Origin: an uncultured Chloroflexota bacterium | GTDB lineage: Bacteria > Chloroflexota > UBA11872 | Direction: 5' to 3' | DNA: 64,000 nucleotides | Assembly (NCBI GenBank): GCA_958296175.1 | Contig: OY282448.1 | Span: 2,046,472-2,110,471 of the forward strand | Part shown: piece after piece, positions 1-64,000 of the stretch | Position numbering within the stretch: the first letter of the stretch is position 1 | Layout: the number at the start of each line of letters is the position of its first letter | Program-made: the position numbers and the translations under genes | The notes under the pieces: model-generated | The model's database searches: none | What the model was told of the DNA's origin: nothing | Seen by the model: the letters and a program-made list of their open reading frames with translations, nothing else

Positions 1-1
1 G

Positions 2-76
2 TTCGGCGACCGCGCGTTCGACGACCGCGCATTCGGCGACCGCGCATTCGACGACCGCGCGTTCGACGGCTGGCGC
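2..76 (+). repeat. 15-bp tandem repeat encoding F(G/D)DRA
   Basis: There are five in-frame 15-bp units, the last one diverged. Two unit types alternate (TTCGGCGACCGCGCN and TTCGACGACCGCGCN), giving alternating FGDRA and FDDRA. The array runs off the left window edge, so the total copy number is unknown. Confidence 0.85.
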
Positions 77-553
77 GGCGGCTGGGTCGAAGGCGTGGTG
101 GTCGAGCTGGACGACGACAGCGTCGCCATCGAAGGCGCCGACGGCGCCCGCTGGCGTGTTTGGGATGCCGCCTCTGCGGCCGAGCGTCTGGAGCAAGCCA
201 TGCGCGAGGCTCGCCCCGTGCGCGTTGCCGTGTCCCGCTCCGCCGATGGCGAGTTGATCTTTCACGGTCTGGCGGACGAAGGCTCGCAGTCTTCCGGCAT
301 GACCCGGCAGATGGTGATTGCCATCGGTGAAGTCGCCGCGGCGCGCGACGGCGAAATCGACGTGAACACCGTGCTCGGCAACCACGTCACGTTCGACGTG
401 AGCGGCGTGCCCGACGCCGACGCGCCTGCTGCCGGCGACGTCGTCCTGGTGTTCGCAACCCGCGTCGACGGTCAGCTCGCCGCCCAGTCGGTGACCCCGA
501 TCGACATCGACCTCGAGCAGGCCTTCGCGCAGGAAGCGCCCTCCGCTCCATAA
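2..553 (+). CDS. C-terminal part of a repeat-bearing protein of unknown function (5' truncated)
   Basis: The reading frame is already open at the left window edge, so the N-terminus lies outside the window. The first 25 visible residues are five pentapeptides (FGDRA, FDDRA, FGDRA, FDDRA, FDGWR). They are followed by about 155 residues with two beta-rich segments, each starting with a short strand-like stretch (VVELDDDSVAIEG; GEIDVNTVLGNHVTF). A GTG at 95 could serve as a start, but the upstream repeat is in the same frame without a stop, so I treat it as internal. The two halves resemble the small beta-barrel modules of DUF5666-type proteins, but this is only a resemblance. I see no catalytic motif. 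The stop is followed by a GC-rich hairpin. Confidence 0.6.
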   Translation, partial: FGDRAFDDRAFGDRAFDDRAFDGWRGGWVEGVVVELDDDSVAIEGADGARWRVWDAASAAERLEQAMREARPVRVAVSRSADGELIFHGLADEGSQSSGMTRQMVIAIGEVAAARDGEIDVNTVLGNHVTFDVSGVPDADAPAAGDVVLVFATRVDGQLAAQSVTPIDIDLEQAFAQEAPSAP

Positions 554-572
554 GAACCGGCCGACCATTCGT

Positions 573-607
573 CCCGCCCCGTCCCCGCCGTCGGCGGACG
601 GGGCGGG
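573..607 (+). terminator. GC-rich hairpin after the first gene
   Basis: A perfect 12-bp stem (CCCGCCCCGTCC, 573-584, pairs with 596-607) lies 20 bp after the stop at 553. An alternative inner stem CCGCCG/CGGCGG overlaps it. No T-tract follows, so termination would be atypical; a terminator is the likeliest role from its place. Confidence 0.45.
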
Positions 608-733
608 GCGGGCCGCGCCCACGTCCCCGCCGACGGCTGCCCACGTGCGGGCCGCGCGCCGACCATGCCAAGCGCCGCCGGGCTTCAGTAGGCTTGCGGG
701 ACGCCGCATTACAACCGGAGAACGCTTGGCCGC

Positions 734-1375
734 GTGCGCTCCCACTGGACCGACCTGCGGGAATCAGGGCTGCTGATCGCCATCTACACCGCGGTCGGCG
801 CCGGCGCGCTGTTTGCGGCGTCCATTCCGGCGGACGGCTTTTTCGACCCTGAAGACGCGGGCAGTCTGGCGGCGCAGTCGCCGCTCATCTTCTGGCTGGC
901 CATCGTCATCATTGGCTACTTCTTGGGATGGACGCTCAGCGGGCTGGCGGTGGACTACGAGCCGTTCTGGCGGCTGCCCGGTCGCACGCTGGCCTTCGCC
1001 CGGCTTGCGGCGGAGGCGGGCACGGGCCCCCTGCGCTCGGCCGCCCAGCGCCCCAGCGGGGTCGCGGACGCGCTGCGCTACCGGGCGCTGCGCCGCCGCG
1101 GGATCGAGGTTGCGGCCGCCGCGCCGCTGACATTCGTATATATATACGTGCGCGGCGCCTGGCTGGGGGCGGCGCTGGCCAGTGCCGCGTTGGCCGTGGA
1201 GGTCGTCCGCGCGGCCGCCGCCCAGGAACTCTCGGCGGCGCCAGTCGGCGGGCTGGCCGCCAGTCTGCTGGCGCTGGGGTGCGCCAGTGTGCTGACCGTG
1301 CGCTTGGGGCCGCCGGCCGCGCGCCAGGCCGCGGCCGCCATCCAGGCGGCGCACGATCGGGCGAGGGCCGCCTGA
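734..1375 (+). CDS. hypothetical four-helix membrane protein
   Basis: This 213-residue protein starts at GTG with GGAG about 15 bases upstream. Four hydrophobic stretches are visible: about residues 11-31, 51-72, 130-155 and 172-192. A charged loop between helices 2 and 3 is rich in Arg and Ala. No family motif is recognised. The codons for the TFVYIYVRG segment at the start of helix 3 contain GTATATATATAC, a perfect 12-bp AT palindrome that resembles the intergenic TATATACGTG element found three times near 12.8 kb. The next gene (NIF3) is convergent, with a gap of only about 10 bp. Confidence 0.6.
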   Translation: MRSHWTDLRESGLLIAIYTAVGAGALFAASIPADGFFDPEDAGSLAAQSPLIFWLAIVIIGYFLGWTLSGLAVDYEPFWRLPGRTLAFARLAAEAGTGPLRSAAQRPSGVADALRYRALRRRGIEVAAAAPLTFVYIYVRGAWLGAALASAALAVEVVRAAAAQELSAAPVGGLAASLLALGCASVLTVRLGPPAARQAAAAIQAAHDRARAA

Positions 1376-1385
1376 ACGGCGCCGC

Positions 1386-2150
1386 TTACGCGTTCGTCGG
1401 CAGGTCCAGAAACTCCGCCTCGCAGCCGCGCTGGTCGTTCAGGAGCTCGGCGAGCGCCTGTACCCCAAAGACCTCGGTGGCGTAGTGGCCGGCCGCCGCG
1501 AAGTGCACGCCCAGTTCGCGGCTCCACATCTCGGCTGGTTCGTCCATGTCGCCGGTCACCAGCGCGTCGCAGCCGCGGGCGGCAATCTCCGGCAGGTAGC
1601 GCGGGCCGCCGCCGCTGCAGACGGCAATGCGCCTGATCTCGTCCGGCCCGTTTGCATACACGGCATGGGGCGGTCCAATGGCGCCGCGAATGCGCGCGGC
1701 GAACTCGTCGACGGCCACGGGTGCGTCCGCCGAACCGAACCAGCCGACCGCGCGCCCGCCCGCGTGGGCGAATCCTTCGTCGTCCCGCTCGAACCCCAGC
1801 GCCGCCAGGATGCGCGCGTTGTTGCCCAGGGTGGGATGGCCGTCCAGCGCCAGGTGGTAGGCCGCCAGACTCATGCCATGGTCGAACAGCGGGCGCAGAC
1901 GCTCGCGCAGCAGCGGGTCGATCACGCGCGAATCCTTGTTCCAGAAGAGGCCGTGATGCACCACAATCAGGTCCGCGCCGCGCGCGGCCGCCGTCTCGAA
2001 GAGCGCCCGGCTGGCCGACACGGCCGTGACCACGCGCTCCACGCGGGCGCGGCCATACACCTGCAAACCCATGGGGCCGTAGTCGGGAAACGCCTCGATA
2101 TCGAGCGTCTGGTCGAGAAACGCGACTAGCTGGTCGCGGCGCTCGGCCAT
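1386..2150 (-). CDS. NIF3-like dinuclear metal-centre protein (GTP cyclohydrolase 1 type 2 family)
   Basis: The 254-residue length and motifs fit the NIF3/YbgI family, which form hexameric toroids with a two-metal centre in each subunit. The metal-binding motif is visible as VVHHGLFW near residues 63-70. A second typical segment is MSLAAYHLALDGHPTLGNN, with the family's H-x-x-L-D feature. The C-terminal part contains the expected AxGHYATE block supplying the last ligands. The biological role of the family is poorly defined; the GTP cyclohydrolase name comes from one member and should not be taken as proven here. DUF5069 lies just upstream on the same strand. Confidence 0.88.
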   Translation of the reverse strand: MAERRDQLVAFLDQTLDIEAFPDYGPMGLQVYGRARVERVVTAVSASRALFETAAARGADLIVVHHGLFWNKDSRVIDPLLRERLRPLFDHGMSLAAYHLALDGHPTLGNNARILAALGFERDDEGFAHAGGRAVGWFGSADAPVAVDEFAARIRGAIGPPHAVYANGPDEIRRIAVCSGGGPRYLPEIAARGCDALVTGDMDEPAEMWSRELGVHFAAAGHYATEVFGVQALAELLNDQRGCEAEFLDLPTNA

Positions 2151-2160
2151 GGGGCGGCGC

Positions 2161-2409
2161 CTAGACGCGGCCGCGTTCGCGCACCTGGCGCACCAGCGCG
2201 TCGTCGGTGTCCGCGGCTACCGAGATGTCGAGGAACTCGTCGGCGCTCAGCCCCAGTTCGCCCAGCACGCGCCGGTCGATGGGGCAGGGGTAGATGTAAT
2301 CGTCGATCGTGCCGTCCGCCTTGGCCCGCGCCTTGTCCGACATGCGGGCGATCCAGGGAATGCCGCCGATCACGAGGTCGCGTCCCCGCGGCCTGAATGA
2401 CTCGCTCAT
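2161..2409 (-). CDS. DUF5069 family protein
   Basis: This small protein (82 residues from ATG at 2409; a GTG at 2427 would add six residues) carries the core typical of DUF5069: RDLVIGGIPWIARMSDKARA followed by G-x-x-D-DYIYPCPID and an LGLSADEFLD segment. Members of this family have no assigned function. It sits 10 bp upstream of the NIF3-like gene on the same strand, so the two are probably co-transcribed. No transmembrane segment or signal peptide is present. Confidence 0.8.
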   Translation of the reverse strand: MSESFRPRGRDLVIGGIPWIARMSDKARAKADGTIDDYIYPCPIDRRVLGELGLSADEFLDISVAADTDDALVRQVRERGRV

Positions 2410-2448
2410 GGTCCGCCGCTCTTTCACCGCGCTGCTGACCTTTCAATC

Positions 2449-3336
2449 TTACGCGAGCGCCGTGCGGATCCGGCGGGCCGCGGCCGAGGCGCCCGGCAGC
2501 GAGGCGGCCGCCGCATGCGGCGGTATGCGCGGCGTTCCCCACAGACCAGCCGCGCGCGCCAGCGTCAGCAGCGTGACCGCGGCGTCCACGTGCGCATCCG
2601 CTGGCGCGGCGGCGGCGCCGCCGACCAGACTGCGGACCGGCGCCGCGCCCCCGCCGGACGCGGCAACGGTGACGTACTTGGCGAAGGTCCAATCCAGGAA
2701 GTCCAGGCCGAGCAGTTCCAGGTCGATGAACACGGCGGCCCCGCGCTCGTCGACGATGACGTTGCCCGCGGAGGCGTCCAGCGGCGCCAGTCCAAACGGC
2801 CCGCTGACGACCGACCGCTCCAGGTCGGACAGCGCGGTGCGCGGCAGCCTGGGATACGCCGCGGCCACCGCCTGCGCGACGGCGCGCACCTCGCGCGTGC
2901 GCTTCGTGCGTGCCGACGCCAGCCGCGCGGCCGGCATGCGCGCGCGCCAGCGCGTCAGGCGCTCGGTCAGCACCGTCCACGACCGGCGCACCGCGGCCAA
3001 CAGGTCGACGGGCCAGTCGTCGGCGCGCAGATGGTGGAGGAGCGGCGCGCCGGGGGCCCAGGCGCGCACCAGCGCCAGCGCCTCGGGAACGGCGGCGACC
3101 GCGGCCGGAACCGGCGCGCCCAGCGCCTCTAGTTGACATAACACCGCGAATTCGGTGCGCAGGCGCTCCCCGGCGGCGGGTCCCTCGTAGAGCTTGACCG
3201 CCATATCGCGGCGGCCGGTCTGGACGCGCCACACGCCGCGGCCGCCGCGCAGGGGCCGCGCGGCCCGCGGCAGGCCGGCGGCCGCCAGGGCGGCGCGCAG
3301 CCGCCGCTCGGTGTCAGGCGGGTGGTTCGAACTCAA
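2449..3336 (-). CDS. aminoglycoside-phosphotransferase-like kinase (APH fold)
   Basis: The 295-residue protein has an APH/choline-kinase-like layout: an N-lobe with a lysine-containing strand (DMAVKLYEG), a hinge, then a C-lobe with APLDASAGNVIVDERG and the metal-binding FIDLELLGLDFLDW. The usual catalytic-loop histidine of HGDxxxxN is missing; the visible form is LDASAGN, which keeps the Asp and Asn. The product is therefore probably a divergent small-molecule kinase rather than a resistance enzyme. The best frame start is TTG at 3336, overlapping the end of the DUF2344 gene by 23 bp, so the two are likely translated together. The start codon is uncertain because no clear Shine-Dalgarno sequence is visible. 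Confidence 0.7.
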   Translation of the reverse strand: MSSNHPPDTERRLRAALAAAGLPRAARPLRGGRGVWRVQTGRRDMAVKLYEGPAAGERLRTEFAVLCQLEALGAPVPAAVAAVPEALALVRAWAPGAPLLHHLRADDWPVDLLAAVRRSWTVLTERLTRWRARMPAARLASARTKRTREVRAVAQAVAAAYPRLPRTALSDLERSVVSGPFGLAPLDASAGNVIVDERGAAVFIDLELLGLDFLDWTFAKYVTVAASGGGAAPVRSLVGGAAAAPADAHVDAAVTLLTLARAAGLWGTPRIPPHAAAASLPGASAAARRIRTALA

Positions 3337-3949
3337 TCTGCGTGCGCACGGTGGCCGCCAGCTCCACGCTCAACGCCAGCGCAAGGTCGCGCGGGGTCAC
3401 GATTTCGTTGGGCGCAATCCGCAGGCGGGCCAGAAGGCGGCTGCCGTCGACCTCCAGCGTCTGAATGCCTGGCCGAATGTCGCGCCGCGCGCCGGGCGGG
3501 TCGCGCGGCCGCTGGATCGGCGCGCTGGGGCTGGCGAGCAGGCGCTGGACGCGGTGCGCCAGGTCGTGCGGCGCGTCGGCCACCACCAGGGCATACGCGG
3601 CCCAGGTTGCGCGCACGCGGCGGCCCGCGGCGCAGGCGGTTTCCACGACCTGCATGCCGGGAATCGCCGCCGCGCGCAGCGCGGCCTGTACGTCGGCCGC
3701 GGAGCGCGGCTCGCGCAGCGCCATGGTCATGTATTCGCGCCGCCCCTCCGCACCCACCGACAGCGGAGGGCCGAAGCTCAAGCGCGGCTTGGGGCTGAAC
3801 CCGCGGCTGTACGCCAACGGCAACCCGGCGCGGCGCGCCGCGCGTTCCCAGGCGCGCCGCACGTCGTGTTGCGAAAGGAAGCGCGCCGCGCCCGCCTTCG
3901 TGAACCGCACCAGATACCAGCAGTCGCCGCCCTGCCGAGGCTCGTCCAT
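3314..3949 (-). CDS. TIGR03936/DUF2344 family protein (radical-SAM-associated), stand-alone
   Basis: The 211-residue product from ATG at 3949 shows the family pattern from its first residues: WYLVRFTKAGAARFLSQHD, then LPLAYSRGFSPKPRLSFGPPLS and VGAEGRREYM. It ends in an EIVTPRDLAL segment. In most genomes this domain is fused to, or placed next to, a large radical SAM protein. Here it is alone beside an APH-like kinase and an HNH endonuclease, and no radical SAM gene is in the window. Upstream in-frame codons back to 4177 are open but lack family features, so I set the start at 3949. The role of the domain is not established. Confidence 0.85.
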   Translation of the reverse strand: MDEPRQGGDCWYLVRFTKAGAARFLSQHDVRRAWERAARRAGLPLAYSRGFSPKPRLSFGPPLSVGAEGRREYMTMALREPRSAADVQAALRAAAIPGMQVVETACAAGRRVRATWAAYALVVADAPHDLAHRVQRLLASPSAPIQRPRDPPGARRDIRPGIQTLEVDGSRLLARLRIAPNEIVTPRDLALALSVELAATVRTQIEFEPPA

Positions 3950-4138
3950 ACGCAAGCTTACGCGCGAACCGCCCCCAGACCTGCGCGGCTCGGCGCCGCC
4001 CGTGTCCAGCGGCCCTGCGTCCAGCGGCCCTGCGACCGGCGCACGTCGGCCCCTGTCGAATCTTGCGGCGAAGGTGCGCCGGGTGCAGTGCGCCCGCGGC
4101 TGCGCCGCCGTTGGTTGCCGCGCCGCGCGCTCGGTACC

Positions 4139-4696
4139 ATGCGGGCGGCTGCCGCAGCAGGGTTGGGGGCGGTGCACGGATCCGTTCTACTGTTGAATCA
4201 GAACTATGAGCCGTTGAACGTGTGCCGCGTGCGGCGGGCCGTGGTGTTGCTGGCCAAGGGCAAGGCCGAGCCGCTGGCCACGCGGGCGCGGCCGGTGCGC
4301 ACCACCGGCCAGGACTTCCCACGGCCCAGCGTGATTCGCATGTGCTACTATGTGCGCCGCCCGCGCCCCACCGTCAAGCTGAGCCGCCGCGAAATCCTGG
4401 TGCGCGACGCGCACACCTGCCAGTACTGCGCCGCGCATGGCGTGGACATGACCATCGACCACGTGCTGCCGCGGCGGTTGGGCGGCCAGCGGCGCTGGGA
4501 CAACCTGGTGACGGCCTGCCGCACCTGCAACCTGCGCAAGGCGGGCCGCACGCCCAGCGCCGCCAACATGCGCCTGCGCCGACGTCCCACGCGCCCCACG
4601 TCGCCCTACGCGCACTTGATGGGCCACTACGTCAACGGCGTCGTCGATCCGGCCTGGGCGCCCTACCTGCCGATGAAACTGCGGAGGGCGAGTTGA
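4139..4696 (+). CDS. HNH endonuclease family protein
   Basis: The 185-residue protein starts at ATG 4139 (a GTG at 4172 is an alternative). It opens with the typical SVLLLNQNYEPLNVCRVRRA segment of the HNH proteins found beside many core genes. The nuclease core follows: CQYC, then the catalytic stretch MTIDHVLPRRLGG, an N at WDNLVTA, and a second zinc pair CRTC. Both CxxC pairs and the DH of the HNH motif are intact. It is divergent from the DUF2344 gene, sharing a 189-bp upstream region. The biological role of this HNH subfamily is unknown; it has no methylase partner here, so a restriction role is not supported. Confidence 0.88.
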   Translation: MRAAAAAGLGAVHGSVLLLNQNYEPLNVCRVRRAVVLLAKGKAEPLATRARPVRTTGQDFPRPSVIRMCYYVRRPRPTVKLSRREILVRDAHTCQYCAAHGVDMTIDHVLPRRLGGQRRWDNLVTACRTCNLRKAGRTPSAANMRLRRRPTRPTSPYAHLMGHYVNGVVDPAWAPYLPMKLRRAS

Positions 4697-4746
4697 GGAC
4701 CTGCCCCGCTCACGGAAGCAAGCGCCGCGGGAACGCCGCGCCGGGT

Positions 4747-4762
4747 TCCCGCCGATGCGGGA
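4747..4762. repeat. REP-like short palindrome
   Basis: TCCCGC-CGAT-GCGGGA sits inside GGGTTCCCGCCGATGCGGG and is followed by AGTGAC. This has the form of the widespread REP palindromes of intergenic DNA (TCCCGC..GCGGGAATGAC type). I see one copy in this window, between the HNH and GNAT genes. Confidence 0.5.
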
Positions 4763-4958
4763 GTGACCGAAGCAGCGCGCCGCCGAACGGGCGGGGGGCG
4801 ACGCCAGACAGGCGGGGTTCGCGGCCGGCCGGCCGGCCTGCGCAGGCACGCCGGGCGGGCGTTTCACCCAGCCTGCGGCGGCGCGGGCGGCGCGGCGAGA
4901 GGTCTGCGCAGACGCAGCGGCCGCGGCCTCCCGCCGGCGTTCCTGGAGCGCCGGGCGC

Positions 4959-5795
4959 ATGACCCTCGCGCCCGGCTGGACGACCCGCGCCCACGTCCCC
5001 GCCGCGGCTTTTGCCTGGCTCGAAGCCTCCGTCGGCGCCGGGCCGGCGGCGTTTGGCCAAGACCCCATCCCAGTCATCGGCCGGCCCGCCGGCGATGACG
5101 ACCCGCCGCTGCTCGCCGCGCGGTGCAGCCGCGGCGCGATCGTCACCGCGCGCCTCGACTGGCTCGAACCGCTGCGGCGCCTGGTCACCGGCATGCATCC
5201 CGACCTGCTTTTTTCCACGTTCGGCGGCTACGAACTGGCGCGCGTGACCTTGCCCGACGGCCTGGGCGTCTGGGGTCCCTCCTGGTACCTCTTCGGCGAC
5301 GCGTCGACCTGGGCCGTCGAGCCCGACCCGCGCGTGCAGCGTCTCAGCCGCGCCGAGCTGGACGCCGTCGACGGCCAACGCTTCTGGCACTGCTTCCAGC
5401 CCGAGGCTCACGCCGGGTTTGGCGTGATAGAGGACGGCGAGCTGGTTGCGCTGGCCGGCGTGCTGGAGCGCGGCCGCGGCGTGGAAGAAGTCGGCATGGA
5501 CGTCATGCCCAACGCACGCGGGCGCGGTCTGGGCCGCGCCGTGGTGGGCGCGGCTGGCGCCGACATCCTCAGCCGCGGGCGCACGGTGCTGGCCACCACG
5601 GCCGGGTTCAACGTGCCCTCGGCGCGCACGCTGCGTTCGGTGGGTCTGGTCTACGCCTTCAGCGAAATGCGAACCTTCGGCAGCGCGTTCCCGGTCCCTC
5701 CGCAAGCGCTGGGCCGCCCCTACCCCGGCGCCCCGCTCGAAAACTACTACCCGGCCTGGGCCATGAATCCCGACATCGCCCCCCGCCGCGGCTGA
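4959..5795 (+). CDS. GNAT family N-acetyltransferase with a long N-terminal region
   Basis: The 278-residue protein has its acetyl-CoA binding motif in the C-terminal half: VGMDVMPNARGRGLGRAVVG, the R/Q-x-x-G-x-G/A pattern of GNAT motif A, followed by an N-x-x-S-x-x-x-x-x-S-V-G-L motif B. The first 150 residues are an additional domain without recognisable motif; such two-part proteins often occur as FR47- or GCN5-type enzymes with a substrate-recognition half. The substrate cannot be told from sequence. It is convergent with the macrodomain gene. Confidence 0.78.
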   Translation: MTLAPGWTTRAHVPAAAFAWLEASVGAGPAAFGQDPIPVIGRPAGDDDPPLLAARCSRGAIVTARLDWLEPLRRLVTGMHPDLLFSTFGGYELARVTLPDGLGVWGPSWYLFGDASTWAVEPDPRVQRLSRAELDAVDGQRFWHCFQPEAHAGFGVIEDGELVALAGVLERGRGVEEVGMDVMPNARGRGLGRAVVGAAGADILSRGRTVLATTAGFNVPSARTLRSVGLVYAFSEMRTFGSAFPVPPQALGRPYPGAPLENYYPAWAMNPDIAPRRG

Positions 5796-5824
5796 CGCCG
5801 CCCCCGCCGGCGTCGAACCGCGGC

Positions 5825-5855
5825 AGCAAGAGTCGATGCGCCCGCGCTTCTTGCT
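5825..5855. terminator. possible bidirectional terminator between convergent genes
   Basis: AGCAAGA (5825-5831) pairs with TCTTGCT (5849-5855), with a smaller GCGC/GCGC stem inside the loop. It lies between the convergent GNAT and macrodomain genes. No strong T-tract is present. Confidence 0.35.
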
Positions 5856-5907
5856 CCCCTCGCCCTCCAGAGCGTGTGTGACGGGGACGGAGGGGAGCCG
5901 GGGACGC

Positions 5908-6444
5908 TTACGCTGTTTCTGACAGGCTGCGCATGGCCTGCGCGTACACCTCGCGGTCGTCGTCGCTGAAGACCACGAAGCGCACTTCGTCGAAGCTCAG
6001 CCGTTGCAGGGCGGCGCACACGGTTTGCAGCGCCGCGGCCGCCGCCAAGGCTTTGGGATAGCCGTACACGCCCGTGCTGATGGAGGGGAAGGCCACGCGG
6101 CGCGCGCCGTGCCGGGCCGCCAGTTTCAGCGAGCTGCGGTAGGCGGAGGCCAGCAGCTCGGGCTCGCCGCGGCTGCCGCCCGACCACACCGGGCCGACGG
6201 TATGAATCAGATGTTGGGCCGGCAACCGCCCGGCGGTGGTGCGCACCGCCTGGCCGGTGGGGCAGCCGCCGATGGCGCGGCACTCGGCCATGATGTCTGG
6301 GCCGCCCGCGCGGTGAATGGCGCCGTCCACGCCCCCGCCGCCCGCCAGCGCCTTGTTGGCCGCGTTGACGATGGCGTCCACGCGCTGCGTCGTGATGTCG
6401 CCCTGCACCAGCGTGAGCCGGGTCGAGCCGACGGTCGTCTCCAC
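5908..6444 (-). CDS. macrodomain protein (O-acetyl-ADP-ribose deacetylase type)
   Basis: The 178-residue protein has the macrodomain pattern: LVQGDIT, DAIVNAANKALAGGGGVDGAIH, then the second ligand loop ISTGVYGYP. These residues bind ADP-ribose and carry the catalytic Asn/Asp of the MacroD/YmdB type deacetylases. The start is set at GTG 6444 because AGGAGGA lies nine bases upstream, inside the last codons of the hydrolase gene, with a four-base gap to its stop. The longer open frame to 6549 overlaps that hydrolase and lacks family features. The two genes are therefore translationally linked. It likely removes ADP-ribose or acetyl groups from protein or O-acetyl-ADP-ribose. Confidence 0.9.
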   Translation of the reverse strand: METTVGSTRLTLVQGDITTQRVDAIVNAANKALAGGGGVDGAIHRAGGPDIMAECRAIGGCPTGQAVRTTAGRLPAQHLIHTVGPVWSGGSRGEPELLASAYRSSLKLAARHGARRVAFPSISTGVYGYPKALAAAAALQTVCAALQRLSFDEVRFVVFSDDDREVYAQAMRSLSETA

Positions 6445-6448
6445 GAGC

Positions 6449-8329
6449 CTATGCTCCTCCTTCGCCGCGGCCGAGCGCGGCCGCGGCGCGCACCAGCACC
6501 GTGACACAGCTTGGATGCTCGGCGTCGTGATACACCGTCTGCTGCGCAACCTCCAGGCGGCGCGCGGCGCCCAGGGGTTCGCCGGTGTTGGGGTTGGCGT
6601 CGAACCGCGGATAGTTGGACGACGACACGTCCACGCGCAGGCGGTGGCCGGGCGCGAAGCGGTTGGCGGTGGGATAGAGCACGATGCGGAACTGGCTGAC
6701 CTGGCCGGGCTCCAGCAGCACTTCGCGCTCGAATCCCTGGCGGTAGCGCGCCCGCAGGATGCTGTCGGCCAGGTTCAGCTCGAAGCCGCCCGGCGTCTCC
6801 GCCGTGTGGGGAAACACGTCCAGCAGCTTGGCCGTAAAGTCCGTGTCGACGGCGCTGCTGGCGGCGTGCAGCGCGACCTCCACGGGGCCGACGATCTCGA
6901 ACGGTTCGCTGAACGGCGCGGTTTCGAAGCTGAGCACGTCTGGCCGGCTGGCCAACGGCAGCGTGTCGCGGTGCCCCAGGAAGCGCCCCGGCTGCCCGCG
7001 CTGGTCGAACCCGCCGGACGGGAGCACGTCCTCGGCGGCGCTGATCGACCCGCCCGCCGTGGGGACGGGGTCGCGCGGGTCGTAGGTGTAGCGCGTGGGC
7101 TGGGCGGCGCCAGCCGGCGGACGTTCCCGCAGCGAGCCGTCGGCGTGCAGATAGAGCGTCACGGGCACGGCGTCGGGCGGCGGCCAGGCGTCGGCCTGCG
7201 CCCAGCGCCCGCCGTGCCAGACGCGGCCCTCCAGGTCGCCCGGGCGGCGGCCGCGCTGTCCGCCCATCACGAAATAGCGCACGGCCGGCTCGCGTTCCAG
7301 GCCGGCGGCCAGACCCTTCAGATGCTGGTCGAAGAAGCGCAGGCGCAGGTCGTCGTAGGAAGGCAGCGCGGCTTCCAGCCCCAGCTCCAAGTCGCCCGCG
7401 CTGCTCTCTTCGGCGGTGGTCTCGCCGTGGCGCCAGTGGCCCAGCAGCAGCGTCATCGGGCTGGACTTCAGGCGGCGCAGCGCGGTGAAGTTGGCCGCCG
7501 CGCCGCGCGGGTAGGTGTCGTACCAGCCGCTCTGAAACAGCACCGGCACGTCGGCATGCTCGGCCCAGTAGGCGTCGATCCGATAGCCCCGCTGCGACCA
7601 GTATTCGCCCTGCGACCCGCGGGTCAGAATGTCCCAAACCCATTGCTCGTAGCCCGGCAGCAGCCGCAGCGCCGTGCGTCCGGGTCTGAACCTGAGCGGC
7701 GGCCCCAGGATGCTGCCAATCCGCGCGTACTCGTCGCGCAGCACGGCTTCCAGGTCGCGGTCCTCGCGCGCCTCGCGGCTGGTCAGCGCCATCCAGAAGG
7801 CATAGCGGATGAAGCGCTGCTCCAGCGCTCCGCCCTGGCGCATGGACGACACGAGGTAATTGCTGGTTCCCTGCCCCACCACCTGCGCGCACAGGTGCGG
7901 CGGGTTCAGCGTGGCCAGCGCACTTTGATCCGACCCCGCGTACGACGAGCCCATGGTGCCCACGCGCCCGTTGCTCCAGGGTTGCGCCGCCGTCCACTCC
8001 ACCGCGTCGTACCCGTCCGGCGCTTCCCGCGCAAACGGGTACCACACGCCGTCCGATCGGCCCCGCCCGCGCACGTCGTTCATCACCACCGCATAGCCGC
8101 GGCGCGCATACCAGTGGCCGCGGCGCGCGAAGCGCACCGAGTCCTTCAGGTAGGGCGTGCGTTCCAGCAGCGCGGGAAACCGCCCTTCCACCGCCCGCCC
8201 GTCCAGCGCCGGCAGATAGACGTCGGCGGCCAGCTCAACCCCGTCGCGCATGGGAATGCGCACGTTGGGAGCGGCTACCGAGTCGTAGGCGCGGGCGGAC
8301 CCTGCAACGCCGGCGGCCGTTTCAGTCAT
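6449..8329 (-). CDS. CocE/NonD family serine hydrolase (X-Pro dipeptidyl-peptidase S15-like)
   Basis: The 626-residue product has the layout of this family: an alpha/beta-hydrolase domain with RDGVELAADVYLP and a YAVVMNDVRGRGRS strand, then the nucleophile elbow GSSYAG with Ser129. A C-terminal jelly-roll domain follows, with FEIVGPVEVALHAASSAVDTDF and an HRLRVDVSSSNYPRFDANPNTG block. Known members cleave esters (cocaine esterase) or N-acyl/glutaryl amides. No signal peptide is visible, so it is probably cytoplasmic. A strong AGGAGGT five bases upstream of ATG 8329 fixes the start. It heads a two-gene unit with the macrodomain gene and is divergent from a Gfo/Idh gene. Confidence 0.92.
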   Translation of the reverse strand: MTETAAGVAGSARAYDSVAAPNVRIPMRDGVELAADVYLPALDGRAVEGRFPALLERTPYLKDSVRFARRGHWYARRGYAVVMNDVRGRGRSDGVWYPFAREAPDGYDAVEWTAAQPWSNGRVGTMGSSYAGSDQSALATLNPPHLCAQVVGQGTSNYLVSSMRQGGALEQRFIRYAFWMALTSREAREDRDLEAVLRDEYARIGSILGPPLRFRPGRTALRLLPGYEQWVWDILTRGSQGEYWSQRGYRIDAYWAEHADVPVLFQSGWYDTYPRGAAANFTALRRLKSSPMTLLLGHWRHGETTAEESSAGDLELGLEAALPSYDDLRLRFFDQHLKGLAAGLEREPAVRYFVMGGQRGRRPGDLEGRVWHGGRWAQADAWPPPDAVPVTLYLHADGSLRERPPAGAAQPTRYTYDPRDPVPTAGGSISAAEDVLPSGGFDQRGQPGRFLGHRDTLPLASRPDVLSFETAPFSEPFEIVGPVEVALHAASSAVDTDFTAKLLDVFPHTAETPGGFELNLADSILRARYRQGFEREVLLEPGQVSQFRIVLYPTANRFAPGHRLRVDVSSSNYPRFDANPNTGEPLGAARRLEVAQQTVYHDAEHPSCVTVLVRAAAALGRGEGGA

Positions 8330-8506
8330 TGGGACCTCCTGCGCACGTACCGGTCAGTGCGAGCCGCAGTTCGAGCGGGCGGCGGGCATGGACACCCTCC
8401 TGCGCGCGCACGGATCAGCGCGGCCGCCCCCGCCGCGGGTGCGCGGGATGGAAGCCGGCGCGCGGCTTGCATAGCATGGCGGCGCCCCGAGCCAGGGCTT
8501 GCGCAC

Positions 8507-9598
8507 GTGAATCTCAGCGACCTTCGCCTTTCGCCATCCGACTACCGCCCGCGCCCACCCGACGGCCGACGCTACCGCATTGGCGTCATCGGCTGCGGCA
8601 GCATTGCCAACGCGGCGCATTTTCCCGCCTACCGCGACTTTGGCTACGAGGTTGCGGCCTGCGCCGACGTCGACGCCGACGCGGCGGAGGCGGCGCGCGT
8701 GCGCTGGGGCGTGCCCACGGCCGGCGTCGACCCGGCCGTGGTGCTGGACGACCCCGCCGTCGAGATCGTCGATCTGGCCGTGCACGCCCAGGTGCGCGCC
8801 GAGCTGTGGCCGGCCATCGTCGGCGCGGGCAAGCCCATCCTGTCGCAGAAGCCCTTCGCCATGAGCTGGGACGCGGCCGCGCGCATGACGCAGGCGGCCG
8901 AAGCCGCCGGCGTGACCCTGATGATCAACCAGCAGGCGCGCTGGGCGCCCCAGCACGCGGCCATCAAGGTCTTGATCGAGCGCGGCGTCTGCGGCGAGGT
9001 GTTCAGCGTGGCGCACGTCCGGCGCTCGTTTCAGGACCATCCCGACCGCTGGTTCGCCGCCATGCCCGACTTCAACCTGATGGACCACGGCATCCACTTC
9101 GTAGACCTGCTGCGGCACTTCAGCGGGCGCACGCCCGACGCGGTGACCACCACCTCGGCCATGATGCAGGGCCAGCACTCCGTGTCGCCAATGAGCCACA
9201 CCGTCGCCATGCACTTCGACCACGGCGGCCTGACCGCCATCGACCACTTCAACAACATCGTGCAAAGCCCGGCCGCATGGTCCGAGGCCTGGCACGTCGA
9301 CGGTACGGAAGGCTCCATCACCGGCGCCCCCGCCTGGGTCGAGGTCACGCGGCGGGACGAACCCGAGCGGCGCGTGCGCTGGCCCATCCAGGGGCGCTGG
9401 TTCCCCGACGCCTTCGGCGGCAGCATGGGCGAACTGATGGCGGCGCTGAACGACGGGCGGGAACCGCTGACGTCGGCGCACGACAACCTGAACTCCCTGC
9501 GCATTGCCGCCGCCTCCGCCCGCAGCGCGGCCGAACACCGCACCGTGCGGCTGGAAGAATTCGTGGAGCCAGGACCGGAGACGTTCCGCCTGCTCTAG
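8507..9598 (+). CDS. Gfo/Idh/MocA family oxidoreductase (1)
   Basis: The 363-residue protein from GTG 8507 has an N-terminal Rossmann domain with YRIGVIGCGSIANAAHFPAY (G-x-G-x-x-A/G) and the ISQKPFAM-like block, here LSQKPFAMS, in the place of the family's EKP motif: Gln replaces the usual Glu. A C-terminal beta-sheet domain follows, with NLMDHGIHFVDLLRHFSG containing the D-x-G-x-H-x-x-D signature. These enzymes use NAD(P) to oxidise or reduce sugars and inositols. Residues 1-20 form an extra N-terminal extension. It is one of three divergent family members in this window, which suggests several different sugar substrates. Confidence 0.9.
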   Translation: MNLSDLRLSPSDYRPRPPDGRRYRIGVIGCGSIANAAHFPAYRDFGYEVAACADVDADAAEAARVRWGVPTAGVDPAVVLDDPAVEIVDLAVHAQVRAELWPAIVGAGKPILSQKPFAMSWDAAARMTQAAEAAGVTLMINQQARWAPQHAAIKVLIERGVCGEVFSVAHVRRSFQDHPDRWFAAMPDFNLMDHGIHFVDLLRHFSGRTPDAVTTTSAMMQGQHSVSPMSHTVAMHFDHGGLTAIDHFNNIVQSPAAWSEAWHVDGTEGSITGAPAWVEVTRRDEPERRVRWPIQGRWFPDAFGGSMGELMAALNDGREPLTSAHDNLNSLRIAAASARSAAEHRTVRLEEFVEPGPETFRLL

Positions 9599-9752
9599 CG
9601 GCCCGCACGCGCCAGGTCCGCAGCTCCTCGGCCGTCTCTCCCGCCCCGCGCTCTGGAAGGGGGTGGGGTCGGCGCCGCCGGGACGCGGGGAACGCGAGCG
9701 TCCCGGCCGCCGCCCCCGTTCGCTGCCCAATCCCCCGGCGGCAAGCGTCCCG

Positions 9753-11183
9753 CTACCGCATTCGCGACACGTAATCGCCGCCCCGCTGTATCGCCGTCAA
9801 ATACGGCGTGCAGCCCGGCCGGTTCTTGAACTGCGCAAACTGCTCGGGGATCGCGCCGCCGGCGTCGGCCACGGCCAGGCCAATGAGTTCGGCCGCCGCG
9901 TCGGGATGCTCGGCCGCAACGTTCTGGCGCAGCGCCGCGTCGTCTGGCAGTCGGTGCAGCAGGGGCGCTTCGCCCCAGATGCTGGCGTTGCACCACCAGT
10001 CGTCGGTCACCACCGTCATCAGCGGCCCCCAGGCGATGCTCACGTGCTGGCGATGGGACGGCAGGTCGTCCCGCAGCAGCGGCGCCAGGTCGCGGCCCTC
10101 GGTGGGGGCGTGCACGCCGGCCGCCGCCAGCACCGTTGCCGCCACGTCGGTGTTGGTCACCAGGCCGTCATACGTCTGGCCGGCGCGCGCCCCGTCTGGG
10201 AACCGCACCAGCAGCGCCAGGTCGGCCACGGCGCGCGTCAGCGGGTGGCCTTGCTTGCTGATGAGGCCCTGGTCGTCCGGGAAGTCCAGGTTGTGCCCGT
10301 GGTCGGACACCACGATCACCAGGGTGTCGTCGGCGCGGCCGGACACGTCCAGCTGTTCCAGGAAGCGCCCCAGCCAGCGGTCGCAGAGAGTCACCTCGCC
10401 CGCGTAGTTGGCCTGCATGCGCCGAACTTCGCGCTCGCTCAGCAGGCCGTCGGTGGGCGCGTAGAGCGACTGGATGACGTCCGTCACGTCGTCGTCGTCG
10501 GGGTCGTACATCCGCCGGTAGTCCGCCGGCGGTTCCCAGGGTTCGTGCGGGTCGAAGGAGTCCACTACCAGGAAGAAGCGCGCGGCATCGCGGTTTTCGT
10601 AGAGCCAGCGCGAGGCGCCGTTGAACAGCCGCGCGGGGTAATAGTCCGACTCGTCACGCCGAAACAGGTTGTTGGTCAGGTATTGCGTGAAGAACTCGCG
10701 CCGCTGGTGCGCCGGCGGCATGTGCGCCGGCACGTGGCGGCGAATGGCCTCGTCCGGCAGCGCCGGGCCAGAGCGGAAGCGGTCGGTCTCCTGGCCGCGA
10801 ATCCACTGCCACTCGCTGAACCCGCGGTGAAAATTCTTGCCCGGTTTGAACTGGTGATAGCAGTCGGTGAACAGCGCCGTGCGGTAGCCGGCGTCCAGCA
10901 GCAGCTCGGAGACCGTGTCCTGATCTTCGGGAATCGGCCCCCAGCCGGGCGCGCCCGAGAAGTCGCCCTTGTAATCGCGGTGCCCCGTGAACGGGAACGT
11001 GCGCTGCCCCGTGTGCAGGGCGCGGCGGAACGGCAGCGTGGGCAGCGCTTCCGGAAACGCCCGCGTGCAGCGCACGCTCTGGGACGCCAAGTCGTCCAGC
11101 ACCGGCGTGCGGACCCAGTCGTTGCCGTACGCCCCCACGTGATCCTTGCGCAAGGTATCGAACACCACCAGGACGACGTTCAT
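9753..11183 (-). CDS. sulfatase / alkaline-phosphatase-superfamily hydrolase with Thr at the nucleophile position
   Basis: The 476-residue protein has the N-terminal metal site VVFDTLRKDHVGAYG, followed by the segment TLPFRRALHTG. In true type I sulfatases this is C/S-x-P-x-R-A-x-L-x-T-G, with Cys or Ser turned into formylglycine. Here the position (residue 49) is Thr, which cannot become formylglycine. The distal metal/ligand motif VVSDHGHN and a later SKQGH segment are kept, so the fold and metals look intact. A Thr nucleophile is normal in nucleotide pyrophosphatase/phosphodiesterase relatives, so a phosphodiesterase or phosphatase role is plausible. No signal peptide is present. It is convergent with Gfo/Idh (1) and divergent from Gfo/Idh (2). 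Confidence 0.85.
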   Translation of the reverse strand: MNVVLVVFDTLRKDHVGAYGNDWVRTPVLDDLASQSVRCTRAFPEALPTLPFRRALHTGQRTFPFTGHRDYKGDFSGAPGWGPIPEDQDTVSELLLDAGYRTALFTDCYHQFKPGKNFHRGFSEWQWIRGQETDRFRSGPALPDEAIRRHVPAHMPPAHQRREFFTQYLTNNLFRRDESDYYPARLFNGASRWLYENRDAARFFLVVDSFDPHEPWEPPADYRRMYDPDDDDVTDVIQSLYAPTDGLLSEREVRRMQANYAGEVTLCDRWLGRFLEQLDVSGRADDTLVIVVSDHGHNLDFPDDQGLISKQGHPLTRAVADLALLVRFPDGARAGQTYDGLVTNTDVAATVLAAAGVHAPTEGRDLAPLLRDDLPSHRQHVSIAWGPLMTVVTDDWWCNASIWGEAPLLHRLPDDAALRQNVAAEHPDAAAELIGLAVADAGGAIPEQFAQFKNRPGCTPYLTAIQRGGDYVSRMR

Positions 11184-11396
11184 CGGTCAGGTTCCACGGC
11201 AAGCGGGCCCAGAAATGCTGCGTTGGCCGCAAGCAAACGTCAACGCCCCGCCCCCACCAGCAGGCACGCCCCGCCTCCTCTCCCGCACCAACCCCTCCCC
11301 CGCGCTCTCCCTCCCCCGCGTTCCCCCTCGCCCCTGCTCCCCCTGGAAGCGCCCCAATCTTTCCCTCTCCCCCGGGGAGCGCCTCCTTAATCTTTC

Positions 11397-11434
11397 CCCT
11401 CTCCCTCTGGGAGAGGGTTAGGGTGAGGGTCTTC
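11397..11434 (+). repeat. dispersed palindromic repeat, copy 1 (within the 11184-11510 gap)
   Basis: CCCTCTCCC..GGGAGAGGG is followed by TTAGGGTGAGGGTCTTC. A decayed copy (CCCTCTCCCCCGGGGAG) lies just before it at about 11363-11380. The rest of the 327-bp gap is pyrimidine-rich and I see no gene in it. The same unit recurs at 48.2, 51.6, 51.8 and 60.2 kb. Confidence 0.8.
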
Positions 11435-11510
11435 CGCCCCCGCGCTCCCCCTCCCCCCATCCCCGTCTGCTAGGGTTCCTTCCCATCGGCGAATCTTGCG
11501 GCGGACAGCC

Positions 11511-12686
11511 ATGACCACCTACCGAGTCGGCTTTCTGGGCATCGGCCCGCGCGGACTGAGCCAGGCCCGCGCCTACGCGCTGCACCCCCGCGTGGAGCTG
11601 GCGGCCATCTGCGACGTCGACGCCGAGCGCCTGGCCGCCGCGGCCGGCGAGTTCGGCGTCGAACGCACCTACGCCGACTTCCGCGCCATGCTGGACGCGG
11701 AAGACCTGGACGTCGTCAACATCCCCACCCGCACCGACCTGCACGCGCCGCTCACCATCGGCGTGCTGGAACACCGCGCGCCCAAGGCCGTGGTGGTCGA
11801 AAAGCCCATGGCCACCAGCCTGAGCGACGCCGACCGCATGGTGGAGCTGGCCGCGGCCGCCCGCACGCGGCTGGCCGTGCACCACCAGATGCGCACCACC
11901 CCGACCTTCCAGGTGGCCGAGCGGCTGATCGACCAGGGCGCCATCGGCCCGCTCACCTCGATCAAAATCCGCGGCAAGGGCTATTACGGCGGCTACGACA
12001 TGCTCAACATCGGCACCCACCTGCTCAACGGCGCGCGCCGCTTCGCCGGCCAGGCCCGCAGCGTCACCGCCATGTGCCTGACCGGCGGCCGCCCCACCAC
12101 GGCCGCCGACGTGATCGAAGGCCCTTACGGGTTTGGGCTGCTGGCCGGCGAAGACATCTCGGCGGTCTACGAGTTCGACGGCGGCCTGCACGCCTTCGCC
12201 GAAATGCACCGGCGCAGCCAGTCCGACAGCGGCTGGGTGCACCTCAAGCTCTACGGCGAAGACGGCGCGCTCTGCCTGTACAACTCGCGCCAGCTCTTCA
12301 TCCGCCGCGGCCGCGACTCATGCGTAGGCCGCGTGCCCTGGGAAACCTACGAGCTGGACGACGCCGACCGCATCCTGCACGGCTGCGACTACGTGGACCA
12401 CGCCGGCGGTGACCTCTGGATGGCCGAGGAAACCGTGCGCGCGCTGGACGACGACCGCGAGCACGAATGCAGCGGCCTGGAAGGCCGCGCCGTCATGGAA
12501 ATGATGGACGGCGCCTGGGTCTCCCACTTCAGCCGCGCCCGCGTCGACTTTCCCCTCCCCCGCGGCGATCACCCCCTCCGCCGCGAACTGGCCGCCGCCG
12601 GCCTCCCGGACCCCGACCCCGAGCGCTCCAAGCTCCGCTACGCCGACTGGCTGCCCGGCGAGCTCGCCCGAATCCAGACCGCCTAA
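11511..12686 (+). CDS. Gfo/Idh/MocA family oxidoreductase (2)
   Basis: The 391-residue protein starts at ATG 11511; a TTG five codons upstream is possible. The nucleotide-binding fold YRVGFLGIGPRGLSQARAY is followed by VVVEKPMA, the family's conserved E-K-P with the Lys in place. The C-terminal domain has DMLNIGTHLLNGARRFAG as the substrate-side helix. In the last third there are several acidic and Cys residues, including HGCDYVDHAGGD, that I cannot assign to a family role. The protein is likely NAD(P)-dependent and acts on a sugar derivative. Downstream lies a 719-bp non-coding, repeat-rich region. Confidence 0.9.
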   Translation: MTTYRVGFLGIGPRGLSQARAYALHPRVELAAICDVDAERLAAAAGEFGVERTYADFRAMLDAEDLDVVNIPTRTDLHAPLTIGVLEHRAPKAVVVEKPMATSLSDADRMVELAAAARTRLAVHHQMRTTPTFQVAERLIDQGAIGPLTSIKIRGKGYYGGYDMLNIGTHLLNGARRFAGQARSVTAMCLTGGRPTTAADVIEGPYGFGLLAGEDISAVYEFDGGLHAFAEMHRRSQSDSGWVHLKLYGEDGALCLYNSRQLFIRRGRDSCVGRVPWETYELDDADRILHGCDYVDHAGGDLWMAEETVRALDDDREHECSGLEGRAVMEMMDGAWVSHFSRARVDFPLPRGDHPLRRELAAAGLPDPDPERSKLRYADWLPGELARIQTA

Positions 12687-12747
12687 ACACCCCGTACTCC
12701 GCGCCTCGCCCCGCGCCGCGGGGCGAGGCGCAGCCGCCCGCGGCCCA

Positions 12748-12923
12748 CACGTATATATAGGCCCCCGTCCCCCGTCCCCCGTTCCCCGCGCCCGCCTGCG
12801 CCCCACGTATATATAGGCCCTCACTCCCCGCGCCCGCGAGATGCGGGAACACGTCGAGCGAGTAGCGCTTGCGGCGCACCCCCGTCCCCTGCGCCCGCCT
12901 GCGGCACACGTATATATAGGCCC
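12748..12923. repeat. three copies of CACGTATATATAGGCCC in the 12687-13405 gap
   Basis: Identical 17-bp copies lie at 12748-12764, 12804-12820 and 12907-12923 in a region otherwise almost free of A/T runs. Each is followed by a C-rich stretch ending in CCCGCGCCCGC. The rest of the gap (12924-13270) is very GC-rich and holds two copies of GGAAACGCCGCCCC(C)GCG (about 13124 and 13186). I see no gene in it. A related ATAT palindrome is inside the membrane-protein gene at 1136-1150. Confidence 0.85.
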
Positions 12924-13274
12924 TCGTTCCCCGCGCCCGCGGGATGCGGCGCACGACGCCAGCGAGCAGGTCGAACCCCGTTCCCCGCGGCCCGCGGGCC
13001 GTCGCCGGGTCGATGATGACCACGGTGCAGCGGCCCCGCCCTTTCCCCGCGGCCCGCCCGCCCCGCCGCTGCGGCGCCGCCTGCACCCGTTCCCCGCAAC
13101 TCGCCCTCCAGCGCCGGGGCGATGGAAACGCCGCCCCGCGCGGATCGCGGGCGCTGGCGGTGCGGGGGCGCGGCCAGGGTCACGGAAACGCCGCCCCCGC
13201 GGGCCGACAGCGGCTGCCCGCGCCGCCCGCCGCCCCCCGCCAAAAAAAGTCCCGCAGAGGCGGAAAAACTCTGG

Positions 13275-13301
13275 ATATTCAAGAATATTGCGTTGACAAC
13301 G
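13275..13301 (+). promoter_or_regulatory. two adjacent palindromes at the -35 region of the MarR gene (putative operators)
   Basis: ATATTC-AA-GAATAT (13275-13288) is followed three bases later by CGTTG-A-CAACG (13291-13301), which contains the -35 hexamer TTGACA. Dyads at this place suit binding of a dimeric repressor such as the MarR protein encoded downstream. Confidence 0.55.
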
Positions 13302-13321
13302 ATTGTTTGCGCGTCTACTGT
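13293..13321 (+). promoter_or_regulatory. sigma-70 type promoter of the MarR gene
   Basis: TTGACA at 13293-13298 is a perfect -35. A 17-bp spacer leads to TACTGT at 13316-13321 (4 of 6 matches to TATAAT). The MarR start codon is 85 bp downstream of the -10. Confidence 0.65.
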
Positions 13322-13352
13322 ATGGGCAACGAGTGCAGAAGCCCTGGTTGTT

Positions 13353-13369
13353 CGTGCACAGCTTGCACG
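13353..13369 (+). promoter_or_regulatory. palindrome CGTGCA-N5-TGCACG in the MarR leader
   Basis: A 6-bp perfect dyad with a 5-bp spacer lies about 35 bp after the -10, a typical site for a MarR-family autorepressor. It is flanked by TTGTT on the left and GCCAA on the right. Confidence 0.5.
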
Positions 13370-13383
13370 GCCAATAGGTGCCC

Positions 13384-13401
13384 TACGACGAAGAGGTCGT
13401 A
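13384..13401 (+). promoter_or_regulatory. small hairpin holding the MarR Shine-Dalgarno in its loop
   Basis: TACGAC (13384-13389) pairs with GTCGTA (13396-13401). The loop GAAGAG joins the stem to give AAGAGG, the ribosome-binding site nine bases before ATG 13406. It could tune translation of the regulator. Confidence 0.4.
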
Positions 13402-13405
13402 AACG

Positions 13406-13960
13406 ATGGATCGAGACGACGGCGGCGTGATCGAGCCGCCGGCGAACGTCATGTACTGGGTGTCAGCCATGATGGCAGAGGCCATGAAGGCCCTGCAGGT
13501 GTCGCTGGCGCCGCTTGGTGTGACCCCGCTGGAATACGGCGTCTTGCACTGCTGCCTGCTGGGCGGCGACGCCACAGTGTCGGAGCTGGCGCAGGTGTTG
13601 CCCTCGGACCCGTCGGCCATCAGCCGCGCGGTTACCAAGATGTCGGTCGAGGGCCTGTTCTGGCGTGTGCGGTCGCCCAGCGACCGCCGCGTGGTGCGGC
13701 TGCGGCTGACGGCCAAGGGTCAGACGCTGGCGCTGGAACTGCGCGCGCACGTCGAGGCCGAGAACGCGCGGATGTTGACGGACGTGTCGGAGCGGGAGCT
13801 GCAGACGTTCGTCGAGGTGGCCGGCAAGATTTCGGCCGGCCTGGCGCGCATCGTGGATTCCACGGCGACGGACCAGCCCGGAGGGGCGAGCCAGAGCCCG
13901 ACCGACGACGTGATGCCCCCGACCATGGACCCGCGCGCCGTGGTGCTTGGCACGGCGTGA
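13406..13960 (+). CDS. MarR family transcriptional regulator
   Basis: The 184-residue protein has the winged helix-turn-helix layout of MarR: an N-terminal dimer helix (NVMYWVSAMMAEAMKALQ), the LTPLEYGVLHCCLLGG helix, the recognition helix VSELAQVLPSDPSAISRAVTKM, and the wing SPSDRRVVRLRLTAKGQ with the family's D-R-R-x-x-x-x-x-L-T-x-x-G. The C-terminal 25 residues are an unstructured tail. Promoter, palindromes and a hairpin in front of it suggest autoregulation. The gene is followed on the same strand by the small secreted proteins and the giant surface protein with no obvious terminator between, so these may be one transcription unit that MarR controls. Confidence 0.9.
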   Translation: MDRDDGGVIEPPANVMYWVSAMMAEAMKALQVSLAPLGVTPLEYGVLHCCLLGGDATVSELAQVLPSDPSAISRAVTKMSVEGLFWRVRSPSDRRVVRLRLTAKGQTLALELRAHVEAENARMLTDVSERELQTFVEVAGKISAGLARIVDSTATDQPGGASQSPTDDVMPPTMDPRAVVLGTA

Positions 13961-14090
13961 CCGGCAGACCATGAACGCCAGAAACACGACGACCACCCTC
14001 GCCCGCACGTGCGGCGGCGAGCACGGCCTTACCGAGCGAACGAACCTTTCCGCGGAAGCCCTCCTCCCCGTCGAAGTGGAGAACATCTCG

Positions 14091-14408
14091 ATGACGAAGA
14101 CGACCTGGTTGACGCGCGCACGCCACCTGTTGGCGCCGCTGCGCTGGTGCGTGTTGGTGCTGGCGGTGGTTGCCGTGGTCTGGACGCTGGAAGCGCAGGC
14201 GGCGTTCGCGCAGGTTGGCGAGCCGTCCGCGCAGACGGCGGCGGTCGAGCCGGCGCCCGCGCCGAGCGCCCGCCCGCGCCGCGCCCGCCGCGCCAAGAAC
14301 GCGCGCGCCCTTCACCCGGCGGCCGCCCGCACGCGCGCCGCCTCACCGAGCGAACGATCCCTTTCCGCGGAAGCCCTCCTCCCCGTCGAAGTGGAGAACA
14401 TCCGATGA
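14091..14408 (+). CDS. small exported Ala/Pro/Arg-rich protein, tandem copy 1
   Basis: This 105-residue product has a clear signal peptide: MTKTTWLTRARHLLAPLRW, a hydrophobic core LVLAVVAVVW, and a likely cleavage after AFAQ (about residue 41). The remainder is Ala, Pro and Arg rich with no domain. GGAG lies 11 bases before the ATG. An in-frame ATG at 13971 would add 40 residues, but that extension has no counterpart in copy 2. The stop overlaps the next start as ATGA. It may be a decoy or a leftover of duplication of the 5' end of the giant gene rather than a functional protein. Confidence 0.55.
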   Translation: MTKTTWLTRARHLLAPLRWCVLVLAVVAVVWTLEAQAAFAQVGEPSAQTAAVEPAPAPSARPRRARRAKNARALHPAAARTRAASPSERSLSAEALLPVEVENIR

Positions 14409-14722
14409 CGAAGTCGACCTGGTTGACGCGCACACGCCACCTGTTGGCGCCGCTGCGCTGGTGCGTATTGGTGCTGGCGGTGGTTGCCGTGGTCTGGACG
14501 CTGGAAGCGCAGGCGGCGTTCGCGCAGGTCGGCGAGCCGTCCGCGCAGACGGCGGCGGTCGAGCCGGCGCCCGCGCCGAGCGCCCGCCCGCGCCGCGCCC
14601 GCCGCGCCCGGAACGCGCGCGCCCTTCACCCGACGGCCGGCCGCCCGCGCGCCGCCTCACCGAGCGAACGATCCCTTTCCGCGGAGCAGTGCACACAGAT
14701 GACGCAGGAAACCGCCCGATGA
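14405..14722 (+). CDS. small exported Ala/Pro/Arg-rich protein, tandem copy 2
   Basis: This 105-residue product is nearly identical to copy 1 through the signal peptide and the first 90 residues; its last residues (EQCTQMTQETAR) differ. GGAG lies shortly upstream. Its start overlaps the stop of copy 1 and its stop overlaps the start of the giant protein, both as ATGA, so ribosomes finishing one can restart on the next. The mature part has no recognised domain. Confidence 0.55.
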   Translation: MTKSTWLTRTRHLLAPLRWCVLVLAVVAVVWTLEAQAAFAQVGEPSAQTAAVEPAPAPSARPRRARRARNARALHPTAGRPRAASPSERSLSAEQCTQMTQETAR

Positions 14723-17700
14723 CGAAGAAGACGAAGACCTTGTCGAATCGCACGCGCTACGTGCTGTCCCCGCTGCGCTGGTGCGCGTTGGTGCTGACGA
14801 TGGTTGCCGTGGTATGGACGCTGGAGGCGCAGGTGGCGGCCGCGCAGGAAGCCGAGCGGCTCGTCCAGGCGGTGGTAGCCGCGCCGGCGGCGACGGAAGA
14901 ATCCGCGCCGACGCCGACGCCCGACCCCACGGCGACGCCCGAGCCGGTGCCCGAGGCCACGCCGACGGCGACGCCCGAGCCCACGGCGACGCCGACGGAA
15001 GAACCCGCGCCGATGCCGACACCCGACCCCGCAGCGCCGCCGACGCCCGAGCCCACGGCGCCGCCGGCGGAAGAACCCGCGCCGACGCCGACGCCCGAAC
15101 CCACATCGACCCCGACGCCGACCCCGGCGCCCGAGCCCACGGCGACGCCGACGGAAGAACCCGCGCCGACGCCTACGCCCGAGCCGGCGGCCGAGCCCAC
15201 GCCGACGCCCACGTCGACGCCCGGCCCCACGCCGACCCCCGAGCCCACGTCGACGCCCGAGCTGACGCCGACGCCGACGCCCGAGCCCACACATACACCT
15301 GACCCGACGCCGGCCCCCACGCCGGCCCCCGACCCCACGCCCGCGCCGACGGAAGAACCGCAAGAAGCGGAAGAACCGGCCGAGGCGCCGGCCGCCCGGA
15401 CGCCCAGCTTCGGCAGTCAGACCATTGCTGCCCAGACCTGGACGCTCGGCCAGCCCATCGCGGCGGTCACGCTGCCGGAAGCCACGGACGGCGACGGCGA
15501 GCTGACCTACACGCTCAGCCCGGCGCTGCCGGCCGGCGTGACGCTGGACGCGGCGCGCCGCGAGCTGCGCGGAACGCCCACGGAAGCCGTGGACGGCGCC
15601 GCCTACACGTGGACCGCGGCCAACGCGGACGGTGACGAAGCCACGCTGACCTTCCGCGTGACGGTGGCCGCGCCTGCGCCCGCGCAGGCGCAGGCCGAGG
15701 TCGTGCAGCCCCCGCGGCCGCAGGTGGCGGCCGCACTCACGCTCGGACCGACCTGGCAGCCGACGGGGATCCACTTCTCCCATCAGAGCGACGACGGCCT
15801 CGTCACCCACACCTTCCACCAGAACAGCGCCATCACGCCGGTCACGCTGCTGGCGGCCACGGGCGGGGTTGCCCCGGTGAGCTACCAGCTGACGCTGAAC
15901 GGCGACTCCCTGGCCCTGGTGGCCGGGTTGAGCTACGACCAGAGCACGCGCCGGCTGTCCGGCACGCCCACGCGCATGCGCGTCTATTTTCCCGATCCCA
16001 CAGACCCCGACGCCAACACCTTCGGCACCTACTACACGCTGAAGGCCACGGACTCGACCGGCGCCTGGACCAGCATTGGTGTCGTAATCGTCATCACGCG
16101 CGACCGCACGCCGACGTTTCCCAGCGGCACGCCGTCCTACACCTTCGTGCAGGGCTGGAACGGGGTCACGGCCACGCTGCCGGCCGCCGGGGGCGTGACG
16201 CAGTACGACGGTGCGCTGACCTACCGCATCGACAGCGCCACGCCGCTGCCGCAGGGGCTGAGCTTCTCCTCGGCCACGCGCAAGATCACCGGCACCCCCG
16301 CGGCTGTGTCGGCGGACACGGTCTACAAGCTGATCGTCACGGACGGCGACGGCGACTCGGCCCGCATGGACTTCCGGCTGTCGGTAGTGGCGAACACGCA
16401 GCCGGGCTTCGGCGCCGCGACCGTGCCCGACCAGACCTGGGTGCAAAACTCGCAAATCGCGGGCCTGACGCTGCCGGCCGCCAGCGGCGGCAACGGCGCT
16501 CTGACCTACGCGCTGACGCCGGCGCTGCCCACCGGGGTGTCGCGCAGCGGGTTCGACATTTCCGGCACGCCCTCGCAGGTGTCGGCGGCCACCACTTACA
16601 CCTGGACGGCCACCGACGCGGACGGCGACGAGGTCGAGACCACTTTCACCATCACGGTGGTGGAAGACCTGACGCCCAGCTTCAGCGACGCGACGGCGTC
16701 GTACACCTTCCATCAGAACGACCAGATCACCCCCGTGACGCTGCCGGCGGCGACCGGCGGCAACGGCGCGCTGACACACAGCCTGGTGCTGGACCTGGGG
16801 CTGGCGGCGGGCCTGAGCTACGACCAGGCCGCGCGCACGCTCTCGGGGCGGCCCACGGCCATGGCGCCGTCCAGCCTGAGCGCCACGCCGCCTGGCTCGC
16901 TGACCCGCACCGTGGGTTACAAGCTGTTGGCCACGGACGCGGACGGGGACGAGGCCGAGATGTTGGTCTACATTCGCATCACGCGCGACGGCCAGCCGAC
17001 CTTCGCCGGCCCCTCGCCCGAGCGGATCTTCCGCGTGGGGCAGCAGATCACGGCGCAGGCGCTGCCGGCCGCGACCGGGGTGAGCAAGTACGACGGCAGC
17101 GTCACCTACACCATGACGCGCCGCGGCGTAACGGCATCGGCCGCACCGACCTCTCTGCCCTCGGAAGGCATCGACTTCGATGCGGCCAAGCGCACGCTGA
17201 CGGGCACGCCCACCACCCAGCGGGAGCGCACCACCTACACGCTGACCGCGACGGACGGGGACGGCGACAGCGCGAGCTTGACCGTGTACGTCACCGTGCT
17301 GGCGGCCGACGTCTCGCCCAGCTTCGGCGAGGGGATGGCCGACCAAGTCTGGTGGGTCGGGCAGAGATTCACCGATTCGGTCAGGCTGCCTCTGGCGAGC
17401 GGCGGCAACGGCGCGCTGACCTACACGCTGTCGCCCGCGCTGCCGAGCGGGGTGACTCGCGATGCGCGGGCGCTCTTTGGCACCCCCACCGCCACCATGC
17501 GGGAGACCACGTACACCTGGACGGTCACCGACACGGACAGTGACACGGACGAGATCACCTTCACCATCACCGTGCTGGGCCCCGGCGCGCTGATCCTCGA
17601 TGGGGCGGTGAGCAACCAAACCTGGACCAGAAACCAGGCCATCACGTCCCTCACGCTTCCGGCGGGGATCGGCGGGAACGCACCGCTGACCTACACGCTG

Positions 17701-20700
17701 ACGCCCGCGCTGCCAGCCGGGGTTACGCGCAGCGGGCTCACCGTCAGCGGCACGCCCAGCGTGGTCCAGGCCCTGCAGTCGTACACCTGGTCGGTGCAAG
17801 ACTCCCGCGGCAGGTCCGCCTCGATTGGCTTCGCCATTACGGTGGTGACGGACGACTCGACGCCCACGTTCGGGTCGCTGACCATCGACGACCAGCTCTG
17901 GACGCAGTACGCGTCGATCCCGGCGCTGACGCTGCCGCAGGCGACTGGCGGCGACGGCGACCTGACCTACGCGCTGACGCCCGCGCTGCCGTCCGGAGTG
18001 ACGCGCAGCGGGTTCTCCGTCAGCGGCACGCCCGCCGTCGGTCTGGCGGCCACGGGCTACACCTGGACGGCCACCGACGCGGACGGCGACGAGGCGCAGC
18101 TGGACTTCCAGATTGCGGTGGACGCGCTGCCCGGCTTCGGGCAAGGGATCGCCGCCCAGGCTTGGGCGCAGGGCGCGGCCATCGCCGCGCTCACGCTGCC
18201 GCAGGCCAGCGGCGGGGACGGGGTGTTGACCTACTCGGTGTCCCCCGCGCTGCCGTCCGGAGTGACGCGCAGCGGGTTCCTCGTCAGCGGCACGCCCAGC
18301 GACCCGCAATCGATGCAGCGCTACTCCTGGATCGTGTCGGACGCGGACGGCGATACGGCCGTGGCGGCCTTCAGCATCAGCGTGGATGGACGCCCGACCT
18401 TCGGGACGACCATCGCCAACCAAAGCTGGCAGCAGGATGCGGCCATCACGGCGCTGACGCTGCCGCAGGCGAGCGGCGGGGACGCCCCGCTGACCTACAC
18501 GCTGTCGCCCGCCTTGCCCGACGGGGTTACGCGCAACGGGTTTGCCGTCAGCGGCACGCCCAGCGGCGCCATGGCGACGACGACGTACACCTGGAAGGTG
18601 ACCGACGCGGACGGTGATGCGGCCGGGCTGACCTTCAGCATCGGCGTGGATGGAACCCCCAGCTTCGGGTCGCAGACCATCGACGACCAGACCTGGGACC
18701 AACACGCGGCGATCACCGCGCTGACGCTGCCGCAGGCGACTGGCGGCAACGGCGACCTGACCTACACGCTCACGCCGGCGCTGCCCGCCGGCACGGCGCG
18801 GAACGGGTTCGGCGTCAGCGGCACGCCAACCGCCTCGCAGGCGGCCACGCTCTACACCTGGAAAGTCACCGACGCCGACGGCGACTCCGATCAGCTGGGC
18901 TTCCGCATCTCCGTGCGCGCCCGCGCAAGAGTGAACAACCTGCCGACCTTCGGCGCGCAGACCATCGACGACCAGTTTTGGACGCAGCGCCAGGCGATTA
19001 CGGCGCTGACGCTGCCGCAGGCGAGCGGCGGGGATGGAGCGCTGACCTACACGCTGACGCCGACGCTGCCCGCCGGTATCACGCGCAACGTCACCACGCG
19101 CGAGTTGAGCGGCACGCCCACCGTGGCGATGGCCGCGACGAGCTACACCTGGAAGGTGACCGACGCGGACGGTGACGAGGTCGAGCTGACCTTCGAGATC
19201 ACCGTGGACGGCGTGCCCACCTTTGGCGCGCAGACCATTGCCAACCAGGTCTGGCGGCAGGGCCAGGCCGGCCAGGAGCTGACGCTGCCCAGCGCGTTCG
19301 GCGGAGACGCGCCGCTGCGCTACACGCTCGGCCCGTCGCTGCCCGGCGGCGTCAGCCGCAACGAGTTCGCCGTCAGCGGCACGCCCACCGGCGCCGCCGC
19401 GGCTGCGACCTACACGTGGAAGGTGATCGACGCCGACGGCGACAGCGCGCATCTGACGTTCCTGGTCGAGGTGGAAGCCACCAAGACCAAGGCGCCGGAA
19501 GACCGCCGGCCGAGCTTCGGCGGCCAGCAGATCGACGACCAGGTCTGGACGCAAGGCCAGACCGTCGCGGCCCTCACGCTGCCGCAAGCTTCGGGCGGCG
19601 ATGGGTCCTTGCGCTACACGCTCGACCCGGCGCTGCCCGGCGGCGTCAGCCGCAACGGGTTCGCCGTCAGCGGCGCGCCCACCAGCACGCAGGCCGCCGA
19701 GGCCTACGTCTGGAAAGCCATCGACGCGGACGGTGACGCGGCGCAGCTCACCTTCGACATCACGGTGAAGCCGCCCGACCTGCAACCGAGCTTCGGCGGC
19801 CAGCAGATCGCCGACCAGACCTGGACGCAGGGGCAGGCCATCGAGGCCCTGACGCTGCCCCAGGCCAGCGGCGGGAATGGGCCGCTGAGCTACGCGCTCA
19901 GTCCGGCGCTGCCCGCCGGCACGGCGCGCAACGGGTTCGCCGTCAGCGGCGCGCCCACGGGCACGCAGGCTGCCGCGGCCTACACCTGGACGGTGACCGA
20001 CGCCGACGGCGACACGGCGCAGCTGAGCTTCAGCATCGCGGTGGCGCCGCCCGACCTGCAACCGAGCTTTGGCGGTCAGCAGATCGCCGACCAGACCTGG
20101 ACGCAGGGGCAGGCCATCGACGCTCTGACCCTGCCGCAGGCCAGCGGCGGGAACGGGACGCTGAGCTACGTGCTGAACCCGGCGCTGCCCGCCGGCACGG
20201 CGCGGAACGGGTTCGGCGTCAGCGGCGCGCCCACGAGCACGCAGGCCGCCGCGGCCTACACCTGGACGGTGACCGACGCCGACGGCGACAGCGCCCGGCT
20301 GACCTTCGACATCACGGTTACCGCCGCGCCGCCGCCGCAGGATCCGCCCCCGACCGACGTGCAGCCCTCCTTCGGCGCCATCGTCGCCGACCAGCAATGG
20401 ACGGTTGGCGAACCTGTGGCGTCGCTGACGCTGCCGGCGGCGACTGGCGGCAACGGCGAGCTGATCTACGCGCTCGACCCGGTGCTGCCCGTTGGGGTGA
20501 CGCGGAACGGATTCGTCGTCAGCGGCACGCCCAGGGAGGCGCAGGACGCCGCGGCTTACACCTGGACGGTGACCGACGCGGACGGTGACACGGCGCAGCT
20601 GAACTTCAGCATCACGGTCACCGCCGCGCCGCCGCCGACAGTTCTGCCCGCGCCCGACGTGCAGCCCTCGTTCGACACGGACATTGCCGACCAGCAATGG

Positions 20701-21726
20701 ACGGTTGGCGAAGCCGCGTCGCTGACGCTGCCCGCGGCGTCCGGCGGCAATGGCGAGCTGAGCTACGCGCTCGGCCCGGCGCTGCCCGACGGCACGGCGC
20801 GGAACGGGTTCGCCGTCAGCGGCGCGCCCACGAGCACGCAGGCCGCCGCGGACTACACCTGGACGGTTACCGACGCGGACGGCGACACGGCGCAGCTGAG
20901 CTTCAGCATCACGGTTGCCGCCGCGCCGGTTGCCCCGCCGCCGGTCGATCCGCCCACGGACGATCCGCCCACGGACGAGGACCCGCCGGTCCGCGTGCCC
21001 GACCTGCTTCCCTCCTTCGACGCGGACATTGCCGACCAGCAATGGTTGGTTGGCGAACCCGTGGCGTCGCTGACGCTGCCCGCGGCGTCCGGCGGCAACG
21101 GCGAGCTGACCTACACGCTCGGCCCGGGGCTGCCCGTTGGGGTTACGCGGGACGGGTTCGCCGTCAGCGGTACGCCCGCCGAGGCGCAGGCTGCCCTGCG
21201 CTACACCTGGACGGCCACGGACGAGGACGGCGACACCGTCAGCCGCACCTTCCTGGTCACGGTCACCGCCCCCGCCCAGCCGCCCGCCCCCGTCCCCACG
21301 GACGAAGGCGGCGAGCAGCCGGACGCCACGCCCACGCCCACGCCAACCCCCACCCCGCCCGTCGAGGGCGCGGCCGGCGGCGCTGGCGGCGACGGGTCTG
21401 GCACCAACGCCGGCGGCGCTGGCCAAGGCGGGGCCGGCCAAGGCGGGGCCATGTGGTGGACGACCGCCTGGACGGGCGGGGACGGCAGCGGCCAGGGCGG
21501 CGGCGCCGGCGGAGGCTCGGACGAGTACGACGGCCTCATCATGGCGCAGGCTCTGCGCGGCGCGAACACCTTCGTCGCCAGCGCCGGCCCGCCCCCCTGG
21601 TTCTGGCTGCTGCTCCTGCTGCTCATCGCCATCGCGGTCACCATCTACAAGAACCGCGAGCGTCTGGGCCTGGTTCGCTCCAGCGCCCACGGCGGCCCGC
21701 CCGCCGCCCCGCCTGCCGCCGCCTGA
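14719..21726 (+). CDS. giant cell-surface protein with about 20 He_PIG (Ig-like) repeats and a C-terminal membrane anchor
   Basis: The 2335-residue protein has a signal peptide related to those of the two preceding genes (residues 1 to about 42). A Thr/Pro/Glu-rich stalk of TPTPEPTATP type reaches about residue 225. Twenty repeats of roughly 90-110 residues follow, with the He_PIG pattern: PSFG..I.DQ.W..G..I..LTLP, A(S/T)GGNG.LTY.L.PALP.GV, (V)SGTP, and YTW.VTDADGD at the end. A Gly/Asp-rich linker follows (about 2216-2290), then one transmembrane helix (WFWLLLLLLIAIAVTI, about 2294-2310) and a short basic tail. The helix with a positive tail would anchor it in the cytoplasmic membrane with the repeats outside. 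Such repeats form stiff rods in adhesins; no catalytic domain is visible. Repeats 15-17 are nearly identical. Confidence 0.93.
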   Translation: MTKKTKTLSNRTRYVLSPLRWCALVLTMVAVVWTLEAQVAAAQEAERLVQAVVAAPAATEESAPTPTPDPTATPEPVPEATPTATPEPTATPTEEPAPMPTPDPAAPPTPEPTAPPAEEPAPTPTPEPTSTPTPTPAPEPTATPTEEPAPTPTPEPAAEPTPTPTSTPGPTPTPEPTSTPELTPTPTPEPTHTPDPTPAPTPAPDPTPAPTEEPQEAEEPAEAPAARTPSFGSQTIAAQTWTLGQPIAAVTLPEATDGDGELTYTLSPALPAGVTLDAARRELRGTPTEAVDGAAYTWTAANADGDEATLTFRVTVAAPAPAQAQAEVVQPPRPQVAAALTLGPTWQPTGIHFSHQSDDGLVTHTFHQNSAITPVTLLAATGGVAPVSYQLTLNGDSLALVAGLSYDQSTRRLSGTPTRMRVYFPDPTDPDANTFGTYYTLKATDSTGAWTSIGVVIVITRDRTPTFPSGTPSYTFVQGWNGVTATLPAAGGVTQYDGALTYRIDSATPLPQGLSFSSATRKITGTPAAVSADTVYKLIVTDGDGDSARMDFRLSVVANTQPGFGAATVPDQTWVQNSQIAGLTLPAASGGNGALTYALTPALPTGVSRSGFDISGTPSQVSAATTYTWTATDADGDEVETTFTITVVEDLTPSFSDATASYTFHQNDQITPVTLPAATGGNGALTHSLVLDLGLAAGLSYDQAARTLSGRPTAMAPSSLSATPPGSLTRTVGYKLLATDADGDEAEMLVYIRITRDGQPTFAGPSPERIFRVGQQITAQALPAATGVSKYDGSVTYTMTRRGVTASAAPTSLPSEGIDFDAAKRTLTGTPTTQRERTTYTLTATDGDGDSASLTVYVTVLAADVSPSFGEGMADQVWWVGQRFTDSVRLPLASGGNGALTYTLSPALPSGVTRDARALFGTPTATMRETTYTWTVTDTDSDTDEITFTITVLGPGALILDGAVSNQTWTRNQAITSLTLPAGIGGNAPLTYTLTPALPAGVTRSGLTVSGTPSVVQALQSYTWSVQDSRGRSASIGFAITVVTDDSTPTFGSLTIDDQLWTQYASIPALTLPQATGGDGDLTYALTPALPSGVTRSGFSVSGTPAVGLAATGYTWTATDADGDEAQLDFQIAVDALPGFGQGIAAQAWAQGAAIAALTLPQASGGDGVLTYSVSPALPSGVTRSGFLVSGTPSDPQSMQRYSWIVSDADGDTAVAAFSISVDGRPTFGTTIANQSWQQDAAITALTLPQASGGDAPLTYTLSPALPDGVTRNGFAVSGTPSGAMATTTYTWKVTDADGDAAGLTFSIGVDGTPSFGSQTIDDQTWDQHAAITALTLPQATGGNGDLTYTLTPALPAGTARNGFGVSGTPTASQAATLYTWKVTDADGDSDQLGFRISVRARARVNNLPTFGAQTIDDQFWTQRQAITALTLPQASGGDGALTYTLTPTLPAGITRNVTTRELSGTPTVAMAATSYTWKVTDADGDEVELTFEITVDGVPTFGAQTIANQVWRQGQAGQELTLPSAFGGDAPLRYTLGPSLPGGVSRNEFAVSGTPTGAAAAATYTWKVIDADGDSAHLTFLVEVEATKTKAPEDRRPSFGGQQIDDQVWTQGQTVAALTLPQASGGDGSLRYTLDPALPGGVSRNGFAVSGAPTSTQAAEAYVWKAIDADGDAAQLTFDITVKPPDLQPSFGGQQIADQTWTQGQAIEALTLPQASGGNGPLSYALSPALPAGTARNGFAVSGAPTGTQAAAAYTWTVTDADGDTAQLSFSIAVAPPDLQPSFGGQQIADQTWTQGQAIDALTLPQASGGNGTLSYVLNPALPAGTARNGFGVSGAPTSTQAAAAYTWTVTDADGDSARLTFDITVTAAPPPQDPPPTDVQPSFGAIVADQQWTVGEPVASLTLPAATGGNGELIYALDPVLPVGVTRNGFVVSGTPREAQDAAAYTWTVTDADGDTAQLNFSITVTAAPPPTVLPAPDVQPSFDTDIADQQWTVGEAASLTLPAASGGNGELSYALGPALPDGTARNGFAVSGAPTSTQAAADYTWTVTDADGDTAQLSFSITVAAAPVAPPPVDPPTDDPPTDEDPPVRVPDLLPSFDADIADQQWLVGEPVASLTLPAASGGNGELTYTLGPGLPVGVTRDGFAVSGTPAEAQAALRYTWTATDEDGDTVSRTFLVTVTAPAQPPAPVPTDEGGEQPDATPTPTPTPTPPVEGAAGGAGGDGSGTNAGGAGQGGAGQGGAMWWTTAWTGGDGSGQGGGAGGGSDEYDGLIMAQALRGANTFVASAGPPPWFWLLLLLLIAIAVTIYKNRERLGLVRSSAHGGPPAAPPAAA

Positions 21727-21760
21727 TCCCCAGCGGCTGTTCGAGCCAGGGGTCGGCGGC

Positions 21761-21792
21761 TCCTGGCGGCTGGTGAAAACCAGCCGCCAGGA
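21761..21792 (+). terminator. perfect 14-bp hairpin with GAAA loop
   Basis: TCCTGGCGGCTGGT (21761-21774) pairs perfectly with 21779-21792, closed by a stable GAAA tetraloop, 35 bp after the giant gene stop. Only purine-rich DNA follows, with no T-tract. Confidence 0.6.
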
Positions 21793-21870
21793 GCGAGGGG
21801 GGCGAAGGAACAAAGGCTCGCCGCCCGGGAACGGGAAGCAGCGCGGGCCGCGCGCGTGACGTAGACGATC

Positions 21871-21904
21871 TGCCCGCGGCGGGATGCACATCCCGCCGCG
21901 GGCA
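21871..21904 (+). promoter_or_regulatory. perfect 15-bp hairpin upstream of argG
   Basis: TGCCCGCGGCGGGAT (21871-21885) pairs perfectly with 21890-21904, loop GCAC. It lies 62 bp before the argG start, either as a second terminator barrier or as a leader structure of argG. Confidence 0.55.
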
Positions 21905-21966
21905 AGCGTCGAGCTGGCTGCCGGGCGGTAGGCTGGTCTAGTAGGCATCCTTTGCGGGAGACGACG

Positions 21967-23205
21967 TTGCGCATCAGTGATTTGGCGGGCGCCACCGTTG
22001 GGGCGGCGGTGTCGGGCGGCTTGGACAGTTGCACCATCACGCGCTGGCTGGTGGAAGAAGGCGTGGCCGTGGCGGCCGTGACGGCCAACCTGGGGCAGCC
22101 CGACGAGACGAATATCGACGACATTGCCGTGCGCATGCGCACGGCGGGCGCCTGCGACGCCGACATCGTCGATGCGCGCCAGGCGCTGGCGCGCGCCGGG
22201 CTGGAGGTCATCCAGGCGCAGGCGCGCTACGAAGGCGGCTATTGGAACACCACGGGCATCGCCCGCTACGTCACGGTGGCGGCGCTGCTGCCGCCGCTGC
22301 TCGACCGCGGGATTTCGGTGTTGACCCACGGCTGCACCGGCCGCGGCAACGACCAGGTGCGGTTTCAGCTCGCGGCCAACATGCTGGCGCCGCAAGTGCA
22401 GGTGTACGCCCCCTGGCGCGACCCGCTGTTCCTGGAGCAGTTCCCCGGCCGCCGCGAGATGATCGCCTATTGCGAGCAGGAAGACATCCCCATCCGCGCC
22501 ACCCTGGACAAGCCCTATTCGACCGACGCCAACTTGCTGGGCCTGACTCACGAGGCCGGCCGGCTGGAAGACCTGGACACGCCGCCCGAGCTGGTCACGC
22601 CGGGGATGGGCGTGTTTCCGCGCGACGCGCCCGACCAGGCGCAAACCGTGACCATTCGGTTCGAGGACGGCGCGCCTGTCGCGCTGGACGGCGAGCATCT
22701 GCCGCTGCTGGAGGTCTTCCTGCGCGCCAACGCCATCGGCGGCGCGCACGGCCTGGGCATCGGCCTGCACACGGTGGAAAACCGCTTCGTCGGCATCAAG
22801 TCGCGCGGGGTGTACGAAGCGCCCGGTATGGAGCTGCTGGGCCGCGCATACGAATACCTGCTGCAACTGATCCTGGACCGGCGCGCGCGGCCGTTCTTCG
22901 ACAGCCTGTCGGCGTCGCTGGCGCGGCAGATCTACGAGGGCTACTGGTTCGACCTGGCCAGCACGGCCATGCGCCGCGCGGTTGGCGAGATCACGCGGCT
23001 GGCCACCGGCACGATTCACCTCAACGTCTACCGCGGCCACGCGCAGTTTGCCGGCGCCGAAAACGTGCCGCACTCGCTGTACACCGACGCCTCCAGCATG
23101 GAGGGGATCGGCGATTTCGACCACGTAGACTCGGAAGGGTTCCTGGGCGTGTTGGGCGTCAGCGCACGCGCGGCGCACGCCGCGCGGCAGACCAGCGGGT
23201 CGTAA
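21967..23205 (+). CDS. argG: argininosuccinate synthase
   Basis: This enzyme joins citrulline and aspartate with ATP, the penultimate step of arginine synthesis. The ATP pyrophosphatase loop VSGGLDS is at residues 15-21, followed by a DIVDARQALA block, the YEGGYWNTTGIAR helix and the HGCTGRGNDQVRF aspartate/citrulline-binding motif. The DANLLGLTHEAGRLED segment is also typical. I set the start at TTG 21967, because GGGAG sits six bases before it; a TTG five codons upstream is possible. The 412-residue length is normal for the family. No other arginine gene is nearby. The strong hairpin just upstream could be part of its leader. Confidence 0.93.
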   Translation: MRISDLAGATVGAAVSGGLDSCTITRWLVEEGVAVAAVTANLGQPDETNIDDIAVRMRTAGACDADIVDARQALARAGLEVIQAQARYEGGYWNTTGIARYVTVAALLPPLLDRGISVLTHGCTGRGNDQVRFQLAANMLAPQVQVYAPWRDPLFLEQFPGRREMIAYCEQEDIPIRATLDKPYSTDANLLGLTHEAGRLEDLDTPPELVTPGMGVFPRDAPDQAQTVTIRFEDGAPVALDGEHLPLLEVFLRANAIGGAHGLGIGLHTVENRFVGIKSRGVYEAPGMELLGRAYEYLLQLILDRRARPFFDSLSASLARQIYEGYWFDLASTAMRRAVGEITRLATGTIHLNVYRGHAQFAGAENVPHSLYTDASSMEGIGDFDHVDSEGFLGVLGVSARAAHAARQTSGS

Positions 23206-23227
23206 GCGCCCCGGCGGGAGGTTAGGA

Positions 23228-25063
23228 ATGGCAACCACGCTCGTCGCCGCGGCGCTCGGCCTGCTCGGTTTTCAGGCAATCCGCACGTTCCTCACCCAGA
23301 ACTTCTGGGTGCAGGGCGAGGTCTCCAACCGTCTGGTGCTGGCGGCGGTCGTCTTTGCCGTCTTTCTGGCCTGGGGATTGGCGGGCCCGCTGTCCGCGAC
23401 GCTGGGACTGCGCCGCGCGCGGCTGCTGGCGCTCGTGCTGCTGGCCGTTGCGGCCCTGGTTGGCCAGGCCGTGCCGCATCCCGTGGTCGACCTGTTCATC
23501 GGCGCGGCGGGAACCGCGGCGTTCGGCTGGGTGTTGGCGCTCTCGCTGGCCGGGCTTGGCCGCGCGGCCGGCCACGGGCTGGCGCTGGCGTTTGCCGGCG
23601 ACGTTGCTATCCGCTCGGTGCTGCTGACGGTGGACGCGCCGCTGAGCGATTCGCCGCTGGCCGCCGCCATCGTCGCGGCGCTGGCGGCGGTGGCGCTGGC
23701 GGGCGCGCTCCCGCTGTCCGCGCGGCCAGCCGAGTTTGCCGGTCTGCGCAAGAGCCTCCCGCTGCTGGGCGTTGGCCCGGCGCTGATGGTGTACCTGGTT
23801 TTCAGCGGCAACTTCGGCCAGGCGGCCGCTCGCGACGCTATCGATCTGCGCGCCGCGCTGCTCTGGGTTGGCGCAGGCGCCGCTGGCGGGGCCCTGTGGT
23901 CGGCGCGGTTCACGTCGGCCTCCCGCGCCGCCGGCAGCCTGCACGTGCTGGCCGCCGCGGTCGTGATCATCGTTGGCGCGGGGCTGTCCGACGTGAACGG
24001 GGTAGCGGCGGTCGTCAGCGCGGCGCTGCTGGGCCTGGGACTGCCGGTCGCGCTTGGCGCGCTGTTTGACGTGGACCGCTCGGGCGCCTCCCCCGCGTGG
24101 AGCGTCTCGCTGCTGACGATCAGCGGCGTGCTGCTGGTGGCCCTGCTGTTCGTGTTCTATTCCTTCTACGGTCCTTGGTTGATGCTGCCGGCGGCGGCGC
24201 TGCTGGTGGTCGTCCCGGCGCTCGTCCCGACGCTGGCGTCCGAGCTGGTGCGCCCCGTCCGCACGCCCGACGACGGGTCGAAGGCGCTGCTGCTGCTGGC
24301 GTCCGCGCTGTTCGTGCCGTCCCTGGTCATGGGCGTGCTTTCGGGGCCGGCGCCGACGCAGGCGCCCGACGCGCCGGAGCTGCGTGTGACGACCTACAAC
24401 ATCCGCCAGGGTTTCGGCACCACCAGCCGCTTCGATCTGGAGGCCGTCGCGCGCGAACTCGAGCGGCAGCCGGCCGACATCATCGCCCTGCAAGAAGTCG
24501 GGCGCGGCTGGGTAATTTCCGGCGGCGTGGACACCCTGGCCTGGCTGTCCCAGCGGCTGGGCATGCCCGCATATTTCGGCGCTTACGTCGGCGATCTGTG
24601 GGGCACGGCGATCCTTACCCGGCTGCCGGTCATCGAGTCGTCCAGCACCCTATTCGACCTGAGCGGCCGCATTCCCCGCGGGTTTCAGCGCGTGGTGGTT
24701 CGAGCCGCCGGCGGGCCGGTGACGGTCATCAACACCCACCTCGACCACGAAGAAACAGACGAAGGCGCCTCGGCCAGATCCGCGCAGACCGTCCAGCTGC
24801 TGGAAGCGCTGGGCCGCGCGCACCCCATCGTGCTCGTCGGCGATCTGAACGCCGAACCCGATGCGCCGAGCATCCACACGCTTGGGAACGCAGGCTTCGT
24901 CGACGCGCACCCCGGCGGGCCGCCCACCTACCGCGCCGACGACCCCACGCAGCGCATCGACTACATCTTCGTCACGCCCGACCTGAGGGTCACCGCGGCC
25001 GACGTCGGCATGTCCATGGCGTCCGACCATCTGCCGGTGCGGGCGACGGCGGCGCCGGCATAG
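23228..25063 (+). CDS. membrane protein with C-terminal endonuclease/exonuclease/phosphatase domain
   Basis: The 611-residue protein has about ten hydrophobic segments in residues 1-375, then a soluble EEP domain. All EEP motifs are present: TTYNIRQG, IIALQEVG (metal Glu), TAILTRLPV, INTHLDH, VGDLNAEPD, RIDYIFV and SDHLPV. The domain hydrolyses phosphodiesters in DNA, inositol phosphates or lipids. With a membrane part of this size, a lipid or phospho-head-group substrate outside the cytoplasm is more likely than DNA. GGGAGG lies eight bases before ATG 23228. It follows argG by 22 bp and is likely in the same transcript. Confidence 0.88.
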   Translation: MATTLVAAALGLLGFQAIRTFLTQNFWVQGEVSNRLVLAAVVFAVFLAWGLAGPLSATLGLRRARLLALVLLAVAALVGQAVPHPVVDLFIGAAGTAAFGWVLALSLAGLGRAAGHGLALAFAGDVAIRSVLLTVDAPLSDSPLAAAIVAALAAVALAGALPLSARPAEFAGLRKSLPLLGVGPALMVYLVFSGNFGQAAARDAIDLRAALLWVGAGAAGGALWSARFTSASRAAGSLHVLAAAVVIIVGAGLSDVNGVAAVVSAALLGLGLPVALGALFDVDRSGASPAWSVSLLTISGVLLVALLFVFYSFYGPWLMLPAAALLVVVPALVPTLASELVRPVRTPDDGSKALLLLASALFVPSLVMGVLSGPAPTQAPDAPELRVTTYNIRQGFGTTSRFDLEAVARELERQPADIIALQEVGRGWVISGGVDTLAWLSQRLGMPAYFGAYVGDLWGTAILTRLPVIESSSTLFDLSGRIPRGFQRVVVRAAGGPVTVINTHLDHEETDEGASARSAQTVQLLEALGRAHPIVLVGDLNAEPDAPSIHTLGNAGFVDAHPGGPPTYRADDPTQRIDYIFVTPDLRVTAADVGMSMASDHLPVRATAAPA

Positions 25064-25092
25064 TAGCCAGCACGGCCGGGGCCGCCGCCGTC

Positions 25093-25707
25093 GTGATCCG
25101 TCCGGCCGCTGCGTCGGACGCGGGACCCGCCGGCGCTTTGCTGTCGGCCTCGGCGGGTCCCCTGGCGGGGCCGATCTGGGGCAACGGCGACCAGGCGCTG
25201 GCCGAGCGGCGTTTTACCGAAGTGTTCGTCAGCCGCCGCGGCTATACCTCCCACGACGTGGCCGTGGCCAACGGCGCGGTGGTGGGGCTGATCGGTCATC
25301 TACCCCACGGCGGCGGCAGGGGCGCCGAGCTGCGCACCCTGGCGGGCACCCTGCGCGTTTACGGCCTGCCGGGCACGCTGGGCCTCTTGTGGCGCATGCG
25401 CCCGCTCGGCGAGGCGCGGCCGCAGCCCGATCCCAACGCCTATCACGTCTGGAGCCTGGCCGTGGTCGAGGGCTATCGACGCCGCGGCATCGGCACCGCG
25501 CTGTTGCGCCACGCGCAGCGCAAGGCCCGCCAGTCGGGCGCCGCATGCGTCGGCCTGGACGTCCTGATCGACAACGTGGGCGCCATCCGGTTCTACAAAC
25601 GCGAGGGGTATACGGAACGCCGCCGCCGCGAATCCGACCGCCTGCGGCGCATGACCGGCTCGTCTGGCTTGATCTACATGACCCGCCCGGTCGACCCCGC
25701 CGACTAA
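25093..25707 (+). CDS. GNAT family N-acetyltransferase
   Basis: The 204-residue protein from GTG 25093 has the N-terminal VIRPAAASDA, then the acetyl-CoA motif A, WSLAVVEGYRRRGIGTALL, and motif B, CVGLDVLIDNVGAIRFYKREGY. These are the hallmarks of RimI-like or GCN5-like enzymes. The substrate is unknown. It follows the EEP gene by 29 bp and runs into the epimerase gene from the other strand, overlapping by four bases. Confidence 0.85.
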   Translation: MIRPAAASDAGPAGALLSASAGPLAGPIWGNGDQALAERRFTEVFVSRRGYTSHDVAVANGAVVGLIGHLPHGGGRGAELRTLAGTLRVYGLPGTLGLLWRMRPLGEARPQPDPNAYHVWSLAVVEGYRRRGIGTALLRHAQRKARQSGAACVGLDVLIDNVGAIRFYKREGYTERRRRESDRLRRMTGSSGLIYMTRPVDPAD

Positions 25708-26519
25708 CCCGCCAGCGCGCGCTCCAGGTATCTGCGGGACCTGGGCAGCACGACCGCCGGGTCGTCGGCGAACCCAAACGCTTCGATCGAGAGCAGGCCG
25801 TCGTAGTCCGCCGCGCGCAGCGCGTGCACGATCGGCGCGAAATCGGTCTCCCCTTCGCCCGGCGCGTGCATGTTCGCGTCGTTCACGTGCACGTGCGCCA
25901 GCCGCGGCAGCGCCAGTTCGACCGCCTGGGCAAACGACAGCGCTTCGAGCGCGATTTGCTTGACGTCCAGCACCAGCTCGACCGCCGGGTGATTCATGGC
26001 GCGGGCCGCCGCCGCCCCTTCGGCGGTGTCGTTCATGAAGTTGGTCAGCGGCGCCGCCAGCGGCTCCAGGCACAGCGTTACGCCCAGGCGCTCGGCTGCG
26101 TCCGCCGCGGGCCGCAGACCGTCGATGAAATAGTCCACGGCCTGCTCGAACGGAACGCCGTCAGGCGCGCGCCGCTGCCGCGGCGATCCCACCACGACCG
26201 CGCGCGCGCCCAGCTGCGCGGCGAGCAGCACGATGGCTTCCAGCTCGGCCGCGGTTGCCCGCCGCAACGCCGGGTCGTCCGTCACCAGGTTCAGGTGCGG
26301 CGCGTGTTGCAGCAGCGAGTTGAAGGCAACGATGTCCAGGCCGTGCGCGCGCGCCACCTGTCGAATCTGCACGCGCATGGCCGCGTCGGGCGCTGCGATC
26401 GGCGTGTTGAGCGACCCCGGGATGACTTCCACCGCGTCGAACCCCGCCTGCGCGGCCAGCTCGAAGAACGCCTCGATGGGGCGGTCGTCCAGCGTCTTGT
26501 TGCACAGCGCCAGACGCAC
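25704..26519 (-). CDS. sugar phosphate isomerase/epimerase (xylose-isomerase-like TIM barrel)
   Basis: The 271-residue protein has the AP-endonuclease-2-like TIM-barrel pattern: FFELAAQAGFDAVEVIPG, then GVTLCLEPLAAPLTNFMN with the metal Glu, LVLDVKQI with the second ligand, HVHVNDANMHAPGEGETDF with the His and the Asp, and YDGLLSIEAFG as the last metal Glu. Enzymes of this group isomerise or epimerise keto-sugars and inositol derivatives. It starts at GTG 26519, two bases after the stop of the aldo/keto reductase gene, so they are one operon. The substrate is unknown. Confidence 0.85.
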   Translation of the reverse strand: MRLALCNKTLDDRPIEAFFELAAQAGFDAVEVIPGSLNTPIAAPDAAMRVQIRQVARAHGLDIVAFNSLLQHAPHLNLVTDDPALRRATAAELEAIVLLAAQLGARAVVVGSPRQRRAPDGVPFEQAVDYFIDGLRPAADAAERLGVTLCLEPLAAPLTNFMNDTAEGAAAARAMNHPAVELVLDVKQIALEALSFAQAVELALPRLAHVHVNDANMHAPGEGETDFAPIVHALRAADYDGLLSIEAFGFADDPAVVLPRSRRYLERALAG

Positions 26520-26521
26520 GG

Positions 26522-27457
26522 CTAACGGTTGCGGATCTCCGCGAACGCCGGGAACCCGTGGGCCGCGCGGTGGTACTCGTGGTCGAAGTAGGTGGTGGAC
26601 TTGTAGTACTCGTGGCGCCCGTCGGTGGCCTCGCGGTGAATGCGGCGCAGCAGCCGCGCCTGCTCCTCCGCGCCCATGGGCGTGAACGTGCGCGCGATCT
26701 CAACGTCCTGCGCCAGATCCTTCGTATCGAGCATGCCGCACACCAGCGTGGCGATGGGCTGCGAGAGGGCGTATCGGCGGCAGTCCTGCGCCGTCAGGCC
26801 GCCGACGCCCACGAACTGCCCGTTGCCCCCCAGCGACTTCATGCCGAGGCATGCAATGCCGCGCTCGGTCAGCGTGGGCAGAATCTCGCGCGCGAAGCTG
26901 CGGTACGCGCCGTCGAACGGGCTGATCGGCATCTGGCACGAGTCCCACTCGGCGTCCATGTCCAGCATGGCCTGGAGAATGTGCGGGCTCTTGTGGCCAG
27001 TGAAGCCGACATAGCGCACCTTGCCCTGCGCGCGCGCCTCCAGCGCCGCTTCCACCGCGCCGCCGGCCTCGAAGATCCAGGAGGGGTCGTTGTCGTAGTT
27101 GATCTCGTGGAACTGCCAGAGGTCGACGCAGTCCACGCGCAAACGCCGCAGGCTCTCGTCCAGCTGCCGGCGGGCCGTTGGCGCGTCGCGCGCGCAGACT
27201 TTGGTCATCAGGAACACGTCGCCGCGCCGCCCCTGCAGCGCGCGGCCCATGCGCTCTTCGCTTGCGCCGTAGCCGTAGTCCCAGGCGGTGTCCATGAACG
27301 TGACCCCGGCGTCCACCGCCGCTCGAATCAGGCCGATGGCCTCCCGCTCCCCGACGGACGACCGCGACAGATGGCCGCCGCCGACGCCGATGATCGAAAA
27401 CTCGTCGGGATGCCGGCCGAAGCGCCGCGTCGGCAGCGGGGTGTCTCCAGGCGGCAT
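26522..27457 (-). CDS. aldo/keto reductase
   Basis: The 311-residue protein has the AKR (alpha/beta)8 pattern: GVTFMDTAWDYGYGASEE with the catalytic Asp (56) and a Tyr (61 or 63), TKV with the Lys (86), and WQFHEINYD with the His. The C-terminal part lacks the usual nicotinamide loop but carries GMLDTKDLAQDV, typical of the AKR group with extended C-termini. The two downstream residues of the active site fit reduction of an aldehyde or ketose with NADPH. It lies three bases after the membrane-protein gene and two bases before the TIM-barrel gene, so the three form one operon. Confidence 0.9.
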   Translation of the reverse strand: MPPGDTPLPTRRFGRHPDEFSIIGVGGGHLSRSSVGEREAIGLIRAAVDAGVTFMDTAWDYGYGASEERMGRALQGRRGDVFLMTKVCARDAPTARRQLDESLRRLRVDCVDLWQFHEINYDNDPSWIFEAGGAVEAALEARAQGKVRYVGFTGHKSPHILQAMLDMDAEWDSCQMPISPFDGAYRSFAREILPTLTERGIACLGMKSLGGNGQFVGVGGLTAQDCRRYALSQPIATLVCGMLDTKDLAQDVEIARTFTPMGAEEQARLLRRIHREATDGRHEYYKSTTYFDHEYHRAAHGFPAFAEIRNR

Positions 27458-27460
27458 CGG

Positions 27461-28423
27461 TCACTCACTGCTTCCGGCAAGATCAACCACCCGCCCGCGC
27501 AGCAGCCGGAGCCCCAGAACGCCGGCCAGCAGCGGGAACAGCGCATAGATCACCAGCCACACCGCAACGATGCCGTCCGAGGCGCCCGGCGCAAACGTGC
27601 CGCTCCGCAGGCCGCTCGGCCAGGCCCAGAAGAACAGGATGCCGACGAACAGGAACCCATAGAACAGCGCGTTGGCCGCCATCCGCTCCCACGTCACCGC
27701 GTCGCTGCGGTCTGCCGCGTCCAGCCGGCGCTTGCCAAGCGAACTGACGACGATGCCCAGCAGGACGCTGACCGCCACCAGCGGGTCGAGCACGACGTCC
27801 CACAGCGGGCCGTACGGGTTGGCCTCTGTGGACGCATGGACCAAGGGATCGACGATGATGTACGCCGCCACCGCGGCGCCGACGGCGATGAGGAAGACGC
27901 CCGCAGCCTGCGCCAGCCAGCGCAGGTTGCCGCTTTCCCATCCGGCCGGCGCGGACGCTCCGCCGCTCGCCGGTTCTCGTGCGGAAGCCTCCGAGGCTCC
28001 GCGCAGCAGCACCGCCCCCAGCGCGCCCGCCAGCAGCGGCAGACCTGCATCGATCATCATCCAGATGACCACGCTCGCGTCCAGGCCGACCACGGTGTAC
28101 GCCGGGTTCAGCAGGTTGAACCAGCTCGAGAACAACAACACGCCCACGAACAGGAACCCGAAAAGCCGCGTGTGCTCGGCCAGCCGTCCCCAGGACAAGC
28201 TCGCGGCCGCCGTGCCTGCCGCGCGCGTGCGCGCAACGCCGAAGGCGACGCCCAGCAGGACCGTGATTACCGAGAGAGGATTGATGACCTCCCAGACCGG
28301 GCTGTACACCGAGTCACCGGTAGAAACGTGGTACAGCGGTTCCACCACCGTGTGGACCGCCAGCACCGCCGCAAACGCGACGAGATACAGGCCAACGATT
28401 CGCTGGATCAGAGACGTGTGCAT
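27461..28423 (-). CDS. eight-helix membrane protein made of two homologous halves
   Basis: The 320-residue protein starts at ATG 28423 with a purine-rich AGAGCGGG before it. Two halves of about 145 residues can be aligned by eye: each has a helix, then EPLYHVST / DPLVHAST, then SPVWEVINPLSVITVLLGV / GPLWDVVLDPLVAVSVLLGI, then LFGFLFVGVLLF / LFYGFLFVGILFF, and a last Leu-rich helix. Each half has four helices. I cannot place it in a transporter family. It is first in an operon with the aldo/keto reductase and TIM-barrel enzyme, so a role in the same sugar pathway is possible but not shown. Confidence 0.75.
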   Translation of the reverse strand: MHTSLIQRIVGLYLVAFAAVLAVHTVVEPLYHVSTGDSVYSPVWEVINPLSVITVLLGVAFGVARTRAAGTAAASLSWGRLAEHTRLFGFLFVGVLLFSSWFNLLNPAYTVVGLDASVVIWMMIDAGLPLLAGALGAVLLRGASEASAREPASGGASAPAGWESGNLRWLAQAAGVFLIAVGAAVAAYIIVDPLVHASTEANPYGPLWDVVLDPLVAVSVLLGIVVSSLGKRRLDAADRSDAVTWERMAANALFYGFLFVGILFFWAWPSGLRSGTFAPGASDGIVAVWLVIYALFPLLAGVLGLRLLRGRVVDLAGSSE

Positions 28424-28561
28424 GTCCCGCTCTTCCCTTGCAGTTTCGCGCGGCGCGTCCATGGTGGCCGCTGCGCGTGTGTGCGGCAAGTCAGAGGCGC
28501 GGCGGCGCACCGTGGTCGGCCCGGCCGCGGCCCGCCGCCGGCGCCCGCCGCCGCGCTCCTG

Positions 28562-29347
28562 CTAGACCATCCCCTTCACGTCGAAGTCCCACAGCGAATA
28601 CACCCCGCCCTTGGGCAGCACCTCGGCGGCGTAGTCCTCCGCGTTGTCCGCCGGCCGATAGCCCAGCTCGCTCACCGCGTTGGTAATGTCCCAGTAGGCG
28701 CGCGCGTTGGCCGAAATGCCGTAATAGATCCCGAAGCGGATGTCCGGCGCCGCCACTGCCCGTTCCACCAGGCCGACCAGGTCGCGGTCGCTCAGCCACG
28801 TGGAAAGGATGCGCGGCCCCATCGCAAAGTCCGGCGGCCTGGCGCGGTACTCGTAGCTGCCGATGCGCAGCACCACCACCTCCATGCCGTAGCGGTCCGA
28901 AAAATAGCGGCCCACGGCCTCACCCCAAACCTTGGCCGCCCCGTAGACCCCGTCCGGCCGCGGCAGCGATTCGGCGTCGCAGCGCTCGCCCGCGATTTCG
29001 TACCAGCCGGTGGCGTGGTTGGAACTGGCGTAGACGAAGCGCCGCACCCCGGCCAGGCGGGCAGCTTCGTAGGCGTTCCACACGCCCACGATGTTGGGAC
29101 CCAGGTACGGCTCGAACGCGTCCGTGTTGTGGTTCGACTTGGCGTGCATGTGCACCACCGCGTCGTGGCCCGCAAACGCCGCCGCCGCCGCTTCCACCTC
29201 GTCGAAGTCGAGCTGGATGAAGCGCGGGTCGTCGTTCGGCCGGCGCGAGGTGCCGGTGAGATCGAACCGGTCGCCCAGGTCCTCCATCAGCGTGCGGCCG
29301 ATCTTGCCGGTCGCGCCGGTCACCATCACCTTGAGTGGGTCAGCCAC
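28562..29347 (-). CDS. NAD-dependent epimerase/dehydratase, uronate-dehydrogenase-like
   Basis: The 261-residue protein from GTG 29347 (AAGGAG eight bases upstream) is an extended-fold SDR: VMVTGATGKIGRTL (NAD loop), FVYASSNHATGWYEI, and YGAAKVWGEA with the catalytic Tyr and Lys. The SSNHATG block and the PDGVYGAAK segment match uronate dehydrogenases, which oxidise glucuronate or galacturonate to the aldarolactone. That fits neighbours of sugar type, but the substrate is an inference from two motifs. Upstream of the chosen start the open frame has no family features. Confidence 0.8.
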   Translation of the reverse strand: MADPLKVMVTGATGKIGRTLMEDLGDRFDLTGTSRRPNDDPRFIQLDFDEVEAAAAAFAGHDAVVHMHAKSNHNTDAFEPYLGPNIVGVWNAYEAARLAGVRRFVYASSNHATGWYEIAGERCDAESLPRPDGVYGAAKVWGEAVGRYFSDRYGMEVVVLRIGSYEYRARPPDFAMGPRILSTWLSDRDLVGLVERAVAAPDIRFGIYYGISANARAYWDITNAVSELGYRPADNAEDYAAEVLPKGGVYSLWDFDVKGMV

Positions 29348-29816
29348 AGATGCGCTCCTTGCGGCATAAAGGCACCGCCCAGCCGGCACCCGCCCCCGCA
29401 GGATACCCCGGCGCCGCACGGCGGCCCTGCGTAGGCAATGGACGCTGCGCGCCCGTTGTCATAGACCTGATACGACACGCCGCTGGATTCCGAGACCCCG
29501 ATCTTCGGCACCGGGACCGCGGCGGCAGGCGCGCGGCTCGGTGCGCCGCAGATTATTGGTGATTGCCTGTCTGAGACGGGGAAACTGATCAGCCGCGCGA
29601 CGGCGGCCGCGGCGGCGCGGCTCGGGCTGTTGGCGGCTCCAACGGCGGCATCGGCCATCGCCTGGCGCGGGGGCGCGCTGCCCGTCCCGCGGTGGTCGCG
29701 GGCAACGGCTCCCAGCATCGCTGGAAGGACACCGGATGCGAAACGGCGTGATCGACCCGAGCGCCTACGAGCTGACAGTCTCCACGCGGGTCGTGCACGA
29801 TGCTGTGACGGCGGCG
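29348..29816. other. intergenic region without a supported gene; possible decayed coding sequence
   Basis: No confident gene is seen. A plus-strand frame is open from 29471 to 29947 and encodes a plausible segment (IIGDCLSETGKLISRAT..AAARLGLLAAP) followed by YELTVSTRVVHDAV in another frame, but it lacks a start and loses sense before the next gene. It may be a gene remnant. Confidence 0.3.
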
Positions 29817-31406
29817 TCACGTCAGCGCATGTGCCTCGTCACGGTCTGCGCGCCTCAACGTCAACGAACGCGAATCGTAGGCCAGAAAGTAGCGCCTCGC
29901 ATCCGCGCGGGGATCTGACTTTAGTCGTTCGAAAACCGGCCGGCTGAAGACCTGCACCTGCAGGTCGGGACGACTGTATGTGACGCGCAGCGCTGCGGAG
30001 AATCCCTCGCGAAACACATAGGCGCCGTTGACGGTGTTGGGAAGGTCGGTTGCCAGGATCAGCGAGTTGTCCGCGGGGTCGCCGAGGCTGGCATGCGCGC
30101 TCTGCACGATCCGATGGCTCAGACCGGCAGCGAACTCCCAGGCGTCAAGCCGCTCGTGCGTCTGCCAGGCCAGTAGACCCGCGGCAACCAGCAACGGTCC
30201 GGCCGCCGCGGCACGTGCGTGGGCGATGCGCATGCGACTGGTAAGCGTATACGTCAGGCTCATCAGAGCAGCCACGCCCAGCGTCAGGCCAAAGGCCGCG
30301 GGGAGATAGGCGAAGTGGAACATAGTTCCGCTAAGCAGAACGAAGGGAGCTTGCAAGACCAGCGTTGCTCCACCGGCGACCCGGGCCCATCCGGGACCCC
30401 GAATGACCACCAGGAGCGTCACCCCAATAAGGGCTAGCTGCGCGGCAAGGATCGGACCAAACCGCGGGGCCGCGACGATATCGTTGAGTGACCCGGTTCC
30501 GCCCAGCGCGGACAGGATGGTGCGGTGCACGTCGAACAGCTCCGGCTCTGTGAAGGGCGCCATGAGCACAACCGGATACCAGACCGTATTCAGCAGCGCG
30601 TGTGCGCCCAGGCTATAGCCGTAGCTGCCCTCCCCCGAGGCAACGCCGAGCGCAGCAGCCTCGATGGCAAGGTATGTGCCTGCCAGAGCTGCAAGCGGAA
30701 CGTACGGCCAGTAGGTCGACCAGCTCCGCCCGTAGCCGCGGGTATGCCGCCAGAGGTCTATCAGCGCAAAGACCCCGATGACCGGTGCGGCTGTTGGGCT
30801 CGCCCCCAACGCCAGGCCGTAGGCCAGAATCGCCGTCCATCCCCATCGGGTGCGGTCCGAATCGCGGAACTGCAGGAAGGCAAGAACGGCGGCGAGTCCA
30901 AGCACGGCCGCGGTGACCTCGGCGATTGAGCCAAACCAGGCTACGGTTTCCACATGCGCAAAGTGCAGGCCAAACACCGCGACCGTTGCGACTCCAATCC
31001 AGACGCGGCTTGTGAGCCGGGCGGCAATCGCGCCTGTCAACGTCGATGCCATGAGATGTCCAGCAAGCAACACGACGTGGTATCCGACCGGCGTCTCGAC
31101 CCCGAACAGACGAAAGAGGACGTGCACGAGCAGCGCGGTGGTCGGCCGATAGTTCCACGTGAATGGATCCGCGGCGTCTACGGTCGCAGGGTCTGGAAGC
31201 GCAAACACGACGTGCAGCGCACCGTGCTTCGCTGCTTGCAGGCCGTAGGTGTACAGCCAGTCAAAATCGTCGGATTGGAACCAGTTATCCAGACTGCGCG
31301 CGTAGACGGCCGTGATGGCGGCAAGGAACAGCCCGGTGACCAGGATCTGTGGCGGGCTTGGTGTGTGCCCCGCTGTCCCGCAGCGGGGTCTATCGCGCGG
31401 CGGCAT
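29817..31406 (-). CDS. GT-C type polytopic membrane protein
   Basis: The 529-residue protein has about ten hydrophobic segments and an N-terminal extracytoplasmic DD motif, NWFQSDDFDWLY, just after the first helix. This Asp pair is characteristic of GT-C fold glycosyltransferases that use polyprenol-phosphate sugars (GT39/DUF2079/ArnT-like). The C-terminal 90 residues form a soluble part (SLILATDLPNTVNGAYVF). The first helix and DD motif fit transfer of sugar onto a protein, lipid or wall component outside the membrane; the substrate is unknown. It overlaps the UROD-like gene by 17 bp. A second GT-C-like gene is at 57.4 kb. Confidence 0.7.
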   Translation of the reverse strand: MPPRDRPRCGTAGHTPSPPQILVTGLFLAAITAVYARSLDNWFQSDDFDWLYTYGLQAAKHGALHVVFALPDPATVDAADPFTWNYRPTTALLVHVLFRLFGVETPVGYHVVLLAGHLMASTLTGAIAARLTSRVWIGVATVAVFGLHFAHVETVAWFGSIAEVTAAVLGLAAVLAFLQFRDSDRTRWGWTAILAYGLALGASPTAAPVIGVFALIDLWRHTRGYGRSWSTYWPYVPLAALAGTYLAIEAAALGVASGEGSYGYSLGAHALLNTVWYPVVLMAPFTEPELFDVHRTILSALGGTGSLNDIVAAPRFGPILAAQLALIGVTLLVVIRGPGWARVAGGATLVLQAPFVLLSGTMFHFAYLPAAFGLTLGVAALMSLTYTLTSRMRIAHARAAAAGPLLVAAGLLAWQTHERLDAWEFAAGLSHRIVQSAHASLGDPADNSLILATDLPNTVNGAYVFREGFSAALRVTYSRPDLQVQVFSRPVFERLKSDPRADARRYFLAYDSRSLTLRRADRDEAHALT

Positions 31407-32553
31407 CTCCAGGGGGGTGATCGGGCAAGGGGCCAGAGCCGGGGACGCCGTGGACGGAGTTGGCGAAGGCTCGGATGTTGGCGGCGGGCGTGCCTGGCGA
31501 GAGGCCGCCGGCTGTGCAGAGCAGCATGCCGCCCGAAGGCGCCCCCACGGCCAGGCGCTGCTGGCAGTCGCGGACGATCTGGTCGGGTTCCAGCTCTTGC
31601 ACGACGTGAATGGGCGGCACGTTGCCCATCAGGCACACGCGGCCGCCCAGGTGGCGCGCGGCTGTGTCCATCTCGATGCCGAACATGAACACGGTGCAGT
31701 TCATGTCGGCAATAGCGCGCACGGCGGCGTCCGGCACCAGGTTTTCGTTGTGATACAAGCGGAACTCGGCGCTCGAAAACGCGTCGAAGATATCTTTGAG
31801 ATAGGGATAGACGAATTCTTCGCAGTGCGCCTGGCCGACCTGGCCGGCCAGGTGGTCGGTGACGACCAGGCGCTGGATCGGGCCGGTGATCTGTTCCTGC
31901 GCGCGCACGTAGGCCACGTTGGTCTCCACCACGCGCTTGTTCCAGTCGTGGATTTCCTGTGGATGTTCGTACAGCTCGATCAGATAGCGCTCGTAGCCCA
32001 GCACCAGTGCGCCCGACTCGACGCCCATGCAGCGGCCGTAGCCCTCGAAGTGCCCCCAGTGCGCGGCCAGCGCGGGGTCCATGTGCTCGGCGTACCAGGC
32101 GTAGTCCCGCAGGGCGATGGCCATGTACCCCGCCGTCCAGGGGTCGGGCGCTTGCAGCGCGGGCAAGTCGTGAATGTCGCTGACGGCCGCGAAGGGCACC
32201 AGCGGCCCGTCGTCTTCCTGCTTGATCGGCGACCCCCAGGCCGAGGTTTCGGGCGCGTAGCCGTAATCCGGCGCGGCGCCGGGCAGGTGCAGCACGTCGG
32301 GAAAGTCCAGCTGGAACTTTGCCTGCGCCAGGTACTTGGCTTCGGCGGTTTCGTAATACTCCGTCCGCTCGACGCCGGCGTAGCCCGACAAGAACGGCTC
32401 CGACGCCCAGACGACCGGCGGGACTTCGTCCACCGCCTCCTGCCGATTGGCGGCCATGACGCGCGCGTACACGTCGTTCGAACGGCGGGCGGCTTCGGAG
32501 CTGTCGGGCAACGCGACGCAGGGCATGGGGTTCCAGATGCGGGCAGCGGCCAA
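31390..32553 (-). CDS. uroporphyrinogen-decarboxylase-like (URO-D/MtaA family) protein
   Basis: The protein is 387 residues from TTG 32553, or 378 from ATG 32526; neither has a strong Shine-Dalgarno. The C-terminal half shows the family's barrel: EFRLYHNENLVP, FMFGIEMDTA, CLMGNVPP and TAGGLSPGTP. The N-terminal RxxFxxxR region of true HemE is absent, so it is more likely a member of the methyltransferase side of the family (corrinoid or methylthiol type) than a haem enzyme. No corrinoid protein is next to it. It shares a few bases with the downstream GT-C gene. Confidence 0.75.
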   Translation of the reverse strand: MAAARIWNPMPCVALPDSSEAARRSNDVYARVMAANRQEAVDEVPPVVWASEPFLSGYAGVERTEYYETAEAKYLAQAKFQLDFPDVLHLPGAAPDYGYAPETSAWGSPIKQEDDGPLVPFAAVSDIHDLPALQAPDPWTAGYMAIALRDYAWYAEHMDPALAAHWGHFEGYGRCMGVESGALVLGYERYLIELYEHPQEIHDWNKRVVETNVAYVRAQEQITGPIQRLVVTDHLAGQVGQAHCEEFVYPYLKDIFDAFSSAEFRLYHNENLVPDAAVRAIADMNCTVFMFGIEMDTAARHLGGRVCLMGNVPPIHVVQELEPDQIVRDCQQRLAVGAPSGGMLLCTAGGLSPGTPAANIRAFANSVHGVPGSGPLPDHPPGDAAAR

Positions 32554-32647
32554 GGCCCAGTGTGTCCCGTTCAGCCGCGCTGGGCAACTGCGTTACACGC
32601 GCGGGATGGGTGCGGCGGGGCGGCCCAGACCGACGGCACTCCGCGCG

Positions 32648-33112
32648 TTATTCGCCGGCCGGGTCCGTCCAAAAGGCCGCAGGCAGGGGCCAATCTGAAG
32701 GGAGCAGGTCGTCGGCGGGCGGGTCGGACAACCAGCCGGTTGGCCAGCGCAGCGGCCGCCGCAGCGCCGCCGCCGGGCCGTAGCCGTGGTCCAGCAGCGC
32801 CGCCAGCGGCCCGCAGGTCAGCAGCCGCCCGACGGCGCCCGGCCGCGCGGCGCGCACGGCCGCCCGCACCGCCGCGCCGCCGTGCAGCACGCGGCCGTCG
32901 GTTTGCACCAGGTGCACCGACCGACCACGCCGCCGCGGGGTCATCGTGGACAGCAGCGGCCCCGCGCTGGGCGCGGTCATGTCCAGCCGCGCCACGCGCC
33001 GCCCGCGGTCCAGCCGCGCCAGCAGGCCGGCGCTGCGGCGGCACGACACGCAGCCGCCGTCGTACAGCACGATCGGCCGCCGCGCCGCACCGTTCCCGCC
33101 GGGCGAATTCAT
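32648..33112 (-). CDS. DCC1-like thiol-disulfide oxidoreductase (DUF393)
   Basis: The 154-residue protein from ATG 33112 has the family motif IVLYDGGCVSCRRS near the N-terminus, with the CxxC at residues 21 and 24. It is followed by LDMTAPSAGPLL and a DGRVLHGGAAVRAA block that is typical of DUF393. Thioredoxin-like folds of this group are predicted to have redox activity, but the partner is not known. A further open frame reaches 33316 but has no family features. The next gene upstream, on the other strand, is the large helicase. Confidence 0.85.
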   Translation of the reverse strand: MNSPGGNGAARRPIVLYDGGCVSCRRSAGLLARLDRGRRVARLDMTAPSAGPLLSTMTPRRRGRSVHLVQTDGRVLHGGAAVRAAVRAARPGAVGRLLTCGPLAALLDHGYGPAAALRRPLRWPTGWLSDPPADDLLPSDWPLPAAFWTDPAGE

Positions 33113-33276
33113 TCCCGAAGTGTAGAGCCGCGCCCGGCGCCTGACGGTCCGCGGCGTACGCAGCCGCGGCGCCGCACGGCCGGCGGGGAGAGGATGGCGT
33201 CGAGACGTTCCGACCGCCCGCGCCGCCGCGCCGCCGCTGGCCGGCCCGTCGGGAGCGCGGCCCTCGCGCGGCCCGC

Positions 33277-33306
33277 GTGACAGTGCGCCGCGCCGGTACT
33301 TATGCT
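33277..33306 (+). promoter_or_regulatory. candidate sigma-70 promoter of the large helicase gene
   Basis: GTGACA (33277-33282), 18-bp spacer, TATGCT (33301-33306). Both hexamers match consensus only in part. It lies 50 bp before the GTG start, in the only gap upstream of the gene. Confidence 0.4.
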
Positions 33307-33356
33307 GGCGGCGCATGCGTCCACACGCCCAATCCTGATGTCAGCGGAGCGCCGCC

Positions 33357-36300
33357 GTGGCTGAACGTCGAGACGCCGCCCAGCCGGCGGCCGCGCGCGC
33401 CGCCGCGCCCGCCGCCGATGCCGCGGCCAACGGGATCGACGCGTCCGTCGCAGGGTGGCAGAGCCAGCTGTTGCAACTCAACCGCCGCAACAACCTGCTG
33501 TACTTCAAAAGAAACGTGGTTCCCACAGACCCGCAGTCTCGCCGCCGGTCCACCATCCGCTGCGTCCCAATCACCGGGTTCGACCCTGACGGGATCGACG
33601 ACCACCTGCGGCGCGCGCGCAATGGCAGAACCTTCGAATACGCACAACGCCGCCGACGGCGGAAAGGGGACGGCCAACAATCGCCGGCCAACGGGCCCGC
33701 ACAGCCCGGCGTGGAGGTCGAGCCCGGCGAACTGCAAACAGGCGTCGATCCCCTGGCCTTGCAACCAGTGCTGCTGCGCTTCATGCGCAAAGAACGCGAA
33801 TGGATGGAAGAGCAGGGCATCAACGTCCTGTTCCTGGCCGTCGGCTTTCTGGAATGGATCGACCAGGAACGCGAGCGCGCCGTGTCGCCGCTGCTGCTGC
33901 TGCCTTGCGACCTGTGGCGGTCATCGCCGCGCGACCCCTTCGTGCTCAAACGCGCAGACGACGACGCCGAGGCCAACGCCACCCTGCGACACAAGTTGGG
34001 CGAGTTCGGCCTGGAGCTGCCCGAGTTCGACCACGCGACTTACGCGCAATATCTGGACGACGTTCGCGATTGCATTCGCGACCGCGAGGGCTGGAGCGTT
34101 ACCGACGACGTCGTGCTGTCCACCTTCCAGTACACCAAGCTGGCCATGTGGGAAGACTTGCAGCGCATGCGCGACCAGGGCATCGCTCATCCGCTGGTGC
34201 GCCGGCTGGCCGGCGAGCAGCCGGACCTCGCCGCAGCCGCGGCGTCGAACGGCGCGTTTCCGACCGAGGCCGAACTTTCCGGCGGCCGTCTGGACGACCT
34301 GCTCGACCTGCGCCAGGAGTTCGCCGTCCTGCCCGCCGACCACAGCCAGCTGCGCGCCGTAGCCGCCGCCCGGCAAGGCGGGAACCTCGTCATCCACGGC
34401 CCGCCCGGCACTGGCAAGAGCCAGACCATCGTCAACGTCATTGCCAACCTGCTGGCCCACGGCAAGCGCGTGCTCTTCGTCAGTGAAAAGAGCGTGGCGC
34501 TGGACGTCGTCAAAGACCGCCTGGAACAGGAAAACCTGGGCGTTTTCTGCCTGGACATGCACAGCGAACGCGCCAGCAAAACCTCGGTCTACGACCAACT
34601 GCAGCAGTCGCTGGACGACGAACGCAAGGTCGGCCGCCTGGAGTACAGCTACGAAGGTCTGGAAGCCCGCAGAACCGCGCTCAACGACGTCGTGCGCGCG
34701 CTGCACGAACCGCGCCCCCCGCTGGGCCGCAGCGTGTACCAGATGCACGGCGAGTACGCACGGCTGCGGGACCTGCCCGATGTGGAGTTCGAGACGCCGC
34801 CCGCCGCGCAGCTGGACGCGGCGCTCCTGCAGGAGATCGGCACCCTGACCGAACGCATCGCGCGCCGCCCCGACGAGTTTCGGGACCTGGACACCTCGAA
34901 ATGGCGCGCGCTGAAGGCGCAGACCGCTTCGCTCGGCCTGGCGGACCGCATCCGCCGCGACGTGGACGCCGCCCGGCAGGCCGTCCAGAGCGCGGCTGAC
35001 ACCCTTGCGCACCAGGCCAGCATGATGGGGGTTCGAGCGCCCGAGGACATGCGGGACGCGCCGTTGCTGCTCGACCTCGCCCGTCATCTGAACGGCAGAC
35101 CGACGGTGCTGAAACTCTGGCTCGACAAGGACGCGCTGTCCCGCTTGCGCCGCGTCGCCGGCGAGCAACAGTCACAACAACGAGAAGCCCGCGCGTTGGC
35201 CACGCAGGTCGGCCGCGCGTTCGGCGGTTCCATTCCCGAGATCGATTACCAGCAGCTATCCCTCGATGTTCGCCCCACGCCGACCGAGGTCGACGCGCTG
35301 AATCGAGCGTTCGGGAAAAAATGGCCGCACAGGCTCCTTCCCGACCCCGCCGCACTCCTGGACGTCACCGCGCAAGCCGAAGCCGAGGCAACTGCCGCCG
35401 TAACCGCGCTCGACCACCTCGCGGCCACGCTGGAGCGCGACCCAATGTCTGCGTCATGGCAGGAATCGAAGCAGACGCTGGAGATTGCCCAACGCCTGGT
35501 CGACGTAGGCGTCGTACCGGAGGCATGGACCGACCGTGCACGCCTCTCGGAATTCAAACGGCTCGCAAACGCTGCTGGCGTTGCTCACAAGGCGTTGGCG
35601 AAGGCCGAGCGTCGGCTTTTTGCCTACCATGATCAGGACATTGTGGATGAGGTCGATCGGGCGATGCTTACTCGCTTTCGCACCGATCACCAGAATTGGG
35701 TGCGGCGCTCGCTGGTTGGCCGCAGCGCCTATCAGCGCGATGTGAAGCTGCTGCGCAGCTACACCCCGACGCGGCAAGGGTTGGCCTTCGCCGGTTGGCA
35801 CCAGGTGGTCGAACACGCGATCGAGATTCAATCGCGGCGCCGGCAGTGGGAATCGGCGTACGCGGCCGTCGAACCCATCCTCGACCGGCATGCACGTGCG
35901 CGTGAGACGGATTGGACGCAAGTCGAAGACCACATCTCGCGTACGGAACGTTTGCTCGGCGACTGGCCGTGGGATCCATCGAGGTTGCGCGTGGTGCTGA
36001 CTCGTCGTGACGAGTTGCAAGCGTTGGAGACCGCATGGCAGGACGCGCGGGCAAAACTCCAGACGCTGGAAGATGTAGTGCGCCGACGTTACGAGGAACG
36101 GCTGGGCCGCGATTGCGACGGGCCAGCAGTCATCGCGGCCGACCTTCGGCAGGCCCTGGCGCCGCTCGAACGGCTGACGACGGCCGCGGCCCCCGTCATC
36201 GAGCGTCTGGTCGATATCCCTGGCGGTTGGGCGGACTTGCAGAAGCTGATCGACAAGACGGCGCTTCTCAGAAACATCGAGCGCGCGGAACGTGAGACCA

Positions 36301-39300
36301 GAAACGTGTTGCAGCATGACTTTGGCGCGTACTTCCAGGACCGGGATACGGACTGGGAAGCCGTGTCGAATGCGCTCGAATGGTGCCGGGAGCTCCTCGA
36401 CCTGGTGCACGGACGCCCGAGCGAACGCCTGCGCAGTCTGGTGTGCGCAGGCGACCCCGAGTTCGATGCGGACGCGTCGGCGAAAGCGATCGAGTCCTTG
36501 CAAGCTACGTATCCGCGCGGCGTGCAGCGCCTGGACGAGAGATTCGACCTCGCCATGCTCCCGTGGTCGTCTTGGGAACTTGCGCCGTTCGCGGACCTGT
36601 CCGATTGGCTCGAATCGATTTATCGGGAGGCCGACGACGCGGCGAACTGGGTCGAGTTCACACAGGCGTGCGGCGGGCTGGACCGTAAGCTCGGTGAAAA
36701 CGCCGTTCGACACATCCGGGCCGCAACCGAGGACGCCGGCATGGTTCCAGGCATCGTGCGGCGGCGGCTGTTCGCGGCGTGGCTCGACGCCGTGTTCCGA
36801 CAGGACCCGCGCCTGCGCGACTTTACCGCGCCCGACCACGAGGGGTTGCGCAGCGAATTTCGGACCCTGGACCAGCAGCTTACCCAGGTGATGCGCGAGC
36901 AGGTGCGCACAAAGCTGTTTGCCAAGTATCCAAGCAGCGGAACCAGTCTGACACGGGGCGGACAGCTTGGCGTTTTGCGCGGCGAGCTGTCCAAGCGACG
37001 CCGGCAGATGTCCGTGCGGCGCCTGCTGGCGAGGGCCCCGCTGATAATTCAAGCCTTGAAGCCATGCTTCCTGATGAGTCCGTTGGCCGTGAGCCAATAT
37101 CTGGAACGGAGCGGCGCGGCCAGCGCCAACGTCGGCTTCGACGCTGTGATCTTCGACGAGGCTTCGCAGGTGCTGCCCGAAGACGCGGTCCCCGCCATTT
37201 CCCGCGCCGGGCAGACGATTATCGTGGGTGACCGCAAGCAATTGCCGCCGACGACGGTCTTCCAGCACCGCTACGAGCACGAAGACGACGACGATGACGG
37301 CGGCGACGACATCGACTGGTTCGAAGGGCGCGAGAGCATTCTCGACGTCATGGTCGGGATGGTCGACAGCGGCGCCGTCGAGCACTACCTGGACGTGCAC
37401 TACCGCAGCCGGCACGACAGCCTGATCCGTTTCTCGAACCACCACTTCTACGAAGACCGCCTGCTGACCTTTCCCAGTCCGCAGAACACACCCGAGCTTG
37501 GCGTGCGCAGCGTCTATCTGCCCGAGGGGCGCTACGACGCCGGCGGCTCGCGCACCAACCGGGTCGAGGCCGAGAAGACCGTCGCACTGGTCTTCGAGTT
37601 GATGCGCACACGCCCGGCCAGCGAAAGCATCGGCGTCGTGGCGCTGTCGCGGGCGCAGGCCGACTTGATCGAGACTTTGATCGATGAAGCGCGCCTGGAC
37701 GCCCCCGAGTTCGAAGACCGCTTTGCCCGCGGACAGGAGGAACGCTTCTTCGTCAAGAACCTGGAAAACGTGCAGGGCGACGAACGGGACCACATCCTGC
37801 TGTCCATCGGCTACGGACCCACAGACTCCGGCCGGGTGTACAACCGCTTCGGCCCGATCAACAACGATGGCGGCGAGCGGCGTTTGAACGTGGCCGTCAG
37901 CCGCGCGCGCCGCTCCATGACGGTGGTGCATTCGCTCACGCCCGAGGACATCACGGCGGAGAGCCGAGGAGCGCGGCTACTCAAGCGCTATCTGGAGTTT
38001 GCGCGCAATCCCGACACCGCCATCGAGCAAAACCTGACCGTCGACGCGCAGGCCGAGACGGAAAGCCCTTTCGAGGAAGCCGTGCGCCGAGCCTTGATCG
38101 AACGCGGCCACCGGGTCGACGTACAGGTTGGCGTGGCCGGCTACCGCATCGATTTGGGCATCCATGCCGAGGACGGGAGCGGCTACGCCTTGGGGATCGA
38201 GTGCGACGGCGCGACCTATCACAGCGCCCCGGCCGCGCGCGACCGCGACTGGCTGCGCCAGTCGGTTCTGGAAGGTCTGGGCTGGAAGATTCACCGCGTC
38301 TGGTCGCGCGCCTGGATTCAGAACCCGGAACGCGAGATCAAGGCGATCGAGCAGTCCCTGACGGACGATCCTGCTGACCCAGCTCCTGATGACGAACCGG
38401 TGGTCGTTCGTCCTAGACATGCGGACTTCGACAACGACGCAGACTTCGACAACGACAGTGAGGCGGACTCCGACAATGACCGTGAGGTGGATGGCCGATT
38501 CGACTCCTACCAAATTGCAGATCTCTCGCACATCCCTGTTGGGTCGGATCTCCGCAGCGAGAACCCGGTAACGTTGCGTGATCTGGTCATCGCCGTCGTA
38601 AATGTCGAGGGTCCAGTACACGTGGATTTGGTAGTCGATCGCATTCGGCTGCATTGTGGTATCGGGAGGGTGCGGGGGAGCACCCGCGACCTAGTTCACC
38701 AAGCCATGGATGCGGCGGTTTACAGAAAAGACCTGGAATGGGTGCCGGAGGAGAACCTCGGAAGACTGGTTCGGAAGTCGTTCCTTGCAACTTCCGATCA
38801 GCTAGAACATCCTCGTCTACGGGTACCGGATGAAAATAACGCATTGCGCCGAAAAATCGAACACATCGCACAGATTGAACTGAAGTTGGTCGTGCTGGCT
38901 TGCGCACAGTTGCTGTATGGAGCAGAGCGTGACGATCTGATCAAAGAAACAGCACGCCAACTCGGTTTCCAACGAACAAGCGCTGGTATTTCAAGTCGGA
39001 TTGATCAAGCTATCGATCAACTACTGGAAGACAATGTACTCACAGATAGCGATCACGTCTTGACTAGTAATCGAGCTTATTCGCTCCAAAGTAATGATCA
39101 AATCGTCCCTCATGTTTCTCGGAGGAATACTAATGAAAGAGCGGGGCATGCTGAAGAGGGCACATCAAATTCTATAGTTGTTGAAAACAGTAAGTTTCGT
39201 ATTGGAGAGCGCAATGAAACGCACTGGAAATTCTCCTATCAGGTCAATCTGAGGAATAATAGCAAGCACGGTTACACGTGTGATTTGAGTGTCAAGTTTC

Positions 39301-39770
39301 TCAACAGCGATGGGTTTGTAGTAGGTGATCATTTCGCATCCCGTATTATTGTGCCAGCAAATGGGATAAAGAATTATACTGATTATGTTCGGATCGGTAC
39401 TGAAGAAGCTAAAAATGTATCTTCTATGCATGTAGAAGTAGCATACGTTCGTATGCGAGTTGAAGGACCTGGCTTGTCCAAGGCAACAAATCCGCGCATT
39501 GAAGTCAATGACAGTAAGTTTCGTATTGTGGAGCGCAATGAAACGTACTGGAAATTCTCCTATCAGGTCAATCTGAGGAATAATAGCGAGCACGGTCACA
39601 CATGTGATTTGAGTGTCAAGTTTCTCGACAGCGATGGGTTTGTGGTGGATGACCATTTCGCATCCCGTATTGTAGCGAGAGAAAATGATATGAAGCGCTA
39701 TAGAAATTACACTCTAGTCAGTGTAGGAGAAGCAATCAAGATTGTATCTATGAATGTAGAATGTTATTGA
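33357..39770 (+). CDS. DUF4011-SF1 helicase-PD-(D/E)XK nuclease-DUF3320 protein with two Ig-like FxLYD-type repeats
   Basis: The 2137-residue protein starts at GTG 33357, eight bases after GGAG. Domains in order: DUF4011 (about 30-330); an SF1/UPF1-like helicase split by a long helical insert, with Walker A GPPGTGKS (348-355), DEAS (1267-1270), GDRKQLPPTT (about 1290) and motif VI NVAVSRARR; a Vsr-like MTES_1575 nuclease whose catalytic residues are in YRIDLGI and IECDGATYH (about 1600-1620), followed by GWKIHRVWS; a DUF3320-like segment (about 1730-1870, VEGPVHVDLVV..); and two 108-residue Ig-like repeats from about 1940 to the end. The helicase-nuclease architecture is known from defence-type genes; the Ig-like tail is not expected in one. 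All helicase and nuclease motifs look intact. From about 38.5 kb the DNA becomes AT-rich. The gene stands alone, next to the convergent rbfA end of a core operon. Confidence 0.93.
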   Translation: MAERRDAAQPAAARAAAPAADAAANGIDASVAGWQSQLLQLNRRNNLLYFKRNVVPTDPQSRRRSTIRCVPITGFDPDGIDDHLRRARNGRTFEYAQRRRRRKGDGQQSPANGPAQPGVEVEPGELQTGVDPLALQPVLLRFMRKEREWMEEQGINVLFLAVGFLEWIDQERERAVSPLLLLPCDLWRSSPRDPFVLKRADDDAEANATLRHKLGEFGLELPEFDHATYAQYLDDVRDCIRDREGWSVTDDVVLSTFQYTKLAMWEDLQRMRDQGIAHPLVRRLAGEQPDLAAAAASNGAFPTEAELSGGRLDDLLDLRQEFAVLPADHSQLRAVAAARQGGNLVIHGPPGTGKSQTIVNVIANLLAHGKRVLFVSEKSVALDVVKDRLEQENLGVFCLDMHSERASKTSVYDQLQQSLDDERKVGRLEYSYEGLEARRTALNDVVRALHEPRPPLGRSVYQMHGEYARLRDLPDVEFETPPAAQLDAALLQEIGTLTERIARRPDEFRDLDTSKWRALKAQTASLGLADRIRRDVDAARQAVQSAADTLAHQASMMGVRAPEDMRDAPLLLDLARHLNGRPTVLKLWLDKDALSRLRRVAGEQQSQQREARALATQVGRAFGGSIPEIDYQQLSLDVRPTPTEVDALNRAFGKKWPHRLLPDPAALLDVTAQAEAEATAAVTALDHLAATLERDPMSASWQESKQTLEIAQRLVDVGVVPEAWTDRARLSEFKRLANAAGVAHKALAKAERRLFAYHDQDIVDEVDRAMLTRFRTDHQNWVRRSLVGRSAYQRDVKLLRSYTPTRQGLAFAGWHQVVEHAIEIQSRRRQWESAYAAVEPILDRHARARETDWTQVEDHISRTERLLGDWPWDPSRLRVVLTRRDELQALETAWQDARAKLQTLEDVVRRRYEERLGRDCDGPAVIAADLRQALAPLERLTTAAAPVIERLVDIPGGWADLQKLIDKTALLRNIERAERETRNVLQHDFGAYFQDRDTDWEAVSNALEWCRELLDLVHGRPSERLRSLVCAGDPEFDADASAKAIESLQATYPRGVQRLDERFDLAMLPWSSWELAPFADLSDWLESIYREADDAANWVEFTQACGGLDRKLGENAVRHIRAATEDAGMVPGIVRRRLFAAWLDAVFRQDPRLRDFTAPDHEGLRSEFRTLDQQLTQVMREQVRTKLFAKYPSSGTSLTRGGQLGVLRGELSKRRRQMSVRRLLARAPLIIQALKPCFLMSPLAVSQYLERSGAASANVGFDAVIFDEASQVLPEDAVPAISRAGQTIIVGDRKQLPPTTVFQHRYEHEDDDDDGGDDIDWFEGRESILDVMVGMVDSGAVEHYLDVHYRSRHDSLIRFSNHHFYEDRLLTFPSPQNTPELGVRSVYLPEGRYDAGGSRTNRVEAEKTVALVFELMRTRPASESIGVVALSRAQADLIETLIDEARLDAPEFEDRFARGQEERFFVKNLENVQGDERDHILLSIGYGPTDSGRVYNRFGPINNDGGERRLNVAVSRARRSMTVVHSLTPEDITAESRGARLLKRYLEFARNPDTAIEQNLTVDAQAETESPFEEAVRRALIERGHRVDVQVGVAGYRIDLGIHAEDGSGYALGIECDGATYHSAPAARDRDWLRQSVLEGLGWKIHRVWSRAWIQNPEREIKAIEQSLTDDPADPAPDDEPVVVRPRHADFDNDADFDNDSEADSDNDREVDGRFDSYQIADLSHIPVGSDLRSENPVTLRDLVIAVVNVEGPVHVDLVVDRIRLHCGIGRVRGSTRDLVHQAMDAAVYRKDLEWVPEENLGRLVRKSFLATSDQLEHPRLRVPDENNALRRKIEHIAQIELKLVVLACAQLLYGAERDDLIKETARQLGFQRTSAGISSRIDQAIDQLLEDNVLTDSDHVLTSNRAYSLQSNDQIVPHVSRRNTNERAGHAEEGTSNSIVVENSKFRIGERNETHWKFSYQVNLRNNSKHGYTCDLSVKFLNSDGFVVGDHFASRIIVPANGIKNYTDYVRIGTEEAKNVSSMHVEVAYVRMRVEGPGLSKATNPRIEVNDSKFRIVERNETYWKFSYQVNLRNNSEHGHTCDLSVKFLDSDGFVVDDHFASRIVARENDMKRYRNYTLVSVGEAIKIVSMNVECY
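39187..39671 (+). repeat. 324-bp-offset direct repeat in the helicase tail
   Basis: 39187-39347 and 39511-39671 are about 93% identical (11 mismatches in 161 bp by my count). Both encode KFRI.ERNET.WKFSYQVNLR. Each lies at the start of a 108-codon unit in an AT-rich stretch, so this is a recent duplication of the FxLYD-like domain. Confidence 0.9.
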
Positions 39771-39976
39771 TACGATATAATGCCCACACGTTGCCTATTG
39801 TGACTCAACATTGTGCTCCACGACAGCATATTTCACACCCACAAGCCTATGCTAGAGATTGATCTTTGCGACTTGATATCGACCACGACCGTGGACGCGT
39901 GCGGGTTCGGAGTTCTGATTGTGCATACGCCCTTCCCAGTTCGGAGTCTATTACACTGACAAAGGCATAGTGTTCC

Positions 39977-40003
39977 GAATCAGCGAAGCTGATTCACAGC
40001 TTC
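39977..40003. terminator. two mutually exclusive overlapping hairpins between helicase and rbfA
   Basis: GAATCAGC (39977-39984) pairs with GCTGATTC (39988-39995), while GAAGCTG (39985-39991) pairs with CAGCTTC (39997-40003). Both cannot form at once. They lie in the 39771-40095 gap between convergent genes, which is otherwise AT-rich and in which I see no gene. A perfect TATAAT at 39776-39781 has no -35 partner. Confidence 0.5.
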
Positions 40004-40095
40004 GTCGCGAGTATAAGTTCAGCAGCGGTGCTTAGATGCTGCGTGTTTCCAACTAACGCTAGTCCCTCCGCGGCACTTGCCTGCCGTGCGTTACT

Positions 40096-40431
40096 TCATT
40101 TCCCAGGCGGCGGCAATCCAGCTTCTGGGGCAGGCATCATCATTTCGGGGTCGAGTTGGAAGTGGATGGCGGGAACGCGGTACATGTGGATGAGGGCGGA
40201 GAGTTCGCGGCGGACGTAAGGGGCGGCGCGTTGCAGGGCGTGCACGGACTGGTGCGCGTTGGCCGTATCGCCCAGCGGGGTGACGAAGACCACCGCGCGC
40301 TGTAAATCCGGCGAGACCGAGGTGCGGCGCACCGTCACCAGGCCGATCTCGGGGTCGGACAGACGGCCGATGAGTTCGCTGATGTCGCGCGTGATTTGAG
40401 CTTCGATGCGCTGCGCGCGGCGCGAGCTGAT
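40096..40431 (-). CDS. rbfA: ribosome-binding factor A
   Basis: The 111-residue protein begins with SSRRAQRIEAQITRDISELIGR and shows SDPEIGLVTVRRTSVSPDL, then FVTPLG and RRELSALIHMYRVPAIHFQLD. This is the normal length and pattern of RbfA, a KH-fold factor that matures the 5' end of 16S rRNA on the small subunit. The only codon that fits the conserved N-terminus is ATC (40431-40429), seven bases after a strong GGGAGG. No ATG, GTG or TTG exists in frame between the infB stop and this point. A later GTG would remove 30 residues of the conserved start. It is the last gene of the nusA operon. Confidence 0.92.
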   Translation of the reverse strand: MSSRRAQRIEAQITRDISELIGRLSDPEIGLVTVRRTSVSPDLQRAVVFVTPLGDTANAHQSVHALQRAAPYVRRELSALIHMYRVPAIHFQLDPEMMMPAPEAGLPPPGK

Positions 40432-40447
40432 GGCGGCGCCTCCCGGC

Positions 40448-42340
40448 CTAGGGCAGGCGTTCTTCGGTGTGGTGGGCCTCGACGACGTCGGCGAGTTGGA
40501 TGCGCGTGCCGGTTTCGATGGCCAGCCCGCAGTCGAAGCCCTCGCGCACCGAGTCCACCTCGCTGGTGAAGCGGCGCACGGTGAGGATGCGGCCGGCGCC
40601 AATTTCCTCGCCGCCGCGCAGGATGCGCACGGCCGCGCCTTTGTACACCTGGCCAGACAGCACCATGCCGCCCACGATCTGGCGCGCGCGCTCGGCGCGG
40701 AACTCGCCGCGGATTTCGAGGCGCCCGTCCACCACTTCCACTTCTTCGGGCTTGATCACGCCCTTGAGCGCTGCGTCCACGTCGTCGATCAGCTCGTAGA
40801 TCGTGCGGTAGGTGCGCACGTCCACGTTCTGCCGGTCGGACTCGGTGGCCGCGGTGGCGTCCACGCGCACGTTGAAGGCCACCACCAGACCTTTGGCGGC
40901 GGCGGCAAGGTTGACGTCGGACTCCGTGACCGACCCCACGCCTTCGTAGATCACCATGGCGCGGGCGCGTTCGTCGCCCAACTGGTCGATGGAGGTGACC
41001 ACGGCGTCCACGGCGCCGGCCGTGTCGGCTTTCACCACCAGGTTGATCTGTTGCAGGCGGCCGGCGGTCATCTGGGCGGCCAGGGATTCGAGGCTGAGGC
41101 GCATGGCCTGGTCGCCGCCGCCGCGCGCGGCCGTGCGGTCCTGGCGCCGCCGCGCCTTGCGCGTGCGAGGCACGGCGCGCAGGGAATCGCCCACGACGGG
41201 CATGGAATCCAGCCCCATGACCTCTACCGGCGTGGAGGGGCCGGCCGAGGTGAGCCGTGCGCCGCTGTCGTCCATCAGCGCGCGCACGCGGCCGTTGATC
41301 GCGCCGGTGGTGATGGTGTCCCCAACGGCCAGCGCGCCGCGCTGCACCAGCACGGTGGCCAGGGGTCCCTGGCTGCGGTCGAGCCGCGTCTCGATGACCG
41401 TGCCTTCCGCCGGCCCGTCCGCCGCCGCGTGCAGTTCTTCCAGCTCGGCGGTCAGGTTGATGTATTCCAGCAGGTCGTCGACGCCCTCGCCGTTGAGCGC
41501 GGACAGGGGCACGGCCACCACGTCGCCGCCGAAGTCTTCCACCACCACCTCGTGCTCGGTCAGCTGTTGCAGCACGCGGCTGGGGTTGGCCGCCGGCAGA
41601 TCGATCTTGTTGACGGCCACGATGAGAGGCACGCCGGCGGCCTTGGCGTGGCCGATGGCTTCCACCGTCTGCGGCATCACGCCGTCGTCGGCGGCCACCA
41701 CGACCACGGCGATGTCCGTCACCCCCGCGCCGCGCGCGCGCATGGCGGTGAAGGCTTCGTGGCCTGGCGTGTCGATGAACGTGATGGAGGCGCCGTCCAG
41801 GGCAACCTGATAGGCGCCGATGTGCTGCGTGATGCCGCCGTATTCGCTGTCGACGACGTTGGTCTGGCGGATGGTGTCCAGCAGGGTGGTCTTGCCGTGG
41901 TCGACGTGGCCCATGACGGTCACCACCGGGGCGCGCGGCTCGCCGGCGGGCGGCGCGGCAGCGTCGGCCTGGGCGGCCGTGGGTTCGGAAGCTTGCGGAG
42001 GCGCCGTCGGCGCGGCCGCTTCCTCGGGCGCGTCGACGATGGCAACGCCCAGGTTCTGCATGACCGCGCGCGCCGTGTCGCGGTCGATGGCGGCGTTGAT
42101 GGTGGTCAGCACGCCGCGGTTGAGCAGCTCCATGATGATGTCGGTGGGCGGAACCGCGGCGCGTTCGGCAATCTCGCCGATGGAGGCCGAGGCTGGCATG
42201 GGAACTTCGCGCAGCTTGACGACCGGCGGCGGCGGGGGGGCCTCGGTGCGCTCCGCGGCTGCGGGCGCGGCGCGCTGCGGCCGGCGGCGGGCATGCGGCC
42301 GCGGCGGCGGCCGGCGGCGCGTGCGGCGGCGACGCGCCAC
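40448..42340 (-). CDS. infB: translation initiation factor IF-2
   Basis: This 630-residue GTPase brings initiator tRNA to the ribosome. The basic N-terminus (about 45 residues) is very short. The IF-2 N-subdomain follows ([26 protein letters not shown]), then the G1 loop GHVDHGKT (144-151), DTPGHE, NKID and the C-terminal domains IV-VI, ending in [17 protein letters not shown]. It starts at GTG 42340, just after the ylxR stop, in the middle of the operon nusA-ylxR-infB-rbfA. Its stop is 16 bp before the ATC of rbfA. Confidence 0.97.
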
Positions 42341-42341
42341 C

Positions 42342-42641
42342 TTAGGCCACGCCCTCGGGCGCGCTCAGGCGGCGCATGCGCTCGTGGTGGACTTGGGCAA
42401 TCAATTCAGCGGCCGCAGCGGCATCAATGGAAACGGACAGACGCTTGCTTAGCATGCCTGTTGTGAGCGCTTTCTGCACGCAGTCGTCGTCCAGCGTGAG
42501 ATACGCCCCGCGTCCGTCGCGCCGTCCGCTGGGGTCGCAGCACAGTTCGCCGTCGGGCGTGCGCACGATGCGGATGAGCTCGCGCTTGGGGCGCTTGGCG
42601 CGCGTGACGATGCAGGTGCGGATGGGCTGGTGTCGAGGGAT
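42342..42641 (-). CDS. ylxR: YlxR family protein (DUF448)
   Basis: The family's N-terminal block is complete only if the gene starts at ATC 42641: [20 protein letters not shown], then [25 protein letters not shown]. The start is six bases after GGAGG, which overlaps the end of nusA. The first conventional start (GTG 42566) would delete the most conserved segment. The length from ATC is 99 residues. The usual CxxC-type pair is only partly kept (CIVT). YlxR binds RNA or nucleoid DNA in some bacteria; its function here is by family only. The gene sits in its normal place between nusA and infB. Confidence 0.88.
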
Positions 42642-42643
42642 GA

Positions 42644-43804
42644 CTAGCCTCCAACCCCGGCCGCGCCGTGGTCGGGGGCGGCGCTGGGGGCGGCCTCGTC
42701 CGCCGCCGCGGCGGCCACACCGTCGGGCTCCGCCGCGCCGTCGGGCTCCGCCACGCCCACGGCCTCCGACGGTTCCGCCGCGTCGCGAATGTTGATCTTG
42801 AACCCGGTCAGCCGCGCGGCCAGGCGCGAGTTTTGCCCTTCGCGCCCAATGGCCAGCGAGACCATGTCGGTGGGCACGAAGACGTCAGCCACGCGCTGCA
42901 CCAGGTCGACGTGCACGCTGTGCACCCGCGCGGGACTCAGCGCGTTGGACACGTAGACCCCCGGGTCGTCGTTGTGCAGGATGATTTCGACCTTTTCCTG
43001 GCCCAGCTCGCGCAGCACGTTCTGGATGCGCGTGCCGCGCATGCCAACCGCCGAGCCAACGGGGTCGAGGCCCTCGTGCCGCGAGCGCACCGCCACCTTG
43101 GTGCGAACGCCCGGTTCGCGCACGATGTCGATGATTTCGACTAGGCGGTTCTGAATTTCCGGCACCTCGCGCTCGAAGAGGCGGCGCACGAAGTTCCGAT
43201 GCGCACGCGAGACGCGCAGTTGCGCGCCGCGGCCGCCTTCGGACACTTCCAGCAGCAGCACGCGCATGCGCTGGCCGGAGCGGTAGAACTCGCCCTGCAC
43301 CTGGTCGCCTGACAGCATGACGCCCTCGCCGCGGCCCAAGTCAACGAAGACGCCGCGGGTTTCCACGCGCGTGACGCGCCCCACCAGCAGCTGACCCTGG
43401 TGCTCGATGAAATGGGCGTAGATTTCCTGCCGTTCGGCGTCGCGCAGGGCCTGCTGCATGGTCTGGCGGGCCCGCTGCGCGGCGATGCGCCCAAAGTTGG
43501 GCGGGGTCACGTCGATCTGAAAATCCTCGTCGAGCGCCACGGTGTCGTCGTATTCGCGCGCCTCGTCCAGCGAGATTTCGTGCAGCTCGTCAGTCACCTC
43601 GCCGACGACCTTCATGTTGGCGTAGACCGTCGGAGCGCCGCTGGCGGGGTCGATCTCGACCTCCACGTCCTCGAACTCGTAGGAGGGGTTGTGGTCCAGA
43701 AAGGCGAGCGCGGTGGCCGTACGCAGCGCATCCATCACCGACTCGATGTGGATGCCCTTCTCGTCGGCAATCTGTTGCAGCGCCAGCATGAAGTCGCTGC
43801 GCAT
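42644..43804 (-). CDS. nusA: transcription termination/antitermination factor NusA
   Basis: The 386-residue protein from ATG 43804 (AAGGAGG nine bases upstream) has the N-terminal RNA-polymerase-binding domain (ADEKGIHIESVMDAL), an S1 domain (GQLLVGRVTRVETRGVFVDLG), and two KH domains with RSRHEGLDPVGSAVGMRGTR and VSLAIGREGQNSRLAARLTG. The C-terminal acidic/Ala tail is low complexity and lacks the extra repeats of E. coli NusA. It is the first gene of the operon; rimP, normally in front of nusA, is not present here. Pausing, termination and antitermination of transcription are its roles. Confidence 0.96.
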   Translation of the reverse strand: MRSDFMLALQQIADEKGIHIESVMDALRTATALAFLDHNPSYEFEDVEVEIDPASGAPTVYANMKVVGEVTDELHEISLDEAREYDDTVALDEDFQIDVTPPNFGRIAAQRARQTMQQALRDAERQEIYAHFIEHQGQLLVGRVTRVETRGVFVDLGRGEGVMLSGDQVQGEFYRSGQRMRVLLLEVSEGGRGAQLRVSRAHRNFVRRLFEREVPEIQNRLVEIIDIVREPGVRTKVAVRSRHEGLDPVGSAVGMRGTRIQNVLRELGQEKVEIILHNDDPGVYVSNALSPARVHSVHVDLVQRVADVFVPTDMVSLAIGREGQNSRLAARLTGFKINIRDAAEPSEAVGVAEPDGAAEPDGVAAAAADEAAPSAAPDHGAAGVGG

Positions 43805-44177
43805 CAGGTCGCCTCCTTGGGACGTTGCGGCCGTTTCCCTCCCCGCGGACGACACGCATGGGCGATCGCCCAGCCGTTCCGACATCGCGTGGCTGCCCAA
43901 GCTTAGCACTGTGCGCCGCGCACTGGGCGCTCTTGCTGCGGAATGGTTTTTGCTGCTACAAAGCCAAGGGACAGGCCGGTTGTGTCGGAGCAAAACCCGT
44001 GCGCGCCGTTTTGCGCTCGAAGGCGGCCGTGCGCCAGGACGCGCCAGCGGCCGCCGGCCAAGCGCACAGCCGCCGCTGCTGACGGCCCGGCCGCCTGGGC
44101 TGCCCCGCCCCGGCTCCCGCCGACGACGGCCCTCCGCCGCGTTGGCCGTCCAGGCGGCCAACGCGGCCGCCTGGGGG
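43805..44177. other. intergenic region upstream of nusA
   Basis: I see no gene. GTGCGC-C-GCGCAC (43911-43923) is a perfect dyad next to a TGCTAAG-like -10 for the nusA transcript. No clear -35 was found. rimP would normally be here and is absent. Confidence 0.4.
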
Positions 44178-45359
44178 TCAGACCAGCCGCGACTCGTCGC
44201 TGTCGAAGACGTACGCGTGCTCGACCGGCACTTTGGCGTAGGCCGTCGTGTTGCGGTCCCACTCCTCGTTCAGCGGGCGCTTGGCAATCACGCGCGTGCC
44301 GGCCAGGTCGAAGGTGACTTCCTTGCGCTGCTCGGAGAAGTGGCTCTCGACCCAGTAGACCTCCACCGGCGTCGAGCCTTCCGTCGGATGATGCGAGATT
44401 TCGACCGATTCGGGACGGATGCCCAGGTGCACGTCGCTGCCGGCGCGCACGCCCAGCGCGTCGTTGCGCAGGTCGACGAAGTGCCCGTCCACGCGCACGC
44501 CGCCGTTGTCGGCCGTGCCGGGGATGAGGTTCATGGGCGGCATCCCCACGAATCCGGCCACGAACATGTTGCTGGGGTTGTCGTAGATCTCGCGGTAGGC
44601 GCCCAGCTGCTGGATGCGGCCGGCCTGCATCACGGCGATGCGGTCGCCCATGGCCTGCGCTTCCGTCTGGTCGTGGGTCACGTACACCGTGGTGATGTTG
44701 AACCGCCGCAGCAGCCGCTTGATCTCCACGCGCGTGCGCGTGCGCAGCTTGGCGTCCAGGTTCGACAGGGGCTCGTCGAAGAGGAACACGGTGGGGTCGC
44801 GCACGATGCAGCGCGCAATGGCCACGCGCTGCTGCTGGCCGCCGGACAGGGCCTTGGGCCGCCGCTCCAGCAGCTGGTCGAAGCCCACGCCCATGATCTT
44901 GGAGACGACCTCGACCCGTTCGTCCACCTCTTCCTCGCGCTTGTGCATCTTGAAGAAGAAGCCCAGGTTCTTCTTGCTGTGCATGTGCGGGTAGAGCGCG
45001 TAGTTCTGGAAGACGATGCCCACGCGCCGATCCTTGGCGTTGAGCTCGGTCCATTCCTCCTCGCCGTAGCGGATGGTGCCGCTGTTGGGCGTTTCCAGCA
45101 TGATGAGGCCGGCAATGACGCGCAGCATGGTGGACTTGCCGCAGCCGGAGGGGCCCAGGATGGCGATGGACTCGCCGTCGTGAATGTCCAGGCTCACGCC
45201 GTCAATCGCCCACACGGCGCCGTCGCGGTAGTTGGCCTGCCCCACCAGGTCGGACTGTTCGTCTTCCGGCACGCCGCCCGTCTGCCCGAAAATCACCGCG
45301 GCGGGGTCTTTTTCTTCCTTGAAGACCACCTGCGCGTCGCGGATGTGTACGTCAGCCAT
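44178..45359 (-). CDS. ABC transporter ATP-binding protein, MalK/UgpC type
   Basis: The 393-residue protein has Walker A GPSGCGKST (69-77), Q-loop IVFQNYALYPHM, signature LSGGQQQR, Walker B LFDEPLSNLD and the switch VTHDQTEA. A C-terminal regulatory TOBE-type domain (RPESVEISHH) places it with sugar-importer ATPases such as MalK and UgpC. A unique N-terminal insertion (about residues 13-48) precedes the first strand. No permease or binding protein is in the window, so it probably serves transporters encoded elsewhere. It is 41 bp downstream of the YesL-like gene on the same strand. Confidence 0.9.
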   Translation of the reverse strand: MADVHIRDAQVVFKEEKDPAAVIFGQTGGVPEDEQSDLVGQANYRDGAVWAIDGVSLDIHDGESIAILGPSGCGKSTMLRVIAGLIMLETPNSGTIRYGEEEWTELNAKDRRVGIVFQNYALYPHMHSKKNLGFFFKMHKREEEVDERVEVVSKIMGVGFDQLLERRPKALSGGQQQRVAIARCIVRDPTVFLFDEPLSNLDAKLRTRTRVEIKRLLRRFNITTVYVTHDQTEAQAMGDRIAVMQAGRIQQLGAYREIYDNPSNMFVAGFVGMPPMNLIPGTADNGGVRVDGHFVDLRNDALGVRAGSDVHLGIRPESVEISHHPTEGSTPVEVYWVESHFSEQRKEVTFDLAGTRVIAKRPLNEEWDRNTTAYAKVPVEHAYVFDSDESRLV

Positions 45360-45400
45360 CTAATGTCCTCCCAGCCACTACGGCGCGGCCCCGCGGGCCG

Positions 45401-46147
45401 TCACGCCTCCGAGTCGAACAGCTCGAACCCAAACGTCCGGAGCCTGTCTTCGGTCATGCGGGTTGCTGTCAAGGCCATGGTAATGGCCGTCAGGAACACG
45501 CACGGAAACAGCAGCAGGACGCTCAGCGTCAGGATCACGGCGGTCAACAGGAAAAAGGCAATCGACGTGCCGGGCGCGCTGAGCGCCATGACCGCGGCGT
45601 TGCGAAACACCTGGAAGAGCGACATGTCGAACCGCACCGCCAGCGGAAAAATGTAGGCCTGCGCCGCCACCCAGAGCACCACGAAGTACAGCGACAGGAA
45701 GCCCAGCGCCTGAATCACGATCTGCCCCGTGCCGGTGTAGAAGAAGAACCCCACGATCAGCCCGTAGAGCAAGAACAGGTCGATCACCAGCAGAATCCAG
45801 GAGCGCCAAAAGCCCGTGCGGAACCCGACCCAGAAGTCGCGCGGCGCCACGTCCTCCTTGTTGCAGTAGCGCTGCGCCACCCAGAACAGCCCCGCCGTGC
45901 CCGGCCCGGCCAGCAGGCTGGCCGTGACCGTTGCGCCCACGATGAAGACGAAGTATTGCAGGCCGGTGAGCGCGCCCTCCGTTTGCAGCACGGCCTGCTG
46001 CAGCGCGTTCGAGGCAGGCAGGCCAACCAGCGGCACGAAAGGCAGCACTGTCAAGAACCAGAGCAGATTGCCGTGCACCGCCAGCGCGCGCAGGTCGTAA
46101 TACACCTGCGCAAACGCCCACCACGCATGTCGAAAAACGTCAGTCAC
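45401..46147 (-). CDS. YesL-like DUF624 membrane protein
   Basis: The 248-residue protein has six hydrophobic helices and the family's first segment, VHGNLLWFLTVLPFVPL, followed by GPGTAGLFWVAQRYCNKEDVAPRDFW. This resembles YesL, a membrane protein of unknown role found next to sugar ABC importers. Here it sits directly upstream of a sugar-importer type ATPase, which supports the assignment. The substrate is not known. Confidence 0.65.
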   Translation of the reverse strand: MTDVFRHAWWAFAQVYYDLRALAVHGNLLWFLTVLPFVPLVGLPASNALQQAVLQTEGALTGLQYFVFIVGATVTASLLAGPGTAGLFWVAQRYCNKEDVAPRDFWVGFRTGFWRSWILLVIDLFLLYGLIVGFFFYTGTGQIVIQALGFLSLYFVVLWVAAQAYIFPLAVRFDMSLFQVFRNAAVMALSAPGTSIAFFLLTAVILTLSVLLLFPCVFLTAITMALTATRMTEDRLRTFGFELFDSEA

Positions 46148-46380
46148 GCCGCCTCATCGACAGAATCGGCCAGCAGCCAGGCGAACTCCGCTCCATGGTA
46201 GCCGAGCGCCGCGCGTCCTTCGCCCCGCCCCGCGGCGACCTTGGCGGAACCCCGTCACGCCGGCGCGAAGACCGCCCCCCGCGTCGATACGGGACCGCAA
46301 TCCAGAAGGTCGGAAGGTGTGCGTGCGCGGGAACCGGTCCGTCGACACCGGCCCCCTCGCCAGGGAGTCATGCAAAGGCC

Positions 46381-46467
46381 TCCCCGTGGGTAAGGGGCCG
46401 CGCGGCCTCGGCGACTTCCGCCTCCTCTCGCTCCCAGGGTTTCCCCGTGGGAAAGAGGCCGCGCGGC
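46381..46467 (+). repeat. two direct repeats of about 26 bp, 61 bp apart, before the first MoxR gene
   Basis: TCCCCGTGGG(T)AAG.GGCCGCGCGGC occurs at 46381-46406 and, with few mismatches, at 46442-46467. A TATAGT hexamer (46478-46483) follows, 55 bp before the MoxR start. They may be binding sites of a regulator of this promoter. The rest of the 46148-46537 gap holds nothing I can name. Confidence 0.5.
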
Positions 46468-46537
46468 GCTCGTCGGCTATAGTGCCCGCCAAGGCAGCCC
46501 GCCCAATTCCCCTCGGTCGACGCGCCCGGAGGCCGCC

Positions 46538-47485
<948 letters not shown>

Positions 47486-47488
47486 CCG

Positions 47489-48106
47489 ATGCTGGAGAGC
47501 CCGCAGGAACTGGCGCTGGCCATCCGCCGTATCGACGCGTGGGGCTGGTGCGGCGCGGCCGCCACCGAGGTCGGCCTGGTGGCCGCCACCATCGCGCACG
47601 ACACCGAACCCGCCTGCCTGGACGCCCTGCGCGCCTCGTCCACGGCCGCGCGCAACCGCGCCCGCGGCGCGCAGCGCCTGCACCGCCGCCGCCTGGCCGA
47701 CGCGCAGGTCGCCGCCGCCGGCCGCAGCGCCTACCAGATTGCCGGCAACGGCCTGGAACAGCTCTGGGAATACCTGGTCACCGGCCGCCAGCGCCTGGAC
47801 GCGCCCCTGGACACGCGCGCCGGCACCAAGTTTCAACAACGCGCCTGGAACGTGCTGCGGCGCATTCCGTTCAGCGAAACCCGCACCTACGCCTGGCTGG
47901 CCAACGAGCTGCGCCAGCCCGCCGCCGCCCGCGCCGTGGGCACCGCCGTGGGCGCCAACGCCGCCCTGGTCTTCATCCCCTGCCACCGCATCGTCGGCGT
48001 CCGCGGCCTGGGCGGCTACTCCCGCGGCCGCGACACCAAACGCCGCCTCCTCGACCACGAACGCTCCTGGCCCAGCATGCCCCCCCTATTTTCAGATTCC
48101 AGCTAA
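47489..48106 (+). CDS. methylated-DNA-[protein]-cysteine S-methyltransferase (MGMT-like)
   Basis: The 205-residue protein ends with the family's active site: KFQQRAWNVLRRIPFSETRTY, then FIPCHRIVG with Cys165 as the alkyl acceptor, LGGYSRGRDTKRRLLDHE. In this class one methyl group of O6-methylguanine moves to the Cys and the protein is used up. The first 100 residues are an Ala/Arg-rich region with WGWCGAAATEVGL, a divergent version of the N-terminal domain. It is three bases after the MoxR gene, an unusual pairing, and likely translationally coupled. Confidence 0.88.
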   Translation: MLESPQELALAIRRIDAWGWCGAAATEVGLVAATIAHDTEPACLDALRASSTAARNRARGAQRLHRRRLADAQVAAAGRSAYQIAGNGLEQLWEYLVTGRQRLDAPLDTRAGTKFQQRAWNVLRRIPFSETRTYAWLANELRQPAAARAVGTAVGANAALVFIPCHRIVGVRGLGGYSRGRDTKRRLLDHERSWPSMPPLFSDSS

Positions 48107-48116
48107 GGCCGACCGC

Positions 48117-48188
48117 GGATTGTGGATTGCTGATTGTGAATTGCTGATTGTGAATTGCTGATTGTGAATTGCGGATTGCGGATTGCGG
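48117..48188 (+). repeat. ten tandem heptamers (GGATTGT/GAATTGC type)
   Basis: Units of (N)(A/G)ATTG(T/C) repeat with period 7. The reverse complement of the same heptamer forms an array at 57388-57422. It precedes the palindromic repeat at 48230. Confidence 0.85.
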
Positions 48189-48229
48189 AGCGAACGGCGG
48201 CGGCCGCTGACCACCGACCCTTTTCTTTT

Positions 48230-48272
48230 CCCTCTCCCGCGAAGTGGGAGAGGGTTAGGGTGAGGGTCTTCG
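48230..48272 (+). repeat. dispersed palindromic repeat, copy 2
   Basis: CCCTCTCCC-GCGAAGT-GGGAGAGGG followed by TTAGGGTGAGGGTCTTCG, closely matching the 11.4 and 60.2 kb copies. Confidence 0.85.
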
Positions 48273-48403
48273 TTCCCACCCGCTGAACGAGCACCTGTCC
48301 TTCCCGCCCTCGGTACCATGAGCGTCCCCCTCGCGGCGCGTGCAGCCGCGGGCCTTCCAGAAACCCGAAGGACGCCGCGCTGACCAAGCTCCAAACCTTC
48401 CTG

Positions 48404-50269
48404 ATGGGCGTCGGCGTGCTGACGCTCGCCGCCCTGGCCGTCATAGGCGCAGTCACCGTAGTGCGCTTCGCCACCCAGCAGCCCGCCACGCAACCCGCGG
48501 CAGCCAACGCAGCCCCCGCCCCCACGTCAACGCCGCAACCGCCCGCCGCGCCAACCCCATGGGCAACGCCGACGCCAACGGCGAGACCAACGCCAACGCC
48601 GACCCCGCAGCCTCTCGCGCACGTGGTCAGCGCCGGTAGCGGCCACACCTGCGAGGTGCGAACCGACGGTTCCCTCTCCTGCTGGGGCGAGAATGACTAC
48701 GGCCAGGCCGACCCGCCGCCGGGCGCGTTCCAGTCCGTCAGTGCCGGCAATAATCACACCTGCGGAGTGAGAACGAACGGGACGCTCGCTTGCTGGGGAT
48801 TGAGTTCCGCAGATCAGACCAATTCACCGCCGGGCACGTTCCAGTCGGTCAGCGCCGGTTTGACCTACACCTGCGGCGTGCAGACAAACGGGGCGCTCGC
48901 CTGCTGGGGATCGAACGTCTTTGGCCTGGCCCCGCCGTCGGGCACGTTCCAGTCGGTCAGCGCCGGCGATTTGCACACCTGCGGAGTGCGAACGAACGGG
49001 GAGCTTGCCTGCTGGGGGTCGAATAACTCTGGTGAGGCCGACCCGCCACCGGGTACGTTCCAGTCCGTCAGCGCCGGCTCCCTGCACACCTGCGGAGTGC
49101 GGACGAACGGAGCGCTCGAATGCTGGGGAAGTGACTTCTTAGGGCAGGCCGATCCACCGGCAGGTGTGTTCCGGTCGGTCAGCGCCGGCAACATTCACGC
49201 CTGCGGAGTGCGAACGAACGGGGCGCTCGTCTGTTGGGGATCGAATGACGACGGGCAGGCCGATCCGCCACCGGGCGCTTTCCAATCAGTCAGCGTCGGT
49301 TACAGACACACCTGTGGCGTGCGGGACAACGGCTCGCTGGTCTGCTGGGGACGTTACGGCTACTTCAGGCACGCCGCTGATCCGCAGGATGGCTTTCGCG
49401 TCGTCAGCGCCGGCGGTGAGCACGCCTGCGGTGTGCGGACGGACGGCACGCTTGCCTGCTGGGGATGGAACCGCTACGGGGAAGAGGCCCCGCCGTCGGG
49501 CGCGTTCCAGTCGGTAGTCGCCGGCGGTGACATCACCTGCGGGGTGCGGATAGATGGCACGCTTGCTTGCTGGGGATCGAATGACGAAGGGCAAGCCGAC
49601 CCGCCGTCGGGTGCGTTCCAGTCGGCCAGCGTCGGTAGTGGCTTTGTCTGCGGAATGCGGATAGATGGCACGCTTGCCTGCTGGGGCCGGAATGGCAAAG
49701 GGCAAGCCGACCCGCCGCCGGGCGCGTTCCAGTCGTTCAGTGTCGGCGATTTCCACAGCTGCGGTGTGCGGACGGACGGCACGCTCGCCTGCTGGGGATC
49801 GAACGACGACGGCGAGGCCGCCCCGCCGTCGGGTGCGTTCCAGTCGGTCAGTGTCGGCAGTTCTCACAGCTGCGGGGTGCGAACGAACGGTGCGCCTGCC
49901 TGCTGGGGATTGAATTCCTTGGGGCAGGCCGACCCGCCGTCGGGTGCGTTCCAGTCGGTCAGCGCCGGCGGTGCTTATGCCTGCGGGGTGCGAACGAACG
50001 GTGCGATTGCCTGCTGGGGATCGGCTTTCGGAGTGTGGCCCAACCCGCCGTCGGGTGCGTTCCAGTCGGTCAGCGTCGGCCACCATGAAACCTGCGGGGT
50101 GCGGGCCGATGGCGAGCTTGTGTGCTGGGGTGTGGGTTTTGACGGACCGACCGTAATTCCAGACGGTCCGTATCAGTCCATGAGCTTCGGCGGCTCCGCC
50201 ATCTGCGCACTGCGGGCCGGCGGTTCTGTCGACTGTTGGGGAGGTCCAAAGATCAAGCCTCGCGGGTGA
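48404..50269 (+). CDS. exported RCC1-like protein with 15 Cys-paired repeats
   Basis: A hydrophobic N-terminal helix (VLTLAALAVIGAVTVV) and a Thr/Pro-rich linker (TPTPTARPTPTPTPQP) place the rest outside the membrane. Fifteen repeats of about 37 residues follow, with the core FQSVSAG..HTCGVRTNG.LACWG and PP.G at the end. This is the RCC1_2-type blade, so the protein is probably two seven-bladed propellers or one large ring. Each repeat has two Cys (C..VR..G..C), which could form disulfides. The given start is ATG 48404, with no Shine-Dalgarno. A CTG at 48380, seven bases after AAGGA, would add TKLQTFL, a better membrane-anchor start. I take no catalytic role. Confidence 0.85.
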   Translation: MGVGVLTLAALAVIGAVTVVRFATQQPATQPAAANAAPAPTSTPQPPAAPTPWATPTPTARPTPTPTPQPLAHVVSAGSGHTCEVRTDGSLSCWGENDYGQADPPPGAFQSVSAGNNHTCGVRTNGTLACWGLSSADQTNSPPGTFQSVSAGLTYTCGVQTNGALACWGSNVFGLAPPSGTFQSVSAGDLHTCGVRTNGELACWGSNNSGEADPPPGTFQSVSAGSLHTCGVRTNGALECWGSDFLGQADPPAGVFRSVSAGNIHACGVRTNGALVCWGSNDDGQADPPPGAFQSVSVGYRHTCGVRDNGSLVCWGRYGYFRHAADPQDGFRVVSAGGEHACGVRTDGTLACWGWNRYGEEAPPSGAFQSVVAGGDITCGVRIDGTLACWGSNDEGQADPPSGAFQSASVGSGFVCGMRIDGTLACWGRNGKGQADPPPGAFQSFSVGDFHSCGVRTDGTLACWGSNDDGEAAPPSGAFQSVSVGSSHSCGVRTNGAPACWGLNSLGQADPPSGAFQSVSAGGAYACGVRTNGAIACWGSAFGVWPNPPSGAFQSVSVGHHETCGVRADGELVCWGVGFDGPTVIPDGPYQSMSFGGSAICALRAGGSVDCWGGPKIKPRG

Positions 50270-50340
50270 ACTCGCGCCTGGGACTCCTGGCCGCTAACTG
50301 CGAATCACGTGTCACCAATCACGAACCACGAGCCCCCGGC

Positions 50341-51192
50341 CTACGTCCACGCCACAGCGTCCAGCCCGATGTCCACGGCGCGGGCGGCGTGGGTGAGGGC
50401 GCCGATGGAGATGTCGTCCACGCCCGTCTCGGCGTAGGCGCGCACGTTGGCCAGGGTGACTCCGCCGCTGACTTCCAGCCGCGCCTGGCCGTTGGTGCGG
50501 CGCACGGCTTCGCGCACGTCGGCGGGCGTCATGTTGTCCAGCAAGACGGCCTCGGCGTCGTGGGCCAGCGCCTCGTCCAGCTGCGCCAGGGTGTCCACTT
50601 CGACCTGGAGGCGCATGCCGGCGGGGCGCGCCTCGTAGGCGCGGCGCAGCGCTTGGGCGACGCCGCCGGCCGCGGCCGCGTGGTTGTCTTTGACGAGGAT
50701 GGCGTCGTAGAGGCCGAAGCGGTGGTTGACGCCGCCGCCGGCGGCCACGGCGTACTTCTCCAGTGCGCGCAGGCCGGGCGTGGTCTTGCGCGTGTCCAGA
50801 ATGCGCGCGCCGGTGCCGGCCACCCGCTGGACGAACGCGCGCGTGAGCGTGGCAATGCCGCTGAGCCGCTGCACGAAGTTGAGCGCCGTGCGCTCGCCGG
50901 TGAGCACCAGCCGCGCGTTTGCGTGCACGGCGCCCAGCGCGCCGCCGCTCTCGATTCGCGCGCCTTCCGCCGACGCGTCGTGCACGGCTTCGGGGGCGCC
51001 AAGCTGCCGGTAGACCTCGCGCACGAGCGGCATGCCCGCCAGCACCAGCGGCTCGCGGGCGGCCAGGACGCCGCGCAGCCGCGCGCCGGGCGCAACGACG
51101 GCGCGGCTGGTTGCGTCTCCCGCGCCCACGTCTTCGTCCAGCGCCAGGGCAACGGCGCGCTCGATGGCCGCGCGCGGCGGCGGCGGCGTCAC
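50341..51192 (-). CDS. nadC: nicotinate-nucleotide pyrophosphorylase (quinolinate phosphoribosyltransferase)
   Basis: The 283-residue protein makes nicotinate mononucleotide from quinolinate and PRPP, in NAD synthesis. The N-terminal IERAVALALDEDVGAGDATS and the active-site ARILDTRKTTPGLRALEKYAV (Lys and Arg binding quinolinate/PRPP) are clear. KDNH, DNMTP and VSGGVTLANVRAYAETGVDDISIGALT follow. The start is GTG 51192, whose last bases overlap the stop of the small unknown gene upstream as GTGA. An earlier frame start lacks family features. No nadA or nadB is visible. Confidence 0.94.
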   Translation of the reverse strand: MTPPPPRAAIERAVALALDEDVGAGDATSRAVVAPGARLRGVLAAREPLVLAGMPLVREVYRQLGAPEAVHDASAEGARIESGGALGAVHANARLVLTGERTALNFVQRLSGIATLTRAFVQRVAGTGARILDTRKTTPGLRALEKYAVAAGGGVNHRFGLYDAILVKDNHAAAAGGVAQALRRAYEARPAGMRLQVEVDTLAQLDEALAHDAEAVLLDNMTPADVREAVRRTNGQARLEVSGGVTLANVRAYAETGVDDISIGALTHAARAVDIGLDAVAWT

Positions 51193-51491
51193 GAAGTCGA
51201 TGCGGGCGCGCCCCGAAAGCGGATGCGCAGGGCGGCGTAGTCCACGTCCAGCGGCCAAGCCTGGTTGTAGCGGTAGAGCTGGCAGCGCACCACGCCCAGA
51301 TCGTCGATGTGGATGCAGGCCTGGAAGCCTTGCGGGTAGGTAAAGCTCATGAACTGTCCCTGCGCGCCGTCGGTTTGCGCGTTGACGTGGTAGTCGCCCT
51401 CTACTGGCGGGTCGACGTACCAGTCTCCCTTGGGCAGCGTCAGCGCGCCTGGCTGGAGGAACTCTTCCGGGTCGTCGAGCGGCGCGTGCAT
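51189..51491 (-). CDS. small conserved-looking protein of unknown function, coupled to nadC
   Basis: The 100-residue product from ATG 51491 has no motif I recognise. It is acidic at the start (DDPEEFLQPG), contains KGDWYVDPPVEGDYHVN and an aromatic-rich beta-like stretch (FMSFTYPQGFQACIHIDDL), and ends in an Arg-rich tail. Stop and nadC start share four bases (GTGA), which strongly suggests coupled translation. A beta-sandwich or OB-like domain is possible. The frame is open to 51665, but that part lies over a dispersed repeat. Confidence 0.5.
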   Translation of the reverse strand: MHAPLDDPEEFLQPGALTLPKGDWYVDPPVEGDYHVNAQTDGAQGQFMSFTYPQGFQACIHIDDLGVVRCQLYRYNQAWPLDVDYAALRIRFRGAPASTS

Positions 51492-51601
51492 GGGGCAGGG
51501 ACGGCGTGAATCGCGCCAGAATCCTACCTGCTCTTGCTTCCGCCCCGTCTTTTGCTTTCCTCGCTCTCTCCGTTTCTTTTCCCTCGCTCTTGCTTTTCTT
51601 T

Positions 51602-51825
51602 TCCCTCTCCCTGGAGGGAGAGGGCAGGGTGAGGGGGCGCGGGTGGGAGTCGGCCGGGCGGCCATGGTCCCGCGTTCACTGTCTGACGCGCCGGGCGGGG
51701 GTGGGGCGTGGGGGCGGGTCTTCTCTTTGGGCGCTGCGGTCGGTCCCTCTCGCTTACTGCCGCGTCGGGCGCTGCGGTCGACCCCTCACCCTAACCCTCT
51801 CCCCGCAGCGCGGGGAGAGGGAAAA
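51602..51825. repeat. dispersed palindromic repeat, copies 3 and 4 in opposite orientation
   Basis: Copy 3 (51602-51636) runs plus: CCCTCTCCC..GGGAGAGGGCAGGGTGAGGG. Copy 4 (51784-51825) runs minus: CCTCACCCTAACCCTCTCC..GGAGAGGG. They lie 150 bp apart as inverted repeats. The surrounding 51492-52192 gap is pyrimidine- or GC-rich with no gene. Confidence 0.8.
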
Positions 51826-51877
51826 AGAGGGTGCGGGGTCAGGGGGAAGAGGGCGCGGGGTGAGGGGGAGGTGTCGA

Positions 51878-52034
51878 GGCGGGTTTGGCTTTGGTCTGGC
51901 ACTCTCCAGCAGTCGCACGCCCATCATGATCAGCGTTGGTGCTGGCGGGTTTGAGTGTGACCTGGCACGCTCCGCCGCCAGTCCAGCGCGCCGCACAGGT
52001 GTTGGGGTGGGCGGGTTTGGCTTTGGTCTGGCAC
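51878..52034 (+). repeat. three imperfect direct repeats of 66-bp period before the second MoxR gene
   Basis: The core GGCGGGTTTGGCTTTGGTCT..GGCAC starts at 51878, 51944 and 52010, exactly 66 bp apart. The middle copy is diverged. The array is 160 bp before the MoxR start and may be a promoter-side array. Confidence 0.7.
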
Positions 52035-52192
52035 AGTACGCTGGCGGGGCGCGGGCTTGTGGGCCGAGACGTTGGCGCGTCCGTCCAGGCGGACGGCCTC
52101 GGCCGGCCGCCGTGCGCGCACGTCGACCCGGGGAATCACCCCGGCGCCGGGGAAGCTCCCCGGCGAACGCTGGCAACGGAGGGCTGGAACGC

Positions 52193-53150
<958 letters not shown>

Positions 53151-53158
<8 letters not shown>

Positions 53159-54392
53159 CCTTCTGGTGCTGGCGGCGCTGCTGCTGGGCGCCGCGCTGTT
53201 CACGCGCTTCGCGTTCTTGTTCCTGGCCTTTTATCTGATCGTGGCGCTGATCGTGCTCACGCTCACCTGGGTGTGGCGCATGCGCCGCGGCCTGCGCGTG
53301 CGGCGCGAGTTCACGCCGCGCGTCTTCCACGGCGAAACGGCCGAGGTCACCATTCACGTGGCCAACCGCTCCCTCTGGCCCGTGCCCTGGCTGAGCGTGC
53401 GCGAAGGGCTGCCCATGCGCATCGCCACGCACGACGCGCTGCGGCGCGTGGTGCGCATTCGTCCCAAGGGCGAGGCCGCCATCCGCTACACCCTGCCCGC
53501 CGCGCGGCGCGGCTACCATCGGCTGGGGCCGCTCACGGTTCGGTTTGGCGACGTGTTCGGCGTGGCCAGCCAGGACCTCATCATCGACACCGCCGAATTC
53601 GTGATCGTCTACCCGGAAATCGTGCCGGTGGAGACCTTCCGCATCGAGTCCAGCACGCCGTTCGGCGACATGCGCTCGAACCAGCGCATGTACGAAGACC
53701 CGGCGCGCATCGTGGGGTCGCGGGACTACCAGCCCGGCGATTCGCAGCGGTCCATCAACTGGAAAGCCTCGGCGGCCGCCGGCCGGCTGATGGTGCGCAC
53801 GCTGGAACCGGCCGTGAACCACGAAGTGCAGATTTTTGTGGACCTGAACCCCGACAGCTACAGCCGCCAGTGGCGCGAACCGTCCGCGGAGATGTCGGTC
53901 ACCGCGGCGGCCTCGCTGGCGGCGTTCATGCTGGAAAACCGCCAAAGCGTGGGCGTGGTGGTGAACGGCCTCGACCCGGTTTACCTGGGCGGCGCGCGGG
54001 TGGTCTCGCACGCGGCGGCGCGCGAACGCATGGCCGGCCGCATCCCGCGCACCCCCATCGGCCGCGGGCGCGGCCATCTCATGTCCTGCCTCGACCTGCT
54101 GGCGCGCGTGGAGCTGCTGGCGGGCGAACCCACCGGCCAAGTCGTCAGCACCGCGGCCGCCGGCTTGCCCTGGGGCGCAACCTCCATCGTCATCACCGGC
54201 CAGCGGTCGGACGCGTTGTTTCGGGCGCTGCTGGCCCAGCGCCGCCGCGGGCACCGCGTGCTGGTGGTGTTCACCGACCCGTCCACGGCCACGCTGGCCA
54301 CCGGCGCCGCGCGCGCCGCCGGCCTGGGCGCGATCGCCGTCACCGGCAAGGAGCAGTTGCGTGTCTGGCGCGACGACCGAGCGGCCGTTTAG
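53151..54392 (+). CDS. DUF58 domain membrane protein
   Basis: The 413-residue protein starts at GTG 53151, overlapping moxR. It has two N-terminal hydrophobic helices (about residues 4-43), a beta-rich region, then the DUF58 signature with GSRDYQPGDSQRSINWKASA and a VWA-like part containing VQIFVDLNP with the start of a MIDAS-like site. DUF58 proteins are the usual clients of MoxR ATPases, in a cell-envelope or transglutaminase operon. The next gene (DUF4129) overlaps it by 32 bases. Confidence 0.9.
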
Positions 54393-55965
54393 CCGCACGA
54401 TCCTCGGCGCCATCGCGGCCGTGGGCTTCGGCCTGTTCGGCGCCGGGCTGGTGCTCTGGATGCAGACCATCGCCGTCAGCGCCGACCGCGCCTACGCCTT
54501 CCTGGCCATCATGACCGTCGTCTTCATCGTGTCCATGGTCGTGGCCGCGCGCAGCGGGCGCTTCTCGGCCTCCAGCTACGGCTGGAAGCAGTGGGCGTCG
54601 CTCGTCATCCCCATCCTGCTGCTGGTGCGCGTCACGGCCTTCTTCGGCGCGCCGGCCGACGGCCTGGACGGTCCGCTGGGATTCGTTGGCGGGTTGCTGG
54701 ACCTCACCGCGTTCATCTTGGCCATCGTGCTGGCGCTCACCTGGATGGCGGGCATGCGCGTGGCGCGCAACATCGAGCTGCTGCACCCCCAGCAGTCGGA
54801 AGTGCCGCCCTCCGTACGCTCGCCGCAATACTACGAATGGCTGGACAGCCGCGGGCGCTACGTCGACCGCGCGGCGGCCATCGGCGAGCTGAACTCGCTG
54901 GCGGCCGCGGCCGGCGGGTTGCTGGTGGGGCTGACCGCCTTCACCGTCGCGGTCGGGGCGGAGCAGCGCGCCGCGGGCGTCGTGCAGGCCTCGCTGACGA
55001 TCATGGTCTTGTACTACGTCTGCGTGCTGGTGCTGCTGAGCTACGCCAACCTGGTGCGCCGCACCTCGCAATGGTCGCTGGAGCTGGCCTCGCAAGCGCC
55101 CGGGCTGACCGGCACCTGGCTCGCCTCGGCGCTCGTGCTGCTGGTTGCCGCGCTGGTGGTGGCCATGTTCCTGCCCGCCATCGACACCGACGCCTTCGTG
55201 AGTCTCAGCGCCGCCGTGGTGGAGGCGGCGCTCTGGGCGGCGCGCTTCGTGCTGGCGGCGGCGGTGTTCGTGCTGGGCCTCATCGGCCGCATCTTCGAGT
55301 TCTTCCGTCCGCAAGGCGGCGGCGCGCCCCAGGAAACGCCGCCCGAACAGCTGCGCGAGCCGCAGGGCGAGGGCGCCGTGATCGACTTCATGCAGCTGCT
55401 GGCGGCGCTCATCGTGCTGCTGGTCGTCGGCTTCGGGCTGTACTGGACGTTCCGCAGCGTGCAGCACAACTACCGCAACGTGTCGGCCAGGCGCGCCAGC
55501 CGCTCGCTGTTCCATCACGTCGTGTTGATTCTCCAGGCGCTGCTGGCCTCGCTGCTGGGGCTGCTGGGGTGGACGCGCCTGGCGGCCAACGCCGTCGGCG
55601 CGGCCGCGCGTGCGCTCACCGGCCGCCGCCGCGCCGCCGCGGCCGCCGCCGGGTCGATCCGCCAGCGGCGCCCGGCGCACACCGTCCGCCAGCAGGTGCA
55701 CCAGATTTACGCCGAGGTCGTCCACCACGCCGCCGCGTGCGGCGTGCTGCGCGCGCCGTCCGCCACCCCAGCCGAATACCAGACGCTTCTGACGACGCGC
55801 TGTCGAGGCGCACGCGCGGCGGTGCGCGACCTCACGGCCTTGTACGAAGCTGCCCGCTACGCCCCCCAGCTGCAGCAGCGCGACCCGGTGGCCCAGGCGC
55901 GCCGGCTGCAAGCCGACGTCGCGCGGGCCTTGCAGGCGGCGGGCCAGGCGCGGCCCGTCGAATGA
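54361..55965 (+). CDS. DUF4129 domain polytopic membrane protein
   Basis: The 534-residue protein has about nine hydrophobic segments (residues 12-385) and a soluble C-terminus with the DUF4129 pattern: HQIYAEVVHHAAACGVLRAP, then SATPAEYQTLL and LTALYEAARYA. Such proteins occur in MoxR-DUF58-transglutaminase operons. No transglutaminase-like domain is visible in this gene or beside it, so the classical set is incomplete. The start is GTG 54361, inside the DUF58 gene; the stop overlaps rarA as ATGA. Confidence 0.82.
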   Translation: MSGATTERPFSRTILGAIAAVGFGLFGAGLVLWMQTIAVSADRAYAFLAIMTVVFIVSMVVAARSGRFSASSYGWKQWASLVIPILLLVRVTAFFGAPADGLDGPLGFVGGLLDLTAFILAIVLALTWMAGMRVARNIELLHPQQSEVPPSVRSPQYYEWLDSRGRYVDRAAAIGELNSLAAAAGGLLVGLTAFTVAVGAEQRAAGVVQASLTIMVLYYVCVLVLLSYANLVRRTSQWSLELASQAPGLTGTWLASALVLLVAALVVAMFLPAIDTDAFVSLSAAVVEAALWAARFVLAAAVFVLGLIGRIFEFFRPQGGGAPQETPPEQLREPQGEGAVIDFMQLLAALIVLLVVGFGLYWTFRSVQHNYRNVSARRASRSLFHHVVLILQALLASLLGLLGWTRLAANAVGAAARALTGRRRAAAAAAGSIRQRRPAHTVRQQVHQIYAEVVHHAAACGVLRAPSATPAEYQTLLTTRCRGARAAVRDLTALYEAARYAPQLQQRDPVAQARRLQADVARALQAAGQARPVE

Positions 55966-57311
55966 CGGACGACCTGTTCGAACACGCCTCGGCCGAGCGG
56001 CGCGCCGCGGACATGCCTCTGGCGGCGCGCATGCGCCCTGCATCCCTGGACGAATTCGAGGGTCATGCGGCGCTGGTTGGCCCAGGCGCGCCGCTGCGCA
56101 CCGCGCTGGAACGCAACGAGGTCTGGTCGGCCGTGCTCTGGGGGCCGCCCGGCACGGGCAAAACCAGCCTGGCCCGCATGGCCGCCAACCTGGTGCAGCG
56201 CCGTTTCGTCGAGCTGAGCGCCGTCTCTGCCACCGTGCGCGACGTGCGCGCCGCCATCGCCCAGGCCGCCGACGACCGCCGCCTGTACGACCGGCGCACG
56301 CTGGTCTTTCTGGACGAAATCCACCGCTTCAACCGGGCGCAGCAAGACGTGTTGCTGCCAGCCGTCGAAGACGGCGCCATCGCGCTCTGGGGCGCCACCA
56401 CCGAGAACCCCTACTTCGAACTCAACGCGCCGCTGCTCTCGCGCATGCGCGTGCTGCGGATGCAGGAGCTGGACGCAGACGCGCTGCGCGCCATCATTGC
56501 GCGCGCCGTCGCCTCGCCGCGCGGGCTGGGCGGCGAGGCGCCCTCCTTCGAGGAAGGCGCGGTTCAGGCCGTGGTCGCCGGCGCCGGCGGCGATGCGCGC
56601 GTGGCGCTGAACTGGATCGAGGCCGCCGCCGCCTACGCCCGCCAGCACGGCCTCGCCGCGGTCGACGCCGACGTCATGGCGCACGCCGCGCTGGCGCGGC
56701 AGGTGCGCTACGACCGCGCCGCCGACGAGCATTACGACACCATCTCGGCCTACATCAAGAGCGTGCGCGGCTCCGACCCCGACGCGGCGCTCTTCTGGCT
56801 GGCCAAGATGCTGGCCGGCGGCGAGGCGCCCGAGTTCATCGCCCGCCGCATCGTCATCCTGGCCTCGGAGGACATCGGCAACGCCGACCCCCAGGCGCTG
56901 CCCCTGGCTATCGCGGCGTCCTCGGCCGTGGAGCGTTTGGGGCTGCCGGAAGCCAAATTCGCGCTGGCGCAGGCCACCATCTACCTGGCGGCCGCCCCCA
57001 AGAGCAACGCCGCCGGCCGCGCCCTGCACGCGGCAGCGGCGGCGGTCCAACGAGGCGCCGACCTATCCGTCCCCCTGCACCTGCGCGGCGCCGCCCACCC
57101 CGGCCTGCGCGGCGCCCACGGCCAAAGCCGCGGCTACCAATACCCCCACGACTACCCCGACAACTTCGTCCAGCAGCCCTACATGCCGCAGCCGCAACAG
57201 TTCTACGACGGCCGCGGCAGCGGATGCGAACCCCAGCTGTGGGAACGCCTCCAGCGCCTGCGCGCCAGCGACCAGAAACGCCAACGCCCGCGTAAGCCAG
57301 ACCCGGCCTGA
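55962..57311 (+). CDS. rarA: replication-associated recombination protein A
   Basis: The 449-residue protein from ATG 55962 has Walker A WGPPGTGKTSLARMAA, Walker B VFLDEIHRFNRAQQD, sensor ATTENPYFELN and a C-terminal part with the family's HYDTISAYIKSVRGSDPDAA and RRIVILASEDIGNADP. RarA/MgsA is a clamp-loader-like ATPase that acts at stalled replication forks. The C-terminal block PHDYPDNFVQQPYMP is also typical of the family. It overlaps the DUF4129 gene as ATGA, which puts a replication gene behind an envelope-type MoxR operon. Confidence 0.96.
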   Translation: MTDDLFEHASAERRAADMPLAARMRPASLDEFEGHAALVGPGAPLRTALERNEVWSAVLWGPPGTGKTSLARMAANLVQRRFVELSAVSATVRDVRAAIAQAADDRRLYDRRTLVFLDEIHRFNRAQQDVLLPAVEDGAIALWGATTENPYFELNAPLLSRMRVLRMQELDADALRAIIARAVASPRGLGGEAPSFEEGAVQAVVAGAGGDARVALNWIEAAAAYARQHGLAAVDADVMAHAALARQVRYDRAADEHYDTISAYIKSVRGSDPDAALFWLAKMLAGGEAPEFIARRIVILASEDIGNADPQALPLAIAASSAVERLGLPEAKFALAQATIYLAAAPKSNAAGRALHAAAAAVQRGADLSVPLHLRGAAHPGLRGAHGQSRGYQYPHDYPDNFVQQPYMPQPQQFYDGRGSGCEPQLWERLQRLRASDQKRQRPRKPDPA

Positions 57312-57364
57312 CCAGCCGCCAGCGTCTCCACGCACGGGCGCCTGTGGGCAACCATCATTGTCAC

Positions 57365-57422
57365 AAGACCCTCACCCTGCCTAATCGACAATCCACAATC
57401 CACAATCCCCAATCCACAATCA
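57365..57422 (-). repeat. half palindromic element plus heptamer array, opposite orientation to 48.1 kb
   Basis: AAGACCCTCACCCTGCCTAA is followed by five heptamers (ACAATCC, ACAATCC, ACAATCC, CCAATCC, ACAATCA; 57388-57422). On the minus strand this gives the same order as at 48117-48272: heptamer array, then AGGGTGAGGGTCTT. Confidence 0.75.
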
Positions 57423-57432
57423 ATTTACAAAC

Positions 57433-59826
57433 CTACGTTCCTCTAATCGTAATCTCCCCGTGCCAGACCGCTCCTGTGCCAGGGGCGAACTGGCCGGTGC
57501 GAATGCCGGCGATAGCATAGTCTGGGAGGTGGACGATGGCCAGGCAACGCCCATCGGCCATCGAGCGGTTGTAGCCGAAGTCGAAGTCCAGGTTGACAAA
57601 GCCGGAATCCCGTCGGTAGTCGGGCAGGTCGTTTGGGTCTGCCGGTACGACGTGCAGGAAGAACCGGTGGGCGGCATCGTCCGGGCGGCAGGCGTCGTTG
57701 ACGTAGACCAGACGGTTCTGAAAGAGGTAGACGTCGAAGTTGGAGCGGATGGCCGGCTGTTCGGTCTCGATCATGCGGTCGATCCACGCGTCGACTGCGT
57801 CCCGGTCGTAGAGCTCCCCGCTCCAGACCTCTCCTGTGCCAGGGACGTACTGGCCGGTGCGAATGCTGGCGATAGCATAGTCTGGGAGGTGGACGATGGC
57901 CAGGCAACGCCCATCGGCCATCAAGCCGTTGTCGCCGAAATGAAGGTCCAGGTTGACAAAGCCGGAATCCCGTAGGTAGTCGGGCAGGTCGTTTGGGTCT
58001 GCCGGTACGACGTGCAGGAAAAACCGGTGGGCGGCATCGTCCGGGCGGCAGGCGTCGTTGACGTAGACCAGACGGTTCTGAAAGAGGTAGACGTCGAAAT
58101 TGGAGCGGATGGCCGGCTGTTCGGTCTCGATCATGCGGTCGATCCACGCGTCGACGGCGGCCCGGTCGTAGAGGAATACGTGCAGGTTGTCCGGGGTGAG
58201 CGGGGCGAGACCCGGCACGCGCGCGCGTGTAATTTCGAAGTCGGCGAGACCACGCAGACCTCTATCAGGGCTATAGAGAATTGTACTCCCGGCCAGGTAG
58301 TACGACGTTGCTTGGTGCTGCGGCTGCGTAACGAACACGGAATACCCGTCTGTGATGCGGCGGACCGCCTCGAAGTCGGTTATCACCTCCTCTTGGAAGG
58401 TGATTTGCGAGGCGCCGCGGCCGATGCGGGCCATCTGGAAGCTGGAGAGCGCGAAGACCAACAGCGCGATGGCGGACAGGCCGATGATCGGTCGGACGCC
58501 GAAGCGTTGGTGCACGCACAGCAAAACCAGGGAAAAGAAGACCAGCGGCGCACCGGTGTGGGCCAGGCTTTCGTATGGGTGGTAGGCGGTGTACCGCACG
58601 GGCAGCACCCAACAAAAGCCGGACACGGTCAGCGCGGCCCACAGGATTTTGTGGCGAACGAATCCCAATCCCAGCAGGCAGGTGCCGAACACGCCCAGGC
58701 CGAGCATGACGTACCACGCGGAGTCACCCCAGCGCCTGGACAGCCATTCCACGGGGCCGGTAAAGGCATAGGGCAGGGACATTTTGCCGAGACGATTGAA
58801 CTGCGATTCCAGAAATGCCTGTATGGTCCAGGAGTAGTGCGTGTGCTCGGTCAGGCCGGTGCGCTGCAGCATCGACGTGACCGACGGCAAGTCCGTCAGG
58901 CCTCGGTCGCCGCCCGCCGCTGCGTATTCCTTGATGACGTTGAAGCTCAGCAGCGCTGTTCCGACCAGCAGAGCGGCGGCGCCGAGCTGCAGGCAGCGGC
59001 TGCGCACCAACGCCGAGGCCAGGCGCTTTACTTGACATAATGGGGGGGGCGATTCAGGGGCGGCGCGCCGCGTCCGGATGAGGTCGCGCGCCGCGCCAAG
59101 CACGACGAACGGCAGCAGCAAGGCGTAGACGTGCCAACCCAAGAGCAGGGCGGCGCAGGTCTTGTACAGCAGTTGTCGGAAGCGACCCTCCTGGACGAAG
59201 ATCACCATGCCGTGGAACGTGAGCATCAGGCCCATGAGGTCCAAGCCGATTTCGGTGGAAACCATGTCGTTGTAAAACAGCCAGAAGTAGGAGGAAAAAG
59301 TCAGCAGCACGGCGGTGAGTGCAATCCAACGGTTCGAGGTGAGGCGGCAGAGCGACAGCCAGGCCAGGACCGCGGTGGCGGCGAAGGCCAGCAGCATCAG
59401 CACGCGGGCGGCGAGGATTTGCGCGGAGAGGTCGCCGCTGAACGGCAGGATGGCTAGCTTGATCAACAGATATCCGCCGATGGGAAAGCGGTTGTAGAGG
59501 TGATAGGACGTGGTGCCGTCACGGTTCAGCGTTTGGTAATAGAACCCCAAGAAGTTGTTGTCGAGAGACATATTCGCGGCCACGGACAGGTGATCTTGCG
59601 TCAGGGCGGAGTGCAGTTCCCCTCGGTAGAAATGGCCGCGGTCGCCGCCGAACACGAAGGCGGTCCCCAGGGCCAGCAGCAACAACAACACCGGCACGAC
59701 CGGTGAGGCCCGCAAAGCCCGCAGCCTGCCAGTCACCTCGAGCCCCAGCGCGTGCCGGTCACGTCCGCCGGAACGCCCCGGCACGACGCCGACCACCCGG
59801 TCGCTGGAAGTGTCTACCCCAGGCAT
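57433..59826 (-). CDS. GT-C-like polytopic membrane protein with duplicated C-terminal domain
   Basis: The 797-residue protein has a first helix (VVPVLLLLLALGTAFVFGG), an extracytoplasmic segment (LHSALTQDHLSVAANM) and about ten further helices to about residue 470. From about residue 545 two copies of a 120-residue soluble module follow, each starting DAWIDRMIETEQPAIRSNFD and containing RLVYVNDACRPDDAAHRFFL and GRCLAIVHLPDYAIA. They match almost exactly. The fold of the first part fits GT-C-type or dolichol-phosphate-mannose-type glycosyltransferases, but the typical DD motif is not clear; the assignment rests on membrane layout. ATG 59826 is the only start upstream of the first helix. The gene is convergent with rarA. 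Confidence 0.7.
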   Translation of the reverse strand: MPGVDTSSDRVVGVVPGRSGGRDRHALGLEVTGRLRALRASPVVPVLLLLLALGTAFVFGGDRGHFYRGELHSALTQDHLSVAANMSLDNNFLGFYYQTLNRDGTTSYHLYNRFPIGGYLLIKLAILPFSGDLSAQILAARVLMLLAFAATAVLAWLSLCRLTSNRWIALTAVLLTFSSYFWLFYNDMVSTEIGLDLMGLMLTFHGMVIFVQEGRFRQLLYKTCAALLLGWHVYALLLPFVVLGAARDLIRTRRAAPESPPPLCQVKRLASALVRSRCLQLGAAALLVGTALLSFNVIKEYAAAGGDRGLTDLPSVTSMLQRTGLTEHTHYSWTIQAFLESQFNRLGKMSLPYAFTGPVEWLSRRWGDSAWYVMLGLGVFGTCLLGLGFVRHKILWAALTVSGFCWVLPVRYTAYHPYESLAHTGAPLVFFSLVLLCVHQRFGVRPIIGLSAIALLVFALSSFQMARIGRGASQITFQEEVITDFEAVRRITDGYSVFVTQPQHQATSYYLAGSTILYSPDRGLRGLADFEITRARVPGLAPLTPDNLHVFLYDRAAVDAWIDRMIETEQPAIRSNFDVYLFQNRLVYVNDACRPDDAAHRFFLHVVPADPNDLPDYLRDSGFVNLDLHFGDNGLMADGRCLAIVHLPDYAIASIRTGQYVPGTGEVWSGELYDRDAVDAWIDRMIETEQPAIRSNFDVYLFQNRLVYVNDACRPDDAAHRFFLHVVPADPNDLPDYRRDSGFVNLDFDFGYNRSMADGRCLAIVHLPDYAIAGIRTGQFAPGTGAVWHGEITIRGT
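57472..58173 (-). repeat. 360-bp tandem duplication in the GT-C gene
   Basis: 57481-57811 and 57841-58171 are offset by exactly 360 bp and about 95% identical (about 15 mismatches in 331 bp by my count). The high identity points to a recent in-frame duplication of 120 codons. Confidence 0.93.
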
Positions 59827-60314
59827 CGAGAACGTAGGCCTCCGTCATCGAGAGTTTGGGCCCCTGCTGGCCCATTGCTATGGATGCGCCTTAGGAATGC
59901 GTCCTCAGGCATCAGGAGTTTGGAATCACGTATCGAAGCACGAACGCCGCAAACAACAAAGGTACCAAAGTCGTCCCCCAGAGAAACCGCCGCTCACTTT
60001 TTCCCTGCCCCACCTCTTCCCCCTTTCCCTCCGGGAGAGGCCCCCTTCTTTTTCCTCTCCCACTTCGTAGGAGAGACGCTCCCTCTTTCCATCTCCCACG
60101 AAGTGGAAGAGACGCCCGTTTCTTTTCCCTCTCCCGCGAAGTGCCGCGGAGAAACGCGCGGTGGACGAGATAGGAAGAGACGCCCCTCTTTCCCTCTCCC
60201 GCGAAGTGGGAGAGGGTAGGGTGAGGGTCTTCGCCGGGTCTTCCGGGGCTTTGCGAGAGGCGCCCTAGGCGCATCGATCCAATCGTCGACGGTGCCGCCC
60301 GCGCCGGATGCGGT
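59827..60314. repeat. intergenic cluster of decayed palindromic repeats
   Basis: At least five partial copies of the CCCTCTCCC..GCGAAGTGGGAGAGGG element lie in 60020-60231, the last one complete and followed by TAGGGTGAGGGTCTTCG. One copy is broken by an insertion of about 30 bp (CCGCGGAGAAACGCG..). The 59827-60000 part shows nothing I can assign. No gene is seen. Confidence 0.75.
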
Positions 60315-61316
60315 CTACAGCTCCACCCGCTCGACCCTGCCGGAGACGGTGGAGCGCAAGAGCGCGTCCAGCGCGCCGATGACGTGCAAGTTCCGCCGCC
60401 CGCTGGTTTCGGGTTCGGGGCCGCCGGTGATCCATTCCCCCCAGCTGCGCATGACCGTCACGTCCAGGTCCCGCGTGTTTTCGATCTCCCCATCGATTGG
60501 CACAGGCGCCAGCGACCCATGGCCCGCGCGCAGCGTCTCCTGGCCGCCAAAGCCGCGCGTGTTCAGATAAACCAGCGCCCCGCGTTCGCATTCGACGCGG
60601 AACTCGTGCGAGCTCACGCGCGCGTCCGAGGTCGACACCATCGCCACGCGCGCGCCGTTGGCAAAGGTGAGTTCGGCCACGGCCGTCGATTCGCGCCGCC
60701 AGGTCGTGGCGGGCGGGCGGTAGCTGTGGCCCGCCACCTCGGCAATTGGCTGGCCCAGCATGGCAATCGCCGAGTCGATCTCGTGCACCGTCATCTGCCA
60801 GAGCTGCGAGTGCTCCGAGTCCGGGTATTCGCCGCCTCTGGCCTTGTAGGTGACCAGGTGCCCGGTCTGCGGCTCGCCGTAGGCGCGGTCGGCCAGCAGC
60901 CGCCGCATGGTGCGCTGGCCGGGCATGTAGCGCCACTGTTGGTTGACCACCACGCGCAGCCCGGCCGCGTCGGCGCGGTCTTGCAGCGCCCGCGCGGCTG
61001 CCAGCGTCAGGGTGTAGGGCTTTTCCACCAGCACGTGTTTACCCGCGTCCAGCGCGCGGCCCACCAGCGGCTCGTGCGTCCGCGCCCAGGTGGCAACCAC
61101 CACCGCGTCCACGTCCCGCGACGCCAGGGTGTCGTCCAGCGAATCCGATGCCAGCTCACGCGGCAGCCCGGCCTCGTCGATGGCGCCGTGCAGACGCTCC
61201 AGATCCAGATCCACCCAGGCCGTCAGCTCGAAGAGGTCCGCGGCGCGGCCCAGGCTGCGCACCTGCGAGCGCCCGCGGCCGGCGCCCACCACAACGGTTT
61301 TGATGCGGTTGGTCAT
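60315..61316 (-). CDS. Gfo/Idh/MocA family oxidoreductase (3)
   Basis: The 333-residue protein from ATG 61316 (AGGAG six bases upstream) has a Rossmann loop KTVVVGAGRGRSQVRSLGRA, then HVLVEKPYTLT (E-K-P motif intact), NQQWRYMPGQR and a helix QMTVHEIDSAIAMLGQP in place of the usual DxGxHxxD. It overlaps the HpcH/HpaI aldolase gene by four bases (ATGA), so both act in one pathway. Oxidation of a sugar followed by retro-aldol cleavage to pyruvate would suit this pair; the substrate is unknown. Confidence 0.9.
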   Translation of the reverse strand: MTNRIKTVVVGAGRGRSQVRSLGRAADLFELTAWVDLDLERLHGAIDEAGLPRELASDSLDDTLASRDVDAVVVATWARTHEPLVGRALDAGKHVLVEKPYTLTLAAARALQDRADAAGLRVVVNQQWRYMPGQRTMRRLLADRAYGEPQTGHLVTYKARGGEYPDSEHSQLWQMTVHEIDSAIAMLGQPIAEVAGHSYRPPATTWRRESTAVAELTFANGARVAMVSTSDARVSSHEFRVECERGALVYLNTRGFGGQETLRAGHGSLAPVPIDGEIENTRDLDVTVMRSWGEWITGGPEPETSGRRNLHVIGALDALLRSTVSGRVERVEL

Positions 61317-62086
61317 GCGGCACTCCTGCGTGCGGCGGCGCGCCGCGCCTCCGCCAGGTCTTCGGCTCCGCGCTGGCGAATCCAGCGGGTGTCGTTGCCG
61401 CAGCTGACGAAGAGCATGCCTTGCTCGATGCGGCGGGCGGCTTCGGCGCCGTCGGCGCAGGACATGCCGGCAAACGTTCCCGTGGCGGCCGCGGCGTCCA
61501 CCACGCGCGCGTAGGCCGCTTCCGCGTCCGTGCCCGCCGTCTGCGGCTCGATCTGCATCGAGCGCCCCAGGTCCGCCGGCCCGATCCAGCAGCCGTCCAC
61601 GGTGGGTTCGGCCAGGATGGCCTCGCAGTTGGCTACGGCCTGGGCGGACTCGATCTGCACCATCAGCAGGATTTGCTCGTCGGCCCAGGTCACGTAGTCG
61701 GCCCCGTAGCGCTGCGCGTGCGTGGCGCCCAGCGAGCGCACGCCGGCGGGCGGATAGCGCACGGCTTCGCCCGCGCGGCGCGCGTCCTCCGCCGTGTGCA
61801 CCATTGGCACCACTATGCCCAACATGCCGGCGTCCAGCACTTGGCCGATTTCGGTGGCGTTGTTGTGCGAGACGCGCGCGAACGGCACCGACCCGCCGGC
61901 CACGATGGCCACCAGCGCGTGCTGGAAGCGCGACCAGTCCCACACCCAGTGCTGCTGCTCCAGCATCACCCAGTCGTAGCCCAGCCGCGCGCAGATTTCG
62001 GCGGAGACGGGCGATTCCAGCCCGCAGCTGATGCCGACGGCCGGCTCGCCGCGCGCCATGGCAGCTTTGGCTTGGTTTACGAACAC
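61313..62086 (-). CDS. HpcH/HpaI family aldolase
   Basis: The 257-residue protein has the TIM-barrel pattern of class II pyruvate aldolases: GISCGLESP, DWVMLEQQHWVWD, PFARVSHN with the Arg, VPMVHTAEDARRAGEAVRYPP, VQIESAQAV with the metal Glu and IGPADLGRSM with the metal Asp. They split 2-keto-3-deoxy acids or 4-hydroxy-2-oxo acids into pyruvate or similar and an aldehyde. The GTG 62086 start has no strong Shine-Dalgarno. The stop overlaps the start of Gfo/Idh (3). Confidence 0.9.
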   Translation of the reverse strand: MFVNQAKAAMARGEPAVGISCGLESPVSAEICARLGYDWVMLEQQHWVWDWSRFQHALVAIVAGGSVPFARVSHNNATEIGQVLDAGMLGIVVPMVHTAEDARRAGEAVRYPPAGVRSLGATHAQRYGADYVTWADEQILLMVQIESAQAVANCEAILAEPTVDGCWIGPADLGRSMQIEPQTAGTDAEAAYARVVDAAAATGTFAGMSCADGAEAARRIEQGMLFVSCGNDTRWIRQRGAEDLAEARRAAARRSAA

Positions 62087-62219
62087 GGCGTCGTCTCCCC
62101 GTCGGCGGCAGCGTGTGCGCGTGATGGTAGTCGCGCCCGCGCGCCCGGTCGACCCGACGCCATGAATGCTGGAACGCTGGGACGGGTGGAGGCGCGCAGG
62201 CGCGCGCGGGCGGCCTGGC

Positions 62220-63149
62220 TCAGACCTCGAAGGCCGACGTGGGGAAGATGGCGTACGCGCTGACGGGCACGCCGTAGCCGCCGGCCTGCCCCAGCCGCAG
62301 GTCCATGCCCGCGCCGGCCAGCGCGCGCGCCTCGGCCGGCGCGAGCGGCAGCCGCTCCATCAGCAAGGCTTCCATGCCCGCCTGGGCGATGCGCAGCGCC
62401 TCGGTCAGGTCGTCGTCGACGCCCGTCGTCAGCACGTGCGCGGCCGTTTCGATCCAGGGCCATTCGAGCGGCGCGCCGCGGGTCAGCTCCAGGCGCAGAT
62501 CGATCTCCGCGTCGATGTTCACGCCCGAATGCGCCTCGCCGTCGCCCATCACCGCGTGCACGTCGCCGATGGCAAACAGCGCGCCCGGCGCCCGCACCGG
62601 CAGATGCACCACGCAGCCCGTCGTGACGTGGTTGATATCCAGGTTGCCGCCGTGCCGTCCCAGGCTCAGCGTGGGGACGGCGCCGGAGCGCGGGGCAACG
62701 CCGATGGTGCCCACCATGGGCCGCAGCGGCAGCCGCGCGCCGCCCGGGCCGACGACCGCGTCCCCGTCCACGTCGAACGGCTGGATGGTCGCGTCCACCG
62801 CGCGGCCGCCCAGCAGCCCGGTGCCGGGCGTGGTGGCAACGAACCCGCGCGCACCCAGCCGCAGCGCCTGGACGTGCACGTGCAGCGTGTCGCCGGGCAT
62901 GGCGCCGGCCACGGCAATGGGCCCCGTGGCCGGGTTCATGCGGCCGGGAACCCGCTGCGCCATGAACGCGCCCACGTCCAGGGCGTTGCACGCGCGGTCA
63001 TAGGCGTCGCGCGCTTCCACCGTCAGCAATGCCGGCGGCGCAACCTCCGCCACCGGCGCGCCGCCGGGGTCGAACGCATACACCACGCGGTCGGCGGCAA
63101 TCCGCCGGCGCGCGTCAGCCGCGCCGGCCACCGACGGATGCGCCCCCAT
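62220..63149 (-). CDS. acetamidase/formamidase family protein
   Basis: The 309-residue protein has the FmdA/AmdA pattern: DGDAVVGPGGARLPLRPMVG, then the GGNLDINHVTTGCVVHLPV block and LFAIGDVHAVMGDGEAHSG, with the Asp/His ligands of the metal site. The family hydrolyses acetamide or formamide to ammonia and the acid. The start is ATG 63149; the open frame goes further to 63782 without family features. It is divergent from the sigma-factor gene and 134 bp downstream, in the same direction, is the aldolase-Gfo pair. Confidence 0.9.
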   Translation of the reverse strand: MGAHPSVAGAADARRRIAADRVVYAFDPGGAPVAEVAPPALLTVEARDAYDRACNALDVGAFMAQRVPGRMNPATGPIAVAGAMPGDTLHVHVQALRLGARGFVATTPGTGLLGGRAVDATIQPFDVDGDAVVGPGGARLPLRPMVGTIGVAPRSGAVPTLSLGRHGGNLDINHVTTGCVVHLPVRAPGALFAIGDVHAVMGDGEAHSGVNIDAEIDLRLELTRGAPLEWPWIETAAHVLTTGVDDDLTEALRIAQAGMEALLMERLPLAPAEARALAGAGMDLRLGQAGGYGVPVSAYAIFPTSAFEV

Positions 63150-63293
63150 CGCCCAGAAGATGCACGCTCCGGCATGCCCCGCCCCGCCGGCGGTCTGCCG
63201 CGTCGAGTCCCCGCGCCATGCCGCATGCCCCCCAGGTCTTGCCAAGCGGCGGCACGCTACCACAGCCCCAGCGCCCTGCACCGCCGCCCCCGC

Positions 63294-63322
63294 TTGACGT
63301 CCTGGCGCGCATGCAGTAAACA
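63294..63322 (+). promoter_or_regulatory. candidate sigma-70 promoter of the sigma-factor gene
   Basis: TTGACG (63294-63299), 17-bp spacer, TAAACA (63317-63322), with 318 bp of leader before the start at 63640. The rest of the 63150-63639 gap has no gene I can support. Confidence 0.45.
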
Positions 63323-63639
63323 TTTGGTGTACAGAGCGGGCAACCGCATACTTACGTCCCGGACTTGCCTCGAACGACCCGACCCACCAGCCGCCCGCCG
63401 GCCAGGCGCCTGGCCGCCGGCCGATGGACGCCTCACGGGCCGCGGCGCGGCCCGCAGATGAAGTTTTCCTAAGAGTTCGCCCGCCGGTGCTCGAATGGTT
63501 AGCGGCATTACCGAACGGCCGCCGCTGCGCGTCGTTTACTGAGGGCGGTGATGCCAAGCGACCCGGCAACGGCGGCCAGGTCAACGGTGACCGCGGTCGG
63601 CCAGGCGTCCAGGGACGGACGTGAAGGGAGCAGCAGACG

Positions 63640-64000
63640 ATGACAATCGACACGGTGCGAACGAGCCGCGGGCGGCCGCGCGGAAGCGCGCCGCGCTTCC
63701 GCGCCCACCGGGCCGAGGCGGCGTGGAACGGCGGCGGCATCGGCGCCGACATCGAGGACGTGCAGACCGGCGGCGACCGCACGCCGCAGTCCGACGGCGT
63801 GCCCGACGAGGTGCGGCGCTACCTCAACGAGATCGGGCGCATCCCCCTGCTGACCGCGCAGGACGAAGTGCGCCTGGCGCAGGCCATCGAGCGCGGCGAC
63901 GACGACGCCCGCCAGCACCTCGTCACCGCCAACCTGCGGCTGGTCGTCAGCATTGCCAAGCGCTACACGGGCCACGGCCTGACGCTGATCGACCTGGTGC
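63640..64000 (+). CDS. RNA polymerase sigma-70 family factor (3' truncated by the window)
   Basis: The first 120 residues from ATG 63640 (AAGGGAG nine bases upstream) are visible. After a short variable head (to about residue 55), sigma region 1.2 appears ([20 protein letters not shown]), followed by [20 protein letters not shown] of region 2.1 and GLTLIDLV, which begins region 2.2. The gene runs off the right edge. The head is short for RpoD, so it may be a SigA-like primary or a group 2 alternative factor; the visible part cannot decide. Confidence 0.93.

What the first reader, a model, noticed from the sequence alone, without database searches (positions are those of the whole stretch)
33357..39770. 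Helicase-nuclease giant with an Ig-like FxLYD-type tail
A single 2137-residue protein joins DUF4011, a complete SF1 helicase, a Vsr-like PD-(D/E)XK nuclease and a DUF3320-like domain. This layout is known from defence-type genes that act on foreign DNA or RNA. It then carries about 200 extra residues forming two Ig-like repeats of the kind found in secreted or membrane-attached proteins. I know of no established member with such a tail. It may be a recognition or oligomerisation module for a phage protein. It stands alone in the genome, with its own promoter, next to the end of a core translation operon, a good insertion place. If it is a one-gene defence system, this tail would be a new sensor.
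Basis: partly seen in the sequence, partly recalled or inferred. Interest (0 to 1): 0.85.

Follow-up and report, generated by a model that had tools for sequence, protein, structure and literature searches.

The report
Phage-defence helicase-nuclease with Ig-like tail
This is a large one-gene bacterial defence protein of a known kind that probably cuts foreign nucleic acid, and its tail end carries two antibody-like domains normally found on the outside of the cell, probably to change what it recognises or binds.

Summary
One intact 2137-residue frame joins DUF4011, a UPF1-like SF1 helicase, a Vsr-type MTES_1575 nuclease and DUF3320. Residues 1936-2137 are two Ig-like beta-sandwiches with weak FxLYD similarity.

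The enzyme is a known kind: it matches PADLOC candidate PDC-S37 and, below their cut-offs, NCBIfam anti-phage ProA and Hhe. The tail is new. It is absent from both same-genus relatives, which stop at residue 1904, from all 80 fetched relatives, and from plasmid and phage relatives. Elsewhere the domain is an exported ectodomain on small membrane proteins of the same genus. Here it has no membrane segment.

Two further results support a defence role with an exchanged recognition end. The two genus relatives are 88-99% identical in nucleotides in most blocks of DUF4011 and helicase-2/nuclease, but about 41-69% in the post-nuclease end and most of the central insert. One relative fills a chromosomal site that is empty in some sister species and holds other defence systems in others.

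Verdict: a new variant of a known kind. The sensor role of the tail is plausible but unproven.

The parts
33357..39770 (+). Whole gene, 2137 aa, ProA/PDC-S37-like helicase-nuclease with Ig-like tail
   Evidence: ORF; PADLOC PDC-S37 1275 bits; NCBIfam ProA 1192 bits (cut-off 1500)
33465..33998 (+). DUF4011 (residues 37-214)
   Evidence: Pfam PF13195, 87.3 bits
34338..34898 (+). Helicase RecA1, AAA_11 (residues 328-514), Walker A GPPGTGKS at 348
   Evidence: Pfam; motif; UPF1/SMUBP-2 structures match by sequence
34794..36716 (+). Fast-evolving insert between the two helicase halves (residues 480-1120)
   Evidence: Mean aa identity 0.38 against 0.72 in RecA2 and nuclease over 246-266 family pairs; mostly 46-68% nt identity between G003 and G010
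37155..37928 (+). Helicase motif II onward and RecA2, AAA_12 (residues 1267-1524)
   Evidence: Pfam PF13087; motifs DEAS, GDRKQLPP, QGDE, NVAVSRA
38070..38360 (+). Vsr-type PD-(D/E)XK nuclease MTES_1575 (residues 1572-1668), IECDG at 1614
   Evidence: Pfam PF18741 117.5 bits; motif; architecture described in PMC3710099
38385..39068 (+). Post-nuclease variable module: linker, DUF3320 and the region expected to be the second winged helix (residues 1677-1904)
   Evidence: DUF3320; 41-69% nt identity between G003 and G010 beside 88-97% just before it; GC falls 0.575 to 0.484. Winged-helix assignment taken from PMC3710099, not modelled here
39069..39161 (+). Linker (residues 1905-1935), after the point where same-genus relatives stop
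   Evidence: Alignment
39162..39443 (+). Ig-like repeat 1 (residues 1936-2029)
39486..39767 (+). Ig-like repeat 2 (residues 2044-2137)
38385..39799 (.). Low-GC end of the gene, 39-58% GC by module in a 70% GC window
33089..40136 (.). Segment absent next to the two flanking genes in the sister species; holds this gene and flank fragments only
   Evidence: blastn homology to sister loci ends at 33088 and resumes at 40137
39850..39909 (+). Short remnant like the start of the acetamidase-like gene that follows the same left flank in sister species
   Evidence: 60 nt at 77% to G000 L166 10049-10108 and 35 nt at 80-83% to four sister loci
32648..33316 (-). Left neighbour, DCC-like thiol oxidoreductase gene (flank)
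   Evidence: name by sequence motif only
40096..40602 (-). Right neighbour, rbfA, with an altered 3' end (flank)

Best explanation
It is a one-gene, horizontally moving anti-phage or anti-plasmid enzyme of the ProA/PDC-S37/Hhe kind. The SF1 (UPF1-like) motor is expected to load on foreign or abnormal nucleic acid and translocate, and the Vsr-type nuclease next to it cuts. The post-nuclease end (DUF3320 and winged-helix region) and the large insert between the helicase halves are exchanged between otherwise near-identical proteins, so they are the likely specificity or regulatory parts. In this copy that end is a low-GC replacement extended by a tandem Ig-like pair drawn from the genus's own exported beta-sandwich domain family, now cytosolic. 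The most likely role of the pair is to bind an invader or host protein and so gate the enzyme. Shown: architecture, intact motifs, absence of the tail in relatives, membership of the tail in that domain family, module exchange, defence-hotspot location of a relative. Inferred: nucleic-acid substrate, order of events, and the binding role of the tail.
For: PADLOC PDC-S37 1275 bits to residue 1903, Hhe 547 bits; NCBIfam ProA 1192 and Hhe 784 bits; intact helicase and nuclease motifs. Relatives in only 3 of 13 genus genomes, and in different places. The G003 relative is a roughly 7.06-kb insertion; G004 and G001 have 25-29 nt there, while G006 and G010 carry HEC-01 and G006 also a type IIG RM at the same site. 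G010 and G035, from different families, share 85-92% nt identity over most of the length they have in common (0.77 in the first block), pointing to transfer. G003 against G010: nt identity 0.88-0.99 for residues 1-211 and 1263-1652, then 0.66 at 1653-1670 and 0.41-0.69 after it. Tail repeats: dN/dS 0.49 overall and 0.35 over the first 58 codons, so kept as protein. Ig-like sensor precedents: DruH (PMC13192584), PglZ and DndH (PMC12839542).
Against: The scores are below the curated ProA and Hhe cut-offs, so ProA's activity cannot simply be carried over. Neither of the two closest relatives needs a tail. Exchange of the DUF3320 end does not by itself show that the Ig pair is the recognising part. 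The tail has been seen once only. No phage or plasmid target is known.
Confidence: 0.55

Rival explanations
1. Same defence enzyme, but the Ig pair is an oligomerisation or stability module rather than a recognition module.
For: Ig-like pairs often hold proteins together; the tail directly follows the DUF3320 and winged-helix end, which could set the oligomeric state.
Against: Relatives do without it; it lies at the end that is exchanged between relatives.
Confidence: 0.22
2. The tail is a recent passenger: a read-through fusion of a fragment of an exported-protein gene that does nothing.
For: Seen in one genome; sharply different GC; the same genome carries a free-standing lipoprotein with the domain, 48% identical.
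Against: The two repeats have diverged to 81% nt identity with no stop or frameshift and dN/dS 0.49, 0.35 in the first 58 codons; both repeats are predicted to fold.
Confidence: 0.15
3. The tail is an assembly or binning chimera.
For: GC drops from 0.67 to 0.39 along the gene and the locus is a synteny break.
Against: The GC fall begins before the tail, in the linker and DUF3320 region; the tail's nearest relative is in the same genome and the domain family is genus-centred; a remnant of the expected neighbour is found on the far side. Reads were not available.
Confidence: 0.04
4. A housekeeping nucleic-acid helicase-nuclease with no role against foreign DNA.
For: UPF1/SMUBP-2-like motor; solitary gene beside rbfA.
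Against: Patchy presence (3 of 13 genus genomes), different location each time, insertion with empty sites in sisters, transfer between families, position shared with other defence systems.
Confidence: 0.04

Closest known systems
ProA anti-phage protein (NCBIfam NF058533)
   Same: Matches most of the core in three stretches, 1191.8 bits, reaching model end 1903 at residue 1873
   Different: Below the curated cut-off of 1500, as is the tail-less G003 relative at 1153.5; the model ends before the Ig-like tail
PDC-S37 (PADLOC candidate defence protein)
   Same: Best PADLOC match, 1275 bits, to residue 1903 of 2137 and model position 1545 of 1550
   Different: No tail in the model; PDC is a candidate class, not a tested system
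Hhe (HheA, DUF4011 anti-phage protein; SF1_Upf1 helicase in PMC10925250)
   Same: Same helicase and Vsr-nuclease core, 547 bits in PADLOC and 784 in NCBIfam
   Different: Well below the cut-off of 2000; no HEPN domain among the listed Pfam matches; no tail
MTES_1575-type proteins (PMC3710099)
   Same: SF1 helicase, Vsr REase of the MTES_1575 kind and DUF3320/winged helices
   Different: Those described also bear HEPN and transglutaminase domains; ours has DUF4011 at the N-terminus and an Ig-like pair at the C-terminus
Ig-like parts of DruH (Druantia III) and of PglZ and DndH
   Same: Ig-like beta-sandwiches in defence proteins, fast-evolving or positively selected, proposed as invader recognisers (PMC13192584, PMC12839542)
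   Different: Unrelated host proteins; the similarity is one of fold and proposed role only
Exported Ig-like/FxLYD-like proteins of the same genus
   Same: Same domain family, 48% identity to the lipoprotein in this genome
   Different: Those have a membrane segment or lipobox and should sit outside the cell; here no membrane segment exists

Membership tests
ProA (NF058533) | Whole-protein score at or above curated cut-off 1500 | tested here: not met
   1191.8 bits; G003 relative 1153.5
ProA (NF058533) | Anti-phage activity | not testable with these tools
   Needs expression and phage challenge; no paper describing ProA was found in the held library
PDC-S37 (PADLOC) | Strong match over the model's length | tested here: met
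   1275.1 bits in 3 stretches, best to model 1545 of 1550
Hhe | Score at or above curated cut-off 2000 | tested here: not met
   783.9 bits
DUF4011 / MTES_1575 helicase-nuclease superfamily | DUF4011, SF1 helicase, MTES_1575 nuclease and DUF3320 in this order with intact motifs | tested here: met
   Pfam above gathering scores; motifs
MTES_1575-type with HEPN | HEPN domain | tested here: not met
   No HEPN family among the listed Pfam matches (best 25 of 29 shown)
FxLYD domain (NF038353) | Score at or above cut-off 23 | tested here: not met
   18.1 bits, E 0.0018, two stretches
Ig-like beta-sandwich fold | Confident beta-sandwich with Ig-like structural neighbours | tested here: met
   pLDDT 94.7; GH2 Ig-like domains TM 0.84, E 8.6e-05
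Horizontally moving defence gene | Accessory distribution and shared insertion site with other defence systems | tested here: met
   For the G003 relative: empty sites and other cargo at the same place. For the window copy itself only the accessory segment and synteny break are shown

The most novel reading that the evidence does not exclude
ProA/PDC-S37-type enzymes are modular immune receptors whose post-nuclease end and helicase insert are swapped by recombination like target-recognition domains, and here a secreted Ig-like domain family was brought inside the cell as the new recognition end.
Probability: 0.35. Interest if true: 0.75.

Novelty: new variant of a known kind. Interest (0 to 1): 0.52.

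Why it matters
What triggers the large DUF4011 helicase-nuclease defence proteins is, to my knowledge, not established. The exchange pattern points to two regions that could carry specificity and can be tested by domain swaps between natural near-identical proteins (G003 and G010). The tail gives a third, natural variant with an added protein-binding fold, and shows a possible route by which a surface domain is recruited into cytosolic immunity.

Tried and rejected
Tail of phage or plasmid origin: no match in viral contigs, phages or plasmids. Tail as a general family feature: rejected, absent in 80 relatives, and no plasmid relative covers 80% of the core-plus-tail query. The one close relative with a long extension (L048, 144 residues past the match) has an unrelated end. 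Tail as an ectodomain: no membrane segment anywhere. Meaningful fold of the intergenic DNA downstream: z-score 0.17. Promoter claim: consensus matches only. tRNA genes at the insertion sites: none. Papers naming PDC-S37, FxLYD, or DUF4011 together with DUF3320: none held.
Full report
What is there. The frame 33357-39770 is unbroken and 2137 residues long. Pfam finds DUF4011, AAA_11, AAA_12, the MTES_1575 nuclease and DUF3320, all above their gathering scores. The Walker A, DEAS, GDxxQLPP and motif VI-like signatures and the IECDG nuclease motif are intact. Solved relatives of the motor are SMUBP-2 and UPF1, in line with the published placing of Hhe among SF1_Upf1 helicases (PMC10925250).

The tail. 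Residues 1936-2137 hold two repeats, 64% identical in protein and 81% in DNA. The pair is modelled as two beta-sandwiches (mean pLDDT 77.7, single sequence), and repeat 1 alone reaches 94.7. The nearest solved structures are Ig-like domains of GH2 enzymes. NCBIfam's FxLYD domain is a weak hit below its cut-off. So Ig-like is shown at the level of a confident model, and FxLYD-type is a fair but unproven label.

Is the tail new to this family? In the same genus only three of 13 genomes carry the enzyme. The other two (G003, 63% in the best stretch; G010, 59%) end at residue 1904. Among 80 relatives from the genome collection, most of those that reach the conserved end stop within about 25 residues of it, and none carries the tail. 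Twelve viral-contig relatives were fetched and those with a long match were checked for length only. Of 461 plasmid records with relatives, none covers 80% of the query that includes the tail, and the tail alone finds nothing in viral contigs, phages or plasmids.

Where the tail comes from. A profile of the domain hits 12 of 13 genomes of the genus and none of 28 other genomes of the class. In a 400-genome sample of the phylum it adds one genome, a lipoprotein-like protein with two tandem copies. Almost all of these are small proteins with one N-terminal hydrophobic segment or a lipobox followed by the domain. The closest is a lipoprotein-like ORF in this very genome, 48% identical. The helicase-nuclease has no hydrophobic segment (best 19-residue mean 1.49), so its copy should be cytosolic. 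The DNA of the tail is 39-41% GC against 66% for the core, but the fall begins in the linker and DUF3320 region (57-58%) and continues through the winged-helix region (48%). This fits replacement of the whole post-nuclease end rather than a simple addition, though the donor is unknown. The two repeats differ with dN/dS 0.49 (0.35 in the first 58 codons), so they have been kept as protein.

Modules are exchanged. G003 and G010 are 88-99% identical in DNA over residues 1-211 and 1263-1652. They are 46-82% identical between these blocks, mostly 46-68% across the insert, then 66% at 1653-1670 and 41-69% from 1670 to the end. Such steps within one gene are what recombination leaves. Across the wider family the same two regions diverge fastest: mean identity 0.38 for the insert and 0.47 for the end, against 0.72 for RecA2 and nuclease, in pairs chosen for a similar core. 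That wider pattern alone could be rate variation; the G003/G010 steps could not easily be.

Location. Homology to sister genomes stops at 33088 and resumes at 40137, so a roughly 7.05-kb segment with this gene is accessory. In sisters rbfA is followed by truB and ribF; here truB is about 0.5 Mb away. A 60-nt remnant like the start of an acetamidase-like gene lies between the gene and rbfA, and in sisters that gene follows the left-hand neighbours. The locus is therefore a rearrangement point, and no clean empty site can be shown for it. For the G003 relative it can: a roughly 7.06-kb insert where G004 and G001 have 29 and 25 nt. At that same site G006 carries an AAA and DUF4276 pair (HEC-01), an HNH protein and a type IIG restriction enzyme, and G010 carries another HEC-01 pair. 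The G010 relative sits between 98-nt direct repeats of the end of a fabH-like gene. G010 and G035, of different families, share 85-92% nt identity over most of the enzyme they have in common. These facts make the defence reading strong for the family in this genus.

Function. Established for the parts: SF1 motors translocate on nucleic acid and PD-(D/E)XK domains cut it. Inferred: the enzyme attacks invading DNA or RNA, and the exchanged end and insert decide when. The Ig pair most likely binds a protein. Ig-like domains are proposed invader sensors in DruH, with positively selected residues (PMC13192584), and in PglZ and DndH (PMC12839542). Oligomerisation is the main rival.

Limits. Reads were not available. 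ProA itself was not found in the held literature, so its mechanism could not be read up.

Noticed in passing
L169 5379-11907 (G006:C4) and L170 5468-7409 (G010:C20), against L171 4377-4406 and L172 857-883: A defence hotspot beside mqnC-like genes in this genus: two different HEC-01 pairs, an HNH protein, a type IIG restriction enzyme or the ProA-like gene in different species, empty in others.
   Followed up: yes
L168 5077-8260 (G000:C1 about 2665000-2668300): A lower-GC array of small ORFs, including the tail-domain lipoprotein, mostly preceded by copies of an 87-nt element whose conserved part reads like the T-arm and acceptor stem of a tRNA. A strict pattern finds three copies in this array and none elsewhere in 13 genus genomes. 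Possibly a gene-cassette system.
   Followed up: partly
L036 5423-5520, 12888-12985, 13914-14011: 98-nt direct repeats of a fabH-like gene's 3' end flank the G010 ProA-like gene and a further 1-kb segment, as if cassettes had been added in tandem without a nearby integrase.
   Followed up: partly
L036 5748-12314 and L037: The G010 and G035 proteins carry a second, about 40% identical copy of the residue 666-947 region inside the helicase insert.
   Followed up: no
L048 7206-10082: A relative with a different C-terminal extension of about 144 residues (basic linker and a small unassigned domain), so other tails exist in the family.
   Followed up: partly
L125-L147: A genus-centred, unnamed family of single-membrane-segment proteins with one Ig-like ectodomain, several copies in some genomes, sometimes in tandem.
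   Followed up: partly

Follow-up and report, generated by a model that had tools for sequence, protein, structure and literature searches.

This locus raises the question of why a block of low GC content begins inside the reading frame of a large helicase gene and ends abruptly beside rbfA, and whether such a block can be read as a single import of DNA. The window, by which we mean the whole stretch of 64,000 nucleotides that was analysed, comes from the genome of an uncultured Chloroflexota bacterium. Penalised GC segmentation divides the part considered here into three segments, with GC of 0.646 up to 38,717, 0.450 in 38,718–40,061 and 0.699 beyond, and the change points at 38,718 and 40,062 are recovered at all three penalties tried. 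In 300-bp windows GC is 0.64–0.68 up to 38.4 kb, falls through 0.57 and 0.47 to 0.41–0.44 at 39.0–39.8 kb, and has regained 0.66 by 40.1–40.4 kb; the AT-rich block proposed in a preliminary description of this DNA, with a stepwise fall and an abrupt return near 40.06 kb, is thus real. Its interior is unusual for the genome, as positions 39,000–39,999 have a GC of 0.431 against a mean of 0.709 (sd 0.044) for 1-kb windows drawn from 400 kb of other sequence of the genome, where five of 1,540 overlapping windows fall below 0.50 and one below 0.46.

The helicase frame (33,357–39,770, + strand) encodes 2137 amino acids from its putative start, and profile scans place in it DUF4011 (residues 37–214), AAA_11 and AAA_12 (the latter at residues 1340–1524), an MTES_1575 nuclease (1572–1668) and DUF3320 (1735–1772), followed by a tail private to this genome. 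Third-position GC (GC3) forms three plateaus: 0.82 over residues 1–1668, which comprise the GC-rich motor and nuclease part delimited by Pfam domains and segmentation (33,357–38,360, + strand), 0.63 over residues 1669–1809 and 0.39 over residues 1810–2137. The GC3 difference between the core and residues 1669–1904 is pronounced (Fisher p = 4.6e-19). Codon choice changes in the same sense, with AAT used for 21 of 23 Asn in the tail vs 5 of 37 in the core, AGT for 6 of 22 Ser vs 5 of 85, and AGA or AGG for 6 of 19 Arg vs 10 of 187, in agreement with the differing AGT, AAT and AGG codons remarked on earlier. The in-frame boundary previously placed at about 38.5 kb is also present, although it begins slightly earlier and is double, with GC3 steps at 38,361 and 38,784 (middle penalty of the segmentation). 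To simplify the presentation below, we will refer to the relative-shared part behind the nuclease (38,361–39,068) as the DUF3320 module and to the remainder of the frame as the tail. The last plateau, with its GC3 of 0.39, sets in at residue 1810, which still belongs to the module and not yet to the tail, so the composition and homology boundaries do not exactly coincide.

The protein matches the profile of PDC-S37, a PADLOC candidate single-gene defence family, with 1275.1 bits over three stretches, the best of which aligns residues 955–1903 to profile positions 638–1545 of 1550; as PADLOC gives no cut-off here, membership is judged by the match over most of the length. The DUF3320 domain (PF11784) passes its gathering score of 25, both in the whole protein (35.6 bits) and in the module alone (41.2 bits). 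From these profile matches the helicase gene is probably an anti-phage defence gene. A literature search found nothing on PDC-S37, nor on combinations with Hhe, ProA and DUF4011; excerpts of one published paper treat a DUF4011 gene as flanking a defence hotspot.

The distribution of the gene is best explained by horizontal mobility, judging from sequence comparison. Three genomes out of 13 in the genus, counting the one that holds the window, have a helicase match, and the gene is missing at the window's site in all ten relatives whose contig spans that site. The copies in G003 and G010, two related genomes of the same genus, sit at other places, on contigs other than the rbfA contig. A further homologue, L132, lies in an Acidimicrobiales assembly (61% identity in the best segment); its GC is 0.39–0.50 over most of its length, in a surrounding chromosome of about 0.70–0.78. 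Defence genes commonly have a low GC, in the window's genome as elsewhere. A survey of 1.264 Mb (60 stretches of the genome and the window) gives 18 blocks with a 600-bp GC below 0.52; apart from the one studied here there are 17, and 16 of these contributed the 18 ORFs that were searched for Pfam domains. In a count confined to these low-GC blocks, eight of the 17 contain all or part of a gene for restriction-modification or for an AAA_15/AAA_21 ATPase (Eco57I, NgoMIV, GIY-YIG beside a C5 methylase, AAA_15, a type I specificity subunit, GmrSD, AAA_21 and an N6_N4 methylase), and the remaining blocks have Fic, DUF4268, weak matches or none. We also considered whether the site is a defence hotspot, and rejected this. 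Nine relatives have a filled interval, in which the genes found, among the matches listed and as read from their translations, comprise a dehydrogenase together with a cupin-like gene, some relatives having an ABC-transporter-like set too; in the tenth relative, G002, the interval is just 80 bases.

Comparison of the relatives' copies provides further insight into the region behind the nuclease. In 25-codon bins, the DNA identity between G003 and G010 is 0.87–0.97 over residues 1501–1650, drops to 0.60 at residues 1651–1675 and 0.41 at 1676–1700, stays at 0.40–0.51 up to residue 1825 and is 0.57–0.69 over residues 1826–1900. The window's first GC3 step, at residue 1669, coincides with this break, where the protein identity between the window and G003 also drops, from 83% to 33%. 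Judged from these alignments, the gene family seems to have exchanged sequence repeatedly at the junction after the nuclease. Rapid divergence might account for the pattern as well, but its onset would have to be abrupt after near-identity. The earlier proposal that the 3' end was exchanged thus gains support from the break between G003 and G010, while for the window's own copy an exchange is suggested by its composition and the behaviour of the family. Within the module, protein identity between the window and G003 (44–57%) is not below that between G003 and G010 (25–73%), so that the window copy might simply have diverged, and no donor was found for the window's own module. An origin of the module in the Acidimicrobiales lineage was rejected, as identity to L132 is not higher. 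Ahead of the junction, residues 1561–1620 are closer to the Acidimicrobiales homologue (88%) than to G003 (78%). The G003 and G010 copies also differ in mid-protein (residues 451–1050, 0.56–0.59 DNA identity), so that variability in the helicase gene is not confined to the junction.

The region following the nuclease is predicted (mean pLDDT 77.5) to fold, after a low-confidence start, into two units, each with three helices plus one or two strands. An acidic linker and the first winged-helix-like unit occupy 38,361–38,783 (+ strand, GC3 0.63), with three 18-nt direct repeats in the linker (38,421–38,480, + strand, from a repeat search). The second unit, at 38,784–39,068 (+ strand, GC3 0.40), ends the part that alignment finds in relatives. 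Foldseek returns no match at an E value of 0.001 or better for the part behind the nuclease; its best matches include AlkX/YcaQ, JetABC and cullin WHB domains, which we take to be winged-helix proteins. On this structural prediction the module may bind DNA.

The tail (39,069–39,770, + strand, GC3 0.39) comprises residues 1905–2137, a stretch of 233 residues that G003, G010 and L132 all lack, so the separation of the 3' end from the helicase core drawn in the preliminary description is borne out for this part. It contains two beta-sandwich repeats, at 39,186–39,449 (repeat search and fold prediction) and 39,510–39,767 (repeat search and comparison with repeat 1), both on the + strand, with 57 of 86 residues in common. 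One repeat is predicted as an all-strand domain (pLDDT 88.5), closest to parts of GH2 enzymes, Af_0446 and ApaG. The nearest relative of the tail, at 48% identity, is a C-terminal domain in another protein that this genome encodes; we call this protein lipoprotein-like from its N-terminus. A tail profile run against 41 genomes of the class gives weak matches in seven others, all of the same genus. The tail and the lipoprotein-like protein share a weak match to the FxLYD domain (NF038353; 17.3 and 17.1 bits respectively), both under the curated cut-off of 23, and a literature search on this domain found nothing. A plasmid- or phage-borne origin of the tail was considered and rejected, with no tblastn match and no relative in the genome contigs by pattern scan.

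Behind the helicase an AT-rich gap (39,771–40,061, no strand, from the GC scan and segmentation) extends to the abrupt GC change. Within it, a search with the gap as query finds an inverted match at 2,589,048–2,589,107 of the window's genome, extended to 90 nt at 70% identity, in an intact formamidase-like gene (2,588,245–2,589,264) that lies beside truB, inverted relative to the fragment. The fragment at 39,820–39,909 (+ strand) corresponds to the 5' end of this native gene and scores 36, where 200 shuffles give a mean of 11.9 and a maximum of 17. It is closer to the intact gene of its own genome (identity 0.70) than to the relatives' genes (0.57–0.63), and it therefore arose in the window's lineage. 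Its differences are spread over the three codon positions (9, 7 and 11), its polarised changes are 12 GC>AT vs 1 AT>GC (8 of 12 relatives usable), and its GC went from 0.71 to 0.52. Because of these AT-ward changes together with its closeness to the genome's own gene, this part of the gap is decayed native DNA and not an import. No structured RNA or tRNA gene was found in the window, nor in 39,000–40,300 at E values up to 1, and a consensus scan of the gap found no promoter or terminator.

The order of the neighbouring genes is that of one inversion of about 503 kb splitting rbfA from truB. These two genes are neighbours in all 14 related loci, while in the window's genome they are 503 kb apart and diverging, with truB at 2,589,431 (+) and rbfA at 2,086,570 (−; 40,096–40,602 in the window, from a putative start). 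In relatives the formamidase-like gene is linked to a DUF393-like and a uroporphyrinogen-decarboxylase-like gene at ten of 12 loci, the contig ending first at the other two, and in the window both of these genes lie to the left of the helicase; all three names are our reading of the sequences. The dehydrogenase that relatives keep in the interval is found at 2,284,938 in the window's genome, so that the rearrangement history involves more than one step.

The block is thus a composite of the DUF3320 module, the private tail and a decayed inversion scar, and the single import from 38.5 to 40.06 kb that had been suggested does not hold, as the module is homologous in all three relatives and the gap has decayed native DNA. 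Coding DNA that was exchanged or added can lie in one AT-rich block together with native DNA decayed at a breakpoint, and for this reason base composition alone is not readable as a single import.

Several other explanations must be weighed. Relaxed selection and AT-biased mutation might have let the 3' end drift in place across module, tail and gap, as the decay of the native fragment and the relaxed constraint in the last 31 codons of the tail repeats (dN/dS 0.77) would suggest. However, the 233 tail codons remain open, the repeats as a whole have a dN/dS of 0.54, with 0.29 over their first 55 codons, GC3 shifts in steps, and the relatives have no counterpart of the tail from which it could have drifted; we regard drift as unlikely. 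It is improbable that the whole gene arrived AT-rich with only its 5' part since adapted to the host, notwithstanding the Acidimicrobiales copy, which is AT-rich throughout in a GC-rich chromosome: composition should adapt gene-wide, whereas we observe a step at a domain junction, and the G003 and G010 copies are uniformly at 0.54–0.66 over nearly all 100-codon blocks.

The preliminary description had named a dip common to all relatives as the observation that would speak against it, and such a dip would also be expected if the block merely reflected which amino acids a vertically inherited module contains, together with a common intergenic region. G003 does have a mild dip at the module (GC 0.52–0.53 against about 0.59), but G010 has none and L132 has no local dip, its whole gene being AT-rich; moreover GC3 itself drops from 0.82 to 0.39, and the 300 bp beside rbfA have a GC of 0.64–0.74 in 13 of 14 relatives, G002 being evenly at about 0.5. 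We consider this explanation very improbable. There is also scant reason to suspect an assembly error joining unrelated stretches at about 40.06 kb: the helicase–rbfA junction occurs in none of the related genomes, but both reciprocal junctions lie in one contig with inversion geometry, and a misjoin would not yield a fragment 30% diverged from the intact copy.

We propose, as the probable explanation, a mobile PDC-S37-like helicase with an exchangeable module, a tail extension confined to this lineage and a separate inversion scar. In this model the helicase-nuclease gene would have been gained between the DUF393-like and formamidase-like genes; its motor and nuclease would be conserved, while the linker and the two winged-helix-like units would form the exchangeable module, here in an AT-rich version, to which a pair of duplicated beta-sandwich domains, likewise AT-rich, was presumably added in the window's lineage only. 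Separately, the inversion would have had one end next to the formamidase-like gene and the other between rbfA and truB, leaving behind the helicase an inverted 5' fragment that decayed towards AT, so that the sharp GC return at 40,062 would be the inversion breakpoint. The motor and nuclease would attack invading DNA, and the winged helices and the sandwich pair may act as a sensor, engaging DNA or a partner and thereby choosing the target. A more speculative possibility is that the family alters its response by swapping everything behind the nuclease at a fixed acidic linker, the sandwich pair, whose relatives lie in a lipoprotein-like protein, being a new sensor or partner-binding tail in the window's lineage.

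Among known systems, PDC-S37 is matched by the motor, nuclease and DUF3320 part of the protein. The NCBIfam model of the anti-phage protein ProA (NF058533) also matches, yet the score of 1191.8 bits is under the curated cut-off of 1500, and neither model covers the tandem beta-sandwich tail of 233 residues. Hhe, a DUF4011 helicase (NF042953 in NCBIfam, and in PADLOC), shares DUF4011 and the motor-nuclease similarity, although the score is far under its cut-off (783.9 vs 2000 bits). In restriction-modification systems recognition domains are exchanged, likewise with a conserved catalytic part and a variable part at a fixed junction, but there the variable part is the recognition domain, whereas the role of the DUF3320 module in specificity is putative. 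Should swapping occur at the junction after the nuclease, one could recognise from sequence which part of this little-studied defence family varies, and test that part by comparing natural alleles. Finally, excerpts of two reports (PMC8963470, PMC4671568) describe duplications associated with inversion, in which a large inversion likewise carries an inverted breakpoint duplicate at its ends; unlike those described there, the duplicate in the window consists of about 90 recognisable bases and is decayed. The AT-rich stretch is odd in detail, yet it is built from known kinds of event.

The two beta-sandwich repeats in the helicase tail are unevenly alike along their length. Over their first 55 codons (39186-39350 and 39510-39674) they differ at 14 positions, and are far closer there than over the last 31 codons, where there are 39 differences, a pattern resembling that left after partial conversion. 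Further upstream, residues 1561-1620 (38037-38216) match the Acidimicrobiales homologue at 88% but the same-genus homologue at 78%, and from this comparison of sequences the segment is possibly a small mosaic patch within the helicase. There is also a highly variable region in the middle of the protein, at residues ~501-1050 (34857-36506), among relatives that are near-identical elsewhere.

The Acidimicrobiales homologue itself (L132:6200-12142) is a sharply bounded AT-rich island in a surrounding chromosome that is GC-rich. A more distant relative carries, at L159:11336-12478, a C-terminal extension that is longer and of a different kind, with cysteine-pair motifs.

Elsewhere in the window's genome, the dehydrogenase that in relatives is situated between the DUF393-like and formamidase-like genes is found at 2,284,938-2,285,717, displaced by about 200 kb relative to that interval, and therefore additional rearrangement took place. 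An internal GC step like that of the helicase is also seen in the long frame of an Eco57I-type methylase (L110:20-2473; approximately 50,020-52,473 of the genome), where GC content falls from 0.60-0.72 to 0.43-0.48 in roughly the last third. Restriction-modification or ATPase defence-like genes are often present in the AT-rich blocks of this genome, occurring in 8 of the 17 blocks within the 1.2 Mb sampled.
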